NCBI GenBank assembly: GCA_945868215.1
Contig: CAMBLN010000003.1
Span: 1-48,889, forward strand
Source of the DNA: Opitutus sp. GAS368
GTDB lineage: Bacteria > Verrucomicrobiota > Verrucomicrobiia > Opitutales > Opitutaceae
Direction of reading: 5' to 3'
Length of the DNA: 48,889 nt
Shown here: positions 1 to 48,889 of the stretch, piece by piece
Position numbering within the stretch: the first letter of the stretch is position 1
Layout of the letters: each line of letters begins with the position of its first letter
The notes under the pieces: model-generated
What the model was told of the DNA's origin: nothing
Databases searched by the model: none
What the model saw: the letters and a program-made list of their open reading frames with translations, nothing else
Position numbers and translations under genes: made by a program

Positions 1-77
1 ACCTCTGGCTCGCGACCTCCTACCAGTAGAAGTTCTAGGACTCACCCTAAGGCCACCCTACCCACCCATCCCACCCG

Positions 78-109
78 GCCGGCGCTCTCAAAAAGCGCCG
101 GCTTTTTTG
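78..109 (+). terminator. Intrinsic terminator of a gene left of the window
   Basis: A 9-bp GC-rich stem (gccggcgct/agcgccggc) with a 7-nt loop is followed by six T residues on the plus strand. It would end a plus-strand transcript entering from the left. In one frame the first bases read ...LWLATSYQ-stop (TAG at 27-29), which could be the tail of that gene, but this is too short to call. Confidence 0.8.
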
Positions 110-134
110 TGCCTCGTGACAACCCAACCGCCGC

Positions 135-992
135 TCACCGAAACCGAGCAATCCTCTCCGCCACATCCGCGCGCAGCCGTTCGATGTGCGCCAGCGTAAA
201 CTCCGCCACGTCCCGCGTCTCGTCCGCGACCAGCGGCGTCAGGTCCATGCCCCAGGTGATCCCCGAAATTTTATCCGTCGCGTGCGACGTGTGAAACGTC
301 GCGTGCGCCAGCCTCCGCCCGAGCGCCGCGAGATCGTAGCGCTTCCCTCCCGTCACCTGCGAATCAAACACGCGCAACAACGCCCCCGCCAGCTCCGGCC
401 GCCTCCCGCTGTCGAGCGCGACTTTGTCCGTGTCCACCAGCCAGTCCAGATCCCGCCACACTTCGCAACCGATCACCCGCTTCGGCCGCTTCTCCGCCGG
501 CAGCGCCCGCATCGCCTCCAGACACCGCAAAAACACCGCCACGTGCGTGTCATGTTTGTCCGCCGGCTGGTGCAGATACACCACCTCCGGCGAACACCCG
601 CCGAAAATCGCCGCCAGGTCCGCCGCCACGCCCGCATGCCCCGGCTTCTTCACGTCCGCGCTCGCATGCGCCAACTGCACTTGCACCGCATACCCGCCGA
701 TCCGCGCCGCCTCGCGTTGCTCATCCCGCCGTATCGCCTGCATCTGGTCATCCGTGAACGCCGCATACGGACCCGACCTCGGCGAACCCGCCCCGTTCGT
801 CACGACCACCCCGCCGAACGCCCGTTTGTCCGGCTGATCCAGACAATCGCAAATCCCATCATACGCGAGGATCTCGATGTCGTCCTGATGCGCCGCCACG
901 CACAAATGCGTCACCCGCGCCAGCGCGTCGGCGGCATCGCCCCCGGCGGGCACAAACACATCGGCGCGAGGCTGAGAAAATGACAACGGCAT
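135..992 (-). CDS. PIG-L family (LmbE-like) deacetylase
   Basis: Probable zinc-dependent N-acetylglucosaminyl deacetylase of the PIG-L/LmbE family. The metal-binding signature AHQDD lies at about residues 34-38 (family consensus AHPDDE), and the second metal motif HDTH is at about 147-150. The Rossmann-like core follows directly. The start is placed at the internal ATG (MPLSFSQ...), giving 285 aa; the track ORF begins 11 codons earlier without a better ribosome site. No signal peptide is seen, so the protein is probably cytoplasmic. The substrate is unknown: family members act on GlcNAc-PI, mycothiol precursors, bacillithiol precursors and other amide sugars. It stands alone on the minus strand, with tRNA-Pro upstream. 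The family call is firm and the substrate is open. Confidence 0.85.
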   Translation of the reverse strand: MPLSFSQPRADVFVPAGGDAADALARVTHLCVAAHQDDIEILAYDGICDCLDQPDKRAFGGVVVTNGAGSPRSGPYAAFTDDQMQAIRRDEQREAARIGGYAVQVQLAHASADVKKPGHAGVAADLAAIFGGCSPEVVYLHQPADKHDTHVAVFLRCLEAMRALPAEKRPKRVIGCEVWRDLDWLVDTDKVALDSGRRPELAGALLRVFDSQVTGGKRYDLAALGRRLAHATFHTSHATDKISGITWGMDLTPLVADETRDVAEFTLAHIERLRADVAERIARFR

Positions 993-1228
993 GGGATGAA
1001 TAAAAACTCCCGCGAGCATCCCCACTTCACCCCCTCCCGCAAGCCCCTACATCCGCGCGCTTCCTGCACGTCCGCCCCGTAGGGTCGCACCTCGCGTGCG
1101 GACCCTTCCGTCACTACCCACTACTCAATACCCGCTACCCGCTACTTCCCCAAGATTTTGTTTGCCCCGCCCAAACGCCCCCGCTTCGCTTCGCCTTCCG
1201 CTGGAAACAGCGGGAGAAAATGAGTCGT

Positions 1229-1305
1229 CGGGACGTAGCTTAGCCTGGTAGAGCGCTACATTCGGGTTGTAGAGGTCGAGAGTTCGAATCTCTCCGTCCC
1301 GACCA
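1229..1305 (+). tRNA. tRNA-Pro (anticodon CGG)
   Basis: A complete cloverleaf is visible. The 7-bp acceptor stem is cgggacg/cgtcccg, the D arm contains GGTAGAGC, the anticodon stem is ctaca/tgtag around loop TTCGGGT (anticodon CGG), and the T arm contains GTTCGAATC. Discriminator A is followed by an encoded CCA (1303-1305). It reads CCG codons. Confidence 0.97.
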
Positions 1306-1402
1306 TTTTCCCTCCGCCGGTCATTTTGATCCGCTTTGTATCTGGCCGTCTGACAGCGGATAAAGTTGAACCTCGGCCTGCATTGACTGCGTATCCGGGC
1401 TT

Positions 1403-2887
1403 ATGCGTCTCCGACTCGCCCCGTCCGCAGCTTGCGCCGTCCTTTCGTTGCTCGCGCCCTTCGCCTCCCTTCGCGCGCAACCCATCGAGGCCTTGGATGA
1501 TCGCGTATGGACAAGCGTGACCGGCACGAAAATAACCGCCCGTCTCGCCTACATCCCGGACCACAAAAACCCCAACGCCCCGCTCCTCCTGATTCCGGCC
1601 GACACCAACCGTCCGCCCGTCTCGCTCCCCAAGTCGTCCCTCGTCCTGGACGATCAACGCTACCTGGATTACGCGCGCAATCCGTCGCTGTCCCTCATGG
1701 ACTCCGACGATCTTCGCAAAAATCCCCTCACCTACAACGACGGCGAACCCGTCCCCGGCGACTACGGTTATTTCTACCACCGCTCGGCCTTGGCCTCCTT
1801 CTACAACAAAAAGAAAAAGCAGTGGTTCGCCGTCGAGTTGGACTCCCTGTCCGCCGAATCCCAACAACGCCTGCACAAGGGAGAGAAAATTCTCCGCCCG
1901 CTCGAAACTCCAACCTCCGCCCGCGTCCCGCGCATCCCGGTTTCAGACTCCGCGTTCTCGCTGAAAAACGTCCCGCTGATCACCCAGGCCGGCAGCTATT
2001 GCGTGCCGACTTCCGCCGCGATGATCGCCCGCTATCACGGGTTTCGCACCACCCAAAAAGAACTCGCCTACCTTTCCTCGACCGCCTCCCGCCGGCACAA
2101 GGGAACCTGGGCCAGCGACATGGCCAACGCGATGGAGTCGCTCGGTTTCCTTGCCGAGACCCGCGTGTGGAACGACTTCGACACCGACACCGATTTCGCC
2201 CGCTTCCAACGTGAGGTCCTGCCCTTCATCCGCTCTTCGCTCTAGAACGACGGCCCCCTCTACGTTTCGTTCAAGGCCGGCGTTTACGGCAGCTCGGGCC
2301 ACGGCTGCGTCATCGTCGGCTACGACGACCGCGGCAAGGGTGAGCTTCGCATCCACAATCCCTGGGGCAAACGCGAGGAATACACCTACCGCGATTTCAG
2401 CCTCAAGGCCCGCGAAGTCGTGCGCTTCCACATGCAGGCTCCGGCCACGGGCGATGCCGTCGCGCTGGAGCAACGGGTGATCAAGGCCTTTCACCGTCCG
2501 CCCGTGGACCTCACCGATGCCATGGCGTTGCTCAAGCAGGCCGGCGTCAAATCCGCGCTTCGCCTGCATGGCCGCCAGGACCGGCGTGACGACAAATTCG
2601 AGATGGAGCGCTGGGCGCTCTCGCGCGGTTTCCCGGTGCTGACGTCGGCGCTGGAGCACCACCCCGTCTGCCTTATTCCCGCTTCGCGCGACGACCGCAT
2701 CATCGGCTGGTATTTGTTTCGCCTGGAGACGGGCAACCCCGCGCCGTTCGTCCGCGCCTTGGGCCGCCAGGGCTGGAGCGAGCCGGCCCGCGCGCCCTTG
2801 GACCCGGTCTTCAAAACTTGGTCCACCCCCGTCAACATCCCCCGCGACTTCGCCTGGGACATGCCCCTGATCGAGATCGACGAATAA
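1403..2887 (+). pseudogene. SHD1-like / C39-like cysteine peptidase gene interrupted by an in-frame TAG
   Basis: One reading frame of 495 codons is broken only by a TAG at 2243-2245; both halves are in the same frame. The first half has a signal peptide (about residues 1-25), an SHD1-like segment (WTSVTGTKI...LVLDDQRYLDY, about 36-90) and the catalytic Cys motif QAGSYCVPTS (Cys200). The second half has the His motif GHGCVIVGYDD (about 300) and HNPWG (about 318), completing a papain-like Cys-His-Asn set. The product would be a secreted C39-type protease of unknown target. The stop separates Cys from His/Asn, so the 280-aa truncated product should be inactive. Possible explanations are a recent nonsense mutation, a sequencing error or suppression. 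Codon use does not change after the stop. Confidence 0.8.
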
Positions 2888-2955
2888 CCCCTCAACGGCA
2901 AGCGCTGCTTAATGTGTCGCAAAATTGCCGTAAATTAAGCACATCCGCCGCGACA

Positions 2956-3024
2956 TGATAAGAAAATGGCCATTTTCTTTACACGTTTTGCTAACGTGAT
3001 AAGAAAAAGCCCATTTCCTTATCA
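2956..3024 (+). promoter_or_regulatory. Twin palindromic operators in front of the Fic gene
   Basis: Two 28-bp sites (2956-2983 and 2997-3024) share the form TGATAAG-AAAA-n-GCCCATTT-C-TT-A-CA. The first contains a perfect 20-bp palindrome (aagaaaatggccattttctt); the second is an imperfect palindrome with full TGATAAG/CTTATCA ends. Their starts are 41 bp apart, about four helical turns, so they would lie on the same face of the DNA. The second ends one base before the chosen Fic start codon. The likely ligand is the winged-helix domain at the Fic C-terminus (autorepression); this is inference. Confidence 0.6.
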
Positions 3025-3025
3025 T

Positions 3026-4102
3026 ATGGCCACTCCGCTCACTTCTCTCCCGCTACCGCCTTCCGTGGTATTGGAGACTCCGGACGTCCTTCGCCAGCTC
3101 GCCCGGTCTCACCGGCAACTCGCCGAGCTTAAAGGTGTGGTAGGCACCATTCCCAACGAGAGCATCCTTATCGATACCCTTGCGCTGCAAGAGGCCAAGG
3201 ACTCCTCCGAAATCGAAAACATCGTCACGACGGAGGATGAGCTTTTCCAGGGCGACGCCACCACCGCCCAGTTTTCCTCCCTCGCCGCCAAAGAGGTCCA
3301 CAGCTATGCCACCGCACTGAAGCTCGGTTTCGCCCGCGTGCGCGAACAACGTTTCCTGCGGCTCGACGACGTGCTCGCCATTCAAGCCACCCTGCTGGAA
3401 AGCCGCGTCGGCCTGCGCACGCTCCCTGGCACCGTGTTGCGCAGTCAGGACAGCGGCGCGGTAGTTTACACGCCGCCGCAAGAGGGCGATGAAATCGTCC
3501 GGTTGATGGGCAATTTTTTGGAGCATTTTCACGCGGATGATGAGACCGCCGGGCTCGACCCGCTTGTGCGCATGGCAGTGCTCCATCACCAGTTCGAGAG
3601 CATTCACCCGTTCTACGACGGCAATGGCCGCACGGGACGCATCTTGAACCTGCTCCACCTCGTGCTCCACGGCTTGCTCGACCTGCCGGTCCTCTATCTC
3701 AGCCGCTACATCGTGCGCAACAAGGCCAACTACTATCACCATCTCCAGACGGTAAGAGACACCGGCGCATGGTCGGCCTGGGTGCTCTACATACTCAAGG
3801 CGGTGGAAGAGACCGCGCGGCAGACGATCGCCCAAGTCCACGGCATCCGCGATCTCATGCAGTCCACCAAGCATCGTCTGCGCACGGAGCTGCCGCGGGT
3901 GTATAGTCAGGATCTGCTGAATAATCTCTTCCGCCATCCCTACACGAAGATCGATTTCATCGAACGCGATCTCGGCGTCTCGCGCCCGACCGCCGTCCGC
4001 TACCTCGATCAACTCACGAAGGCTGGCTTCGTGAAAAAGGTGAAGCTCGGCCGCACCAACTTCTACATCAACGAATCACTGTTCAAGCTGCTCTCCTCTT
4101 AA
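3026..4102 (+). CDS. Fic family AMP transferase with C-terminal winged helix
   Basis: Fic-domain protein that probably transfers AMP (or another NMP) from a nucleotide to target side chains. The core motif HPFYDGNGRTGR is complete at about residues 194-205, with catalytic His and anion-binding Gly/Arg. An inhibitory helix motif of the class II type, SSEIEN (S-x3-E-N), lies N-terminal at about 60-65, so activity should be self-limited. The last ~60 residues form a winged helix (IERDLGVSRPTAVRYLDQL), suggesting DNA binding. The start is ATG 3026; the track start (2966) lies inside the first operator and adds 20 residues not typical of the family. The next gene downstream is a remnant of hsdR, and such Fic genes often sit inside type I restriction loci. 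Targets are unknown. Confidence 0.9.
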   Translation: MATPLTSLPLPPSVVLETPDVLRQLARSHRQLAELKGVVGTIPNESILIDTLALQEAKDSSEIENIVTTEDELFQGDATTAQFSSLAAKEVHSYATALKLGFARVREQRFLRLDDVLAIQATLLESRVGLRTLPGTVLRSQDSGAVVYTPPQEGDEIVRLMGNFLEHFHADDETAGLDPLVRMAVLHHQFESIHPFYDGNGRTGRILNLLHLVLHGLLDLPVLYLSRYIVRNKANYYHHLQTVRDTGAWSAWVLYILKAVEETARQTIAQVHGIRDLMQSTKHRLRTELPRVYSQDLLNNLFRHPYTKIDFIERDLGVSRPTAVRYLDQLTKAGFVKKVKLGRTNFYINESLFKLLSS

Positions 4103-4107
4103 ACAAC

Positions 4108-4278
4108 ATGAACGAAGCCGAGACACGCGCCGAGCATATCGACCCCGCCTTGAAAGCGGCCGGCTGGGGCGTCGTCGAGGGCAGCAGGATTCTCCGCGAG
4201 CACCGCATCACCGCCGGGCGCATCGAGGGCAGGGTCGGCGCGGGAAGGCCGACATCGCCAATTAGGCGCCACAGTTGA
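4108..4278 (+). pseudogene. Remnant of type I restriction subunit hsdR (N-terminus only, frameshifted)
   Basis: A 56-codon ORF begins MNEAETRAEHIDPALKAAGW, which matches the typical N-terminus of type I restriction endonuclease R subunits. After GRIEG the frame goes wrong. Shifting by one base near 4228-4233 restores the family-like continuation GRRGKADIAN, which then meets TAG. So the sequence is both frameshifted and truncated after about 52 residues, with no endonuclease or helicase domain. It starts 5 bp after the Fic stop, consistent with a former fic-hsdR operon. No hsdM or hsdS is in the window. The identification rests on recognising the conserved N-terminus. Confidence 0.7.
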
Positions 4279-4949
4279 TGATCCACCGCGCCTCGATGTC
4301 CCCGTTAAACGTAAAACCACTTGGAGCCGAACCCTCCGGCAACGCGACCTGCAAAGGCATAATCACCGAATGGAACGAGGCCAAAGGCTACGGTTTCATC
4401 GATGACGGGAAGCACCGCGTCTTCGCCCATATCCGCGACTTCACCGAGCGACCACACAACCCAAAGCCCGGGGACAAGGTCACCTACTCCCTCGGCACGG
4501 ACCGCCAGGGGCGGACTTGCGCCCAGCGCATCAATCTGCCGTTCAGCGGAGTTCCCCTGCGCCCGGCCCACTTTATTGTGCTTGCCGTCCTCTTGATTAC
4601 GCCCGGCATCGCCATTGCCCGTCTTTTTTGGACGGATCTCGCTTGGGCGCTGTCCGGCTGGGTCGTGCTGGCGTCGGCCGTCACCTACGGCCTCTACGCT
4701 TGGGACAAACGCTGCGCCCAACGGGGCGAATGGCGCATCTCCGAAAAAATGCTCCACCTCTGGGAATTGCTGGGCGGTTGGCCCGGCGCGTTTCTCGCGC
4801 AGCGTCGTCTCCGGCACAAAAGCTCCAAGCCTTCCTACCAATTCACATTTTGGCTGATCGTAATCCTCCACCACTACCTCGCCATCGACGCCCAACTTCA
4901 GTGGCGCCTGTTCACCAAGGCACGCGTGTGGTTCGAATCACTCGGCTGA
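4278..4949 (+). CDS. Cold-shock domain / DUF1294 membrane protein
   Basis: Two-part protein. The N-terminal OB-fold cold-shock-like domain (about residues 20-80) carries KGYGFI and VFAHIRDF, the equivalents of RNP-1 and RNP-2, and so may bind RNA or single-stranded DNA. The C-terminal part is DUF1294, with hydrophobic helices and the family segment YAWDKRCAQRGEWRISEKMLH. The fusion is a known architecture with no defined function. Start: ATG 4278 overlaps the TGA of the hsdR remnant. An in-frame TTG (4275) and a later ATG (4296) are also possible; all keep the full cold-shock domain. About 190 bp to the next gene hold only a short repeat. Confidence 0.85.
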   Translation: MIHRASMSPLNVKPLGAEPSGNATCKGIITEWNEAKGYGFIDDGKHRVFAHIRDFTERPHNPKPGDKVTYSLGTDRQGRTCAQRINLPFSGVPLRPAHFIVLAVLLITPGIAIARLFWTDLAWALSGWVVLASAVTYGLYAWDKRCAQRGEWRISEKMLHLWELLGGWPGAFLAQRRLRHKSSKPSYQFTFWLIVILHHYLAIDAQLQWRLFTKARVWFESLG

Positions 4950-5066
4950 CCACGGCTTCCGGTCGCCATCCCGCCACGTTTCCCGGGGCCGCATGATCCC
5001 ATCCATCGACACAGGAACGAAAACCCTGCAAATGCGGCCTGTCCGTTCCGCACCCGCTCCGGAAAA

Positions 5067-5092
5067 ATCCGTGCCCATCCGTGCAATCCGTG
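5067..5092. repeat. Short ATCCGTG triplicate repeat
   Basis: ATCCGTG occurs three times in a row at 10- and 9-base spacing (5067, 5077, 5086), in the gap between the DUF1294 gene and the 3' end of lepB. Short repeats of this type recur in intergenic DNA of some Verrucomicrobia and Planctomycetes (from memory). No function can be read from it. Confidence 0.5.
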
Positions 5093-5139
5093 GTCAAAAC
5101 CTCCGATTCTTCCCTAACAGGCTCACCACCCGCCCCGCT

Positions 5140-6444
5140 TTACGGTGCCGGACCCCAGCGTTTCGTGAACGGATAATAGATGAACAGCGGACGCCCCACG
5201 ACATCCTTGGCGGGCACCGTGCCCCAGTAACGGCTGTCCTGGCTGTTCGCCGAATTGTCGCCCATCGCGATATACGAATCTTCAGGAACCGTGAAGGTTG
5301 CCCCTTCCGCAAGGATCCCGCCCGCACGATAACCCGGATAATTCCCTTCCCGCGTCGCGTTGCGGTTGAACGCCTTTGAGCCCGTGATCGGCTTGCCGTT
5401 GCGATAAAGCACCGGCTCGCGGATCTCCAGCTTGTCCCCCGGCGTGCCCACCAACCGCTTGATGTAATACTGCTCCAACTGACGCCCCGCCGCATCCTGC
5501 ATGTAGTGGCTGTTGATGTTGTCCGTGCGGAAAACAAACCCGTCGCCCACCTGCGGTCTCACAAAATGATAACTTACCCGGTCCACGAAAAGCTGGTCCC
5601 CCGTGAGAATGTCGAACGACAGCACGCGCCCTCCCGCCCTCACGGTTTTGCCCGTCCTGACAAAGCGGATACGCTCCACGCCCGCCGCCGTGGTCACGTC
5701 TTTGTCCACATACTGCCCGCTCTGCGCCTTCGCCTCGATGGCGTCCGCCAAGGTATCCGCACCGGGAAAAAACGCCTCGCGGATCACCCAGTCGAAATCA
5801 AAGTCCAGCGGCACTTGCGTCGTCACCAACCGGTCGCCGACCATCAGCGAATACTCGCGGTTGCGCGCAGGGAAAACCACCCAGGAGCGGCCGGCCACCT
5901 CGCGATACTTCACCAGCCCGCGCGGCTGGCGTCCGGCGATCGGAACCAGAATTTCTCCGTCCACCGGCGCGTCCATCGTGCGCGGACGCGCCCCCATCGC
6001 GACCAGTCTCAACGCTCTGCCTGCCGCGCCGGGTTCGTCCGCCTTCGTCTCGAAAACTTCGGGCGTCATGCCGTTGTAACTCGGCCACATCGAGTTGGTC
6101 GGGATCTTGAACGGCTGCACAAAATACATGCGGGCGCCCAGGATCACGATGGCCGCGACGAGGAAAAATTCCACGTTCTCAACCAGTCCCGACTTCGGGT
6201 AATGCGACCCGCCGGTGCGGCGCAGCACGCCTTCGAGCGCTTCGATGGCCAACTTCAGTTTGGCCGCGTTGTCGCGTTCCTTGAGCGCGATGCGCACCCC
6301 GGCGATGTGCGACTGCAATTCGCCCACGAGCGGCGCCGCCAGCACGTCGCGGCGGTAGTGGTAAACCTTCTCCGCAAGCTCCAGCCAGTTGGCCGCAAGG
6401 CCGCGCATTTTCTTTTCCTGCGAATCAAAAAGTCCGAAAAACAT
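5140..6444 (-). CDS. lepB: Signal peptidase I
   Basis: Membrane-anchored serine protease that removes signal peptides from exported proteins. At 434 aa it is long for the family, because of a cytoplasmic-type N-terminal region (residues 1-90) and insertions between boxes. A transmembrane helix spans about 92-110. The catalytic Ser is in IPTNSMWPS (Ser118), the general-base Lys is in IKRLVGTPGD (Lys329), and box E, MGDNSANSQDSR, is at about 394-405. It follows lepA on the same strand with a 93-bp gap filled by an inverted REP pair. The lepA-lepB order is common in bacteria. Confidence 0.95.
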   Translation of the reverse strand: MFFGLFDSQEKKMRGLAANWLELAEKVYHYRRDVLAAPLVGELQSHIAGVRIALKERDNAAKLKLAIEALEGVLRRTGGSHYPKSGLVENVEFFLVAAIVILGARMYFVQPFKIPTNSMWPSYNGMTPEVFETKADEPGAAGRALRLVAMGARPRTMDAPVDGEILVPIAGRQPRGLVKYREVAGRSWVVFPARNREYSLMVGDRLVTTQVPLDFDFDWVIREAFFPGADTLADAIEAKAQSGQYVDKDVTTAAGVERIRFVRTGKTVRAGGRVLSFDILTGDQLFVDRVSYHFVRPQVGDGFVFRTDNINSHYMQDAAGRQLEQYYIKRLVGTPGDKLEIREPVLYRNGKPITGSKAFNRNATREGNYPGYRAGGILAEGATFTVPEDSYIAMGDNSANSQDSRYWGTVPAKDVVGRPLFIYYPFTKRWGPAP

Positions 6445-6453
6445 GATTGGAAA

Positions 6454-6533
6454 TGTAGGAGCCCGTTTACGGGCGATTCGGGATATTAACGAAGTCGTGT
6501 AATGTTGGAATCGCCTGCAAGCAGGCTCCTACA
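6454..6533. repeat. Inverted REP pair (REPIN-like) between lepA and lepB
   Basis: Two copies of a REP-like unit face each other: TGTAGGAGCCCGTTTACGGG... at 6454-6482 and its inverse, ending ...GCAGGCTCCTACA, at 6507-6533. Each copy has its own small hairpin (gcccgtttacgggc; gcctgcaagcaggc), and the copies share TGTAGGAGCC and GCGATTC. The layout is that of REPIN elements mobilised by RAYT transposases. The pair lies in the lepA-lepB mRNA and would form a stable structure that could affect mRNA stability or read-through. No RAYT gene is in the window. Confidence 0.7.
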
Positions 6534-6537
6534 TTTT

Positions 6538-8331
<1,794 letters not shown>

Positions 8332-8398
8332 GCGGTCGAGCTGAGGGAGTCCCGTGGGGCGGGACTGCGGATGCGGTTAAAGTGGGTTAAGGGGCAAA

Positions 8399-8417
8399 CG
8401 TGAGGCCGCCCCTCACG
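8399..8417 (-). terminator. Weak hairpin after fabD
   Basis: A 7-bp perfect stem (cgtgagg/cctcacg) with a 5-nt loop lies 5 bp beyond the fabD stop. On the minus strand it is followed only by TTTG, so termination would be weak, leaving room for fabD-lepA read-through. Confidence 0.35.
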
Positions 8418-8421
8418 GCAT

Positions 8422-9333
8422 TCAAGCGGCTAAATCGGAAAACTCCGCGATGCTCTTCACCACCCACGCCTTGTCGGTTCGCTTGGCGAGGCCCGCCAGC
8501 ACCCCGCCCGGTCCGAGTTCGAGGAAGGTGGTCGCACCCGCGGCGACGGCCGAGCGCATGCAATCTTCCCATAGGACCGATGACACGACCTGCTTGACGA
8601 GCGCCTCGCGAATCGCGTCGGGATCGGAGACGGCTTGGCCGGTTGTGTTGGTGAAAACGGTGATGCCTGCGGCGGGTGCGTTGAACGCAACACCTTGCAG
8701 GTAAGCGGCGAACGCGGCGCGCGCGGGTTCCATCAGGCGGCTGTGGTAGGCGCCGGCGACATTGAGCGGGATGACTTTTTTGATGCCGCGATCCTTCGCG
8801 GCGGCGACCGCCGCTTCTACCTTGGACTTCTCGCCTGAAACGATGATCTGGCCGGGCGCGTTGAAATTGGCGGCCTCGATGTCAAAAGCGGCGCAAAGAT
8901 CGTAGATGGTCGCGCGTTCTTCGCCGAGAATGGCGGCCATGCTGCCGGTGGACTGCTCGCAGGCGACCTGCATGAGACGGCCGCGTTCGGCGACGATTTT
9001 GAGGCCCGTTGCAAAATCAAACACGCCGGCCGCCGTCAGTGCCGTGACTTCGCCGAGGCTCAGGCCGAAGGCGAACTTCACGTCGTCGAGCTTCCCCTGC
9101 TCTTTCAGAATAGCGTGAACCGCGAGGCCGTGGACGAAGAGCGCGGGTTGGCAGACTTTGGTCTGCGTGAGCTCGGTCTCGGGGCCTTCGAAACAGATTT
9201 TCGCCAGGTCCCAGCCAAGCACGCGGTTGGCCTCGTCGTAGAGGGCGCGCGCGGTCGCGGAGTTTTCGTAGAGCGACTTGCCCATGCCGACCTTCTGGGC
9301 GCCTTGTCCGGAAAAAATAAGTGCGGTTGCCAT
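8422..9333 (-). CDS. fabD: Malonyl-CoA:ACP transacylase
   Basis: Moves the malonyl group from CoA to acyl carrier protein for fatty-acid elongation. It is 303 aa, normal for FabD. It has the N-terminal FSGQGAQ motif, the nucleophile elbow GLSLGE with Ser92, the substrate-binding Arg in AERGRLMQ (about 117) and the catalytic His in GAYHSRLM (His197). The elbow has Leu where most FabD proteins have His (GHSLGE); this neighbour residue is not the catalytic His. The start is ATG 9333. Other fab genes are absent from the window, and lepA follows 90 bp downstream. Confidence 0.93.
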   Translation of the reverse strand: MATALIFSGQGAQKVGMGKSLYENSATARALYDEANRVLGWDLAKICFEGPETELTQTKVCQPALFVHGLAVHAILKEQGKLDDVKFAFGLSLGEVTALTAAGVFDFATGLKIVAERGRLMQVACEQSTGSMAAILGEERATIYDLCAAFDIEAANFNAPGQIIVSGEKSKVEAAVAAAKDRGIKKVIPLNVAGAYHSRLMEPARAAFAAYLQGVAFNAPAAGITVFTNTTGQAVSDPDAIREALVKQVVSSVLWEDCMRSAVAAGATTFLELGPGGVLAGLAKRTDKAWVVKSIAEFSDLAA

Positions 9334-9408
9334 GATTGGAAACGACCACGGCTAAAGCCCCTCCATCCTGAAACCAAGCCCGAAAAAAACGGGCCCGATC
9401 CGGAATCG

Positions 9409-10497
9409 TCAGCTTTTGAAGAAGATACCTTTGAGATTCATCTCCAACGCCTGCGGATTCGGCGAGAACCGCAACGCCTCGGCCTTGCTCACCGTGCCCG
9501 CCTTCACCAGACGGAAAAGATCCCGGTTAAACGAATAACTCGTCGAATCCGCGCCGTTCTCGAGGATGCCTTGGATTTTCTCGAACTGGCCTTCCAGGAT
9601 CAGCGTTTTCACAACGGTGTCCGCATTGAGAATTTCGTTGGCCGGCACGCGACCGCCACCCTCCATCGTCGGAATAAGTTTCTGGCAGATGAAGCCGCGC
9701 AGCGAACCGGCAACCTGGCGTCGGGCCTGCACTTGTTGCTCGGGCGGGAAAAATTCAAACAAACGCGTCAACGCCTGCGCCACCGTGCCGGCATGCATCG
9801 TGGAAAACACCAGGTGCCCCGTCTCGGCCGCCGAAATGGCCGTCTCGAAGGTCTCCTTGTCGCGCATTTCACCGATCAGAATGATGTCGGGATTCTGGCG
9901 CAGCACCGACTTGATCGCGAGTTCGAAGGTCGGCACGTCGAGGCCGATCTCGCGCTGCTGGAACACCGATTTGTCGTCCTGAAACGTGAACTCGATGGGG
10001 TCTTCCAACGTGACGATGTGCTTGTCGGCGTTCTCGTTGATCCAGCCCAGCATGGCCGCCATCGTGGAGCTCTTGCCCGAACCGGTCGCACCGCACACCA
10101 GCACGATTCCATCCTTGGCCTTGGCGATGTGCAGCAACGGCTCGGGATTCAGCCCGAGATTCGCAAACGTCGGCACCCGGCTCTTGATGTGTCGGAACAC
10201 GATGCTCGCCGTGCCGCGCTGGTGAAAGCCGTTCACGCGAAACCGCCCGATGCCCTCGGCCGTGTAGGCGAAGTCCACCTGGCCCTCTTCTTCCCAGCGG
10301 GGTTTGAACACCCGCGGCACATGCGTATCGACAAACTCGCGCACTTCCGCCGCCGAGATCGGATCCATGTCCACCGGCTTGAGGCGCCCCGACATGCGCA
10401 CATAGCCGGGCTTGTTTGACTTGATCACGATGTCGCTCGCCCCGCTTTCGACGGCCAGTTTGAGCAAGTCGTTAAAGATTTCTGTGGTTTGCGACAT
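9409..10497 (-). CDS. PilT/PilU-type pilus retraction ATPase
   Basis: Hexameric secretion-type ATPase that drives type IV pilus retraction (twitching). From ATG 10497 it is 362 aa. The Walker A motif GATGSGKSS is at about 136-144, the Asp box TLEDPIEF at about 163-170, Walker B with IILIGEMRD at about 205-213, and the His box HLVFSTMHAGT follows. These are all typical of the PilT branch. PilU cannot be excluded, because the C-terminal region is longer and ends NLKGIFFKS. The track start adds 48 residues reading through the dapA promoter gap and is rejected. It is divergent from dapA (81 bp apart). No other pilus gene is nearby. Confidence 0.9.
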   Translation of the reverse strand: MSQTTEIFNDLLKLAVESGASDIVIKSNKPGYVRMSGRLKPVDMDPISAAEVREFVDTHVPRVFKPRWEEEGQVDFAYTAEGIGRFRVNGFHQRGTASIVFRHIKSRVPTFANLGLNPEPLLHIAKAKDGIVLVCGATGSGKSSTMAAMLGWINENADKHIVTLEDPIEFTFQDDKSVFQQREIGLDVPTFELAIKSVLRQNPDIILIGEMRDKETFETAISAAETGHLVFSTMHAGTVAQALTRLFEFFPPEQQVQARRQVAGSLRGFICQKLIPTMEGGGRVPANEILNADTVVKTLILEGQFEKIQGILENGADSTSYSFNRDLFRLVKAGTVSKAEALRFSPNPQALEMNLKGIFFKS

Positions 10498-10578
10498 GGA
10501 GTTGGAGCGGATGAAAAACGTTGCGGATTTGGTAAAGTGGGGTGCTGTGCTGTGCAAGGTATCTTCAGAAATCCCTCC

Positions 10579-11469
10579 ATGAAACTCCGCCCGCTTACCG
10601 GCACGATCACCGCCCTCGTAACCCCGTTTAATCCGGATCAATCCGTCGCCTACGACGATCTGCGCAAGCTCGTGGAGTTCCAGATAAAGTCCGGCATCAA
10701 CGGCTTGGTCCCCGTCGGCACCACCGGCGAATCACCCACCCTTTCCCACGAGGAACACCTCGACGTGGTTCGCGCCGTGGTCGAGGCCTCCCGCGGCCGC
10801 GTGCCCGTCATCGCCGGCACCGGCTCCAACTCCACCAAAGAAGCCGTCGAGCTCACCACCCTCGCCACCGAGGCCGGTTCCGACGCCGTCCTGGTCGTCG
10901 CCCCTTATTACAACAAGCCTTCCCAGGAGGGAGTGTATCGCTACTTCGCCGCCGTCGCCGAGGCCACCGACAAGCCGGTTATCCTCTACTCCATCCCCGG
11001 CCGCTGCGGCATTGAAATCAGCGTGTCGGTCGTCGAGCGCCTCCGCGCCAAGTATCCACATGTTCGCTACATTAAAGAGGCCGGCGGTTCCGTTGATCGC
11101 GTGGATCAGCTCAAGCACGCGCTGGGCAAGGACATCACCGTGCTCAGCGGTGACGACAGCCTCACCCTGCCCTTCACCGCCGTCGGTGCCGAGGGCGTCA
11201 TCAGCGTCGCCTCCAATCTCCTGCCCAAGGAGGTCGTGCAACTCGTCAACGCCGCCCTCGCCGGCGACCTCCCCAAGGCCACCAAGCTCCATCGTAAGCT
11301 CTATCCGGTCTTCAAGACCCTCTTCATCGAGCCGAATCCCGTCCCCGTGAAATACGCCCTCGTGCGCGCCGGAATCATCCGCTCGCCGCTCGTGCGCGAA
11401 CCGCTGTCCGAGCTCACCAAGGCCAGCGAGCAAACGCTCCTCGCCGTCCTCAAGTCCTTTGGCAAATAA
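10579..11469 (+). CDS. dapA: 4-hydroxy-tetrahydrodipicolinate synthase
   Basis: First committed enzyme of the diaminopimelate/lysine pathway, condensing pyruvate with aspartate semialdehyde. It is 296 aa, a TIM barrel. The pyruvate-binding GTTGE is at about 47-51, the catalytic Tyr in YSIPGR is Tyr138 and the Schiff-base Lys in YIKEAGG is Lys166. The start is ATG 10579 (MKLRPLTGTITALVTPF); the longer track ORF runs into the intergenic region. dapB follows after 4 bp and ruvA after that, suggesting one transcript. Confidence 0.97.
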   Translation: MKLRPLTGTITALVTPFNPDQSVAYDDLRKLVEFQIKSGINGLVPVGTTGESPTLSHEEHLDVVRAVVEASRGRVPVIAGTGSNSTKEAVELTTLATEAGSDAVLVVAPYYNKPSQEGVYRYFAAVAEATDKPVILYSIPGRCGIEISVSVVERLRAKYPHVRYIKEAGGSVDRVDQLKHALGKDITVLSGDDSLTLPFTAVGAEGVISVASNLLPKEVVQLVNAALAGDLPKATKLHRKLYPVFKTLFIEPNPVPVKYALVRAGIIRSPLVREPLSELTKASEQTLLAVLKSFGK

Positions 11470-11473
11470 CCGC

Positions 11474-12205
11474 ATGTCCCTTCGCATCGCCATCATCGGA
11501 GCCAAGGGCCGCATGGGCCAGGCCAACATCGCCGCCGCCATGGAATCCGGCGCCAGTGTCGTCGCCGCCCTCGATCAGGGCGACGATCTCGCCGCGGGCA
11601 TCGCACAGGCCGACGTCGTCATCGACTTCAGTTTCCACGCGGCCACCGCCAACGTCATCCGCCTGTGCGCACAGCATAAAAAATCGCTCGTCATCGGCAC
11701 CACCGGCCATCCCGCCGAAGAAAAAAAACACCTCCTCGCCGAGGCCGCCGCGATTCCTTGCGTGTGGTCGGGCAACTATTCCGTCGGCGTGAACCTGCTC
11801 TTCGCCCTCACCCGCCGCGCCTCCGCCGTCCTCGGCTCCGATTACGACGCCGAGGTCGTCGAGATGCACCACCGCTTTAAAAAAGACGCCCCCAGCGGCA
11901 CCGCCGCCCGTCTGCTCGAAATCATCCTTGATGAGCGCAAGCTCACCGCCGACGCCCTGCGCCACGGCCGCGAGGGCATCACCGGCGAACGCACCTCTAC
12001 TGAAGTCGGCATTCACGCGTTGCGCGGCGGCGATGTCGTCGGCGACCACACGGTCATGTTCGCCGCCCTCGGCGAACGCATCGAGCTCACCCACAAGGCG
12101 TCCGACCGCGGTATCTTTGCCCGCGGTGCCGTGCGTGCCGCGCAGTGGCTCGCGGACAAGCCTGCCGGTGTTTACGACATGCAGGACGTGCTCGGGTTGA
12201 AGTGA
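11474..12205 (+). CDS. dapB: 4-hydroxy-tetrahydrodipicolinate reductase
   Basis: NAD(P)H-dependent second step after DapA. It is 243 aa from ATG 11474 (MSLRIAIIGAKGRMGQ). The Rossmann glycine motif GAKGRMG is at about 9-15, GTTGH at about 75-79, the catalytic His pair and Lys in MHHRFKKDAPSGT at about 131-143, and the C-terminal dimer segment FARGAVRAAQWL is present. It starts 4 bp after the dapA stop, and ruvA starts 1 bp after its own stop, so translational coupling is likely. Confidence 0.97.
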   Translation: MSLRIAIIGAKGRMGQANIAAAMESGASVVAALDQGDDLAAGIAQADVVIDFSFHAATANVIRLCAQHKKSLVIGTTGHPAEEKKHLLAEAAAIPCVWSGNYSVGVNLLFALTRRASAVLGSDYDAEVVEMHHRFKKDAPSGTAARLLEIILDERKLTADALRHGREGITGERTSTEVGIHALRGGDVVGDHTVMFAALGERIELTHKASDRGIFARGAVRAAQWLADKPAGVYDMQDVLGLK

Positions 12206-12206
12206 C

Positions 12207-12818
12207 ATGATCACCTCCATCCAGGGCCTGCTCACCGCCGCGACTCCGCTGCACGCGATCATCGAGCTCAACGGCCTCGGCTACGAGGTGAACATCCCCG
12301 TCACCACCGCGGAAAAACTTCCCGCCACCGGCTCGACCGTGAAGCTCCACACCCACGTGATCTATCGCGAGGATGCCCAGACGCTCTACGGCTTCGCCAC
12401 CCCGGCCGAGCGCGATTTTTTCCGGCTGATGATCGAGCATGTCAGCGGCGTCGGCCCCAAGAGCGCGCTCACCATCATGAGCAAGCTCTCCCTGCCTTCG
12501 CTCCAAAGCGCAATCAGCAGCGGCGACATCGCCACGTTGTCCAAATGCCCCGGCATCGGCAAAAAAACCGCCGAGCGCCTCGTCATTGAATTGCGCGCCA
12601 AGGTCGGCATCACCGGCTCGGCTGAAACCGTGTTGTCGGCCAGCGACACGGATTCTGCCGCGGTTCCGGCCGACACCCGCATGCGCGACGCCGTGATGGC
12701 CTTGGGCGCCCTCGGCTATAAGACCGCCGACGCCGATGAAGCCATCCGCCGCGCCACGCTCGCCCTGGGTCCGAAAGCCACGACCGAGCAGCTCATAAAA
12801 AAAGCCCTCGGTTCATAA
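12207..12818 (+). CDS. ruvA: Holliday junction branch migration protein RuvA
   Basis: Binds four-way DNA junctions and loads the RuvB motor. It is 203 aa, normal length. It has an N-terminal OB-fold (MITSIQGLLTAA... to about 65), helix-hairpin-helix motifs (VSGVGPKSAL at about 79-88 and CPGIGKKTAERLV at about 113-125) and a C-terminal three-helix RuvB-binding domain (from about 155). Its ATG lies 1 bp after the dapB stop. ruvB and ruvC are not in the window. The hairpin at its 3' end serves the opposite strand. Confidence 0.97.
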   Translation: MITSIQGLLTAATPLHAIIELNGLGYEVNIPVTTAEKLPATGSTVKLHTHVIYREDAQTLYGFATPAERDFFRLMIEHVSGVGPKSALTIMSKLSLPSLQSAISSGDIATLSKCPGIGKKTAERLVIELRAKVGITGSAETVLSASDTDSAAVPADTRMRDAVMALGALGYKTADADEAIRRATLALGPKATTEQLIKKALGS

Positions 12819-12829
12819 CCGGAGGGCTT
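12797..12829 (-). terminator. Intrinsic terminator for the anti-sigma gene
   Basis: The stem agccctcgg/ccggagggct is followed on the minus strand by a run of T residues (seven A on the plus strand at 12797-12803). It overlaps the last codons of ruvA and ends minus-strand transcription of the sigma/anti-sigma operon. Confidence 0.7.
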
Positions 12830-12852
12830 GGATTGCTCAGCGGGTTGAAGGC

Positions 12853-13575
12853 TCAACGCTGGAACTGAAACGCCGTGAACTCGGCGTTGCCTTGCAGCGC
12901 GTGACGGCTGCGAAACACGCGGTTGTCGGGATGCAACGTGCGAGAGTCGAATGCCTGTTCATCCACCACCACACGATTCGCCGGCATCAGCTCGACGCGT
13001 TGCATCCACTCGAGTGCCTCACGATCGGTGGCGGCGATCTCCGCCTCGCGGGCGTTGCGCACCACGCCAAGACCGGACGAAGCCAGCATGGGCTGAAACT
13101 CGAAACGCGCATCGGCGACGGGCTGGACCGCCGTGGTGGCAACCGCGATCACCGGCACAACGTTTTCCATGCGCACGGGCACCGGTTGTGCGCCTCCAGC
13201 CAGCACAGCCGCGCTGCCGGCCGCAGGTTGAGGCTGGCGGCTGACCACAAACACGACCGCGACACAGGCAGCCATCGCCGCGGTCGCAAACGCACCGGCA
13301 TAGGCCGTGCGCCAGACCGGCACCTCGCGGCGCGGGGCCGACAACTTCCGCTCCACATCCCGCAACGAACGGGCAAAGCCCTGCGAATCGGGCGCGTGGG
13401 CTCCGGCGTGCCCGCCAAGCAGGCGGCACCCGCGTTGCAGACGGCAATACTGGTCGTAAGTGCGACGGCGCGCAGGGTTGCCCAGCACCTCGGTCTCCAA
13501 CTCGGCGGCTTCGGCGGGCGCGATCTCGTGATCGAGATACAGATTGAGCAGTTCCTGAAAGCGACGGTCGTTCAC
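12853..13575 (-). CDS. Membrane anti-sigma factor-like protein
   Basis: A 240-aa protein in the place of an anti-sigma factor: its ATG overlaps the stop of the ECF sigma gene (ATGA-type 4-bp overlap). The N-terminal ~65 residues are helical (MNDRRFQELLNLYLDHEIAPAE) and typical of anti-sigma domains, but the zinc motif H-x3-C-x2-C is missing; only Cys-x5-Cys is seen (YCRLQRGC). One transmembrane helix is at about 89-111 (AYAGAFATAAMAACVAVVFVV), leaving a ~125-residue extracytoplasmic part. It would hold the sigma factor at the membrane until a signal arrives; the signal is unknown. The function is inferred from position and topology. Confidence 0.75.
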   Translation of the reverse strand: MNDRRFQELLNLYLDHEIAPAEAAELETEVLGNPARRRTYDQYCRLQRGCRLLGGHAGAHAPDSQGFARSLRDVERKLSAPRREVPVWRTAYAGAFATAAMAACVAVVFVVSRQPQPAAGSAAVLAGGAQPVPVRMENVVPVIAVATTAVQPVADARFEFQPMLASSGLGVVRNAREAEIAATDREALEWMQRVELMPANRVVVDEQAFDSRTLHPDNRVFRSRHALQGNAEFTAFQFQR

Positions 13576-14174
13576 TTGAAATCCTCCCCGATGGTTGCGC
13601 GCAGGCTTTCGCGGGCGCGGGCGATGCGGCTCTTGACGGTGCCCACGGAGATTCCGAGCACGTCGGCGATGTCTTCGTAGGCCATGTTTTTTACGTTTCT
13701 CAAAATCAAAATTTCCCGGTGTTTGGCGCTGATTTTTTCCATGCCGAGGGCGATGTGATCCACGAGTTCCTGGGTGACAGTGATGTCGCCAGGCGTGTCC
13801 ATTTCGGCCTCGAATACTTCTGAAAGGGGCGTGTCGTTGTCGGCACTGACGGGCTGGTCAAAGGAGACCGTCTTGTCGCGTTTGCGGCGCCACCAATACC
13901 AGTAGCGGTTGCGGGCGAGATTGGTGGCGATCTGGTAAAGCCACGTCGAGAAAGCGGAGTCTCCGCGAAAATTCGCGAGGCCGCGATGTGCGCGGATAAA
14001 CGCGTCCTGCGTGACTTCCTCCGCGTCCTGCTGATTGCGCAGCAATTGATGAACCATACCGTAGATACGGTCCCAGTAACGGCTGACCATTTCATTGAAG
14101 GCGGCTTCATCACCGCCTTTGAAGCGATCAACCAGCAAGCGATCCAAAACAACTTCCTGAGCTTTGGTGGACAT
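13572..14174 (-). CDS. ECF RNA polymerase sigma factor (RpoE-like)
   Basis: Sigma-70 family, ECF group, 200 aa from ATG 14174 (MSTKAQEVV). Region 2 is at about 25-95, with DAEEVTQDAFIRAHRGL and STWLYQIATNLARN. Region 4 is at about 140-190, with REILILRNVKNMAYEDIA and the helix-turn-helix ISVGTVKSRIARAR. The track ORF adds 15 unlikely residues upstream. An ECF-like -35 GGAAC is present on the minus strand at 14212-14216, so autoregulation is possible but weakly supported. It forms a two-gene operon with the membrane anti-sigma-like gene. Confidence 0.95.
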   Translation of the reverse strand: MSTKAQEVVLDRLLVDRFKGGDEAAFNEMVSRYWDRIYGMVHQLLRNQQDAEEVTQDAFIRAHRGLANFRGDSAFSTWLYQIATNLARNRYWYWWRRKRDKTVSFDQPVSADNDTPLSEVFEAEMDTPGDITVTQELVDHIALGMEKISAKHREILILRNVKNMAYEDIADVLGISVGTVKSRIARARESLRATIGEDFK

Positions 14175-14390
14175 ACGTTCTTCGGAAGTGTGATGCGCGT
14201 ATTTCTGGATTGTTCCCAATTTTTAAAATGGTTGGCGGGGCGTGTGGGCCGATGGTGCGCTCATGCAGGCTGCAAGCGGCAACAGACGTTGCCGCGTGAA
14301 GGAAAGTGTCAAACGGCAAAGGATTTTCAGAGGAAAAAACGCTTGCCAAACCTTCCGGCGGAAACCAATTCAAACCCTCTTCTGGTTCGG

Positions 14391-14465
14391 GGGTCGATAG
14401 CTCAATGGTAGAGCAGCATCCTTTTAAGTTGTTGGTTCCGGGTTCGAATCCCGGTCGACCCACCA
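14391..14465 (+). tRNA. tRNA-Lys (anticodon TTT)
   Basis: The acceptor stem is gggtcga/tcgaccc, the D arm is GCTC...GAGC, the anticodon loop is CTTTTAA (anticodon TTT), the T arm is ccggg-TTCGAAT-cccgg, discriminator A is followed by encoded CCA (14463-14465). The anticodon stem gcatc/gttgt has one T-T mismatch and a G-T pair. The 3' 19 bases are copied again 138 bp downstream. Confidence 0.93.
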
Positions 14466-14674
14466 TCCAAGCACGAAGTGCCAAACCAGATGATTCGGGA
14501 TGAGGACCCGCAGGGTTCGACGGAGCGTAGCGGAGAGGGGACGCACCGCAGGTGCGGTCGCGAAGCGATGGCCTTCAGGCCACCAATCCCGGTCGACCCA
14601 CCATCCAGGCACGAAGTGCCAAACCAGATGATTCAGGATGAGGACCCGCAGGGTTCGACGGAGCGCAGCGGAGA
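14447..14674 (+). repeat. Direct repeat that duplicates the tRNA-Lys 3' end
   Basis: About 90 bp (14447-14536) recur with a few changes at 14585-14674, period 138 bp. Each copy starts with the tRNA 3' end (aatcccggtcgacccacca) and goes on through gcacgaagtgc, ggacccgcagggttcgacgg and agcggaga. The repeats and the spacer consist largely of tiny hairpins with 3-4-nt loops (gcac-gaa-gtgc, ccgca-ggt-gcgg, ggcc-ttca-ggcc). No ORF is supported. The tail copy resembles an att-site duplication, but no integrase lies between the copies. Confidence 0.75.
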
Positions 14675-14714
14675 TGAGAGCAGACCACCGGCACCGTTTT
14701 AACAGACGTTTATT

Positions 14715-15167
14715 TTATTTCAGCGCTTCATCCGTGGCGAACGACGCATAGACAACCCCGATCAGGTTGTAGCGCGTAACCCGCTCCCGATCCATTTCCG
14801 CGTTATTCAGCCCTTGCACCCGCCAGCCGCGCGCATCCGGGGTCAGCAACACATGCACAACCCGTCTTCCGGCTTCATTCAGATAGGCCACCTGCATGCC
14901 CGTTTTGAGATAGGTGTAATCAATCTTGGTCAAAACGAGCACCGTGTTCTCCCCGTATACCGGCCTCATCGAGTCGCCGCTGCCGATCACCGTCACGCGA
15001 TCACGATCACGTGACGCTATTTTTTCGGCGTCGTTCCACGCCTGCACCCGCCCCACATCGGTCGCCGGCACCGGTTTTGGCGCGGGCGTCGCAACCTCCG
15101 CGCACCCGGCCAGCCCCGCTAAAAGCGCGACCCAAAAACCCTGTGTGCACACTCTTGATCTTACCAT
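14715..15167 (-). CDS. Exported S24/S26-like (signal-peptidase fold) lipoprotein
   Basis: A 150-aa predicted lipoprotein with lipobox LAGC (Cys about 22) and then one S24/S26-type domain. GSGDSMRPVYG (about 62-72) matches the Ser box of signal peptidases and LexA-like proteases. VVHVLLTPDARGWRVQGLNN (about 108-127) matches the region that holds the His of ER-type (SipW-like) S26B enzymes, and the end LIGVVYASF fits the family. No Lys dyad is seen. The domain would lie outside the cytoplasmic membrane without its own transmembrane anchor, unlike LepB. A paralogue occurs at 29151-29654. Whether it is a protease is unknown. Confidence 0.7.
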   Translation of the reverse strand: MVRSRVCTQGFWVALLAGLAGCAEVATPAPKPVPATDVGRVQAWNDAEKIASRDRDRVTVIGSGDSMRPVYGENTVLVLTKIDYTYLKTGMQVAYLNEAGRRVVHVLLTPDARGWRVQGLNNAEMDRERVTRYNLIGVVYASFATDEALK

Positions 15168-15310
15168 TCTGAATTAGTTTTCAGCCTTCTTCCTGAAGTG
15201 TTGAGTGGATTTTTTACAAAAAGTTGTCGCGTCAGACTGTAGTGATGCTTGTTCTGTGTCGATGCCGGGGCCCACCTAGCCTAACCCTCCATCTCCGTTT
15301 CCTGTATCGC

Positions 15311-15982
15311 ATGAAAAGACTCGTAATCATTGAAGACCAGACCGCCATCCGGGAAATGCTTGTGGAAATCCTCCGGCTGGATCCCAACTATAAACTGGTC
15401 GGCGAGAGCGGCGACGGTCAAAGCGCCCGCACCCTTTGCCTCGACGTAAAACCCGACTTGCTGGTCCTCGACGCCAAACTGCCCGGCCTCAACGGCGTCG
15501 ATCTTCTCCGCCGCCTCTCCAAACAGCTTAAAAACGTGCGCGTCCTGGTATTCTCAGGCCACGAGAACCCCGTGCTGGTCCGCGAGATGCTCGAAGCCGG
15601 CGCCCACGGGTTCGTCGAAAAAACCGCCGGTCTTTTTGAATTTAAAAAGGGTCTCGAAATCGTCGCCAATGGCGGCACTTACTTCGGCCCTGCCGTCGCC
15701 TCGCTGCTGCGCAACGTCGTCGCCAACCCCGCCTCCAGCACGACCGCCGATTTCCTTACCGACCGCGAACGCGAAATCCTCCAGCTGGTCGCCGAAAGCA
15801 ACAGCACCAAGGAAATCGCCTCCAAGCTCGATATCAGCGTCAAGACGGTGGACAACCATCGCACCAACTTGATGCGCAAGCTCAACCTTCACGACGTCGC
15901 GAGTCTGACCCGCTACGCCCTCGAGGTCGGCCTGATCGAGCCCAAGAGAAGCCCGTCTAAGCCGTTCGGCGCGCAGACCTAG
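15311..15982 (+). CDS. NarL/FixJ-type response regulator
   Basis: Two-domain regulator of 223 aa from ATG 15311 ([16 protein letters not shown]). In the receiver domain (1-120) the acidic pair is in IIEDQ, the phosphoacceptor Asp is in [10 protein letters not shown] (about 56), the conserved Ser is in VFSGH and the Lys is in FVEKTAG. The LuxR-type HTH (about 155-215) has [14 protein letters not shown] and [16 protein letters not shown]. No sensor kinase gene is adjacent, so it is an orphan. Its TAG stop shares bases with the stop of the convergent cbiX-like gene (CTAG). Targets are unknown. Confidence 0.92.
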
Positions 15983-16839
15983 ACTTTCACCGCCTGCCGG
16001 AGTCGTTCCTCCAGCAGGTCCACCAATCGCCCGTCCACCGCGATGGGTTCGGTCATCCGGGTCTCCAATCCGGCCGACTCTGCTTCGGCCGCCGCGCAGA
16101 TTTCTGCGATGTCGCCTCCCGGCCCTGCATGACGTCCGGGCGACAGAAATTGCAAGGCGACCACCACCTGACCGGCGTTAAATGGCCCGGTGCGCAAGAC
16201 ACTGGCGAGCAATGGCTCGTTAAAATCATACGCCGCCCCTTCCCGCCTCTCCATCGAGGCTACGGCGAGCGCTTCGATTTCCTCGCCAAGCTCGGCCCCC
16301 ACCAATCCGCCTAGGTGATTCCGCACCGCCGCCACCGCCGGCTGCGGCGAACCGTGATCCACCAACACCACCTTCGGTTTAGCCCATAAGTTGGCCCGTG
16401 CCGTCATTCGCACTTGATCTGCCAGAATCTTAGCCACCCGCCGGTCGCCCTCCGTCGGATAAACCAGCCAGGGCGCCATCTTTACCCGGGCCCGAGGGAA
16501 GCGTGTTCGCAGGCTTTTCAGTCTCGCCGGCACATACTCGGTCAGCGCCGCGCTCGGTCCGAAAAACAAAGGCACCAGCACCGCCTCGCCTTCGGGAAAT
16601 GTCTCGAAATGAGCCGCCAGTGCCGGTTCGAGCAACCGCGCCGCCTCGCCGCCCAGCGCTTCCGGCGGAACGTTGCTCGAATGGAGCAACGACACCGCCT
16701 GCACCGGTAGTCCGCTCTTTGCGGCCAACGCCGTCGCCACCCGTCGCAAGCTGAGCGTGGACTCCGGACGGAGCGACCCGTTGTCGAAAATAAACCATGC
16801 GGTGGGGGTTGGTGAAGACACGGTTTGCAAAGACGGCAT
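15979..16839 (-). CDS. CbiX/SirB-like chelatase
   Basis: A 286-aa protein from ATG 16839 ([10 protein letters not shown]) with two tandem CbiX-like halves, as in sirohydrochlorin ferro/cobalto-chelatases. The C-terminal half keeps the His motif (VDHGSPQPA) and the family block [14 protein letters not shown]. In the N-terminal half the matching site reads [10 protein letters not shown], with Asn in place of His. It may insert metal into sirohydrochlorin (siroheme or cobalamin route), but no other tetrapyrrole gene is near. The longer track start adds 19 residues. It is convergent with the response regulator. Confidence 0.75.
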
Positions 16840-16912
16840 TAAATAACTTGCGAAGGAAAATGATTGGTCGATAAGGTCAACGCAGCACCCTCGCATTTTT
16901 TATTGTTCTCAC

Positions 16913-17464
16913 ATGAACCTCTCCTCCAAGAAACTCTGCATCGTCCTCATCGCCGCTGCCGTCGCACTCGCCGGTTGCTCCAAAAAACCCAAACGGCCTT
17001 CGCCTGATGCCACGTTAATCGGCCCTGACAACGCCCTTTCGGGCAACACCATCGGAGGCTTCGGCCAGGGCAGTATTCCCGGCCTCGAAACCCGCGACCC
17101 CAACGCCATCGACGGCCAGGACCGCATCGCGCTCCAGGCCCAGACCGTTTACTTCGACTTCGACCAGTCCGGCATCAAAGCCTCCGAGCGTTCCAAGCTC
17201 GACGCCGCCAAAGCTTATCTCGACTCCAATCCCGCCGCCCGCCTTCTGCTCGAGGGCCACTGCGACTGGAAAGGCACCGCCGAATACAATCTCGGCCTCG
17301 GTGACCGCCGCGCCAACTCCGCCAAACAATACCTGACCACCATCGGCGTTCCCGCCGACAAGCTCGAGGTTCTCTCCAAGGGCGATCTCGATGCCGTCGA
17401 GAACAGCGACGAGGCCACCGCCGCCAACGACCGCCGCGTCGATCTGGTTGTCCTCAAGCCGTAA
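16913..17464 (+). CDS. pal: Peptidoglycan-associated lipoprotein
   Basis: Outer-membrane lipoprotein of the Tol-Pal system. The signal peptide ends at lipobox LAGC (Cys22), a linker runs to about 70, and the OmpA-like domain runs from about 76 to 183. TVYFDFDQSGI, LLLEGHCDWKGTAEYNLGLG, RRANSAKQYL and NDRRVDLVVL are the peptidoglycan-binding motifs. It is 183 aa, the usual Pal size. No tolA/tolB/tolQ/tolR is in the window, and a strong terminator follows directly. Confidence 0.93.
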   Translation: MNLSSKKLCIVLIAAAVALAGCSKKPKRPSPDATLIGPDNALSGNTIGGFGQGSIPGLETRDPNAIDGQDRIALQAQTVYFDFDQSGIKASERSKLDAAKAYLDSNPAARLLLEGHCDWKGTAEYNLGLGDRRANSAKQYLTTIGVPADKLEVLSKGDLDAVENSDEATAANDRRVDLVVLKP

Positions 17465-17486
17465 TCGACCCACCGGTTTATCAATC

Positions 17487-17516
17487 AAAGCCCCGGAGCA
17501 ATCCGGGGCTTTTTTG
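17487..17516 (+). terminator. Terminator after pal
   Basis: Perfect stem aaagccccgg/ccggggcttt with loop agcaat, followed by a T-run. It starts 23 bp past the pal stop. On the other strand the T-run is short, so it acts mainly for pal. Confidence 0.9.
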
Positions 17517-17573
17517 TGCCTGAATCAAACGCCGGTCTGCACGGGACGCCGCCTCCCTCCCGTCATCCCGCGC

Positions 17574-18962
17574 TCACCGCGACCGCGCGGCGAGCGACTC
17601 CAGGATTTTTTCCGACGTTTGTATCCCTTTTTTCATTACATCCAGATTAAAGCTCTCGTTCGGCGCGTGCAGATTATCCTCGGGGAGAAAAAGCCCCATC
17701 ATTACCGAATCCAAGCCGGTCACGCGTTTGATGTCGGCGATGATCGGCACGCTGCCGCCTTCACGCAAATAAAGCGGCGCCTTGCCGAACACCTCCGCGA
17801 TGGCTTGGTCCGCCGCGCGGAAGGCGTCCGCCAGCACCGGCGACTGGTCCTTCGGTGTGTTCGACCGGTCCGGCGGCACCACCACGTAGGGCACGCCTTG
17901 GTGCTGGTCGATGATCTCAAAGGTCACGTCTTTCGGCATGCGCTCGGCGATCGTCTTGTAAAGCAGGTCGCGGATCTTCGCCGGCGTTTGGTTGGCGACC
18001 AGCCTGCAGCTGATCTTCACAAACGCCTTGCTCGGGATCACCGTCTTGGTGCCCTCCCCTTGGTAGCCGCCCCCGATGCCGTTGAACTCAAGCGTGGGCA
18101 GCACGCGGATCGCCTCGAACGGCGTGGATCCTTTCGCCGTGTAAAAAGCCGGTATGCCCAGAAACTTCCGATATTCCTCCTCATCGGAGCCGAGCTTTGC
18201 GATCTGTTCCTTCTCCCACGGCTCCACAGGCATCACGTCGTCGTAAAACCCTGGGATGTTCACCGAACCGTCGGCGTTGTGCAGCGACGCGCAAAGCTCG
18301 GCCACCGCTTGTATCGGATTTCTTAATACGCCGCCGTGCAGACCCGAATGCAGGTCGCCCTTGGGTCCGGTCACGACCACGTCGCACAACACCAGCCCGC
18401 GCAGCCCGCAGGTGATCACCACCTGGTCTTCGCGGGGCAGTAGCGTATCGGAGAGATAAACCAGGTCCGCCTGCTTGAGGCGATCACTGTAAGCTTCAAG
18501 AAACTTGGGAAAACTCGGGCTGCCCATCTCCTCCTCGCCCTCGATCATGAAGGTGATGCGCAACGGCAGATCGGGCCGGCGTTCCAGCAGGCGGCCCACG
18601 GCGGCGATGTGCACCATGAGCGGCCCTTTGTTATCGGCGGCACCGCGGCCATATATCCGGTTTCCACGGATCTCCGGCTCGAACGCCGGCGATTGCCACA
18701 GGTTGAGAGGATCGGCCGGCTGCACGTCGTAGTGACCGTAGATGATCACATGCGGCCATTCGGGATTGTCCCCGCGCGAAGCCAGGATGATCGGATGCAG
18801 ATCCGTTTTCACGACCTCGACCTTGAAACCGATCGAGGTCAGAAGCCCCGTCGTAAATTCGAGCGCACCGGCCATGCCCGTCTTGAACGCGGGATCGGCG
18901 GAAACACTGGGATGGCGGATGAATTCCTTGAGCTTTTCAACAGGGTCAAACATGCCCGCCAC
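17574..18962 (-). CDS. M20 family dipeptidase
   Basis: Two-zinc dipeptidase of the M20 (CNDP/DapE-like) family, 462 aa. The first metal motif IYGHYDVQPAD is at about 74-84, the bridging Asp is in YGRGAADNKGPL (about 108), the catalytic Glu pair is in MIEGEEEMGS (about 139-148), a dimerisation-domain His is in GDLHSGLHGG, and the C-terminal metal His is in NLHAPNESF. No signal peptide is seen, so it is cytoplasmic. It probably cleaves short peptides for nutrition or turnover. The start could be ATG 18962 or the ATG three codons later. Confidence 0.93.
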   Translation of the reverse strand: MAGMFDPVEKLKEFIRHPSVSADPAFKTGMAGALEFTTGLLTSIGFKVEVVKTDLHPIILASRGDNPEWPHVIIYGHYDVQPADPLNLWQSPAFEPEIRGNRIYGRGAADNKGPLMVHIAAVGRLLERRPDLPLRITFMIEGEEEMGSPSFPKFLEAYSDRLKQADLVYLSDTLLPREDQVVITCGLRGLVLCDVVVTGPKGDLHSGLHGGVLRNPIQAVAELCASLHNADGSVNIPGFYDDVMPVEPWEKEQIAKLGSDEEEYRKFLGIPAFYTAKGSTPFEAIRVLPTLEFNGIGGGYQGEGTKTVIPSKAFVKISCRLVANQTPAKIRDLLYKTIAERMPKDVTFEIIDQHQGVPYVVVPPDRSNTPKDQSPVLADAFRAADQAIAEVFGKAPLYLREGGSVPIIADIKRVTGLDSVMMGLFLPEDNLHAPNESFNLDVMKKGIQTSEKILESLAARSR

Positions 18963-19024
18963 CGTGAAGGATTCCCCGCGGGTGCGCTAGCGGAAACGAC
19001 CGGGAAAAAAGGTGCCCCGGACGT

Positions 19025-19822
19025 TTACTTATAACGCGCCTTGGCCTGCTCATAGAGCGGCAGGTATTGCGGCGCGAGTTTCTCTAGGTTCGCGATGCGT
19101 GTGGAGTCGGCCGGATGCGTTGAGAGAAACTCCGGAGGCTTGGCACCGCCCTGTTTCGACATCTTGCGCCAAAACGAGGCGCCCGCGCGCGGATCGTAGC
19201 CCGCGCCGGCCGCGAAACGCAGTCCCACCGCATCGGCCTCGCTTTCATGCAGCCGTGAAAACGGCAACGCATAGCCCACCTGCGAACCCAATCCGTAGGC
19301 CGCCAGCGCCATGTTACGCTTGGCGGGATCCACGTCTTTCATTTCCAAACCCACGGCGAGCGCGAGGCCGGTTCCGGCAATGGCATAGTTTTGCGATGTG
19401 CGCTCGGCCCCGTGTCTTGAGGTGACGTGGGCGATTTCATGTCCCATCACAATCGCGATCTCGTCGTCGCTTGCGGCCAGCTTGATGAGGCCGGTATAAA
19501 CCCCAACCTTTCCACCCGGCAGTGCAAACGCGTTCACGGTCGGAGAATCAAAAACGACGAACTCCCACTGGGCGTTGGGCACGTCACGTCCGACCGACGC
19601 CGCGATGCGTTTACCGATGCGCTGGATGCGGGCGTTGAGCGCCGGATCCGTGGAAATCTTTTCCTCTTTCTTTATTTGCGCGAAAGCGGAAAGCCCCATC
19701 TGCGTCTCTTGCGCGGGGGAAACCAGCATGAGTTGCGTGCGGCCTGTTTCAGTCACCGTGGCGCATCCCGAAAACAGGCCGATACTCGCAACCGCAAAGC
19801 CCAAAACCAAGGGGTGTTTCAT
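19025..19822 (-). CDS. M48 family metallopeptidase, lipoprotein
   Basis: Zinc peptidase of the M48 type (Oma1/LoiP/BepA-like), 265 aa from ATG 19822 (MKHPLVLGFAV). The lipobox FSGC gives an acylated Cys at about 20. The metal motif is HEIAH at about 127-131 and the third ligand is in HESEADAVG (about 192). The gene ends with a Lys/Arg-rich tail. No TPR or membrane domain is present. A role in envelope protein quality control is likely from the family. The track start adds 18 residues before the signal peptide and is rejected. Confidence 0.92.
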   Translation of the reverse strand: MKHPLVLGFAVASIGLFSGCATVTETGRTQLMLVSPAQETQMGLSAFAQIKKEEKISTDPALNARIQRIGKRIAASVGRDVPNAQWEFVVFDSPTVNAFALPGGKVGVYTGLIKLAASDDEIAIVMGHEIAHVTSRHGAERTSQNYAIAGTGLALAVGLEMKDVDPAKRNMALAAYGLGSQVGYALPFSRLHESEADAVGLRFAAGAGYDPRAGASFWRKMSKQGGAKPPEFLSTHPADSTRIANLEKLAPQYLPLYEQAKARYK

Positions 19823-19928
19823 GGGCGGATCATGGAATGGCGCGCGCAAAACCGCAATCCACTTTACTTCACCCATCCGTAACCCAGCTAAACCTTGCGT
19901 CTTTCATCGGCGACGCGGACTCTCGCGC

Positions 19929-20027
19929 ATGGCCAAAACCCAAAACTCGAAAAAAGAAACCAAGAAGCAGCCGCTCAAAACGGCCAAAGAAAAGAAACTC
20001 GCGAAGCGCGAAAAGAAGAAGGGCTGA
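19929..20027 (+). CDS. Tiny Lys-rich protein (32 aa)
   Basis: ATG 19929 opens a 32-codon frame (MAKTQNSKKETKKQPLKTAK...) that is almost half Lys/Arg, with no hydrophobic segment. It is too short for the ORF track, where it is the tail of a longer ORF. Very basic short proteins of this type are annotated in many genomes without function; nucleic-acid binding is possible. A second basic ORF follows at 20162, which supports both being real. No homologue can be named. Confidence 0.5.
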   Translation: MAKTQNSKKETKKQPLKTAKEKKLAKREKKKG

Positions 20028-20161
20028 GTGCGCGCCGGATTTCTTCGGACGGCAATCGACGACGCTTGTTTACAATGTCGCTGCAGTCGCGGATGAACAG
20101 GCACGCTTGCGGGGCAAACAACAGTCCGCAAGCGAGCCAAACCACCGAAAGAAACTCCACC

Positions 20162-20305
20162 ATGGGCGACAAATCCCCGAAATCGACGCAGAAAAAAGCC
20201 TCGCAGAAGCAGGCCAAAACCGACGGCTCCAATCAGAAAAAACAGCAGCTCATCACCGCGCAGCAGGCCACCAAGGCCAAGCTGGCCGCCAATAAAAAGA
20301 AATAA
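20162..20305 (+). CDS. Small Lys/Gln-rich protein (47 aa)
   Basis: 47 aa beginning MGDKSPKSTQKKASQKQ and ending KLAANKKK; basic, low in hydrophobics, probably disordered or helical. A GA-rich stretch (gaaagaaactcc) precedes the ATG. The MGDKSPKS start is one recalled from short conserved hypothetical proteins in several phyla, so the ORF is likely genuine. A rho-independent terminator follows within 60 bp. The role is unknown. Confidence 0.7.
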   Translation: MGDKSPKSTQKKASQKQAKTDGSNQKKQQLITAQQATKAKLAANKKK

Positions 20306-20359
20306 GCATCCCGTAAAGACGGATGCCTCGGTTGAGCGATCTGAACGTCAACCATTCGT

Positions 20360-20393
20360 AACGCCGCCGGCCGAAAACCGACGGCGTTTTTTT
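20360..20393 (+). terminator. Terminator after the small basic proteins
   Basis: Stem acgccgccgg/ccgacggcgt (one mismatch), loop ccgaaaa region, followed by seven T. It closes the plus-strand unit holding the two tiny ORFs. Confidence 0.8.
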
Positions 20394-20511
20394 GCGCCCG
20401 TTTTTTCGGACGATTACGCAAACTGGCATTGCCCGTTTGATTTACTGCGCATTATCGTCCTGCCAGAATCTATCCGGAACCGCGCATTCGATCCCATCCG
20501 CTGCTCCAACC

Positions 20512-20883
20512 ATGAAGTGTTACTATCACCACCAAGCGGATGCGGTCGCCCTCTGCAAATCCTGCAACCGCGCCGTTTGTCCGGAGTGCGCCGCCGATGT
20601 TCATCCGGGGACTGCTTGCAAGGGCCGCTGTGAATCCGACGTCGCCGACCTGAACACCATCATCGAACGCAGCAAAACCGCTTACACCAAGACCGGCCAG
20701 GCTTACCGGAGAAGCGGTGTGTTCACCCTCATCATCGGGTTACTTTTTGTGGCACTGGGGCTTCTTCCCCTGCTCGTTAACGAAAACGGGGGCGCCCTCT
20801 TTATGGCGCCCATCGGAGCCGTGTTTCTACTGTCGTCTTTCTTCAGTTTCCGAAGCGGCAAACAAATCACCGAGGTCAAATGA
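20512..20883 (+). CDS. B-box-like zinc finger membrane protein
   Basis: 123 aa from ATG 20512. A B-box-type zinc finger fills residues 1-40: CYYHHQADAVALCKSCN and CPECAADVHPGTACKGRC supply Cys/His ligands. Two transmembrane helices follow (about 70-90 and 97-115). The zinc finger should face the cytoplasm. Such proteins are common in Bacteroidota and Verrucomicrobiota, with unknown function. The start of the next gene overlaps its stop (ATGA), so the two are coupled. The longer track ORF upstream is not supported. Confidence 0.8.
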   Translation: MKCYYHHQADAVALCKSCNRAVCPECAADVHPGTACKGRCESDVADLNTIIERSKTAYTKTGQAYRRSGVFTLIIGLLFVALGLLPLLVNENGGALFMAPIGAVFLLSSFFSFRSGKQITEVK

Positions 20884-21623
20884 CGGTCCCCAACTGTCCC
20901 GATTGCCGGCAGATCATTCCCGCCGACGAGATCAACGTCGCCAAGGACCTCGCGTATTGCCGGTCATGCAACGCCGCCCACTCCCTTTCCGGATTGATCG
21001 AATCCTCACATGATCTTGGTCCGAAACTCGACCTCGAGCGACCTCCCTCCGGAGCTTGGTATCGTCGCGATCCTCTGGCCGGCGTCATCATCGGCGCAAC
21101 CCACCGCACGTGGGGCGCGGCCGCGGGCTACCTGGCCATAGCTCTTTTGGGGAACGGCATCGTCTCGGTCTTCGTGCTCATCGCCTTGAGCGGCACTTTA
21201 CGTCACCTCGGGGTCGTCTTACCCGGATGGTTTCCCGCGCCGAAGATGGACGGCGAGGACATCGGTGTGGGGGAACTGATCTTTCTCTGGATTTTCCTCA
21301 CGCCCTTCATCGTCGTGGGCACCGGTATGATCCTTGGTTTCCTGTCCTCGATCATCGGGCGGACCGAGGTGCGCGTGCTCGGCACAACCGGCCGCGCCTT
21401 CGTGGGAGTTGGCCCCCTGGGCTGGAGCCGGCGGTTCCCGATTTCCGCTGTAAAGGCCGTCGTTGTGAGCAGCAAAGATTGGCGTGACAGTGAGGGCGCT
21501 GTCCAAAACAAGACGCAGATCGAGGTGCAATTATCCGACGGCGAATCCGTCAAATTCGGCTCGATGCTAAGTGACAGCCGACAGCGATTTTTGGCCGGTG
21601 CGCTGCGCAAGGATTTGCTCTGA
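20880..21623 (+). CDS. Zinc-ribbon membrane protein, copy 1
   Basis: 247 aa, unknown function. An N-terminal zinc ribbon is formed by two Cys pairs (CPDC at about 6-9 and CRSC at about 27-30). The conserved motif PPSGAWYR (about 55) leads into two transmembrane regions (about 78-105 and 137-160). A C-terminal cytoplasmic beta-rich domain has EVRVLGTTGRAFVGVGPLGW. The copy at 21651 has the same plan and motifs, so these are tandem paralogues that have diverged. It is translationally coupled to the B-box gene before it. Confidence 0.8.
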   Translation: MTVPNCPDCRQIIPADEINVAKDLAYCRSCNAAHSLSGLIESSHDLGPKLDLERPPSGAWYRRDPLAGVIIGATHRTWGAAAGYLAIALLGNGIVSVFVLIALSGTLRHLGVVLPGWFPAPKMDGEDIGVGELIFLWIFLTPFIVVGTGMILGFLSSIIGRTEVRVLGTTGRAFVGVGPLGWSRRFPISAVKAVVVSSKDWRDSEGAVQNKTQIEVQLSDGESVKFGSMLSDSRQRFLAGALRKDLL

Positions 21624-21650
21624 TTCTGAAAGGCTCATCGGACCAATACC

Positions 21651-22301
21651 ATGAAGTTCAACTGCCCTTCCTGCCGTCTGCCCTTGCTGCCCGAGAATAT
21701 AAACATCCAGACGGACCTCGCGCTCTGCAAAGACTGCGGAGGCATCGCGCGCATCTCGGAACTCGTCGATGAAGAGTTCGACACGTCCACGCTCAGCCAG
21801 CCGCCCAAGGGTGCCTGGTATCGGCAGACGATGTCCGAGACCATCATCGGTGCGACCACCCGGCATCCGATGGCGTTTATGATGGTTCCCTTCATGTGCG
21901 TCTGGTCGGGATTTTCGCTCGGCGGCATCTACGGCACGCAGATCACGAACGGTAAATTCAGTCTGATGATGTCACTGTTCGGATTACCGTTTCTGGCCGG
22001 CACGATTCTCTTTGGCAGCATCGCGCTCATGGCGGTGTGCGGCAAAGTCGAGGTGCGCCTCCGCGGACGGCGCGGCTTGGTCTTTGTCGGTGTTGGTTTC
22101 CTCGGCTGGAAACGCGCGCTAAATCTCGATGAAGTGGACACGATCAGTGAGGAAAACCACACCATGAATTATCCCGGCAGCCAAGGCGTGGGCATCGTCC
22201 TGAAGGGCAAATCCCGACTGCGTTTCGCGACGAACCTGAGCGAGGCCCGGCGGCATTTTATGCTCAACGCGCTCAGGGCCGTTAAGTCACGCAAAGTCTA
22301 G
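21651..22301 (+). CDS. Zinc-ribbon membrane protein, copy 2
   Basis: 216 aa paralogue of the preceding gene: CPSC and CKDC zinc ribbon (about 5-28), PPKGAWYR (about 52), two transmembrane segments (about 74-96 and 104-127), and a C-terminal domain with VEVRLRGRRGLVFVGVGFLGW. It starts 27 bp after copy 1. The C-terminal part ends in a helix with SEARRHFMLNALRAV, matching SDSRQRFLAGALRKD in copy 1. The function is unknown; a membrane sensor or adaptor role is only a guess. Confidence 0.8.
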   Translation: MKFNCPSCRLPLLPENINIQTDLALCKDCGGIARISELVDEEFDTSTLSQPPKGAWYRQTMSETIIGATTRHPMAFMMVPFMCVWSGFSLGGIYGTQITNGKFSLMMSLFGLPFLAGTILFGSIALMAVCGKVEVRLRGRRGLVFVGVGFLGWKRALNLDEVDTISEENHTMNYPGSQGVGIVLKGKSRLRFATNLSEARRHFMLNALRAVKSRKV

Positions 22302-22321
22302 CAGCCCCCGCGTAAGCCTCC

Positions 22322-22894
22322 GTGATTCCATCGCCGCGACTTCTTCGCCTCCGACTTTCCGACTGCGAACGCCGGAATTTGGCCGGCTTCGTCATCGGAT
22401 TCGGAATCACGATTATTACTTGGGCCACCCTTCACGACATCTACCTGATCGGCGTCGAACCCAGGCATTTTACGGAGTATCACAGACCACTGCTGCCCAT
22501 CACGAATCATACGTTGCTGGCGCTGCAATACGCCACCGTGGCCACACTCGGGCCGGGCATGGTTTTCGGCGCGTTTGCATTCGCCTGCAGTCGGCTGGGC
22601 CGACGCGTTCCCCTGGGTTTCCGAACGGCTTGGCTGACGTTCCTTCCCTTTGTCGCCCTGATTGAAATCACCGCACTGCTCGTCGGACGCCATGCGGCTT
22701 CACTCCATGCGCACGGGCTGGCTTTGCCCTACCCCGCCGCATTTTACCCGGATGGATCCGCAGGCATCGCCTACACCCAGTCGGTAAATGTCACAGCCTA
22801 TTTCGCCGCCGCTGTTTTTGGCGCTTCGTATCAATTGCTGCTTGTGCTGCTACGAGCAAAACGGACGCACGCCGTCGCTCACCTGGATCGATGA
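22322..22894 (+). CDS. Four-helix membrane protein of unknown function
   Basis: 190 aa from GTG 22322, 20 bp after the zinc-ribbon gene. Four hydrophobic helices are seen (about 21-43, 60-88, 100-122, 155-178). No recognisable motif, so no function is offered. The last 16 bp overlap the 3' end of the convergent SpeE-like gene. It probably belongs to the same plus-strand operon as the three zinc-binding membrane genes. Confidence 0.7.
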   Translation: MIPSPRLLRLRLSDCERRNLAGFVIGFGITIITWATLHDIYLIGVEPRHFTEYHRPLLPITNHTLLALQYATVATLGPGMVFGAFAFACSRLGRRVPLGFRTAWLTFLPFVALIEITALLVGRHAASLHAHGLALPYPAAFYPDGSAGIAYTQSVNVTAYFAAAVFGASYQLLLVLLRAKRTHAVAHLDR

Positions 22895-23607
22895 CGCTGC
22901 GCTGGAGTTGTTGGCGCCGATGACGAATCCACCATCGGTTTGTCACCCACGTAGATTACATAGGCGCTCCGTTTGGCCGTGGGAAACAGCCGGGCCGGGA
23001 TGGCCTGCGCAACAAAACCCGCGGCGCGCAGGCGCTTTTCAAACGTGTGGTCCGGGCTCGCCGACCAGATCGCGAGACGCCCGCCGGGGCGCAGTTTCGA
23101 TTTCATCGTGTCGAGTCCGCGCGGCCCGTAGAGGCGGACGTTGCCCGTGTGCACCATCGGCGTCGGACCGTTGTCTACATCCAGCAAAATGGCGTCGTAA
23201 GAATTCGGCCGTGCACCCGCGATGGTGGCGACAACATCGCCGAGCCGCACCTGCACACGCGGATCATCAAGCAGGTGTCCGTTGAGCTTGGCCATGAACA
23301 TGCGGTTCCACTCGATGACTTCGGGCATCAACTCGCCGACCTCCACCACTGCCTTCGCCCCGGCCTTCGCGAGCACGGCTTTCAACGTGTAACCAAGTCC
23401 CATGCCTCCGATCAGCGTGCGTGTCGGCGCCTTGGTATCGACGAGGTCATGCGCGAGTTCACCGAGCAGCACCTCCGAAGCGCTGGTCATCGAGTGCATC
23501 AGATCCTGCCCGTTCAGCCGCACGCAATAACTGCCATCGTGCTCGTGCAACGACAGCCGTGCACCGTCGGGAGTGCGGGTCTCCGCGAGGTTGTGGTGTG
23601 GTTTCAT
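22879..23607 (-). CDS. Spermidine synthase-like methyltransferase-fold protein
   Basis: 242 aa with a Rossmann aminopropyl/methyl-transferase fold. LIGGMGLGYTLKAVL (about 65-79) is the glycine motif, VVEVGELMPEVIEWN (about 87-101) is motif II with the acidic residue, and ILLDVDNGP (about 140-148) replaces the DxxDP-like site of true spermidine synthases. Proteins of this SpeE-like group are widespread and mostly uncharacterised. The substrate is unknown. It lies 14 bp downstream of the purH stop-strand neighbour, is oriented away from apaG, and has no polyamine gene nearby. Confidence 0.8.
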   Translation of the reverse strand: MKPHHNLAETRTPDGARLSLHEHDGSYCVRLNGQDLMHSMTSASEVLLGELAHDLVDTKAPTRTLIGGMGLGYTLKAVLAKAGAKAVVEVGELMPEVIEWNRMFMAKLNGHLLDDPRVQVRLGDVVATIAGARPNSYDAILLDVDNGPTPMVHTGNVRLYGPRGLDTMKSKLRPGGRLAIWSASPDHTFEKRLRAAGFVAQAIPARLFPTAKRSAYVIYVGDKPMVDSSSAPTTPAQRHRSR

Positions 23608-23621
23608 GGCTGAGGAAAACC

Positions 23622-25169
23622 TCAGTGTTTGAAGTGGCGGATGCCCGTGAAGACCATCGCCATGCCGCGTTCGTCGGCAGCCTTGATGACTTCTTCGTCA
23701 CGCACGCTGCCACCCGGCTGGATCGCGGCGGTCGCACCGGCTTCGGCGGCCGCGATGAGGCCGTCGGCAAACGGGAACAACGCTTCCGAAACGACCACGG
23801 ACCCCGTGAGATCGAGCTTGGCCTCGCCGGCCTTCCACACGGCGATGCGCGAACTGTCCACGCGGGCCATCTGACCGGCGCCCACGCCGAGGGTCTGCTC
23901 GTTTTTCACGTAGACGATGGCGTTCGACTTGACGTGTTTGCACACGCGCCAACCGAACATCATCGTGTCCCACTCTTCGGCCGTGGGCTGACGCTTGGTG
24001 ACGACCTTGAAATCGCGTGGGTTGCCAAGGAGCTTGTTGCGATCCTGCACAAGCAGGCCGCCGACGACCGAGCGCACATCCTGCAACGAGTCAGCACCCA
24101 GGCCTTCCTTGGCGATCATCAGGCGAAGATTTTTCTTCTTCGCAAAAATCGCCAGCGCCTCGGGACTGAAGCTGGGCGCGATGATCACCTCGGTGAAAAT
24201 GTCGGCGATCTTGGTGGCGAGACCGGCTTCAAGCGTGCGGTTGACGACGATGATGCCGCCGAACGGAGCCTGGCGGTCCGTCGAGTAAGCTTTTTCCCAG
24301 GCTGTATCCAAATCCTGGGCACTGGCGACGCCGCACGGATTGGTGTGCTTGAGAATCGCCAGCGTGGGTTTCTCGAATTCGCCGATCAGGTAGGTCGCCG
24401 AGGTGATATCGAGAATGTTGTTATACGAAAGCTCCTTGCCCTGGAGCTGCTGGAAGTGGTCGTGGAACGTGCCGTAGAGCGCGGCCTGCTGGTGCGGATT
24501 CTCACCGTAGCGCAGGGACTGGGCCTTCTTGTAGGAAAGCGTCAGCGTGGCGGGCAAGCCGCTGAGGGCATCGAGGTTGGGCTCGTCGGCCTGCGATTCG
24601 AGGTATTTGGCGATGGCGGTGTCGTAGGCACCGGTGCGCTGAAAAACTTTGAGAGCGAGCTTACGGCGCAGAGCGGACAACGTGGCGGGGGCATCAAACG
24701 AGGCGAGCACCGCACCGTAATCGTTGTGGTCGACCACGACCGTGACGCTTTCGTGATTCTTGGCCGCGCTGCGCAGCATCGAAGGGCCGCCGATGTCGAT
24801 GTTCTCAATGGCTTCCTCGAAATGAACGTCCTTCTTGGCGACGGTCTGCTCAAACGGATACAGGTTCACCACGACGAGATCGATCATGTCGATGCCATGG
24901 GCTTTCGCGGCGGCCTGGTGGTCGGCCTTGTCGCGACGCGCGAGGAGGCCGCCATGAATCTTCGGATGGAGTGTCTTCACGCGGCCTTCCATCATCTCGG
25001 GAAAGCCGGTGTGCTGGCTCACCTCGGTGACGGGCAGACCTTTTTCCGCGAGCAGCTTGGCGGTGCCGCCGGTCGAGAGCAGCTTGTAGCCGTGCTGTTT
25101 GACGAGGGCGGTCGCAAAATCGACCAGACCGGTTTTGTCGCTCACCGAAAGTAGGGCCAGTTTTTCCAT
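23622..25169 (-). CDS. purH: Bifunctional AICAR transformylase / IMP cyclohydrolase
   Basis: Last two steps of de novo IMP synthesis. From ATG 25169 ([15 protein letters not shown]) it is 515 aa, normal for PurH. The IMPCH domain (1-195) has [22 protein letters not shown] and [17 protein letters not shown]. The AICAR transformylase domain has [11 protein letters not shown], the catalytic [15 protein letters not shown] and the C-terminal [16 protein letters not shown]. The track ORF adds 51 residues that overlap the divergent apaG region; these are rejected. The SpeE-like gene lies 14 bp downstream and may be co-transcribed. Confidence 0.97.
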
Positions 25170-25275
25170 AAAAGGTGCTTTGTGCGGCCGCGCAAAAACA
25201 GAGGCAAGCCCGCAGTGCGCGGGCAGCGCCGCCAAAGCGGTTGCAATACGCCTCTCGCTGCGTTGGTTGTCCCCT

Positions 25276-25686
25276 GTGTCCGCTTCCCTCGCCCTTCCCG
25301 GCCTCACCGCCCGCCTCGACAAACTCGTGTATCATCACGGGGGCAAGAGCCTGCCGCCGGACAAACCTCACGCCTTCGTTTATTTCATCACGATTCATAA
25401 CGGCTCCGAACACGCCGTCACCCTGCTCGGCCGCAAATGGGTCGTCACGCACGCCGACGGCAGCCAACTCGTGATCGAGGGCGACAAGATCGTCGGCGAA
25501 ACCCCCCGCCTTTCCCCGGGCGAGCAGTTTTCCTACAACAGCTACCATGTCTCGGCCACGTCGGCTCGTTCACAAGGAAGTTTTCACGGAGTCGATGACT
25601 TGGGCCGTCATGTTCATGTGGTGCTGCCCGCCTTTGACATGACGATCCCGTCCGACGAATCCGCCGCCGGTCCTTGCGATCTCTGA
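25276..25686 (+). CDS. apaG: ApaG domain protein
   Basis: 136 aa from a GTG start ([21 protein letters not shown]). An ApaG immunoglobulin-like beta-sandwich covers most of it, with [31 protein letters not shown]-like and [12 protein letters not shown] motifs (about 33-95). ApaG is linked to Co/Mg tolerance in enterobacteria; its molecular role remains unclear. The start is uncertain because the frame is open far upstream through the purH 5' region. It is divergent from purH, 106 bp apart. Confidence 0.85.
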
Positions 25687-25758
25687 TCCCTCCGCGAAGC
25701 CCGTGTAAAGTTGCGCTTGCGCCCACCCGTGGCGTTTGTCTGTCTGACCGTTTATTAA

Positions 25759-27117
25759 ATGAAGTTAATTGATTTGAATCCCCAAGGTGGGATCGGTGCC
25801 AACTCGATCTATTTGCAGATTGGCGATGTAAACATCCTCGTCGACTGCGGGTTAAATCCCAAGCAGGCCGGGCGTCTGGCCATGCCGGATTTCTCGCTGA
25901 TCAAGGACATCAGTCTCGATCTCATCATCATCACCCACTGTCACTTGGACCACATCGGCAGCCTGCCGGTGATCATGCGCCTGCATCCGAATGCCCAGGT
26001 CGTCATGACCCATTCCAGCAAGATGATCCTGGATCGCATGCTCCATAACTCGGCCAACGTCATGTTGCGCCAGAAAGAGGAGAACAACATCCCCGATTAC
26101 CCGCTGTTTACGCACGAGGAAGTCGATCGCTGCGTCCCCCGTTTCACAGGCATGGAGTTTCTCCAGCCCAAGAAATTCAAGGGCAAGTCCGACGAGGTCG
26201 AAATCATGATGCACCACGCCGGCCACGTCGCGGGTGCCTGCGCCGTCGAAATTCACCACAAACACCGCCACATTTTCGTTACCGGTGACGTGCTCTTCGA
26301 AAACCAGCGCACCCTCCGCGGCGCCCAGTTTCCTTCGGGCCACTTCGACACCGTCATCATGGAGACCACGCGCGGCACCACCGAGCGCCAGGTCGGCAAG
26401 GAGCGCGTCCACGAGGTCAACCGCCTGATCAACTCCATCAACGACACGATCAACCGCGGCGGCTCCTTCCTGCTTCCGGTTTTCGCGCTCGGCCGCATGC
26501 AGGAAATTCTCTCCATCATCCACGACGCCCGTAAATTCGGCCGCCTCGTGAAGTGCCCGATCTACGCCGCCGGCATGGGCATGGCGCTCGCCGATTATTT
26601 CGACGAGATCTCGCGCAAATACCAGCACGTCCAGTTCAACCGGAACATCATTAAAGAGCTCAACATACAGCCCACCCCCCGCAAGCTCGATGCCGGCAAG
26701 GACCTCAAGCAAAACGCGCTCTACATCATCAGTTCCGGCATGTTGGTCGAGCGCACGCCCAGCTACACGCTCGCTTCGGGCATGATCGAGCACGCCCGCA
26801 ACACCATCGGTTTCGTCGGTTACTGCGATCCCGACACACCCGGCGGCCAGTTGCTCCAGGCCAAGACCGGCGACGAATTCCTGTTCGCGACAGCCAACGT
26901 CAGCGCCAAGCTCAACGCCCGCGTCGAACGCTTCGAGCTCAGCGGACACGCCGACCGCGAGGAGCTCGCCGAATTCGCCATCCAGACTCAGGCCCGCAGC
27001 GTGATCCTCACGCACGGCGATCAGGCCGCCCGTGACTGGTTCGTCCAAGAACTCGGCGCCAAGATGCCCGGCAGCAAGATCATCGACCCCGTTCCGCTCC
27101 AGACCTACGAGATCTGA
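25759..27117 (+). CDS. Beta-CASP metallo-beta-lactamase ribonuclease
   Basis: RNA-processing nuclease of the beta-CASP family (CPSF73/YSH1-like), 452 aa. The MBL metal motif HCHLDHIG is at about 60-67, HHAGHVAGA at about 154-162 and the third-ligand region VTGDVLFENQRTL at about 175-187. The beta-CASP motifs A (METTRG), B (SSGML) and C (ELSGHADREEL) are complete, and the last His is in LTHGD. It probably cleaves or trims RNA as endo- or 5'-exonuclease. No KH domain or extra domain is seen. An intrinsic terminator follows the stop. Confidence 0.93.
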   Translation: MKLIDLNPQGGIGANSIYLQIGDVNILVDCGLNPKQAGRLAMPDFSLIKDISLDLIIITHCHLDHIGSLPVIMRLHPNAQVVMTHSSKMILDRMLHNSANVMLRQKEENNIPDYPLFTHEEVDRCVPRFTGMEFLQPKKFKGKSDEVEIMMHHAGHVAGACAVEIHHKHRHIFVTGDVLFENQRTLRGAQFPSGHFDTVIMETTRGTTERQVGKERVHEVNRLINSINDTINRGGSFLLPVFALGRMQEILSIIHDARKFGRLVKCPIYAAGMGMALADYFDEISRKYQHVQFNRNIIKELNIQPTPRKLDAGKDLKQNALYIISSGMLVERTPSYTLASGMIEHARNTIGFVGYCDPDTPGGQLLQAKTGDEFLFATANVSAKLNARVERFELSGHADREELAEFAIQTQARSVILTHGDQAARDWFVQELGAKMPGSKIIDPVPLQTYEI

Positions 27118-27143
27118 TCAGCCGACCGGCTTACGGACTCCTC

Positions 27144-27173
27144 AAGCGCTCCCTAAAAAAGGGATCGCTTTTT
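27144..27173 (+). terminator. Terminator after the beta-CASP gene
   Basis: Stem aagcgctccct/agggatcgctt with one mismatch and an A-rich loop, followed by four T. It lies 27 bp past the stop and touches the end of the convergent IMPase gene. Confidence 0.65.
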
Positions 27174-27973
27174 CATGCCTCCAACAATCGGCGCAACGTC
27201 GTGCACGCCGACGCGTTACCCGCGACAAACTGGATGCGCTCCATTCGGAGATTGAACACTGTCATGGGAAACTGTTCGCCATTGAGGAACTCCACCCTGC
27301 CCCCGCCCGCCCACACCAGAGGCACCGCCGCGGCGATGTCCCAGATGCGCACATTGTGGTCCACCGTCGCGTCGAGCAGTCCGACGGCCACATAAGCCAG
27401 GTGCAGCGTGCTGCTGCCCAGTCCGCGCAACTTGAAGTTTTCCACCAGCGCGGTCGCATGATGCGAGAAGGCTTTGTCGTGGGGACTGTGAAACCCGAGC
27501 ATGCTTTGCGCGTCGGGCGGCGTGCTTTTGACCGCGGCTTCACGTTCTCCATCCCACAGACCGAAGCCGGGGCCGCCATGAATCAGAACGCGCCGCGCCA
27601 TGTCATAAACAATGCCGTAAACCGGCGTGCCGTTTTCGAGCAACGCCAGCGAGATCGCGCAATACGGAATCCCCGTCGCGTAATTGTTGGTGCCGTCGAT
27701 CGGATCAAGCACCCAGGCAAAACGCCGCGTGAGCATCGTGGGCGCGTCGGTCTCGGCCAGTTCCTCGCTGAACAAATGATCTTCCGGAAACTGCGCGCCG
27801 AGCTCCTTGAAAATATTCTGTGAGATCGCGATGTCGGCCGCGGTGACGCGCGTGCCGTCATATTTCCATTCGCTCTTCGCATGGCCGAATTCGCGATGCA
27901 TGAATTCGGTCTGGGCGGACACGGCGTTTTTACCGGCATCAATGCGGGCAAGAAGATCGGATGAGGGCGACAT
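27173..27973 (-). CDS. Inositol monophosphatase family phosphatase
   Basis: Mg-dependent sugar/inositol phosphatase of the IMPase fold, 266 aa from ATG 27973 (MSPSSDLLARIDAGKN). The metal motifs are FSEELAE (about 74-80), WVLDPIDGTNNYATG (about 92-106) and WDIAAAVPLVWAGGG (about 209-223), in the family order. The substrate may be inositol-1-phosphate, histidinol-phosphate or another sugar phosphate; the sequence alone cannot decide. The track start reads through tRNA-Glu and is rejected. Confidence 0.9.
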   Translation of the reverse strand: MSPSSDLLARIDAGKNAVSAQTEFMHREFGHAKSEWKYDGTRVTAADIAISQNIFKELGAQFPEDHLFSEELAETDAPTMLTRRFAWVLDPIDGTNNYATGIPYCAISLALLENGTPVYGIVYDMARRVLIHGGPGFGLWDGEREAAVKSTPPDAQSMLGFHSPHDKAFSHHATALVENFKLRGLGSSTLHLAYVAVGLLDATVDHNVRIWDIAAAVPLVWAGGGRVEFLNGEQFPMTVFNLRMERIQFVAGNASACTTLRRLLEA

Positions 27974-28010
27974 GAACCGACAGTCATCCCAAGGAACTCG
28001 GTCGAAGGAA

Positions 28011-28046
28011 AACAAAAAGCCCGCCGGAAATTTCCGACGGGCTTTA
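28011..28046 (-). terminator. Terminator downstream of tRNA-Glu
   Basis: Stem agcccgtcgg/ccggcgggct with loop aaattt; on the minus strand it is followed by TTTTTGTTTT. It lies just 3' of the tRNA on the same strand, and 38 bp before the IMPase start. Confidence 0.85.
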
Positions 28047-28049
28047 AAG

Positions 28050-28124
28050 TGGTGCCCCCACGGGGAGTTGAACCCCGCTTTTAGGATTGAGAATCCCATG
28101 TCCTAACCGATAGACGATGAGGGC
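28050..28124 (-). tRNA. tRNA-Glu (anticodon CTC)
   Basis: On the minus strand the acceptor arms are gccctca/tgggggc, the D arm has GTC...GAC with GGTTAG in the loop, the anticodon stem is tggga/tccta around TTCTCAA (anticodon CTC), and the T arm has GTTCAACTC. Discriminator A and CCA are encoded (28050-28053). It reads GAG. Confidence 0.93.
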
Positions 28125-28439
28125 GTCTGCTGGAGCGGAAGACAGTTTGGTTTTCCCACAATGCGTCAAGCGTGAGTTTGGATAGATTTTCAGCATTCCC
28201 GTGAGCTCACCCTCGCCGTTGCAAATCGCACTTACCCGCCTGCCCCACCGTGCAGGTTGCGGAAAAGAGCTAAAGAGTAAGCCTCCAAATACATTCACAT
28301 CTACCTAAAGCGTAATGGTTTAATTAAACCCGCGAGGCTTGGCACATGGAATGCCTTATCAAGGCGTCTGCACAACTATCCCTGTGAAATTCTCGCCGAA
28401 TCTTGGCGGGTTTTTCGAAATCCATAACCCCGACTCACC
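28125..28439. other. Intergenic gap between tRNA-Glu and the 39-aa ORF
   Basis: No gene is seen in this 315-bp gap. It holds the tRNA promoter region, a perfect 14-bp palindrome ggtttaattaaacc (28317-28330), a sigma-54-like promoter match (28339-28355) and a hairpin cgcc-gaatctt-ggcg followed by gggttttt (about 28394-28416), which could be a weak attenuator in the leader of the next ORF. Confidence 0.5.
28339..28355 (+). promoter_or_regulatory. Candidate sigma-54 promoter
   Basis: TTGGCACATGGAATGCC carries GG and GC separated by exactly 10 bases, as at -24/-12 of sigma-54 promoters (TGGCAC-N5-TTGCW); the -12 box is ATGCC, not TTGCA. It would give a transcript start near 28366 and a ~75-nt leader before the 39-aa ORF. 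One match by eye is weak evidence. Confidence 0.3.
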
Positions 28440-28559
28440 ATGAAAACCTTGAGAAATACCAAAAACAACGCCGGTAAAATTGGCTGGATATTCCTGTGGC
28501 TGATCGGCGTGCCGATTCCGGTTCTGCTCATCTTGTTCCTTCTGCGCGGCTGCACGTGA
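28440..28559 (+). CDS. 39-aa membrane peptide
   Basis: MKTLRNTKNNAGKIGWIFLW... then a hydrophobic helix with VPIPVLLILFLL and the end RGCT. One transmembrane segment, basic N-terminus, so N-in orientation is expected. Very similar short proteins ending in FLLRGCT are, from memory, present in many phyla without assigned function. Too short for the ORF track. It has its own leader and a strong terminator 25 bp after the stop, which supports its being expressed. The stop codon lies inside the palindrome CACGTGATCACGTG. Confidence 0.7.
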   Translation: MKTLRNTKNNAGKIGWIFLWLIGVPIPVLLILFLLRGCT

Positions 28560-28583
28560 TCACGTGTGGCCGCGGGCTGGCAA

Positions 28584-28616
28584 AAAGGCCGTCCGGTTAA
28601 AAACCGGACGGCCTTT
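28584..28616. terminator. Bidirectional terminator between the 39-aa ORF and ndk
   Basis: Long perfect stem aaaggccgtccggtt/aaccggacggccttt with A residues on the left and T on the right. It serves both convergent genes; the T-run is better on the minus strand (ndk). Confidence 0.9.
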
Positions 28617-28646
28617 GAATTTCTGAGGGTCGCTCAAGCCTGCGGC

Positions 28647-29063
28647 TTATCCGAAGATTTCTTCGGACTTGAAGAAACGCGCCAGCTCGATGCGGGCGTT
28701 CTCATCGCTGTCGGAAGCATGGACGACGTTCTTCATCATCTCGGTGCCAAAATCGCCGCGAATGGTGCCCTTGGCCGCCTTGCGTGAATCGGTCGGCCCG
28801 AGCAGTTCGCGGATCTTGGCGACAACATCATCGCCCTTCAGCGCGACGACGATCACGGGACGGGAGCTCATAAAAGCTTCGATCTCGGGATAGAAAGGCT
28901 TGTCGGCCACATGGGAGTAATGCGAGCGCAGCACTTCTGAGGTGAGGCGGATCATCTTCGCACCAACGATTTCAAAACCGGCTTTTTCAAAGCGGTCGAT
29001 CACGTTGCCGGCATGTTTGTTGGCCATGCAATCGGGTTTAAGAATAACAAGGGTTTTCTGCAT
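28647..29063 (-). CDS. ndk: Nucleoside diphosphate kinase
   Basis: Transfers the terminal phosphate from ATP to other NDPs through a phospho-His. It is 138 aa from ATG 29063 (MQKTLVILKPD); the track start is a TTG two codons upstream. The catalytic NVVHASDS (His about 116), the nucleotide loop KPDCMANKHAG (about 9-19) and GTIRGDFG (about 101-108) are all present. A monocistronic gene is likely, with a terminator on its 3' side. Confidence 0.97.
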   Translation of the reverse strand: MQKTLVILKPDCMANKHAGNVIDRFEKAGFEIVGAKMIRLTSEVLRSHYSHVADKPFYPEIEAFMSSRPVIVVALKGDDVVAKIRELLGPTDSRKAAKGTIRGDFGTEMMKNVVHASDSDENARIELARFFKSEEIFG

Positions 29064-29150
29064 AAACAAAAAACCATACGCACCTCACCCGACCGGAGGG
29101 AAGCCTGATTTTACAAGTCTCCATCCATCCCGGAGTCCGTCCGCCAATCT

Positions 29151-29654
29151 TCAGCGGGCCGGCGCCGCCATCGCAACCGGCGTCGAAGCCTCGACCGCCG
29201 CGACCAGCACCGGATCAACCGGCAGCGCGTTCGAGTGGAACGTCGCGTAAACCACACCCACCAGATTCCCCGAAGTGACCGGCGTGCTGTCGGCGTCCTT
29301 GTTGTTATAACCGGCGGCGGTCCATCCCGCGGCATTCACCGACATCAGGCGGTGAGCAACCGTTTCGTTAAAGCGATTCGTGTAAACCACCACCATGCCG
29401 GCCCGGAGTTTTTCGGCGGGGATCGTTTTCACCACCAACACCGCGCCAGGTCCAAAAAAGGGCAGCATTGAATTACCTTCCACCCGCAGCACCTTCAGAT
29501 CGGCGCGGCCTGCAGAGAGGTCGTTCGCATCCTTGATCGCCGATGCCAGCGACACGCCCGTTACAGGATTATTCTTCGCGGCAACGTCACCGACGAGGGT
29601 GATCGTTGCGAGAGCGAGGAGGATTCGTGCGGTGAAGAGAGTGGCCGTTTTCAT
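29151..29654 (-). CDS. Exported S26B-like (SipW-type fold) protein
   Basis: 167 aa with a signal peptide (about 1-25). One S24/S26 domain follows: VEGNSMLPFFGPGAVLVV (about 58-75) is the Ser box, VAHRLMSVNAAGWTAAGYNN (about 99-118) matches the His-containing box of ER-type signal peptidases, and LVGVVYATF closes the domain. An Ala/Pro/Val-rich tail follows. It has the same plan as the lipoprotein at 14715. It lacks the membrane anchor of a signal peptidase and would sit in the periplasm. Activity and target are unknown; the region up to cysK (about 150 bp) holds no gene. Confidence 0.7.
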   Translation of the reverse strand: MKTATLFTARILLALATITLVGDVAAKNNPVTGVSLASAIKDANDLSAGRADLKVLRVEGNSMLPFFGPGAVLVVKTIPAEKLRAGMVVVYTNRFNETVAHRLMSVNAAGWTAAGYNNKDADSTPVTSGNLVGVVYATFHSNALPVDPVLVAAVEASTPVAMAAPAR

Positions 29655-29807
29655 GGCACCACTCTAGCGGCTCCTCAGGCAACCCACCATCGAGCCATGT
29701 CCTTAGTTGTTCTCACGCCGTTACCTCAGGAACACTCCAATCTGATTTCGGGCAAATCCCGTTTTCACCCCGGGCCCCACGGGTGAATTACCCAGTCCCC
29801 CTGGGGA

Positions 29808-30758
29808 TTAGACCGATACTTCCTGCCGGGCCTTTTCCGCCAGCGCGGTGGAGATATAACGCTCACCAAAGCTGCATCCCACCGTGACAATCACCTTACC
29901 CTCAAACTCTTTTCTTTTAGCTACTTGCATCGCGGCCCATACGTTTGCCCCGGTCGAAATCCCTCCCAAAATACCGTCCTGCAACGCAAGCTGACGCGCC
30001 GTTTCCAACGCATCGTCATCACTCACTTGGATGATCTCGTCGATGATCGACGTGTTGCAGTTCTTCGGGATGAACCCCGCTCCGATGCCTTGAATGCGAT
30101 GCCGGCCCGGTTTACCCCCCGACAACACCGGACTGCCCGTCGGCTCGACCGCGATGCTCCGCAGCTCACGCCGAGACTTAATCACTTCCGAAACTCCCGT
30201 GATGGTGCCTCCCGTGCCCACGCCAGCGACAAACGCATCGATGTTCCCGCCCGTCGCCGTCCAGATTTCCTCGGCCGTCGTGCGGCGGTGCACTTCCGGA
30301 TTCGCCGGATTTTCAAATTGCTGGGGAATGAACGCGTTTCCGCCGTGCTGCGCGAGCAGTTCGCCCGCCTTGCGGATCGCACCCGGCATACCCTCGGCTC
30401 CCGGTGTCAGCACGATTTCCGCACCAAGCATGCGTAACAACACACGCCGCTCCAGCGACATTGTCTCGGGCATCGTGAGAATGAGTTTGTATCCACGTTG
30501 TGCACACACGAACGCCAGCGCGATGCCCGTGTTGCCCGAGGTCGGCTCGATCACCACCGCGCCCGGCTTTAACTTTCCTTCGCGCTCCGCCGCCTCGATC
30601 ATGGCCCGCCCGATGCGGTCTTTCACGCTCGCCAGCGGATTAAAAAACTCCGCCTTCACATAAATCGTCGCCGGTAGACCCGACGCGATGCGGTTCAATT
30701 TGATCAGCGGAGTCTGACCAATGGTGGCGACGATATCGGAATAAACTTGGGCGGACAT
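29808..30758 (-). CDS. cysK: Cysteine synthase A
   Basis: PLP enzyme making cysteine from O-acetylserine and sulfide, 316 aa. The PLP Lys is in ASVKDRIG (about 45), the substrate loop [12 protein letters not shown] at about 70-81, the phosphate-binding [10 protein letters not shown] at about 178-187 and the C-terminal [10 protein letters not shown]. It is the last gene of the minus-strand run, 8 bp after the renalase-like gene. The link of cysteine supply to the light/UV cluster is unexplained and may be chance. Confidence 0.96.
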
Positions 30759-30766
30759 TCATCCAC

Positions 30767-31750
30767 TCAAACCTCCCCGTCCTCCTCCGCGCAAGATAAT
30801 CGCTGCAACTCCCTACCCACCCGCTCCGCCAGCGCCAGTCCCGACAACACCGCCCCTTCCACTTTCGGCCCGCCAAACGCATCACCCGCAAATCCCAGCG
30901 TCAGCTCCGGCAGCCACACGCACCGCTCCACATGGGTCGTCTTCGGCTCGCTGAATTTCCACCGATGCAACGTCGTCGCCGTCACCGTCGCACCCAACAT
31001 CCCTTCTACCGCCGTCAACAACTTCGCCGCCACCTCCGCCTCGGGCAGTCCGTAATTCGCCTCCGCAAACTCCGCCGCCGCATGAATCGTCACCGCCGCC
31101 GGCGCGCTTTGCACCACACCTTTTTTCACGTTGTCCGCGATCCAGCGCACCGGCCCTTCCGCAAACGCCAACCCATCCACCGGCACCGCGCTCGGCCCCG
31201 CTAGCGTCACGAGCAACGCGAGACACGGATGATACTGCAACGCCTTCAACTCCTCCGCCGTCCCCTCCGGTAACACCACCTCGCCCACCTTCAACATCGC
31301 CAGCGCCTGCGGCACCGGACACGCAAAAAGCACCCGCTCCGCCCGCACGATTCCCTGCCCTTCCACATCGAGTTCCCAGCACCCGCACTCATGCCGGCGC
31401 GCCGCCGTGACTTTGTGCTCGCGCAGAATCTCCAACCCTTCCGCCAGCGCCTTCGGCACCGCCGTCATGCTCGGCGCACCCACCATCCGCCGATGCTGCG
31501 AATCCGGCCAATTCTTCACCAGCCCGCGCTCGCGCCACCCTTCGACCAGCTCCGTAAACGCCGCATCACGCACCGTGAAAAATTGCGCGCCCTGATCGAA
31601 AACCGCCCCGCCCACCCGCTTCGTCGCCATGCGTCCGCCCACGCCGCGGCTCTTCTCCAACACCACGACGGTCGCTCCCGCCGCCACCAGTTTCTGCGCC
31701 ATCACCAGACCTGAAATCCCCGCGCCGATGATCACCGTGGTGTTGTTCAT
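30767..31750 (-). CDS. Renalase-like FAD-dependent oxidoreductase (COG3380 type)
   Basis: 327-aa flavoprotein. The dinucleotide motif IIGAGISGLVMAQKL is at about 7-21, then EKSRGVGGRMATKR (about 33-46) and FDQGAQFFT (about 51-59), as in renalase-like amine oxidase-fold proteins. The C-terminal FAD loop ends FAGDAFGGPKVEGAVLSG. The true substrate is unknown in bacteria. It starts 4 bp after the TIGR01777 epimerase stop and is followed by cysK. Such genes recur next to photolyase genes. Confidence 0.85.
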   Translation of the reverse strand: MNNTTVIIGAGISGLVMAQKLVAAGATVVVLEKSRGVGGRMATKRVGGAVFDQGAQFFTVRDAAFTELVEGWRERGLVKNWPDSQHRRMVGAPSMTAVPKALAEGLEILREHKVTAARRHECGCWELDVEGQGIVRAERVLFACPVPQALAMLKVGEVVLPEGTAEELKALQYHPCLALLVTLAGPSAVPVDGLAFAEGPVRWIADNVKKGVVQSAPAAVTIHAAAEFAEANYGLPEAEVAAKLLTAVEGMLGATVTATTLHRWKFSEPKTTHVERCVWLPELTLGFAGDAFGGPKVEGAVLSGLALAERVGRELQRLSCAEEDGEV

Positions 31751-31753
31751 GAT

Positions 31754-33157
31754 TTATTCCGCCGACCTTACGCGCCCCAGCAGATGCCGCAACGCGCTCT
31801 CCACGTTTTCATGGCGAAACCCATACCCCGCCTCCGTCAACTTCCCCGGCACCACGCGTGCGCTCGACAACAGCGTCTCTTCCGCCATCTCCCCGAACAC
31901 CGCGCGCAACGCCGCCTCCGGCACCGGCAACACAGCCGGTCTGCGCAACACCTTTCCGAGCACGCGCGTGAACTCCGCATTTGTCACCGCCTGCGGCGCG
32001 ACCGCATTCACCGGTCCGTCACATCGCCGGTCCAGCACCGCGTGATAGATCGCCGCCGTCAGGTCATCGAGCGAGATCCAGCTCATCCACATCCGTCCGT
32101 CACCCAACCGTCCGCCCAAGCCCGCGCGAAACACCGGCAGTAACTTCGCCAACGCCCCGCCCGCCGGCGTCAACACTACTCCCGTGCGCAACTCCACCAC
32201 GCGCACCCCGAGCGCATCCGCCGCCACCGCCTCGCGTTCCCACGCCGTGCACACGTCCGCCAAAAAACCCGTGCCGTTGGGCGCCCCTTCATCGAGCACC
32301 TCGTCACCCCGATTCCCATACACCCCCGTCGCCGACGCCGACACGAATACAAAGGGTCTCAACCGCTCGCTCTGCACCGCCGCGATCGCCGCCACCAATG
32401 TCCGCGTGCTGTCCACGCGACTGCGCACAATCGCCTCCTTCCGCTCCGCCGTCCACCGGCCGTCCGCCACGCCCTCGCCCGATAAATTAACCAGCGCGTC
32501 CACTCCGCGCATTGCCTGTGGGTCGATCTCCCCTTTGGCCGGATTCCAGAACACCTCGTCGCGCTCCCGCGTCGCACGCCGCACGAGCCGCATCACCGTG
32601 TGCCCCTGCGTCTGCAAAAAAGCCGTCAACGCCCGCCCCACCAGCCCCGATGCCCCCGCGATCAAAAACCTAATCGGCCTCACCGAAATATAACGCGACG
32701 CGCTCTCCACGTCCGCGTTAGTCACCGCATGACGATACTCAAACAACCGCTCCAATTCCTTCCGTGCAAACGCCCCGCCCGCGATCTGCCCGATCACGCC
32801 AAACGGCAGACGATACTGGATCTCGTCCGTCAACACGCACGCCCGTCCGCCATCGACCGGCTCCACGCGATGCACATGTTCCCAGTGCGCAAACGGCCCG
32901 CGCACCTGCACATCGCGAAACTGGACGCCTTCGACATAGTTCCGGTGCTCGACGTCCCAGCGCACCCACACCGGCCCGATCTTCGTGCGCAGACTCACCC
33001 GCGCGCCATCACGGATCCCGCCGATCTGCGAAATCACTTCCAGCTTCTGCCACGGCGGCGCCAGTCGCGCAAACGCCCCCGGCCTCTCGTGCCAGGCAAA
33101 CACCTCCGAAGCCGGCCGCTCGATCCGGACACTGCGCGTAAAGGTCGATAAACTCAT
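31754..33157 (-). CDS. SRPBCC + TIGR01777 family epimerase
   Basis: 467 aa from ATG 33157 ([20 protein letters not shown]). An N-terminal SRPBCC/START-like domain (1-150; [15 protein letters not shown]) is fused to an NAD(P)-binding extended-SDR domain starting at [18 protein letters not shown] (about 164). [16 protein letters not shown] holds the YxxxK-like region, with the TIGR01777 C-terminal block after [16 protein letters not shown]. The substrate is unknown. Its ATG overlaps the DUF2256 stop by 4 bp. The track start extends into the DUF2256 gene and is rejected. Confidence 0.9.
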
Positions 33158-33309
33158 TTCGTAACCCGACCCTTTTTCATACGACACGCGTCAGAGCAAT
33201 ACTTCACGTCGTCCCACACCTTTTCCCATTTCTTCCTCCACGTGAACGGACGCCCGCACACCACGCAGGTTTTCTCCGGCAGATCCGACTTCTTGCGCAT
33301 CTTCGGCAT
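33154..33309 (-). CDS. DUF2256 protein (51 aa)
   Basis: Below the track length limit. Reads [20 protein letters not shown] and goes on with PFTWRKKW and [10 protein letters not shown], the standard DUF2256 pattern with two Cys pairs for zinc. A strong Shine-Dalgarno (aaaggag) lies 5 bp before the ATG. DUF2256 genes usually sit beside cryptochrome/photolyase genes, as here. It is coupled to the epimerase by a 4-bp overlap. Function unknown. Confidence 0.92.
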
Positions 33310-33354
33310 AACTCCTTTTTTGTTAAAATAAAATATTAACCCACAATAATTAAT

Positions 33355-33387
33355 ACAAGTTTGTCACTTAATAAGTGACAAACTTGT
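33355..33387. repeat. Perfect 15-bp inverted repeat at the photolyase 3' end
   Basis: acaagtttgtcactt and its exact complement flank a 3-nt loop. It covers the last codons and stop of the FeS photolyase gene and ends 46 bp before the DUF2256 ATG. On the minus strand an AT-rich tract follows, not a clean T-run. It may be a weak terminator, an mRNA stabiliser or a binding site ahead of the DUF2256 unit. Confidence 0.7.
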
Positions 33388-34956
33388 CTGTCCGTTTTCG
33401 TCGTCCGCAGTCGGCGTCGGCGCCCCGCCATTCCCCCGGATCTCCTTCGCCCGCGCCTGAATGGCCGCGATGTCCGTGGGCGTGAGCCGCGCGACGTTTT
33501 TCACCTGCAACGCCATGCGCTGATTCGCCGCGAGCAACTTCTCATGCCGCACCAAAAAATCCCAATACAACGTCGTGAACGGACACGCCTCATCACCCAC
33601 CCGCTGCGCCGGATCGAACCTGCACCCTTTGCAGTAGTTGCTCATCCGATCGATATACTTGCCCGTCGCCGCATACGGCTTCGACGCCATCAATCCGCCG
33701 TCCGCGTATTGCGACATACCGTGCGTGTTCGGCAGCTCCACCCACTCGACCGCATCCACATACACGCCAAGATACCACCCGCAGATTTCCTTCGGCCGCA
33801 CCCCCAACAGCAGCGAATAAAGCCCCGTCACCATCAACCGCTGGATGTGGTGTGCATATCCATGCCGCAACGTCTGTCCGATCGCATCGCGCAAACACGC
33901 CATCTCCGTCTTCCCCGTCCAATAAAACTCCGGCAACGGCTCCTCCGCGCCCAGCGCATTCGTCTCCGCATACCGCGGCATCTTCAGCCAGTAAATCCCG
34001 CGCACATATTCCCGCCACCCCAGGATCTGCCGGATAAATCCCTCCGCGCTAGCCAGCGAAACTTTCCCGTCGCGCCACGCCTTCTCCGCCGCGCGGATCA
34101 CGTCGCGCGGATCCAGCAGCTTCAGGTTCATCGCCGCCGACAACCGCGAATGATACAGCCACGGCTCCTCCGTCCACATCGCGTCCTGATAAGTCCCGAA
34201 CTCCGCCAGCCGGTGTTCGATAAAATCCGCCAGCGCCCGTTGCGCCTCCTCCGATGTCACCGGCCAGTCAAACTCCGCGAGCTCCCCGTAATGCTTCGCG
34301 AATCGCTCGTTCACCAATGCGAGCACACCACGCGTCACCGCATCCGGCTTGAACGCCACCGGCTCACGCAACTTCCCCGGCCCCGTCTTCGAAAAACTCC
34401 CGCGATTATCGTGGTCAAAATTCCACTGACCGCCCTCCGGCTCACCCGCCGCATCCAGCAACACGCGATGTTTCCGTCGCACCTCCCGATAAAAAAACTC
34501 CATGCGCAACTGCTTCCGCCCCGCCGCATGACGCCTGAACTCATCCAACGAACACAAAAAATGCCGGTCCTTTCTTATATCCAGTGGCAGCCCGAGCGTC
34601 TCCGCCGCCGCTTCAATCTCCGTCCACACGCGATGCTCACCCGGCTCGGTCACAATCAACCGCTCCGGCTTCACCTTTTTCACACACCGCGCCAACTCGC
34701 CCGCCAGTGTCTGCGTGTTCCCCTTCTCGCCCAACTCCGTATAAAACACCGTCACGCCCCGCGCCCGCAGCGCATCCCGAAAGTGCCGCATCGCCGCCAA
34801 AAAAATCGCGATGCGCGGCTTGGTCGAAGGCACGTGCTCCGACTCCTGCGCCACCTCCGCCATCCAAACCGCATCCGTCTTCGCGTCGAATCCATCAAAC
34901 GCCGCCGCATCCGCGTTCAACTGATCCCCGAGCACCAAAACCAAATTACGCGTCAT
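33364..34956 (-). CDS. FeS-type bacterial cryptochrome/(6-4) photolyase (PhrB-like)
   Basis: 530 aa. An N-terminal antenna domain (LVLVLGDQLN at about 5-14, family-specific) and an FAD-binding C-terminal domain are present. Four Cys fit the [4Fe-4S] site of FeS-BCP proteins: one in EMACLRDAI and three in NYCKGCRFDP...DEACPF. YAHHIQRLMVTGL is the block near the lesion pocket. By homology it repairs (6-4) photoproducts or acts as a photoreceptor. It lies between the class I photolyase gene and DUF2256. The C-terminal ~40 residues are low in conservation and end in SLIK. Confidence 0.93.
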   Translation of the reverse strand: MTRNLVLVLGDQLNADAAAFDGFDAKTDAVWMAEVAQESEHVPSTKPRIAIFLAAMRHFRDALRARGVTVFYTELGEKGNTQTLAGELARCVKKVKPERLIVTEPGEHRVWTEIEAAAETLGLPLDIRKDRHFLCSLDEFRRHAAGRKQLRMEFFYREVRRKHRVLLDAAGEPEGGQWNFDHDNRGSFSKTGPGKLREPVAFKPDAVTRGVLALVNERFAKHYGELAEFDWPVTSEEAQRALADFIEHRLAEFGTYQDAMWTEEPWLYHSRLSAAMNLKLLDPRDVIRAAEKAWRDGKVSLASAEGFIRQILGWREYVRGIYWLKMPRYAETNALGAEEPLPEFYWTGKTEMACLRDAIGQTLRHGYAHHIQRLMVTGLYSLLLGVRPKEICGWYLGVYVDAVEWVELPNTHGMSQYADGGLMASKPYAATGKYIDRMSNYCKGCRFDPAQRVGDEACPFTTLYWDFLVRHEKLLAANQRMALQVKNVARLTPTDIAAIQARAKEIRGNGGAPTPTADDENGQTSLSLIK

Positions 34957-35121
34957 AACCCCTCCTCCCGTAGGCGTAGGCCGCGAGCTCGCGCGCGCTC
35001 CGAATCAACGCCACGACGGCACAGCAACACCGCGGAGTCGTTGGTCCCTCCTCAAACTCCCCACCGAACTCCGTGCCCTCTGTGTCTATAATGGAGTGCA
35101 TACGCGTCTCAGTCCCAATCA

Positions 35122-36591
35122 TCACGCGTCGCGCTCCACGATACTCTCACCCCGCAAACTCTTAAACGCCGCCAACGCCGCCTCGCGTGCCTGCGCGTGA
35201 TCGACAATCGGATCCGGATAATTCCCCTCCACCCGCGCATACTCGCGCACATTCTCCGGCGCGGTCCACGGCGCGTGCAGAAATTTATCCGGCAGCTTCG
35301 CGATCTCCGGCACCCACTTGCGCACATACGCACCTTCCCCGTCAAAACGCTCTCCCTGCGTCACCGGCGCAAAGACCCTAAAATACGGCGCCGCATCCGC
35401 CCCGCACCCCGCGCTCCACTGCCAGCCGAGCGTGTTCTGCGCAAGGTCCGCATCGACCAGCGTATCCCAAAACCACTCCGCGCCATGCTGCCACGGCAGC
35501 CGCAGGTGTTTCACCAAAAACGACGCCACGACCATGCGCACGCGGTTGTGCATCCACCCCGTGTGCCACAGCTCGCGCATGCCCGCGTCCACGATCGGAT
35601 ACCCCGTCTGCCCGCGCTGCCACGCCCGCAACAACACTCCGCTCTTATCCTCGGCCCACGGAAACTTCTTAAAATCCTCCCGCAACGGCTCGGTCGGCGT
35701 CTGCGGAAAATGAAACAACAGGTGATGCGCAAACTCGCGCCAACCCACCTCGCTCAAAAACGTCTGCGACCCCTTGTTCGGCGGGAACACCCCGCTGTCC
35801 TTCGACAACGCCTGCACCGCCGCCCACACCTGCCGCGGACCAATCTCGCCAAAATGAAAATGCGGCGACAACCGCGACGTCCCCTCGATCCCCGGCGTGT
35901 TCCGCTGATCCGCATACGCCTCCATCGCCTTCGCCACAAACCGCTTCAACTGCGTCTGCGCCCCCGCCTCGCCCGGAGTCCACGTCTCGTAAAATCCGCC
36001 GTCCCACTTGATCGTCGGTAACAGCCCCAACTCCGTCACCTCCAGCGACGCCGGCCACTCCGCCGGAGCCGGAAAGTCGCCCTTGCGAATCGCCACCGCC
36101 GGAGCCATCGGCAGCGTGAGGCAATGCCGCCAGTAAGGCGTGAACACCTGAAACGGTTTCCCCTGCTTGTTCTGAATCGTGTGCGGCTCGAACAGCAGCG
36201 CCGAATTAAAGCTCTTCGCCTCGATCTTCGCCGCAATCAGATCGGCCTTGATCGTCTTGTCCCTCGCGATCACCGCCGGCTCGTATCGTCGATTCCAATA
36301 CACCGCTTCCGCTCCCGTAGCCGTGATCAAATCACTCAGCACCTCCCCGCTGTCTCCGCGCGCCACGATCAACCGCGAACCACGCGCCTGGAGCGACGCA
36401 TCCAGCGCGACCAGCGAATGATGCAGCCACCACTTCGTCGCCCCGCCCGCCGGCCAATCGCCCTCGCCTGCCTCGTCCCAGATATACACCGGAATCACCG
36501 GCCCGCCCCGGGCCAAGGCCGCATGAAGCGCGGCGTTGTCCTGCAGGCGCAGGTCTTGACGAAACCAGAGGATGACAGGGGAAGCGCTCAC
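35122..36591 (-). CDS. phr: Deoxyribodipyrimidine photolyase (class I)
   Basis: Light-driven repair of cyclobutane pyrimidine dimers. 489 aa. The N-terminal antenna domain begins ILWFRQDLRLQDN (about 7-19). The FAD domain has GTSRLSPHFHFGEIGPRQ, the WREF block, and QTGYPIVDAGMRELWHTGWMHNR (about 343-365), then GWQWSAGCGADAAPYFRVF. Trp residues of the electron chain fit. It starts 97 bp from sufT and is followed by the FeS photolyase 165 bp on. The ~165-bp gap between the photolyases holds no gene. Confidence 0.96.
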   Translation of the reverse strand: MSASPVILWFRQDLRLQDNAALHAALARGGPVIPVYIWDEAGEGDWPAGGATKWWLHHSLVALDASLQARGSRLIVARGDSGEVLSDLITATGAEAVYWNRRYEPAVIARDKTIKADLIAAKIEAKSFNSALLFEPHTIQNKQGKPFQVFTPYWRHCLTLPMAPAVAIRKGDFPAPAEWPASLEVTELGLLPTIKWDGGFYETWTPGEAGAQTQLKRFVAKAMEAYADQRNTPGIEGTSRLSPHFHFGEIGPRQVWAAVQALSKDSGVFPPNKGSQTFLSEVGWREFAHHLLFHFPQTPTEPLREDFKKFPWAEDKSGVLLRAWQRGQTGYPIVDAGMRELWHTGWMHNRVRMVVASFLVKHLRLPWQHGAEWFWDTLVDADLAQNTLGWQWSAGCGADAAPYFRVFAPVTQGERFDGEGAYVRKWVPEIAKLPDKFLHAPWTAPENVREYARVEGNYPDPIVDHAQAREAALAAFKSLRGESIVERDA

Positions 36592-36687
36592 GTGGATTTA
36601 CCGCCGAAGAAGCGCAGTCTGATGCACTTTGCAATCCGCTCGCTCATAAAAGACAGGGCCGACACTCCGCTGCCCGTCGCCTCCGCC

Positions 36688-37230
36688 TCACTCCAACCCC
36701 AACGCCTTCCGCCCCGCGTCCGAGATCATCTGCGGCGTCCAGATCGGATCCCACACGATGTGCACCTTCGCCGACTCCACCGTCGGCAGCGCCGCGATCT
36801 TCGAGCGCGCATCCTCCGCGATCACCGGCCCCATGCCGCAACCTTGCGCGGTCAGCGTCATCTTCACTTCCACCTCGTGCCCGCCCGTCGGCGTCTTCTC
36901 CACGCTCAAATCATAAACCAACCCGAGGTCCACGATGTTCACCGGAATCTCCGGATCAAAACAGGTCTTCATCGCCGCCCACACCGCCTCCTCGCTGAAC
37001 TCGCCCGTCGCCGCCGGTTTGGTCTCCGCCAGCTTCGCCACATCAAATCCCTGCAACGCATCCGCGTTCTCGCGCGTGATGCGAAACAGCCCGCGGTCCG
37101 TGCGCACCGTCACGCTGCCGCCCAGCGTCTGCATGACATGCGCCGCCGTGCCCGCCGTGAGCGTGACGGTGTCGCCCGCCGGAATGACCGTGGCCGTGAT
37201 ATCGCGAGTGAGTATGGTGTCGTTGGACAT
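36688..37230 (-). CDS. sufT: Probable SufT (FeS cluster assembly, MIP18 family)
   Basis: 180 aa. A short N-terminal SufT-specific region is followed by a MIP18/DUF59 domain from about 78: FDPEIPVNIVDLGLVYD and MTLTAQGCGMGPVIAEDARSK carry the conserved Asp-Pro-Glu and the Cys of the family, and VWDPIWTPQMIS closes it. SufT helps maturation of FeS proteins, mainly under high demand or low iron. No sufBCD is nearby. It is 97 bp from the photolyase gene and 76 bp from sppA on the same strand. Confidence 0.9.
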   Translation of the reverse strand: MSNDTILTRDITATVIPAGDTVTLTAGTAAHVMQTLGGSVTVRTDRGLFRITRENADALQGFDVAKLAETKPAATGEFSEEAVWAAMKTCFDPEIPVNIVDLGLVYDLSVEKTPTGGHEVEVKMTLTAQGCGMGPVIAEDARSKIAALPTVESAKVHIVWDPIWTPQMISDAGRKALGLE

Positions 37231-37306
37231 AGGTTAAAAAAATTTGTCTACTTTGCGTTCTTTGCGATCTCCCCGTCTTTGCGTTAAAAGTCCGCCTCGG
37301 TATTCG

Positions 37307-39103
37307 TCACCGCACGTTGATCTCCAGCGGCAACCGCGCGTAGATCCCCTTCGGATCATTAAACTGCCCCAGCGTCTTCGCCTGCTCTTCCACCGTCGCC
37401 ATCACCTGCGAAACCAACCCGCCCTGCTTCGCCTGCGCCGGCCGCGCATCTTCCAGCCACGCCGTCAGCATCTCTCCAAAGGTCTGCGACTGCGGAAACT
37501 CCGTCAGCTTGTAATCCGTCCCCAGCCCCGCCGTCTTCGCCGCGTGCGCCACGGCCGCGTCCAGTCCGCCCAGTTCATCCACCAGCCCGAGTTTCACCGC
37601 CTCGCGGCCCGACCACACGCGACCGCCCGCGATCTTCCGCACCTCGGCCGGATCGAGCTTCCGCCCTTCCGCCACTTTGCGGATGAACTCTCCGTAGATC
37701 CACTCGACCATGCCTTGGAAAACCGCCAGCTCCCCTTCCGTCTTCGGCCGCGTCACTGTGAAAATATCCGCATACTTCCCGGTCTTCACCCCGTCGAAGG
37801 TCACCCCGAGGTCGTTCGCCAGTTTTTTGATGTCGAAGTGTATGCCGACCACCCCGATCGACCCCGTGATGGTCGTCGGCTCCGCATAAATACGCGCCGC
37901 GTATGCGGAAATCCAATACCCGCCCGACGCCGCGTAACTGCCCATCGACACCACCACCGGCTTCACTTCCGCCGCCAGCCGCAGCTCGCGCTGGATGTAT
38001 TCCGACGCCGTCGCCGAGCCGCCCGGACTGTTCACGCGCAGCACGATCGCCTTCACGTTCTTGTCCTGCCTCAACGCCCGCAACTCGCGCGAAAACCGCT
38101 CCCCGCCCACTTCGTCGGCCTCGCCTTCGCCGTCCACGATCGCCCCTTCCGCATACACCACCGCGATTTCATTCTTCGCGTTCCCGCCTTCCTTCGCCAA
38201 TCCCCTCGCATAATCCGCCAGCCCCACTTGCTTGAAGGGCTCCGCCTCGTCCGTCCGCCCCGTCGCCACTTTGAGCTGCGCGAGCACTTCATCCCGATAC
38301 GCCAGCCGGTCCACCAGCCCCGCCTTCAACGCCGTCTCCGGCCGGATGAGTCCTTCCGCATCCACCAGCGCCTGCATGTCCTCCGGCTTCATACCGCGGT
38401 CCGCCGCCATGTCCGCCCGCAGATCGCTCCACAAATCGCCGAGTAATTTTTCCAACTGCAGCCGGTTCTCCGGACTCAGGTCTTTGCGCACAAACGGCTC
38501 CGCGTAGGATTTGAACTCGCCCACTTTCGTCACTTGCACGCCCACGCCGAACCGCTCGAACGCCCCTGCAAAAAACGTCGGTTCGCTCGCCAGTCCGGGC
38601 ACCATCAGGGTGCCATACGGATTGAGCACCAGGTCGCTCGCCCCCGCCGCCAGATACAGGTCGCCCGTCGTCGCGAAATCCAGATACGCCACCACCGGCT
38701 TCCCCGATTTCCGGAAACCCGCCAGCGCCGCGCGCACTTCCGACAACACCGCGAACCCGCTGCCGTATCCGTCCGGTGTCAGGCTGCCCGTCAACACCAC
38801 GCCCGCGATGCGTTTGTCCCCCGCCGCCTCGCGCAACGCCCGCGTCACCGCCCTCAATTGCAGCGTCGCCACCCCTCCTCCGCCCACCAGATCCCCCAGC
38901 CCCGCCCCGTCGATCTCCGGGGGCGCGTCCGTGATGTTCGCGCTCAAATCAAACACCAGATACGAGCCCGTCTCCACCGGTGCCGCCGGCGGCTGGAACG
39001 ACCCCGCCGCCACGATAAGTCCGAAGCCCACCACCAGCAATCCGGTCACCGCGAGCGCGAGAGCCGCCAGCGTGCCGAGGAACGACGCAAAGAAGTTCTT
39101 CAT
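37307..39103 (-). CDS. sppA: Signal peptide peptidase SppA (67K type)
   Basis: 598 aa from ATG 39103 (MKNFFASFLGTLAAL). An N-terminal transmembrane helix (about 5-35) is followed by two tandem ClpP-like domains. The catalytic Lys is in KVGEFKSYAEPF (first domain, about 195) and the Ser is in MGSYAASGGYWIS (second domain, about 395). VNSPGGSATASEYI is also conserved. It degrades cleaved signal peptides in the membrane. The track start adds 17 residues and is rejected. Confidence 0.95.
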   Translation of the reverse strand: MKNFFASFLGTLAALALAVTGLLVVGFGLIVAAGSFQPPAAPVETGSYLVFDLSANITDAPPEIDGAGLGDLVGGGGVATLQLRAVTRALREAAGDKRIAGVVLTGSLTPDGYGSGFAVLSEVRAALAGFRKSGKPVVAYLDFATTGDLYLAAGASDLVLNPYGTLMVPGLASEPTFFAGAFERFGVGVQVTKVGEFKSYAEPFVRKDLSPENRLQLEKLLGDLWSDLRADMAADRGMKPEDMQALVDAEGLIRPETALKAGLVDRLAYRDEVLAQLKVATGRTDEAEPFKQVGLADYARGLAKEGGNAKNEIAVVYAEGAIVDGEGEADEVGGERFSRELRALRQDKNVKAIVLRVNSPGGSATASEYIQRELRLAAEVKPVVVSMGSYAASGGYWISAYAARIYAEPTTITGSIGVVGIHFDIKKLANDLGVTFDGVKTGKYADIFTVTRPKTEGELAVFQGMVEWIYGEFIRKVAEGRKLDPAEVRKIAGGRVWSGREAVKLGLVDELGGLDAAVAHAAKTAGLGTDYKLTEFPQSQTFGEMLTAWLEDARPAQAKQGGLVSQVMATVEEQAKTLGQFNDPKGIYARLPLEINVR

Positions 39104-39253
39104 AAGATGCCGCACCCTACCTTCCCCGCGCCACACCGCCAGCCCTCTTTCCAAAGTCCGCGCCGTCCTCCCCTCGCACCATCACTCCGGCACGATCCCC
39201 GCTACAGTTTTCCCGTCACTGCACCGTTGCTTAACCAGAGTTGCGATTCATCC

Positions 39254-40765
39254 ATGCCGCCGCTTAATCCTCAATCGATGTCCGAGCAAAAAGACCTCCT
39301 GACCACCAACCGCAAGGCCCTCACGATCAATCTCGACGAGCCCAAATACGGCACGTTCGCCGAAATCGGCGCCGGCCAGGAGGTCGCCCGCATCTTTTTC
39401 CAGGCCGGCGGCGCCGCCGGCACCATCGCCAAATCCATGTCCGCCTACGACATGACGTTCAGCGACGCCATCTACGGCAAGGCCCCGCGCTACGTCTCGC
39501 GCGAGCGCCTCGGCCTCATGCTCGACCACGAATACACCTTGCTACTCGAGCGTCTCGGCGAAAAACGCGGACCCAACACCACCTTCTTCGTCTTCGCCGA
39601 CACCGTCGCCGCCCGCAATTACAAGGGCACCAACGAGGCCCACGGCTGGATGGGCATCCGTTTCCAGACCGAGCCCCACGGCCCGCCCAGCGACCTCATG
39701 ATCCACGTCCGCATGTGGGACAAGGACAAACTCCTCCAGCAACAGGCCCTCGGCATCGTCGGCACCAACCTCATCTACGGAGCCTTCTACTACCGCGACA
39801 ACCCCGAGGAGCTCATCAAATCACTCCTCGATAACATCGGCCCCGACCGCATCGAGGTGGACATGCTCAAGATGAGCGGCCCCGCCTTCGGCCCCGTGGA
39901 CAACCGCCTGATGTCGCTCTACCTCGTGCGTCACAAGCTCACCAACGCCGTCATGTTCGGCCCCGGCGGCGACGTCCTGCAACCGTCCGAGATCCTCTAC
40001 AAAAAAGCCGTCCTCGTGGAGCGCGGCAGTTTCCGCCCCGTCACCCACGTCAACGTCGATATGCTCAACTGCGCCTGCGCCCAGTTCATGCAGGAGCCGC
40101 AGGTAAAGGGCAAAGACGTCGTCGTGCTCATGGAGATCACCATGAACAACCTCCTGGCTTCCGGCGGACTCGACGCGCAGGACTTCCTCTCCCGCGTCGA
40201 TCTGCTCGGCGACATCGGCTTCACCGTGCTGATTTCCGACTACTCCGAGTATTACCGCCTCACGTCCTATTTCCGCCGCTACACGCAGGAGATGATCGGC
40301 GTCGCCCTCGGCATCAACAACCTCCTGGAGATCTTCAACGAGAAGTATTACGAGAACCTCCCCGGCGGTATTCTGGAGAACTTCGGACGTCTCTTCCGCT
40401 ACGCCGTGAAGCTCTACATCTACCCGATGCAGCAGCTCGCCTATGACCGTTACCTCACCGCCGGCCACCCCGCCGCCGTGCCCGAAAACGTCGTCGGTTC
40501 GCCTTTCGCCGCCAACGTCCTGATCAACGCCAAAAACCTCCAGGTCGAGGCGCACCTCAGCAACCTCTACGCTCACTTGCTGGAGAACCACTACATCGAG
40601 TGCATCGTCGGCTACGACAAATCCATCCTCAGCATCTTCTCGCGCGACGTCCTGCAACGCATCCAGAACAACGACGCCACTTGGGAAACGATGGTCCCCC
40701 CGCTCGTCGCCACCGCCATCAAAAAACGCGGCCTCTTCGGCCACACCGCCCCGCTGCCCGCCTAG
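39254..40765 (+). CDS. Conserved protein of unknown function (often named TonB-receptor or nicotinate-nucleotide adenylyltransferase)
   Basis: 503 aa from ATG 39254 (an ATG at 39278, MSEQKDLL, is also plausible). Shares the strongly conserved start with many phyla: NRKALTINLDEPKYGTFAEI, GAGQEVARIFFQAGGAAGTI and AKSMSAYDMTFSDAIYG. No signal peptide, transmembrane helix or beta-barrel, so the TonB-receptor name used for some relatives is not supported. No HIGH-type or other nucleotidyl-transfer motif is apparent, so the adenylyltransferase label is doubtful too. It is probably cytoplasmic. The 743-aa track ORF is an extension through sppA. A 186-bp element follows one base after the stop. Confidence 0.8.
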   Translation: MPPLNPQSMSEQKDLLTTNRKALTINLDEPKYGTFAEIGAGQEVARIFFQAGGAAGTIAKSMSAYDMTFSDAIYGKAPRYVSRERLGLMLDHEYTLLLERLGEKRGPNTTFFVFADTVAARNYKGTNEAHGWMGIRFQTEPHGPPSDLMIHVRMWDKDKLLQQQALGIVGTNLIYGAFYYRDNPEELIKSLLDNIGPDRIEVDMLKMSGPAFGPVDNRLMSLYLVRHKLTNAVMFGPGGDVLQPSEILYKKAVLVERGSFRPVTHVNVDMLNCACAQFMQEPQVKGKDVVVLMEITMNNLLASGGLDAQDFLSRVDLLGDIGFTVLISDYSEYYRLTSYFRRYTQEMIGVALGINNLLEIFNEKYYENLPGGILENFGRLFRYAVKLYIYPMQQLAYDRYLTAGHPAAVPENVVGSPFAANVLINAKNLQVEAHLSNLYAHLLENHYIECIVGYDKSILSIFSRDVLQRIQNNDATWETMVPPLVATAIKKRGLFGHTAPLPA

Positions 40766-40766
40766 C

Positions 40767-40952
40767 TTTCCAGTGTAGTGTCGCACAAATACGTCTGCGG
40801 ATAAAACAGGGTGCTCAAGGAGAACGGACATTCCTGTCCGTTGGCTCGAAGGTTCGATAAGCCCGTGAATATCATCCAGCGGACAAGACTGTCCGTTCTC
40901 TCATCACTCCGACCGAATCCGTAGGGTCATTCACGCGACACTACCCTGGAAA
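40767..40952. mobile_element. MITE-like element with 18-bp terminal inverted repeats
   Basis: TTTCCAGTGTAGTGTCGC (40767-40784) and GCGACACTACCCTGGAAA (40935-40952) are inverted repeats with one mismatch. The 186-bp interior has no ORF, so it is non-autonomous. It starts one base after the stop of the conserved gene. No clear target duplication could be seen. No transposase with these ends is in the window. Confidence 0.7.
40820..40900. repeat. Inverted REP-like pair inside the MITE-like element
   Basis: Two ~25-bp units face each other: gagaacggacattcctgtcc... at 40820-40844 and ...gacaagactgtccgttctc at 40876-40900. Each is itself a hairpin (acggaca/tgtccgt; cggaca/tgtccg). A second family, distinct from the pair at 6454. 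Confidence 0.65.
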
Positions 40953-40999
40953 TTACCCGGCGGTGCGCCGATCACACGCACTTCCTTCACCCTCCGTTT

Positions 41000-41290
41000 A
41001 TGGATTATGATCGCGAACACCTCGACCGCGACGCACTCATCGCGGAAGTGAAAAAACTTCGCGCCGGCATCCGCCACCATCGTGACAACAGCGGACACGA
41101 GCTCTGCTGGCACCACCCTCAATTATGGGGACTTCTCCCCGAAAACACCGCTCCCTCCATCGCCGTGCCCGCATGGCCCCAGTTCCTGCGCGGTTGCCTT
41201 AAATACCGCGAGTCTCTGGACACCCAGCTTCCCGAAGCGCCCCGCACAACCGCGGAGTTTCAGCCCCCGTCCGATTCCCCCGCAGCCTGA
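41000..41290 (+). CDS. Small conserved protein (HELCWHHPQLW motif)
   Basis: 96 aa, no signal or transmembrane segment. Residues about 33-50 read GHELCWHHPQLWGLLPE, followed by WPQFLRGCLKYRESLD. This block is familiar from hypothetical proteins of Proteobacteria and others (from memory); His/Cys/Trp spacing could hold a metal. The ATG at 41000 starts MDYDREHLDRDALIAEVK. Function unknown. dapF follows 72 bp downstream. Confidence 0.75.
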   Translation: MDYDREHLDRDALIAEVKKLRAGIRHHRDNSGHELCWHHPQLWGLLPENTAPSIAVPAWPQFLRGCLKYRESLDTQLPEAPRTTAEFQPPSDSPAA

Positions 41291-41362
41291 AAGCAGGGTG
41301 CCGTTCAGATTTTCCGTGTCATCCGCGGTTTCGGCAGACAACACTCAGCGCTCTTTTCATCC

Positions 41363-42217
41363 ATGCGCTTCTACAAATACCACGCCCTCGGCAACGACTA
41401 CATCGTCTGCGATCCCGTTGATTTCCCCCAGTGGAAAAACGGTCCGTCCGTCGACGAGATCCGCGTTATCTGCCACCGCAACTTCGGCGTCGGCTCCGAC
41501 GGCATTCTCTGGGGTCCGCTCCCTTCCGAAAAATCCGAATTCGGCCTGCGCATCTTCAACCCCGACGGCTCCGAGGCCGAAAAATCCGGCAACGGCCTGC
41601 GCATTTTCTCGCGCTATCTTTGGGATCAAAAACTCGCCAAAAACGCCACGTTCACCATCGAAACGCCCGGCGGCCAGGTCACGTCCGTCATCAAAGAAGA
41701 CGGCAAACTCATCACCGTGGACATGGGCTCGGTCTCCTTCGTGAGCACCAAAATCCCGCACACCGGCCCCGAGCGCGAGGTCATCAACGAACAGATCACC
41801 GTCCTCGACCGCACGTTCACCTACTGCTCCGCCACCATCGGCAACCCGCATTGCGTGCTGCCGCTCCCCGAGGTCTCCGCCGAGCTCGCCCACAAATACG
41901 GCCCGCACCTCGAAACCCACGCCAACTTCCCGCGCAAAACCAACGTCCAGTTCCTGCAGGTCCTCGACCGCAAAAACATCCGCATCGAGATCTGGGAACG
42001 CGGCGCCGGCTACACGCTCGCTTCCGGCAGCAGCTCCAGCGCCGCCGCCTCGGTCGCCCACAAGCTCGGTCTCGTGGACAACGACATCACCGTCCACATG
42101 CCAGGCGGCACCATCGGCATCGAGATCGGCGCCAACTACGCGATCCGCATGACCGGCACCGTCAACAAAGTCGCCGTCGGCGACATGCACCCGCAGCTCT
42201 TCGAGGTCAAAGTCTGA
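41363..42217 (+). CDS. Diaminopimelate epimerase-like protein with Ser at both Cys sites
   Basis: 284 aa, full DapF fold and length: FYKYHALGNDYIV (about 3-15), FNPDGSEAEKSGNGLR (about 66-80), SATIGNPHCVLP (about 156-167) and WERGAGYTLASGS (about 211-223). In DapF both catalytic bases are Cys (CGNG and ACGTG). Here they are Ser75 (KSGNG) and Ser221 (ASGS), and the usual GAGET Glu is Tyr217. So true LL/meso-DAP epimerase activity is in doubt; it may be a divergent subfamily with another substrate or mechanism. dapA and dapB lie elsewhere in the window. Gene name dapF is tempting but not proven. Confidence 0.88.
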   Translation: MRFYKYHALGNDYIVCDPVDFPQWKNGPSVDEIRVICHRNFGVGSDGILWGPLPSEKSEFGLRIFNPDGSEAEKSGNGLRIFSRYLWDQKLAKNATFTIETPGGQVTSVIKEDGKLITVDMGSVSFVSTKIPHTGPEREVINEQITVLDRTFTYCSATIGNPHCVLPLPEVSAELAHKYGPHLETHANFPRKTNVQFLQVLDRKNIRIEIWERGAGYTLASGSSSSAAASVAHKLGLVDNDITVHMPGGTIGIEIGANYAIRMTGTVNKVAVGDMHPQLFEVKV

Positions 42218-42226
42218 CCCGAAAAC

Positions 42227-42261
42227 AAAAAGGCCCGCCGTTAACCACGGCGGGCCTTTTT
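42227..42261. terminator. Bidirectional terminator after the dapF-like gene
   Basis: Perfect stem aaaaaggcccgccg/cggcgggccttttt, loop ttaacca. It lies 9 bp after the stop, strong on both strands. Confidence 0.92.
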
Positions 42262-42270
42262 GTTTCCGGG

Positions 42271-42372
42271 AAATCCTAAATCCCAAAACCTAAATCCTAA
42301 CCGGAGATCTGCCGAAATGTGTTATCGCCGGTTCCCCGTTAGGATTTAGCCGCTTGGAATTTAGGATTTAAC
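42271..42372. repeat. Long imperfect inverted repeat rich in CCTAAAT
   Basis: Left arm 42271-42304 (aatcctaaatccc...ctaaatcctaacc) and right arm 42334-42372 (gttaggatttag...tttaggattt) are reverse complements over about 30 positions with a few differences; the unpaired centre is about 29 nt. It fills the gap between dapF and the redoxin gene. No ORF is present. Confidence 0.7.
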
Positions 42373-42385
42373 GCGCACCGCGCGT

Positions 42386-43000
42386 TCAATATTTCACCGA
42401 GCACCCATAAGGCTGCGTCGTCGCCTTCTCCACCGGCTTGCCGGCCTTCACCGACGCAAGCGCGTTGACCGCAAACTTTTCAGCCTTCTCCACATCATCC
42501 GCATTCGTCGAACGGATGCTGTCGATCGCCCCGTTATAAACCAGCGTGCCCTCGGCATTGATCACGTAAATCTGCGGCGTGGTCTTCGCGCCGTAAGCCT
42601 TGCCCACCTTGCCATCACTGTCGCGCAGGTAAGCCGTGGGCGCGGCCTTGGTTTTCTCCGACCAAGCGGCGACCATGGCCGCATCATAGTCACCCTGCTT
42701 GCCGGCCGCTGCCGAGTTGATCGAGAGCCACACCGCACCGTCCGCCGTGGCGGCTTTCTGCAGCGCGGGAATGTTGCCGCTCTTCTCGTAGTGTTTCACC
42801 ACAAACGGACACTCCGGATTCACCCACTCCAGGACGACCGTCTTGCCTTTGAAATCGGAAAGGTTGTGCGAAGTGCCCTTGATATCGGTGAGCGTGAAAG
42901 CAGGGGCGGCCTCCCCGACGACAGCGGCGGCATGAACGCCGGCCGCAAAAACAGCAGCCGTCAAGGCCGCGAAACAAGAACGGACAAGTTGGATGGTCAT
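42386..43000 (-). CDS. Exported thioredoxin-like redoxin (AhpC/TSA family)
   Basis: 204 aa with a signal peptide (about 1-24). Thioredoxin-fold redoxin domain: APAFTLTDIKGTSHNL (about 32-47), VLEWVNPECPFVVKHY (about 56-71, single Cys plus an ECPF motif) and KTTPQIYVINAEG (about 139-151). A C-terminal Cys is in QPYGCSVKY and may resolve the first. It is expected to act in the periplasm as a peroxidase or reductase. It stands alone on the minus strand; the TPR gene begins 93 bp beyond its 5' end on the other strand. Confidence 0.88.
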   Translation of the reverse strand: MTIQLVRSCFAALTAAVFAAGVHAAAVVGEAAPAFTLTDIKGTSHNLSDFKGKTVVLEWVNPECPFVVKHYEKSGNIPALQKAATADGAVWLSINSAAAGKQGDYDAAMVAAWSEKTKAAPTAYLRDSDGKVGKAYGAKTTPQIYVINAEGTLVYNGAIDSIRSTNADDVEKAEKFAVNALASVKAGKPVEKATTQPYGCSVKY

Positions 43001-43092
43001 AGCCCTTCGTGAGTCTCACGCGGCGTCGTTTTGTTCCAGTCGCAAATCCCGTTGTTGCTGAAACGAAAAATCCACCCCTACGTTGTGTGCAC

Positions 43093-44571
43093 ATGGGATG
43101 GATCGCCGATTTTTTCCGCCTCGCCTGGGGATTCCTTTACTGGAACTCGCGCAAGACGGCCTACCGCCTGCGGCTGAAACGCGGCCGCGGTCGTTGCCCT
43201 TGCCAGCATCCCAGTGATTCCGGCCGGGCCATCGAAACCGGCTGCGCCGCCATGATCCATTGGAACGATCCCGCGCGTTTCCGCCGCCTGTGCCCGTTGC
43301 TTCAACAAATCGACTCCGGCGCGTGGCGTTGCTCCGTCAACCGCACCGAGGTCCGTCCGTTCTGGAGCCGCGCCTTCGCCTTTTACGGCGCCTCCGTGGT
43401 GATCGTCTATCTGGTCGCCACCTTCTCCGTCTTCGCCTTCATGCGCAATGTCGGCTACCCCGTCACCTACCCCGGCGTTCTCTGGCCCCCCGCCTGGGAA
43501 AAATTCACCGCCATCCGCACCGACTTTTTCCTCAACCAATACCGAACCGCCGCGCAGGCGGGCGACACCCAGGCGGCCCTCATGTCGCTGTCCACCGCCT
43601 ACAATCTGGATCCGCAAAACTACGCCGCCGGCCGCCAGCTCGCCCAGGCCTGGCAGATCGGCCAGCCCGGTCTCTCCAACCAGATCTATCGCCGTCTCCT
43701 CGCCGACCACCCTTCCGAGGCCGAGGCCACCGCCCAAGTCTGGTTCCGCGCCTTGCTCGCCCGTGGAGATTTTCGCGAAGTCGAAAAACTCGCCGTCAAA
43801 CGCATCAACGCCGCCCCCGCGCAATCCGCCGCCTGGCTGAACGCCTTCCTCTTCGCCAACCGGCGCACCGGCGACGCGTCCTTGCGCCGTCATCTCGCGG
43901 AAACTCCCTCCCTCCCGCCTGCCGCCCGGTTCCTGCTCCCTCTCGCCGACAGCCTTCAAGGCGCACCTCCCGGCCGCCAGCGCACGGTTCTGATCTCGGC
44001 CGCGGCCGGTGCCGGCGACTCGTTGTCCTTCTTTCATGTCTGCCGCGAACTGCTCTCACGCGGTCTGGCCAACGAAACCCTCGAATGGCTCGAACGTCGC
44101 GCCGGACTCCTCGGCCCGCGCGACGTTATGCCCCTCCGTCTCGACGCCCTTGCCACGCTCGGCTGGACCTCCACCTTGCGCAGCGAGGTCGAAAACCTCC
44201 TGGTCACCGATCCCGATCCGGTCGTCGTGGAATTGCTCAGCGCACATCTCATCCGTCATCCCGATGCCGCCGTGCGCGCCATGGTCTTCCCCCGGCTGGA
44301 TCGCACGCCTTTGCCTTCCACGCCCGCCAGTTATTCGGCCTACCTGTCGCTGTTTTGCGCCGCGGGAGTCGGCGAGGATATCGAGCGCCTTCGCTGGACC
44401 GCCGCCCGCATCAAGGCGTTTGTTCAAGCGGATTTCCGCAGCTTGGATGTGATCGGCGAGGGTCTTCTTGAGGGCAACCGCCGGCGCATCGAGAACTACC
44501 TCCCGGCATTGCAACCGCTCCCGCTCGAGGTCACCTACGCCTTGTTCGAGCACTACGCCCCCGCCTCCTGA
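43093..44571 (+). CDS. Membrane protein with TPR-like repeats, upstream of exosortase
   Basis: 492 aa from ATG 43093 (MGWIADFFRLAWGFLYWNSR). Residues 25-75 hold Cys residues (GRCPCQHPSD and others) that could bind zinc. A transmembrane helix is at about 96-120 (YGASVVIVYLVATFSVFAF). The rest is helical and looks like TPR/Sel1-type repeats (ALMSLSTAYNLDPQNYAAG at about 177). The stop overlaps the exosortase start (TGATG), so the products are probably made together. Role likely in exopolysaccharide or protein sorting with the exosortase; inferred only from position. Confidence 0.75.
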   Translation: MGWIADFFRLAWGFLYWNSRKTAYRLRLKRGRGRCPCQHPSDSGRAIETGCAAMIHWNDPARFRRLCPLLQQIDSGAWRCSVNRTEVRPFWSRAFAFYGASVVIVYLVATFSVFAFMRNVGYPVTYPGVLWPPAWEKFTAIRTDFFLNQYRTAAQAGDTQAALMSLSTAYNLDPQNYAAGRQLAQAWQIGQPGLSNQIYRRLLADHPSEAEATAQVWFRALLARGDFREVEKLAVKRINAAPAQSAAWLNAFLFANRRTGDASLRRHLAETPSLPPAARFLLPLADSLQGAPPGRQRTVLISAAAGAGDSLSFFHVCRELLSRGLANETLEWLERRAGLLGPRDVMPLRLDALATLGWTSTLRSEVENLLVTDPDPVVVELLSAHLIRHPDAAVRAMVFPRLDRTPLPSTPASYSAYLSLFCAAGVGEDIERLRWTAARIKAFVQADFRSLDVIGEGLLEGNRRRIENYLPALQPLPLEVTYALFEHYAPAS

Positions 44572-46160
44572 TGTCCTCGTCATCCCGCCCAGTCTCCCTC
44601 TCCGTGACCGGCTGGATCGTGGTCAGCCTGGGCGCCCTGCTCACCTTGGCCTTCTGCCTGCACATGTTGCCGGAGTGGTTGAACAACCCCGACCTCTCCC
44701 ACGGCCTGTTCGCCCCGCTGCTGTTTGTTCTGCTGATCAACGAAAGCCGGCGGCGCGGTCCGTGGCGTTATCCAACCGACACGACCGGTCTGCGCCTCCT
44801 GCGCGCCGGGGCCCTGACCGGCGGCGTGGCCTTCGTCGTCATCGCCGGACTCTATGCCGCCACCGTCGAGTGGACGCATCCATTGGTCGGTCTTTCGCTC
44901 TCTCTCGCGTTGTCCGCCCTGCTCTTCGCCGCGCTCCTGTGGTTTTCCACCACGCGCGTCATGCCGCTCAACTGGGCCTCGCTGGTCGCCGTCGCCCTGT
45001 GGCCGATGTGCGCACCCATCCCGCCCGGAACGTATTCCCTGCTCACGCTGCAACTCCAGTTTTGGGTCACCGACATCGTGCTCCACTCGCTGCACTTGCT
45101 CGGCGTCGCCGCCACCACTTCGGGCAACATCATCCAACTCGCCCACACCAGCGTCGGCGTCGAGGAGGCGTGCAGCGGCGTGCGCAGTCTTCTCTCCTGC
45201 GTCGTCGCCGCCGTGTTTTTTTCCGCCACGCTCGTCCGCCGTCCGTGGGCCCGCGTGTTGCTCATCGTCCTCGCGCCCGTGCTCGCGTTTGGCATGAACA
45301 TCCTTCGCTCGCTCGCCCTCACGTTGCTCGCCAACTCGGGCGTGGACATCGGCGGCAGCTGGCACGATATCACCGGCTTTGCCGTGCTCGGCATCACCGC
45401 CGCCATCCTCGGCGGACTCGCCTTGTGGCTGGAAGACAACTCCCCCGTTACAGCCGCGCCCGCCACCGTCGCGCCCACCCGCCCGCCGCGCCCGTGGGGC
45501 CTTCTCTCCAGCTTCACCCTCGCGACCGTTCTCGTCGGCTTTTTTGTCCTCAACACCCACGGTCCTTCCCGCGAATCAGGCCCCCCGCCCGACATGAATG
45601 CCCTCCTCCCGCTCGCCCCCGCCGGCTGGGATATCGTCCGCACCGAGGATCTTTATCAATTCACCCCCGTTCTCGAAACCGAGCACCTCATCCAACGCAC
45701 CTACGTCCGTCGTCGCGTCACCACCAAGGGCGACGATCCCCTGCAAATCACCGTCTACCTCGCCTACTGGACGCCCGGAAAAGTCCCCGTCAGCCTCGTC
45801 GCCGCGCACACGCCCGAAGCCTGCTGGCCCGGCGGTGGCTGGATCACCCAACCCGTCACACCCTTCGGCCATCCGTTTCTTGTCTCCGGCCACGCGCTCC
45901 CTCCCCCCGAATTCCGTGCGTTCACCAACTCCGGCTTTCTGCAGAACGTCTGGTATTGGCATCTCTACGATGGCCGTTCCATCACCCAAAAAGACCCGCG
46001 CTCCGCCGTCGCCCCCCTGCAACTCGCCTGGCGCTACGGTTTCCGCACTTCCGGCGAACAGATGTTCGTCCGCGTCTCCAGCAACCATCCGTGGGACCAC
46101 ATCAACGCCGAGCCCCTCCTCGTCGAAATCCTCCGCGGACTCCAACCTTTCGGCCTCTGA
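44571..46160 (+). CDS. Exosortase fused to an EpsI-like domain
   Basis: 529 aa. The exosortase part (about 1-300) has about eight transmembrane helices and the catalytic triad: Cys201 in VEEACSGVRSLLSC, Arg246 in MNILRSLAL and His265 in SWHDITGF. The C-terminal part (about 330-525) is an EpsI/DUF3485-like domain with HTPEACWPGGGW and a conserved Cys. It probably cleaves and transfers PEP-CTERM-type sorted proteins to an envelope polymer. Starts in the TGA of the upstream gene. No PEP-CTERM substrate was seen in the window. Confidence 0.9.
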   Translation: MSSSSRPVSLSVTGWIVVSLGALLTLAFCLHMLPEWLNNPDLSHGLFAPLLFVLLINESRRRGPWRYPTDTTGLRLLRAGALTGGVAFVVIAGLYAATVEWTHPLVGLSLSLALSALLFAALLWFSTTRVMPLNWASLVAVALWPMCAPIPPGTYSLLTLQLQFWVTDIVLHSLHLLGVAATTSGNIIQLAHTSVGVEEACSGVRSLLSCVVAAVFFSATLVRRPWARVLLIVLAPVLAFGMNILRSLALTLLANSGVDIGGSWHDITGFAVLGITAAILGGLALWLEDNSPVTAAPATVAPTRPPRPWGLLSSFTLATVLVGFFVLNTHGPSRESGPPPDMNALLPLAPAGWDIVRTEDLYQFTPVLETEHLIQRTYVRRRVTTKGDDPLQITVYLAYWTPGKVPVSLVAAHTPEACWPGGGWITQPVTPFGHPFLVSGHALPPPEFRAFTNSGFLQNVWYWHLYDGRSITQKDPRSAVAPLQLAWRYGFRTSGEQMFVRVSSNHPWDHINAEPLLVEILRGLQPFGL

Positions 46161-46166
46161 CGTCCC

Positions 46167-46259
46167 ATGCTCTTCCGCCTCACCGCCCGCGAACGCACCG
46201 CCTTGCTCATCGTCTCCGTCCTCCTCGCCCTCGGCGTCCTCGGCCTCGCGATCCTCTGA
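46167..46259 (+). CDS. 30-aa membrane peptide after exosortase
   Basis: Reads MLFRLTARERTALLIVSVLL and continues ALGVLGLAIL, one hydrophobic helix with a basic/acidic N-terminus. It starts 6 bp after the exosortase stop. Too short for the track; no RBS is obvious. Possibly a small accessory of the exosortase; alternatively a chance frame. Confidence 0.4.
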   Translation: MLFRLTARERTALLIVSVLLALGVLGLAIL

Positions 46260-46276
46260 TCCCCGACACACCCCAA

Positions 46277-46307
46277 GCAAAGAGTAACCCAATAGGTTAC
46301 TCTTTGC
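46277..46307. other. Perfect 13-bp hairpin between exosortase unit and scpA
   Basis: gcaaagagtaacc and ggttactctttgc around a 5-nt loop (caata). No T-run follows on either strand, so it may be an mRNA structure or a pause/termination site that is rho-dependent. The gap up to scpA (46308-46403) holds nothing else recognisable. Confidence 0.6.
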
Positions 46308-46403
46308 CGGGGGCGTCCTCCGCGTTTCGCCCGTCCCCGCGGTTTTCTTCGCCCCCAAGTTTTTCGTTGCCGCGCCCCCGCCGCCGCCAAGCATCTGCCG
46401 ACC

Positions 46404-47294
46404 GTGGTTCCCGACGCCGACTATCGCATCAAGCTCCCTGCCTTCGAGGGACCCCTCGATCTCCTCCTTTTTCTCATCAAGAAAAACGAGATCGATATCT
46501 ACGACATCCCGATCGTCTCGGTCACCCGCCAATACATCGACGTCCTCCATTCCCTGCGCGAACTCGACCTCGATATCGCCGGCGAATTTTTCGTCATGGC
46601 CGCCACGCTCATGGAAATCAAGAGCCGCATGCTGCTCCCGCGCGGACAAGCCGCCGTCGATCCCGACGCCACCGAAGACGAGATCGATCCCCGCTGGGAA
46701 CTCGTCCACCAGCTCCTCCAATACAAAAAATTCAAAGAAGCCGCTTCCAAGCTCGACCAGCTCGCCGTCTTCCAACGCGACCTCCTCGCCCGCCACGTCT
46801 CCGAACTGTCCCTCGCCGAGTCCGACCGCCCCCTCAAAAACGTCGACCGCATCGAGCTCTGGAACGCCTTCAACATCGTCCTCCGCCGCCTCGCCGAAAA
46901 ACTCGTCGTCGGCCAGATCCAAGACGAACAGATCACCGTCTCCGACAAGATGGAGGAGATCCTGGAATTCATCCACACCCGCAAAACCTTCGTCTTCACC
47001 GAGCTCTTCGGCGACCAGGTCGTCACCGTCCGCCTGCTCGTCGCCACGTTCATCGCCGTCCTCGAACTCACCCGTCTCGGCAAACTCCGCGTTCGCCAGA
47101 ACGACGCCTTCACCGATATCGAGTGCAGCGCCCGCGACGACGGCTCCCTCCCTCCCGTCCCCGATCTCGAAACCAACACCCCGCCCCCCGCCGTCGAATT
47201 CCCCCCGCCCCCGCCGGACACCCCGCCTCCCGCCGACACCATTATCGAAAACCCTCTTGAAACACCTGCGGAAGACCGCACGTTAACCACGTGA
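46404..47294 (+). CDS. scpA: Segregation and condensation protein A
   Basis: Kleisin subunit of the SMC-ScpAB complex. 296 aa from GTG 46404. N-terminal SMC-binding part: IKLPAFEGPLDLLLFLIKKN (about 9-28) and IYDIPIVSVTRQYIDVL; the C-terminal winged-helix (about 195-245) has VTVRLLVATFIAVLELTRL. A Pro-rich disordered tail (about 255-296) is an extra. scpB does not follow, which is unusual. The GTG of the next gene overlaps its stop. Confidence 0.94.
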   Translation: MVPDADYRIKLPAFEGPLDLLLFLIKKNEIDIYDIPIVSVTRQYIDVLHSLRELDLDIAGEFFVMAATLMEIKSRMLLPRGQAAVDPDATEDEIDPRWELVHQLLQYKKFKEAASKLDQLAVFQRDLLARHVSELSLAESDRPLKNVDRIELWNAFNIVLRRLAEKLVVGQIQDEQITVSDKMEEILEFIHTRKTFVFTELFGDQVVTVRLLVATFIAVLELTRLGKLRVRQNDAFTDIECSARDDGSLPPVPDLETNTPPPAVEFPPPPPDTPPPADTIIENPLETPAEDRTLTT

Positions 47295-47557
47295 GCCAGA
47301 AACCGTCCAAATCCCCCCGCAAATCCCCGGCCTCCAAAACCGGCTTGCTCGGCGTCGGTCTCGACAACCAGGACGGACACAAGCGCATCACCAAGGGCGA
47401 ACAATTCGTTCTCGTCGGCGGCTCCGAAGAAACCCACGGTCGTATGACCGAGACCGCCATCAAAACCTTCGAAGAACTCAAGCGCCGCGACAAACGCCTC
47501 GAAACCGTCGAACCCCGCGAACTCGCCGAGATCGTCCACAAATCCACCCCCCGCTGA
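47291..47557 (+). CDS. Small basic protein of unknown function
   Basis: 88 aa from GTG 47291, overlapping the scpA stop by 4 bp. Lys/Ser/Pro-rich N-terminus, then NQDGHKRITKGEQFVLVGGS and a helix (MTETAIKTFEELKRRDK). No motif recognised. The tight coupling to scpA supports a real gene. Lineage-type hypothetical; possible nucleoid-related role is only a guess. Confidence 0.65.
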   Translation: MSQKPSKSPRKSPASKTGLLGVGLDNQDGHKRITKGEQFVLVGGSEETHGRMTETAIKTFEELKRRDKRLETVEPRELAEIVHKSTPR

Positions 47558-47600
47558 TTTCCCTCTTTCCCCGTCCCCAACCCTTTCCCAAAAACACCCA

Positions 47601-48062
47601 ATGAGCGACACACCCGACAGCCCCGTCCCGTCCACCCCCAAACCTCTCACGCCTCCGGCCACCACGCTGGTCCCGCCTCCCGCGACCCGTCTCGTGCCTC
47701 CGGCGCCCGCCCCCGTCGCCACCGCCCCGGCCCAGCCGACGCCGCCTTCCTATACCCCGACTCCCGGCCAGACTCCCCTCAAAATGCCCACCACCCCTCC
47801 CGCCGGCCTCCGCCCGCCGGTCCCGGGTGCCGCTCCCGCCTACACCCCCACCGCCGCCCCGGCCTACAAACCGACCGCCGCTCCGGCCCCCGTCGGCTCC
47901 GCCCCCGTCGCCAACAAGCTCCCCGACGCCCCCAAGTTCGTCTCCCCGATGCCCAACATCGAGGTCGCCGACGACGCCATCCCCGCCTTCCTGCCCATCG
48001 TCGCCGGTTTCGCCGCCGCCGCTTCCGTCGCTTTCGCCGTTTTGCTTTTTCTGAAACGCTGA
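47601..48062 (+). CDS. Pro-rich tail-anchored membrane protein
   Basis: 153 aa. Residues 1-110 are Pro/Ala/Thr-rich with repeats such as YTPTAAPAYKPTAAPAP. One transmembrane helix is at the very C-terminus (FLPIVAGFAAAASVAFAVLLFL), so it is tail-anchored with the long disordered part in the cytoplasm. Function unknown. It lies 13 bp before trxA. Confidence 0.7.
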   Translation: MSDTPDSPVPSTPKPLTPPATTLVPPPATRLVPPAPAPVATAPAQPTPPSYTPTPGQTPLKMPTTPPAGLRPPVPGAAPAYTPTAAPAYKPTAAPAPVGSAPVANKLPDAPKFVSPMPNIEVADDAIPAFLPIVAGFAAAASVAFAVLLFLKR

Positions 48063-48075
48063 TCAACTCTCACTC

Positions 48076-48399
48076 ATGTCCGACAAAATCGCCCACCTGA
48101 CCGCCGACACCTTCAAAGCCGCCATCGCGTCCCCCGCCCCCGTCCTCGTGGACTTCTGGGCACCGTGGTGCGGCCCGTGCAAAGCCATCGCTCCCATCCT
48201 CGCCGAGCTCGCCGACGAACTCGACGGCAAGGTCACGATCACCAAGGTCAACGTGGACGACAACGACACCATCGCCGCCGAATACGGCGTCCGTGCCATC
48301 CCCACCATGCTCCTCTTCAAAGGCGGCGTGCTGGTCGAAACCCTCGTCGGCATGATGCCCAAGGCCACCCTCAAGGAAAAGCTAATCGCCAAGATCTGA
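48076..48399 (+). CDS. trxA: Thioredoxin
   Basis: Cytoplasmic dithiol reductant, 107 aa, normal size. The active site WCGPCK is at about 31-36, the conserved cis-Pro in AIPTMLLFKGG (about 75-85) and the buried Asp in VDFWAP. No signal peptide. It follows the Pro-rich gene by 13 bp and ends in a strong terminator. Confidence 0.96.
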   Translation: MSDKIAHLTADTFKAAIASPAPVLVDFWAPWCGPCKAIAPILAELADELDGKVTITKVNVDDNDTIAAEYGVRAIPTMLLFKGGVLVETLVGMMPKATLKEKLIAKI

Positions 48400-48424
48400 T
48401 CCCCGCGAATTCCTCGCACTCTTC

Positions 48425-48456
48425 AAAACCGCCGCCTCACCCGCGGCGGTTTTTTT
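48425..48456. terminator. Terminator after trxA
   Basis: Stem aaaaccgccgc/gcggcggtttt, loop ctcaccc-like, T-run on the plus strand and A-run on the left, so it can serve the convergent partial gene too. Confidence 0.9.
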
Positions 48457-48481
48457 GCGCCCTCCCACCACGACCCGACAC

Positions 48482-48889
48482 CTATTTCTTCTCCACCGTC
48501 ACCTTCGGCGTTTCAACCGGTGCCACCGGCGCCGCCGCCACTTTGTTCACCGCCTCCAGTTTCGTCCGCCACGCCTTCAACTCCCCTCGAATCCCGTTCG
48601 CCTCCGAAACACTCCCCGAGTCTTCCAGGTTGTAACCGCATCCTCGCATCTCCTCCAAAAACTCCAGCCGCAGCGTGTGGATCTTCAGCTTCCGGTCCTT
48701 CGACGCCCGCACATGCCGCAGAAAATCCACCCACTCCTGCCCGATCTCCCGCTCGATCGGCTTGATGTCCTTCGCAAACCGCAACTCCTCCGCCTGCTTC
48801 ACATTCTTGTCCCGGTAAAATTCATTCAGCTCGATTCGTTCATCGAGATACTCATCCAGCAGCCCGTCATCCGCCGGCTGACCCTGAAC
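48482..48889 (-). CDS. C-terminal part of an unknown protein, cut by the window edge
   Basis: The frame stays open on the minus strand to the window end, reading ...LDEYLDERIELNEFYRDKN before the track's GTG start, so the track ORF (from 48802) is probably internal. At least 135 residues are visible: a charged, helical stretch with coiled-coil character and an Ala/Pro/Val tail ending in TVEKK. No family recognised. The gene reads toward trxA and shares its terminator. Confidence 0.6.
   Translation of the reverse strand, partial: VQGQPADDGLLDEYLDERIELNEFYRDKNVKQAEELRFAKDIKPIEREIGQEWVDFLRHVRASKDRKLKIHTLRLEFLEEMRGCGYNLEDSGSVSEANGIRGELKAWRTKLEAVNKVAAAPVAPVETPKVTVEKK

What the first reader, a model, noticed from the sequence alone, without database searches (positions are those of the whole stretch)
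41363..42217. DapF-like epimerase with both catalytic Cys replaced by Ser
In DapF two Cys act as acid/base. Here Ser75 and Ser221 take their places, GAGET is GAGYT and the loop is SGSSSS instead of CGTG. All other motifs and the length are kept, and there is no decay. It is either a divergent subfamily with a different mechanism or substrate, or a DAP epimerase that works with Ser. With dapA and dapB in the same genome, the source of meso-DAP is an open question.
Basis: partly seen in the sequence, partly recalled or inferred. Interest (0 to 1): 0.7.

Follow-up and report, generated by a model that had tools for sequence, protein, structure and literature searches.

The report
Serine-for-cysteine DAP epimerase clade
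This gene belongs to a large, ancient and apparently unremarked branch of the enzyme that makes the cell-wall building block meso-diaminopimelate, in which the two cysteines thought essential for the chemistry are always serines, and in this genome it is the only such enzyme found.

Summary
The ORF at 41363-42217 is an intact 284-aa DapF-type protein (TIGR00652, 230 bits, cut-off 114.65) with Ser75 and Ser221 where DapF has its catalytic cysteines. It is neither an error nor a relic. The same Ser/Ser pair occurs in 219 fetched sequences (158 at <90% identity) across Verrucomicrobiota and about ten other phyla. They form one clade (100/100 support with the motif columns removed) and share a signature (K74, S75, Q196, Y217, S221, S224). 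Both serine codon families are used; Cys is never seen.

It is the only DapF in its genome, which has dapA, dapB, dapL, lysA and a DNPR-type murE but no ddh. Among 94 genomes of the order, 73 have only Ser/Ser, 11 only Cys/Cys, none was seen with both. In one genus, one species has Ddh and no DapF, another Ser/Ser DapF and no Ddh. The DAP-contacting residues are kept.

Best reading: a working LL-DAP epimerase that uses two helix-N-cap serines as its acid/base pair. Activity is unproven, and Cys-to-Ser mutants of an ordinary relative are nearly dead. Ser/Cys and Ser/Thr pairs are known in the related proline-racemase superfamily; I found no report of Ser/Ser.

The parts
41363..42217 (+). dapF-like gene, Ser/Ser type, 284 aa
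   Evidence: TIGR00652 230.2 bits, Pfam PF01678 193.7 bits, AlphaFold2 model pLDDT 97.1, closest solved fold Anabaena DapF 9mro TM 0.92
41582..41587 (+). codons of Lys74 and Ser75 (Ser75 in place of the first catalytic Cys)
   Evidence: Ser in 219/219 and Lys in 216/219 of the clade; Cys and mostly Met in Cys-type DapF; sequence
42011..42013 (+). codon of Tyr217 (GAGYT)
   Evidence: Tyr in 218/219 of the clade; E, I, V or P in Cys-type
42023..42025 (+). codon of Ser221, in place of the second catalytic Cys
   Evidence: Ser in 219/219 of the clade, Cys in all Cys-type
42032..42034 (+). codon of Ser224, three residues after Ser221, in place of an otherwise invariant Gly
   Evidence: Ser 218/219 in the clade, Gly 25/25 in classical Cys-type; the corresponding Gly227 amide lies in H-bond distance of the catalytic sulfur in Anabaena DapF (PMC12039745)
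10579..11469 (+). dapA-like gene (upstream pathway step), about 30 kb from dapF
   Evidence: ORF; named by eye from its sequence, no family search was run on it
11459..12205 (+). dapB (upstream pathway step)
   Evidence: Pfam DapB_N 81.6 bits and DapB_C 157.2 bits

Best explanation
The protein is the organism's diaminopimelate epimerase, of a monophyletic Ser/Ser branch of the DapF family. It converts LL-DAP, made by DapA, DapB and DapL, into meso-DAP for MurE (cell wall) and LysA (lysine). Proposed mechanism: the two domains close on LL-DAP; the distal L-amino-acid end is held by Asn66, Asn161, Asn194, Glu212 and Arg213; the reacting alpha carbon sits between the N-termini of helices 76-88 and 222-234, where Ser75 and Ser221 act as the two acid/base groups on opposite faces, as Cys73 and Cys217 do in H. 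influenzae DapF. The high pKa of serine would be offset by the helix dipoles and by changes fixed together with the serines (Ser224 for Gly, Lys74 for Met, Tyr217, Gln196). Shown here: sequence, single origin, conservation, predicted fold, gene complement, alternation with Cys/Cys DapF and one with Ddh. Inferred: catalytic activity, the serines as the actual acid and base, and the roles of K74, Q196, Y217 and S224.
For: Only DapF in a 99.8% complete genome that has DapL 565 bits, LysA 451 bits, MurE 531 bits with the DNPR motif and no Ddh. In the order, 73 genomes have Ser/Ser and 11 Cys/Cys, none fetched with both; DapL is present in 48/73 and 9/11, so both forms serve the same pathway. G074 (97% complete) has no DapF but Ddh at 462 bits; its congener G093 has Ser/Ser DapF and no Ddh. 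Eight Ser/Ser genomes without any LysA match still keep the gene, as expected for a cell-wall role. In 18 genomes outside the order with Ser/Ser as the only DapF, none has Ddh over the cut-off and 11 have LysA over it. DAP-contact residues N66, N161, N194, E212, R213 invariant, N11 in 217/219. One clade, 100/100. Ser kept while its codons switch between TCN and AGY; dN/dS 0.06-0.29. Precedent in the same fold: a Ser/Cys 4-hydroxyproline epimerase and a Ser/Thr dehydratase, the Ser held by the residue at i+3 (PMC4113996). DAP found in Opitutaceae cells (PMC5303756).
Against: No activity data. Cys-to-Ser mutants of the related histidine racemase have greatly reduced turnover (PMC11602996), and such mutants of DapF-fold enzymes are used to hinder catalysis (PMC12039745). 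Three Opitutaceae have a Ddh-like gene as well. About a dozen genomes in other phyla hold Ser/Ser beside a Cys/Cys DapF, where the Ser/Ser copy need not be the DAP epimerase. The stereochemistry of DAP in Opitutaceae walls is not established: DAP is low and TLC did not show DL-DAP (PMC5303756).
Confidence: 0.68

Rival explanations
1. It is a DAP epimerase, but other side chains carry the proton: Lys74, Tyr217 or the invariant Cys37, the serines only positioning substrate or water.
For: Lys74 and Tyr217 are almost fixed in the clade and absent from Cys-type enzymes; Cys37 is in all 219. Alanine racemase uses a Lys/Tyr pair, though with PLP (PMC8142540).
Against: Lys74 is Val or Ile in three members and Tyr217 is His in one, while both serines are in all 219. 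Cys37 is also common (48%) in classical Cys-type DapF, where it is not catalytic. The serines sit exactly at the catalytic positions at the N-caps of the two helices.
Confidence: 0.13
2. It is a racemase or epimerase of another substrate (for example ornithine, glutamate or a peptide-linked residue), and meso-DAP comes from an unknown route.
For: Ornithine was found beside DAP in Opitutaceae (PMC5303756); the own genome has no MurI match and the Chlamydia DapF also racemises glutamate (PMC5885031); in several phyla the gene coexists with a Cys/Cys DapF.
Against: The distal DAP-binding residues are invariant in 219/219. MurI presence varies among congeners with the same dapF type. The gene alternates with Cys/Cys DapF in the order. 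It is far below the cut-off of the bifunctional DapF/glutamate racemase model (69.7 against 350).
Confidence: 0.12
3. A catalytically dead DapF kept for a structural or regulatory role, like the enzyme-independent stimulation of RppH by E. coli DapF.
For: E. coli DapF with both catalytic Cys changed to Ala still binds and stimulates RppH (PMC4227774).
Against: No other meso-DAP source is found in genomes with LysA and MurE; the substrate site is fully kept; serine rather than a mixture of residues is kept at both sites.
Confidence: 0.05
4. Sequencing error or decaying gene.
For: None found.
Against: 219 sequences from many assemblies, intact frames, both serine codon families, dN/dS well below 1.
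Confidence: 0.01

Closest known systems
Diaminopimelate epimerase DapF, classical Cys/Cys type (H. influenzae, E. coli, Arabidopsis 3ejx, Anabaena 9mro)
   Same: Fold (TM 0.92 to 9mro), length, proximal and distal DAP-contact residues, place in the lysine/cell-wall pathway
   Different: Both catalytic Cys are Ser; Gly at 224 is Ser; Met74 is Lys; Glu196 is Gln; Tyr at 217; separate clade with 100/100 support
Chlamydia-like DapF, bifunctional DAP epimerase/glutamate racemase (NF038284; PMC5885031)
   Same: Same superfamily; related Cys/Cys forms replace the Ser/Ser gene in 11 genomes of the order
   Different: Those proteins have Cys/Cys and TGVPH instead of GNPH; the window protein scores 69.7 against a cut-off of 350
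4-hydroxyproline 2-epimerase with Ser93/Cys255 and trans-3-hydroxyproline dehydratase with Ser90/Thr256 (proline racemase superfamily, PMC4113996)
   Same: Same two-domain fold; Ser as a catalytic acid/base at one of the two positions; Ser held by the residue at i+3, the same spacing as Ser221/Ser224 (spacing only)
   Different: Only one of the two is Ser in the epimerase; different substrate; 14-15% identity
Laboratory Cys-to-Ser mutants: H. influenzae DapF C73S and C217S (2q9h, 2q9j), HisR C67S and C209S (PMC11602996), CntK C72S (6jiw)
   Same: Ser at the catalytic position
   Different: Single mutants, strongly impaired or used to hinder catalysis, without the co-fixed residues of the natural clade

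Membership tests
DapF (TIGR00652, diaminopimelate epimerase) | Score above the curated cut-off over the whole length | tested here: met
   230.2 bits against 114.65, residues 1-275
DapF (TIGR00652, diaminopimelate epimerase) | Two-domain DapF fold with the catalytic positions at the N-termini of two opposed helices | tested here: met
   Model pLDDT 97.1, residues 75 and 221 directly before helices 76-88 and 222-234; TM 0.92 to 9mro
DapF (TIGR00652, diaminopimelate epimerase) | Residues binding both ends of DAP (N11, N66, N161, N194, E212, R213) | tested here: met
   N11 in 217/219, the others invariant in the clade, mapped on 8qzy and compared with the Anabaena contacts
DapF (TIGR00652, diaminopimelate epimerase) | Two catalytic cysteines | tested here: not met
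   Ser75 and Ser221 in all 219 members; hence not filed as an ordinary DapF but as a Ser/Ser sister clade that probably works like one
DapF (TIGR00652, diaminopimelate epimerase) | LL-DAP to meso-DAP epimerase activity | not testable with these tools
   Only indirect: gene complement and alternation with Cys/Cys DapF and Ddh
Bifunctional DapF/glutamate racemase (NF038284) | Score above the curated cut-off | tested here: not met
   69.7 bits against 350
Proline racemase / hydroxyproline epimerase superfamily | Sequence and fold closer to this superfamily than to DapF | tested here: not met
   All sequence matches in the PDB are DapF or O-ureidoserine racemase; hydroxyproline epimerases match at 13-17% identity, far behind DapF

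The most novel reading that the evidence does not exclude
A widespread natural class of cofactor-independent amino-acid epimerase that deprotonates and reprotonates an unactivated alpha carbon with two serine hydroxyls and no catalytic thiol, made workable by co-evolved residues (S224, K74, Y217, Q196), and so insensitive to thiol oxidation and to thiol-directed DapF inhibitors.
Probability: 0.55. Interest if true: 0.8.

Novelty: new variant of a known kind. Interest (0 to 1): 0.62.

Why it matters
DapF is the textbook two-cysteine epimerase, and how a weak thiolate base can remove a proton of pKa about 29 is an old question of mechanism (PMC12039745, PMC8142540). A natural, widespread and apparently needed Ser/Ser version with its own set of co-fixed substitutions gives a direct way to ask what the thiols are for. 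It also matters for annotation: a rule that requires the two cysteines would reject the only DAP epimerase candidate of many genomes. Aziridine DapF inhibitors bind covalently to the cysteines and may fail on it, and it may escape oxidative inactivation (an oxidised C. glutamicum DapF structure, 5h2g, is known); both are inferences.

Tried and rejected
Sequence error or pseudogene: rejected (many homologues, dN/dS 0.06-0.29). A second DapF hidden in the genome: none found. Ddh in this genome: none. A new clade-specific cysteine that could stand in: none clear; Cys37 is invariant but also common in Cys-type DapF, Cys164 has exceptions. A natural-product cluster around Ser/Ser genes in genomes that also hold a Cys/Cys DapF: nothing obvious in the ORFs of L119, L120, L139, L151, L165, L167 (read by eye, no family search). 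Bifunctional DapF/glutamate racemase: far under cut-off. Bias: the scan that found members in other phyla used the motifs WERG[AV]GYT and GNPHCV, so the share of Ser/Ser outside Verrucomicrobiota cannot be read from it; the numbers for the order are not affected. Two paper searches failed on term syntax. No paper on a Ser/Ser DapF was found in the open-access library; most subscription journals are not in it.

Full report
Observation. The ORF 41363-42217 (+) encodes 284 aa with no internal stop. It scores 230.2 bits on TIGR00652 DapF (cut-off 114.65) and 193.7 bits on Pfam DAP_epimerase; it is 33-39% identical to the closest solved DapFs. The residues aligned with the two catalytic cysteines are Ser75 (TCC, 41585-41587) and Ser221 (TCC, 42023-42025).

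Spread and origin. Among 94 genomes of the order, 86 have a DapF: 73 Ser/Ser, 11 Cys/Cys, one Ser/Cys (L077, in a 1.0-Mb genome) and one unread fragment. The domain search lists two matches, that is one protein, in nearly every genome; G077 has a third match that was not examined. A scan of named species genomes with an alignment of the group found Ser/Ser members labelled Cyanobacteria, Desulfobacteraceae, SAR324, Planctomycetota, Chloroflexota, Spirochaetota, Bacillota (Desulfosporosinus hippei), Nitrospirota, Dadabacteria, Rokubacteria, Armatimonadota and Aquificota. Many of these are metagenome bins, and the motif-based scan enriches for this type. Of 264 fetched sequences with both positions readable, 219 are Ser/Ser (158 at <90% identity), 44 Cys/Cys and one Ser/Cys. 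All Ser/Ser sequences form one clade: SH-aLRT 96 with all columns, and bootstrap/SH-aLRT 100/100 in a 68-row tree without the motif columns and the longest branches. The trees are unrooted; the direction Cys to Ser is inferred from the Cys/Cys state of the rest of the family.

Selection on serine. Position 75 uses TCN (87) and AGY (132) codons, position 221 TCN (202) and AGC (16), with no Cys codon in the clade. Passing between the two serine codon families needs two changes, yet only serine is seen. dN/dS against congeners and family members is 0.06-0.29.

What changed with the serines. Against 25 classical Cys-type sequences the clade has fixed Lys74 (Met there), Gln196 (Glu), Tyr217 (mostly Glu), Ser224 (Gly in 25/25) and Ile81 (Cys). 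In Anabaena DapF the amide of the residue corresponding to 224 lies in hydrogen-bonding distance of the second catalytic sulfur, and no basic residue is within 4 A of either sulfur (PMC12039745). So two of the changes, Ser224 and Lys74, lie next to the two catalytic positions. What did not change is the DAP-binding site: N66, N161, N194, E212 and R213 are invariant and N11 is in 217/219.

Structure. The AlphaFold2 model has pLDDT 97.1 and pTM 0.92; Ser75 and Ser221 directly precede helices 76-88 and 222-234, as the cysteines do in DapF. The closest solved structure is Anabaena DapF with bound inhibitor, TM 0.92, rmsd 1.9 A.

Pathway. The genome (99.82% complete, 220 contigs) has DapL (565 bits), LysA (451 bits) and MurE (531 bits, DNPR motif); the window itself has a dapA-like ORF and dapB. 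No Ddh and no second DapF were found. Sister genera swap forms: 11 genomes carry a Cys/Cys DapF of another branch instead, 9 of them with DapL. G074 has no DapF but a Ddh of 462 bits, and its congener G093 has Ser/Ser DapF without Ddh over the cut-off. Eight Ser/Ser genomes without a LysA match keep the gene. In 18 genomes outside the order where Ser/Ser is the only DapF, none has Ddh over the cut-off and 11 have LysA over it. Published work found DAP and sacculi in Opitutaceae, with DAP about tenfold lower than in E. coli and ornithine present, and listed a DapF of Lacunisphaera among its DAP genes (PMC5303756).

Mechanism. The best explanation is the DapF reaction with serines as the two acid/base groups. 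In favour: their position, strict conservation, the retained substrate site, and the lack of any other meso-DAP source found. Precedent: Ser/Cys and Ser/Thr enzymes of the related proline-racemase superfamily, where the catalytic Ser is held by the residue at i+3 (PMC4113996); Ser221/Ser224 has that spacing. Against: Cys-to-Ser mutants of the histidine racemase lose most turnover (PMC11602996). The co-fixed residues may be what makes serine workable; that is inference.

Limits. No activity is shown. Where both forms coexist, the role of the Ser/Ser copy is unknown. The LL-DAP source in the 25 Ser/Ser genomes of the order without DapL over the cut-off was not identified; some of those may be assembly gaps. 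Novelty against the literature is judged from an open-access library only.

Noticed in passing
L077:166-969 (genome G092, 1.0 Mb): A natural Ser/Cys hybrid DapF (EMSGNG ... KSCGSG) on a very long branch; its place in the tree is unsure, so it may be an intermediate or an independent change.
   Followed up: partly
genomes G074 and G093 (same genus), L090: One species has Ddh and no DapF, the other Ser/Ser DapF and no Ddh over the cut-off: an apparent one-for-one replacement of the meso-DAP route.
   Followed up: partly
own genome G000 and relatives: No glutamate racemase MurI match in the own genome and in most of the order, while several congeners have one; the D-glutamate source is open.
   Followed up: partly
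L119, L120, L165 (cyanobacteria), L151 (Desulfosporosinus hippei), L139 (gammaproteobacterium): Genomes holding both a Ser/Ser and a Cys/Cys DapF, with no shared neighbourhood around the Ser/Ser gene; probably horizontal transfers.
   Followed up: partly
genomes G014, G015, G022: Ser/Ser DapF together with a Ddh-family gene of 312-324 bits; whether both are active is unknown.
   Followed up: no
window 39260-40765 (+): Long ORF of about 500 aa upstream of dapF with no Pfam match at 1e-6.
   Followed up: no
window 43009-46160 (+): A 520-aa ORF without Pfam match directly before an exosortase (EpsH family with DUF3485 C-terminal domain) gene.
   Followed up: no
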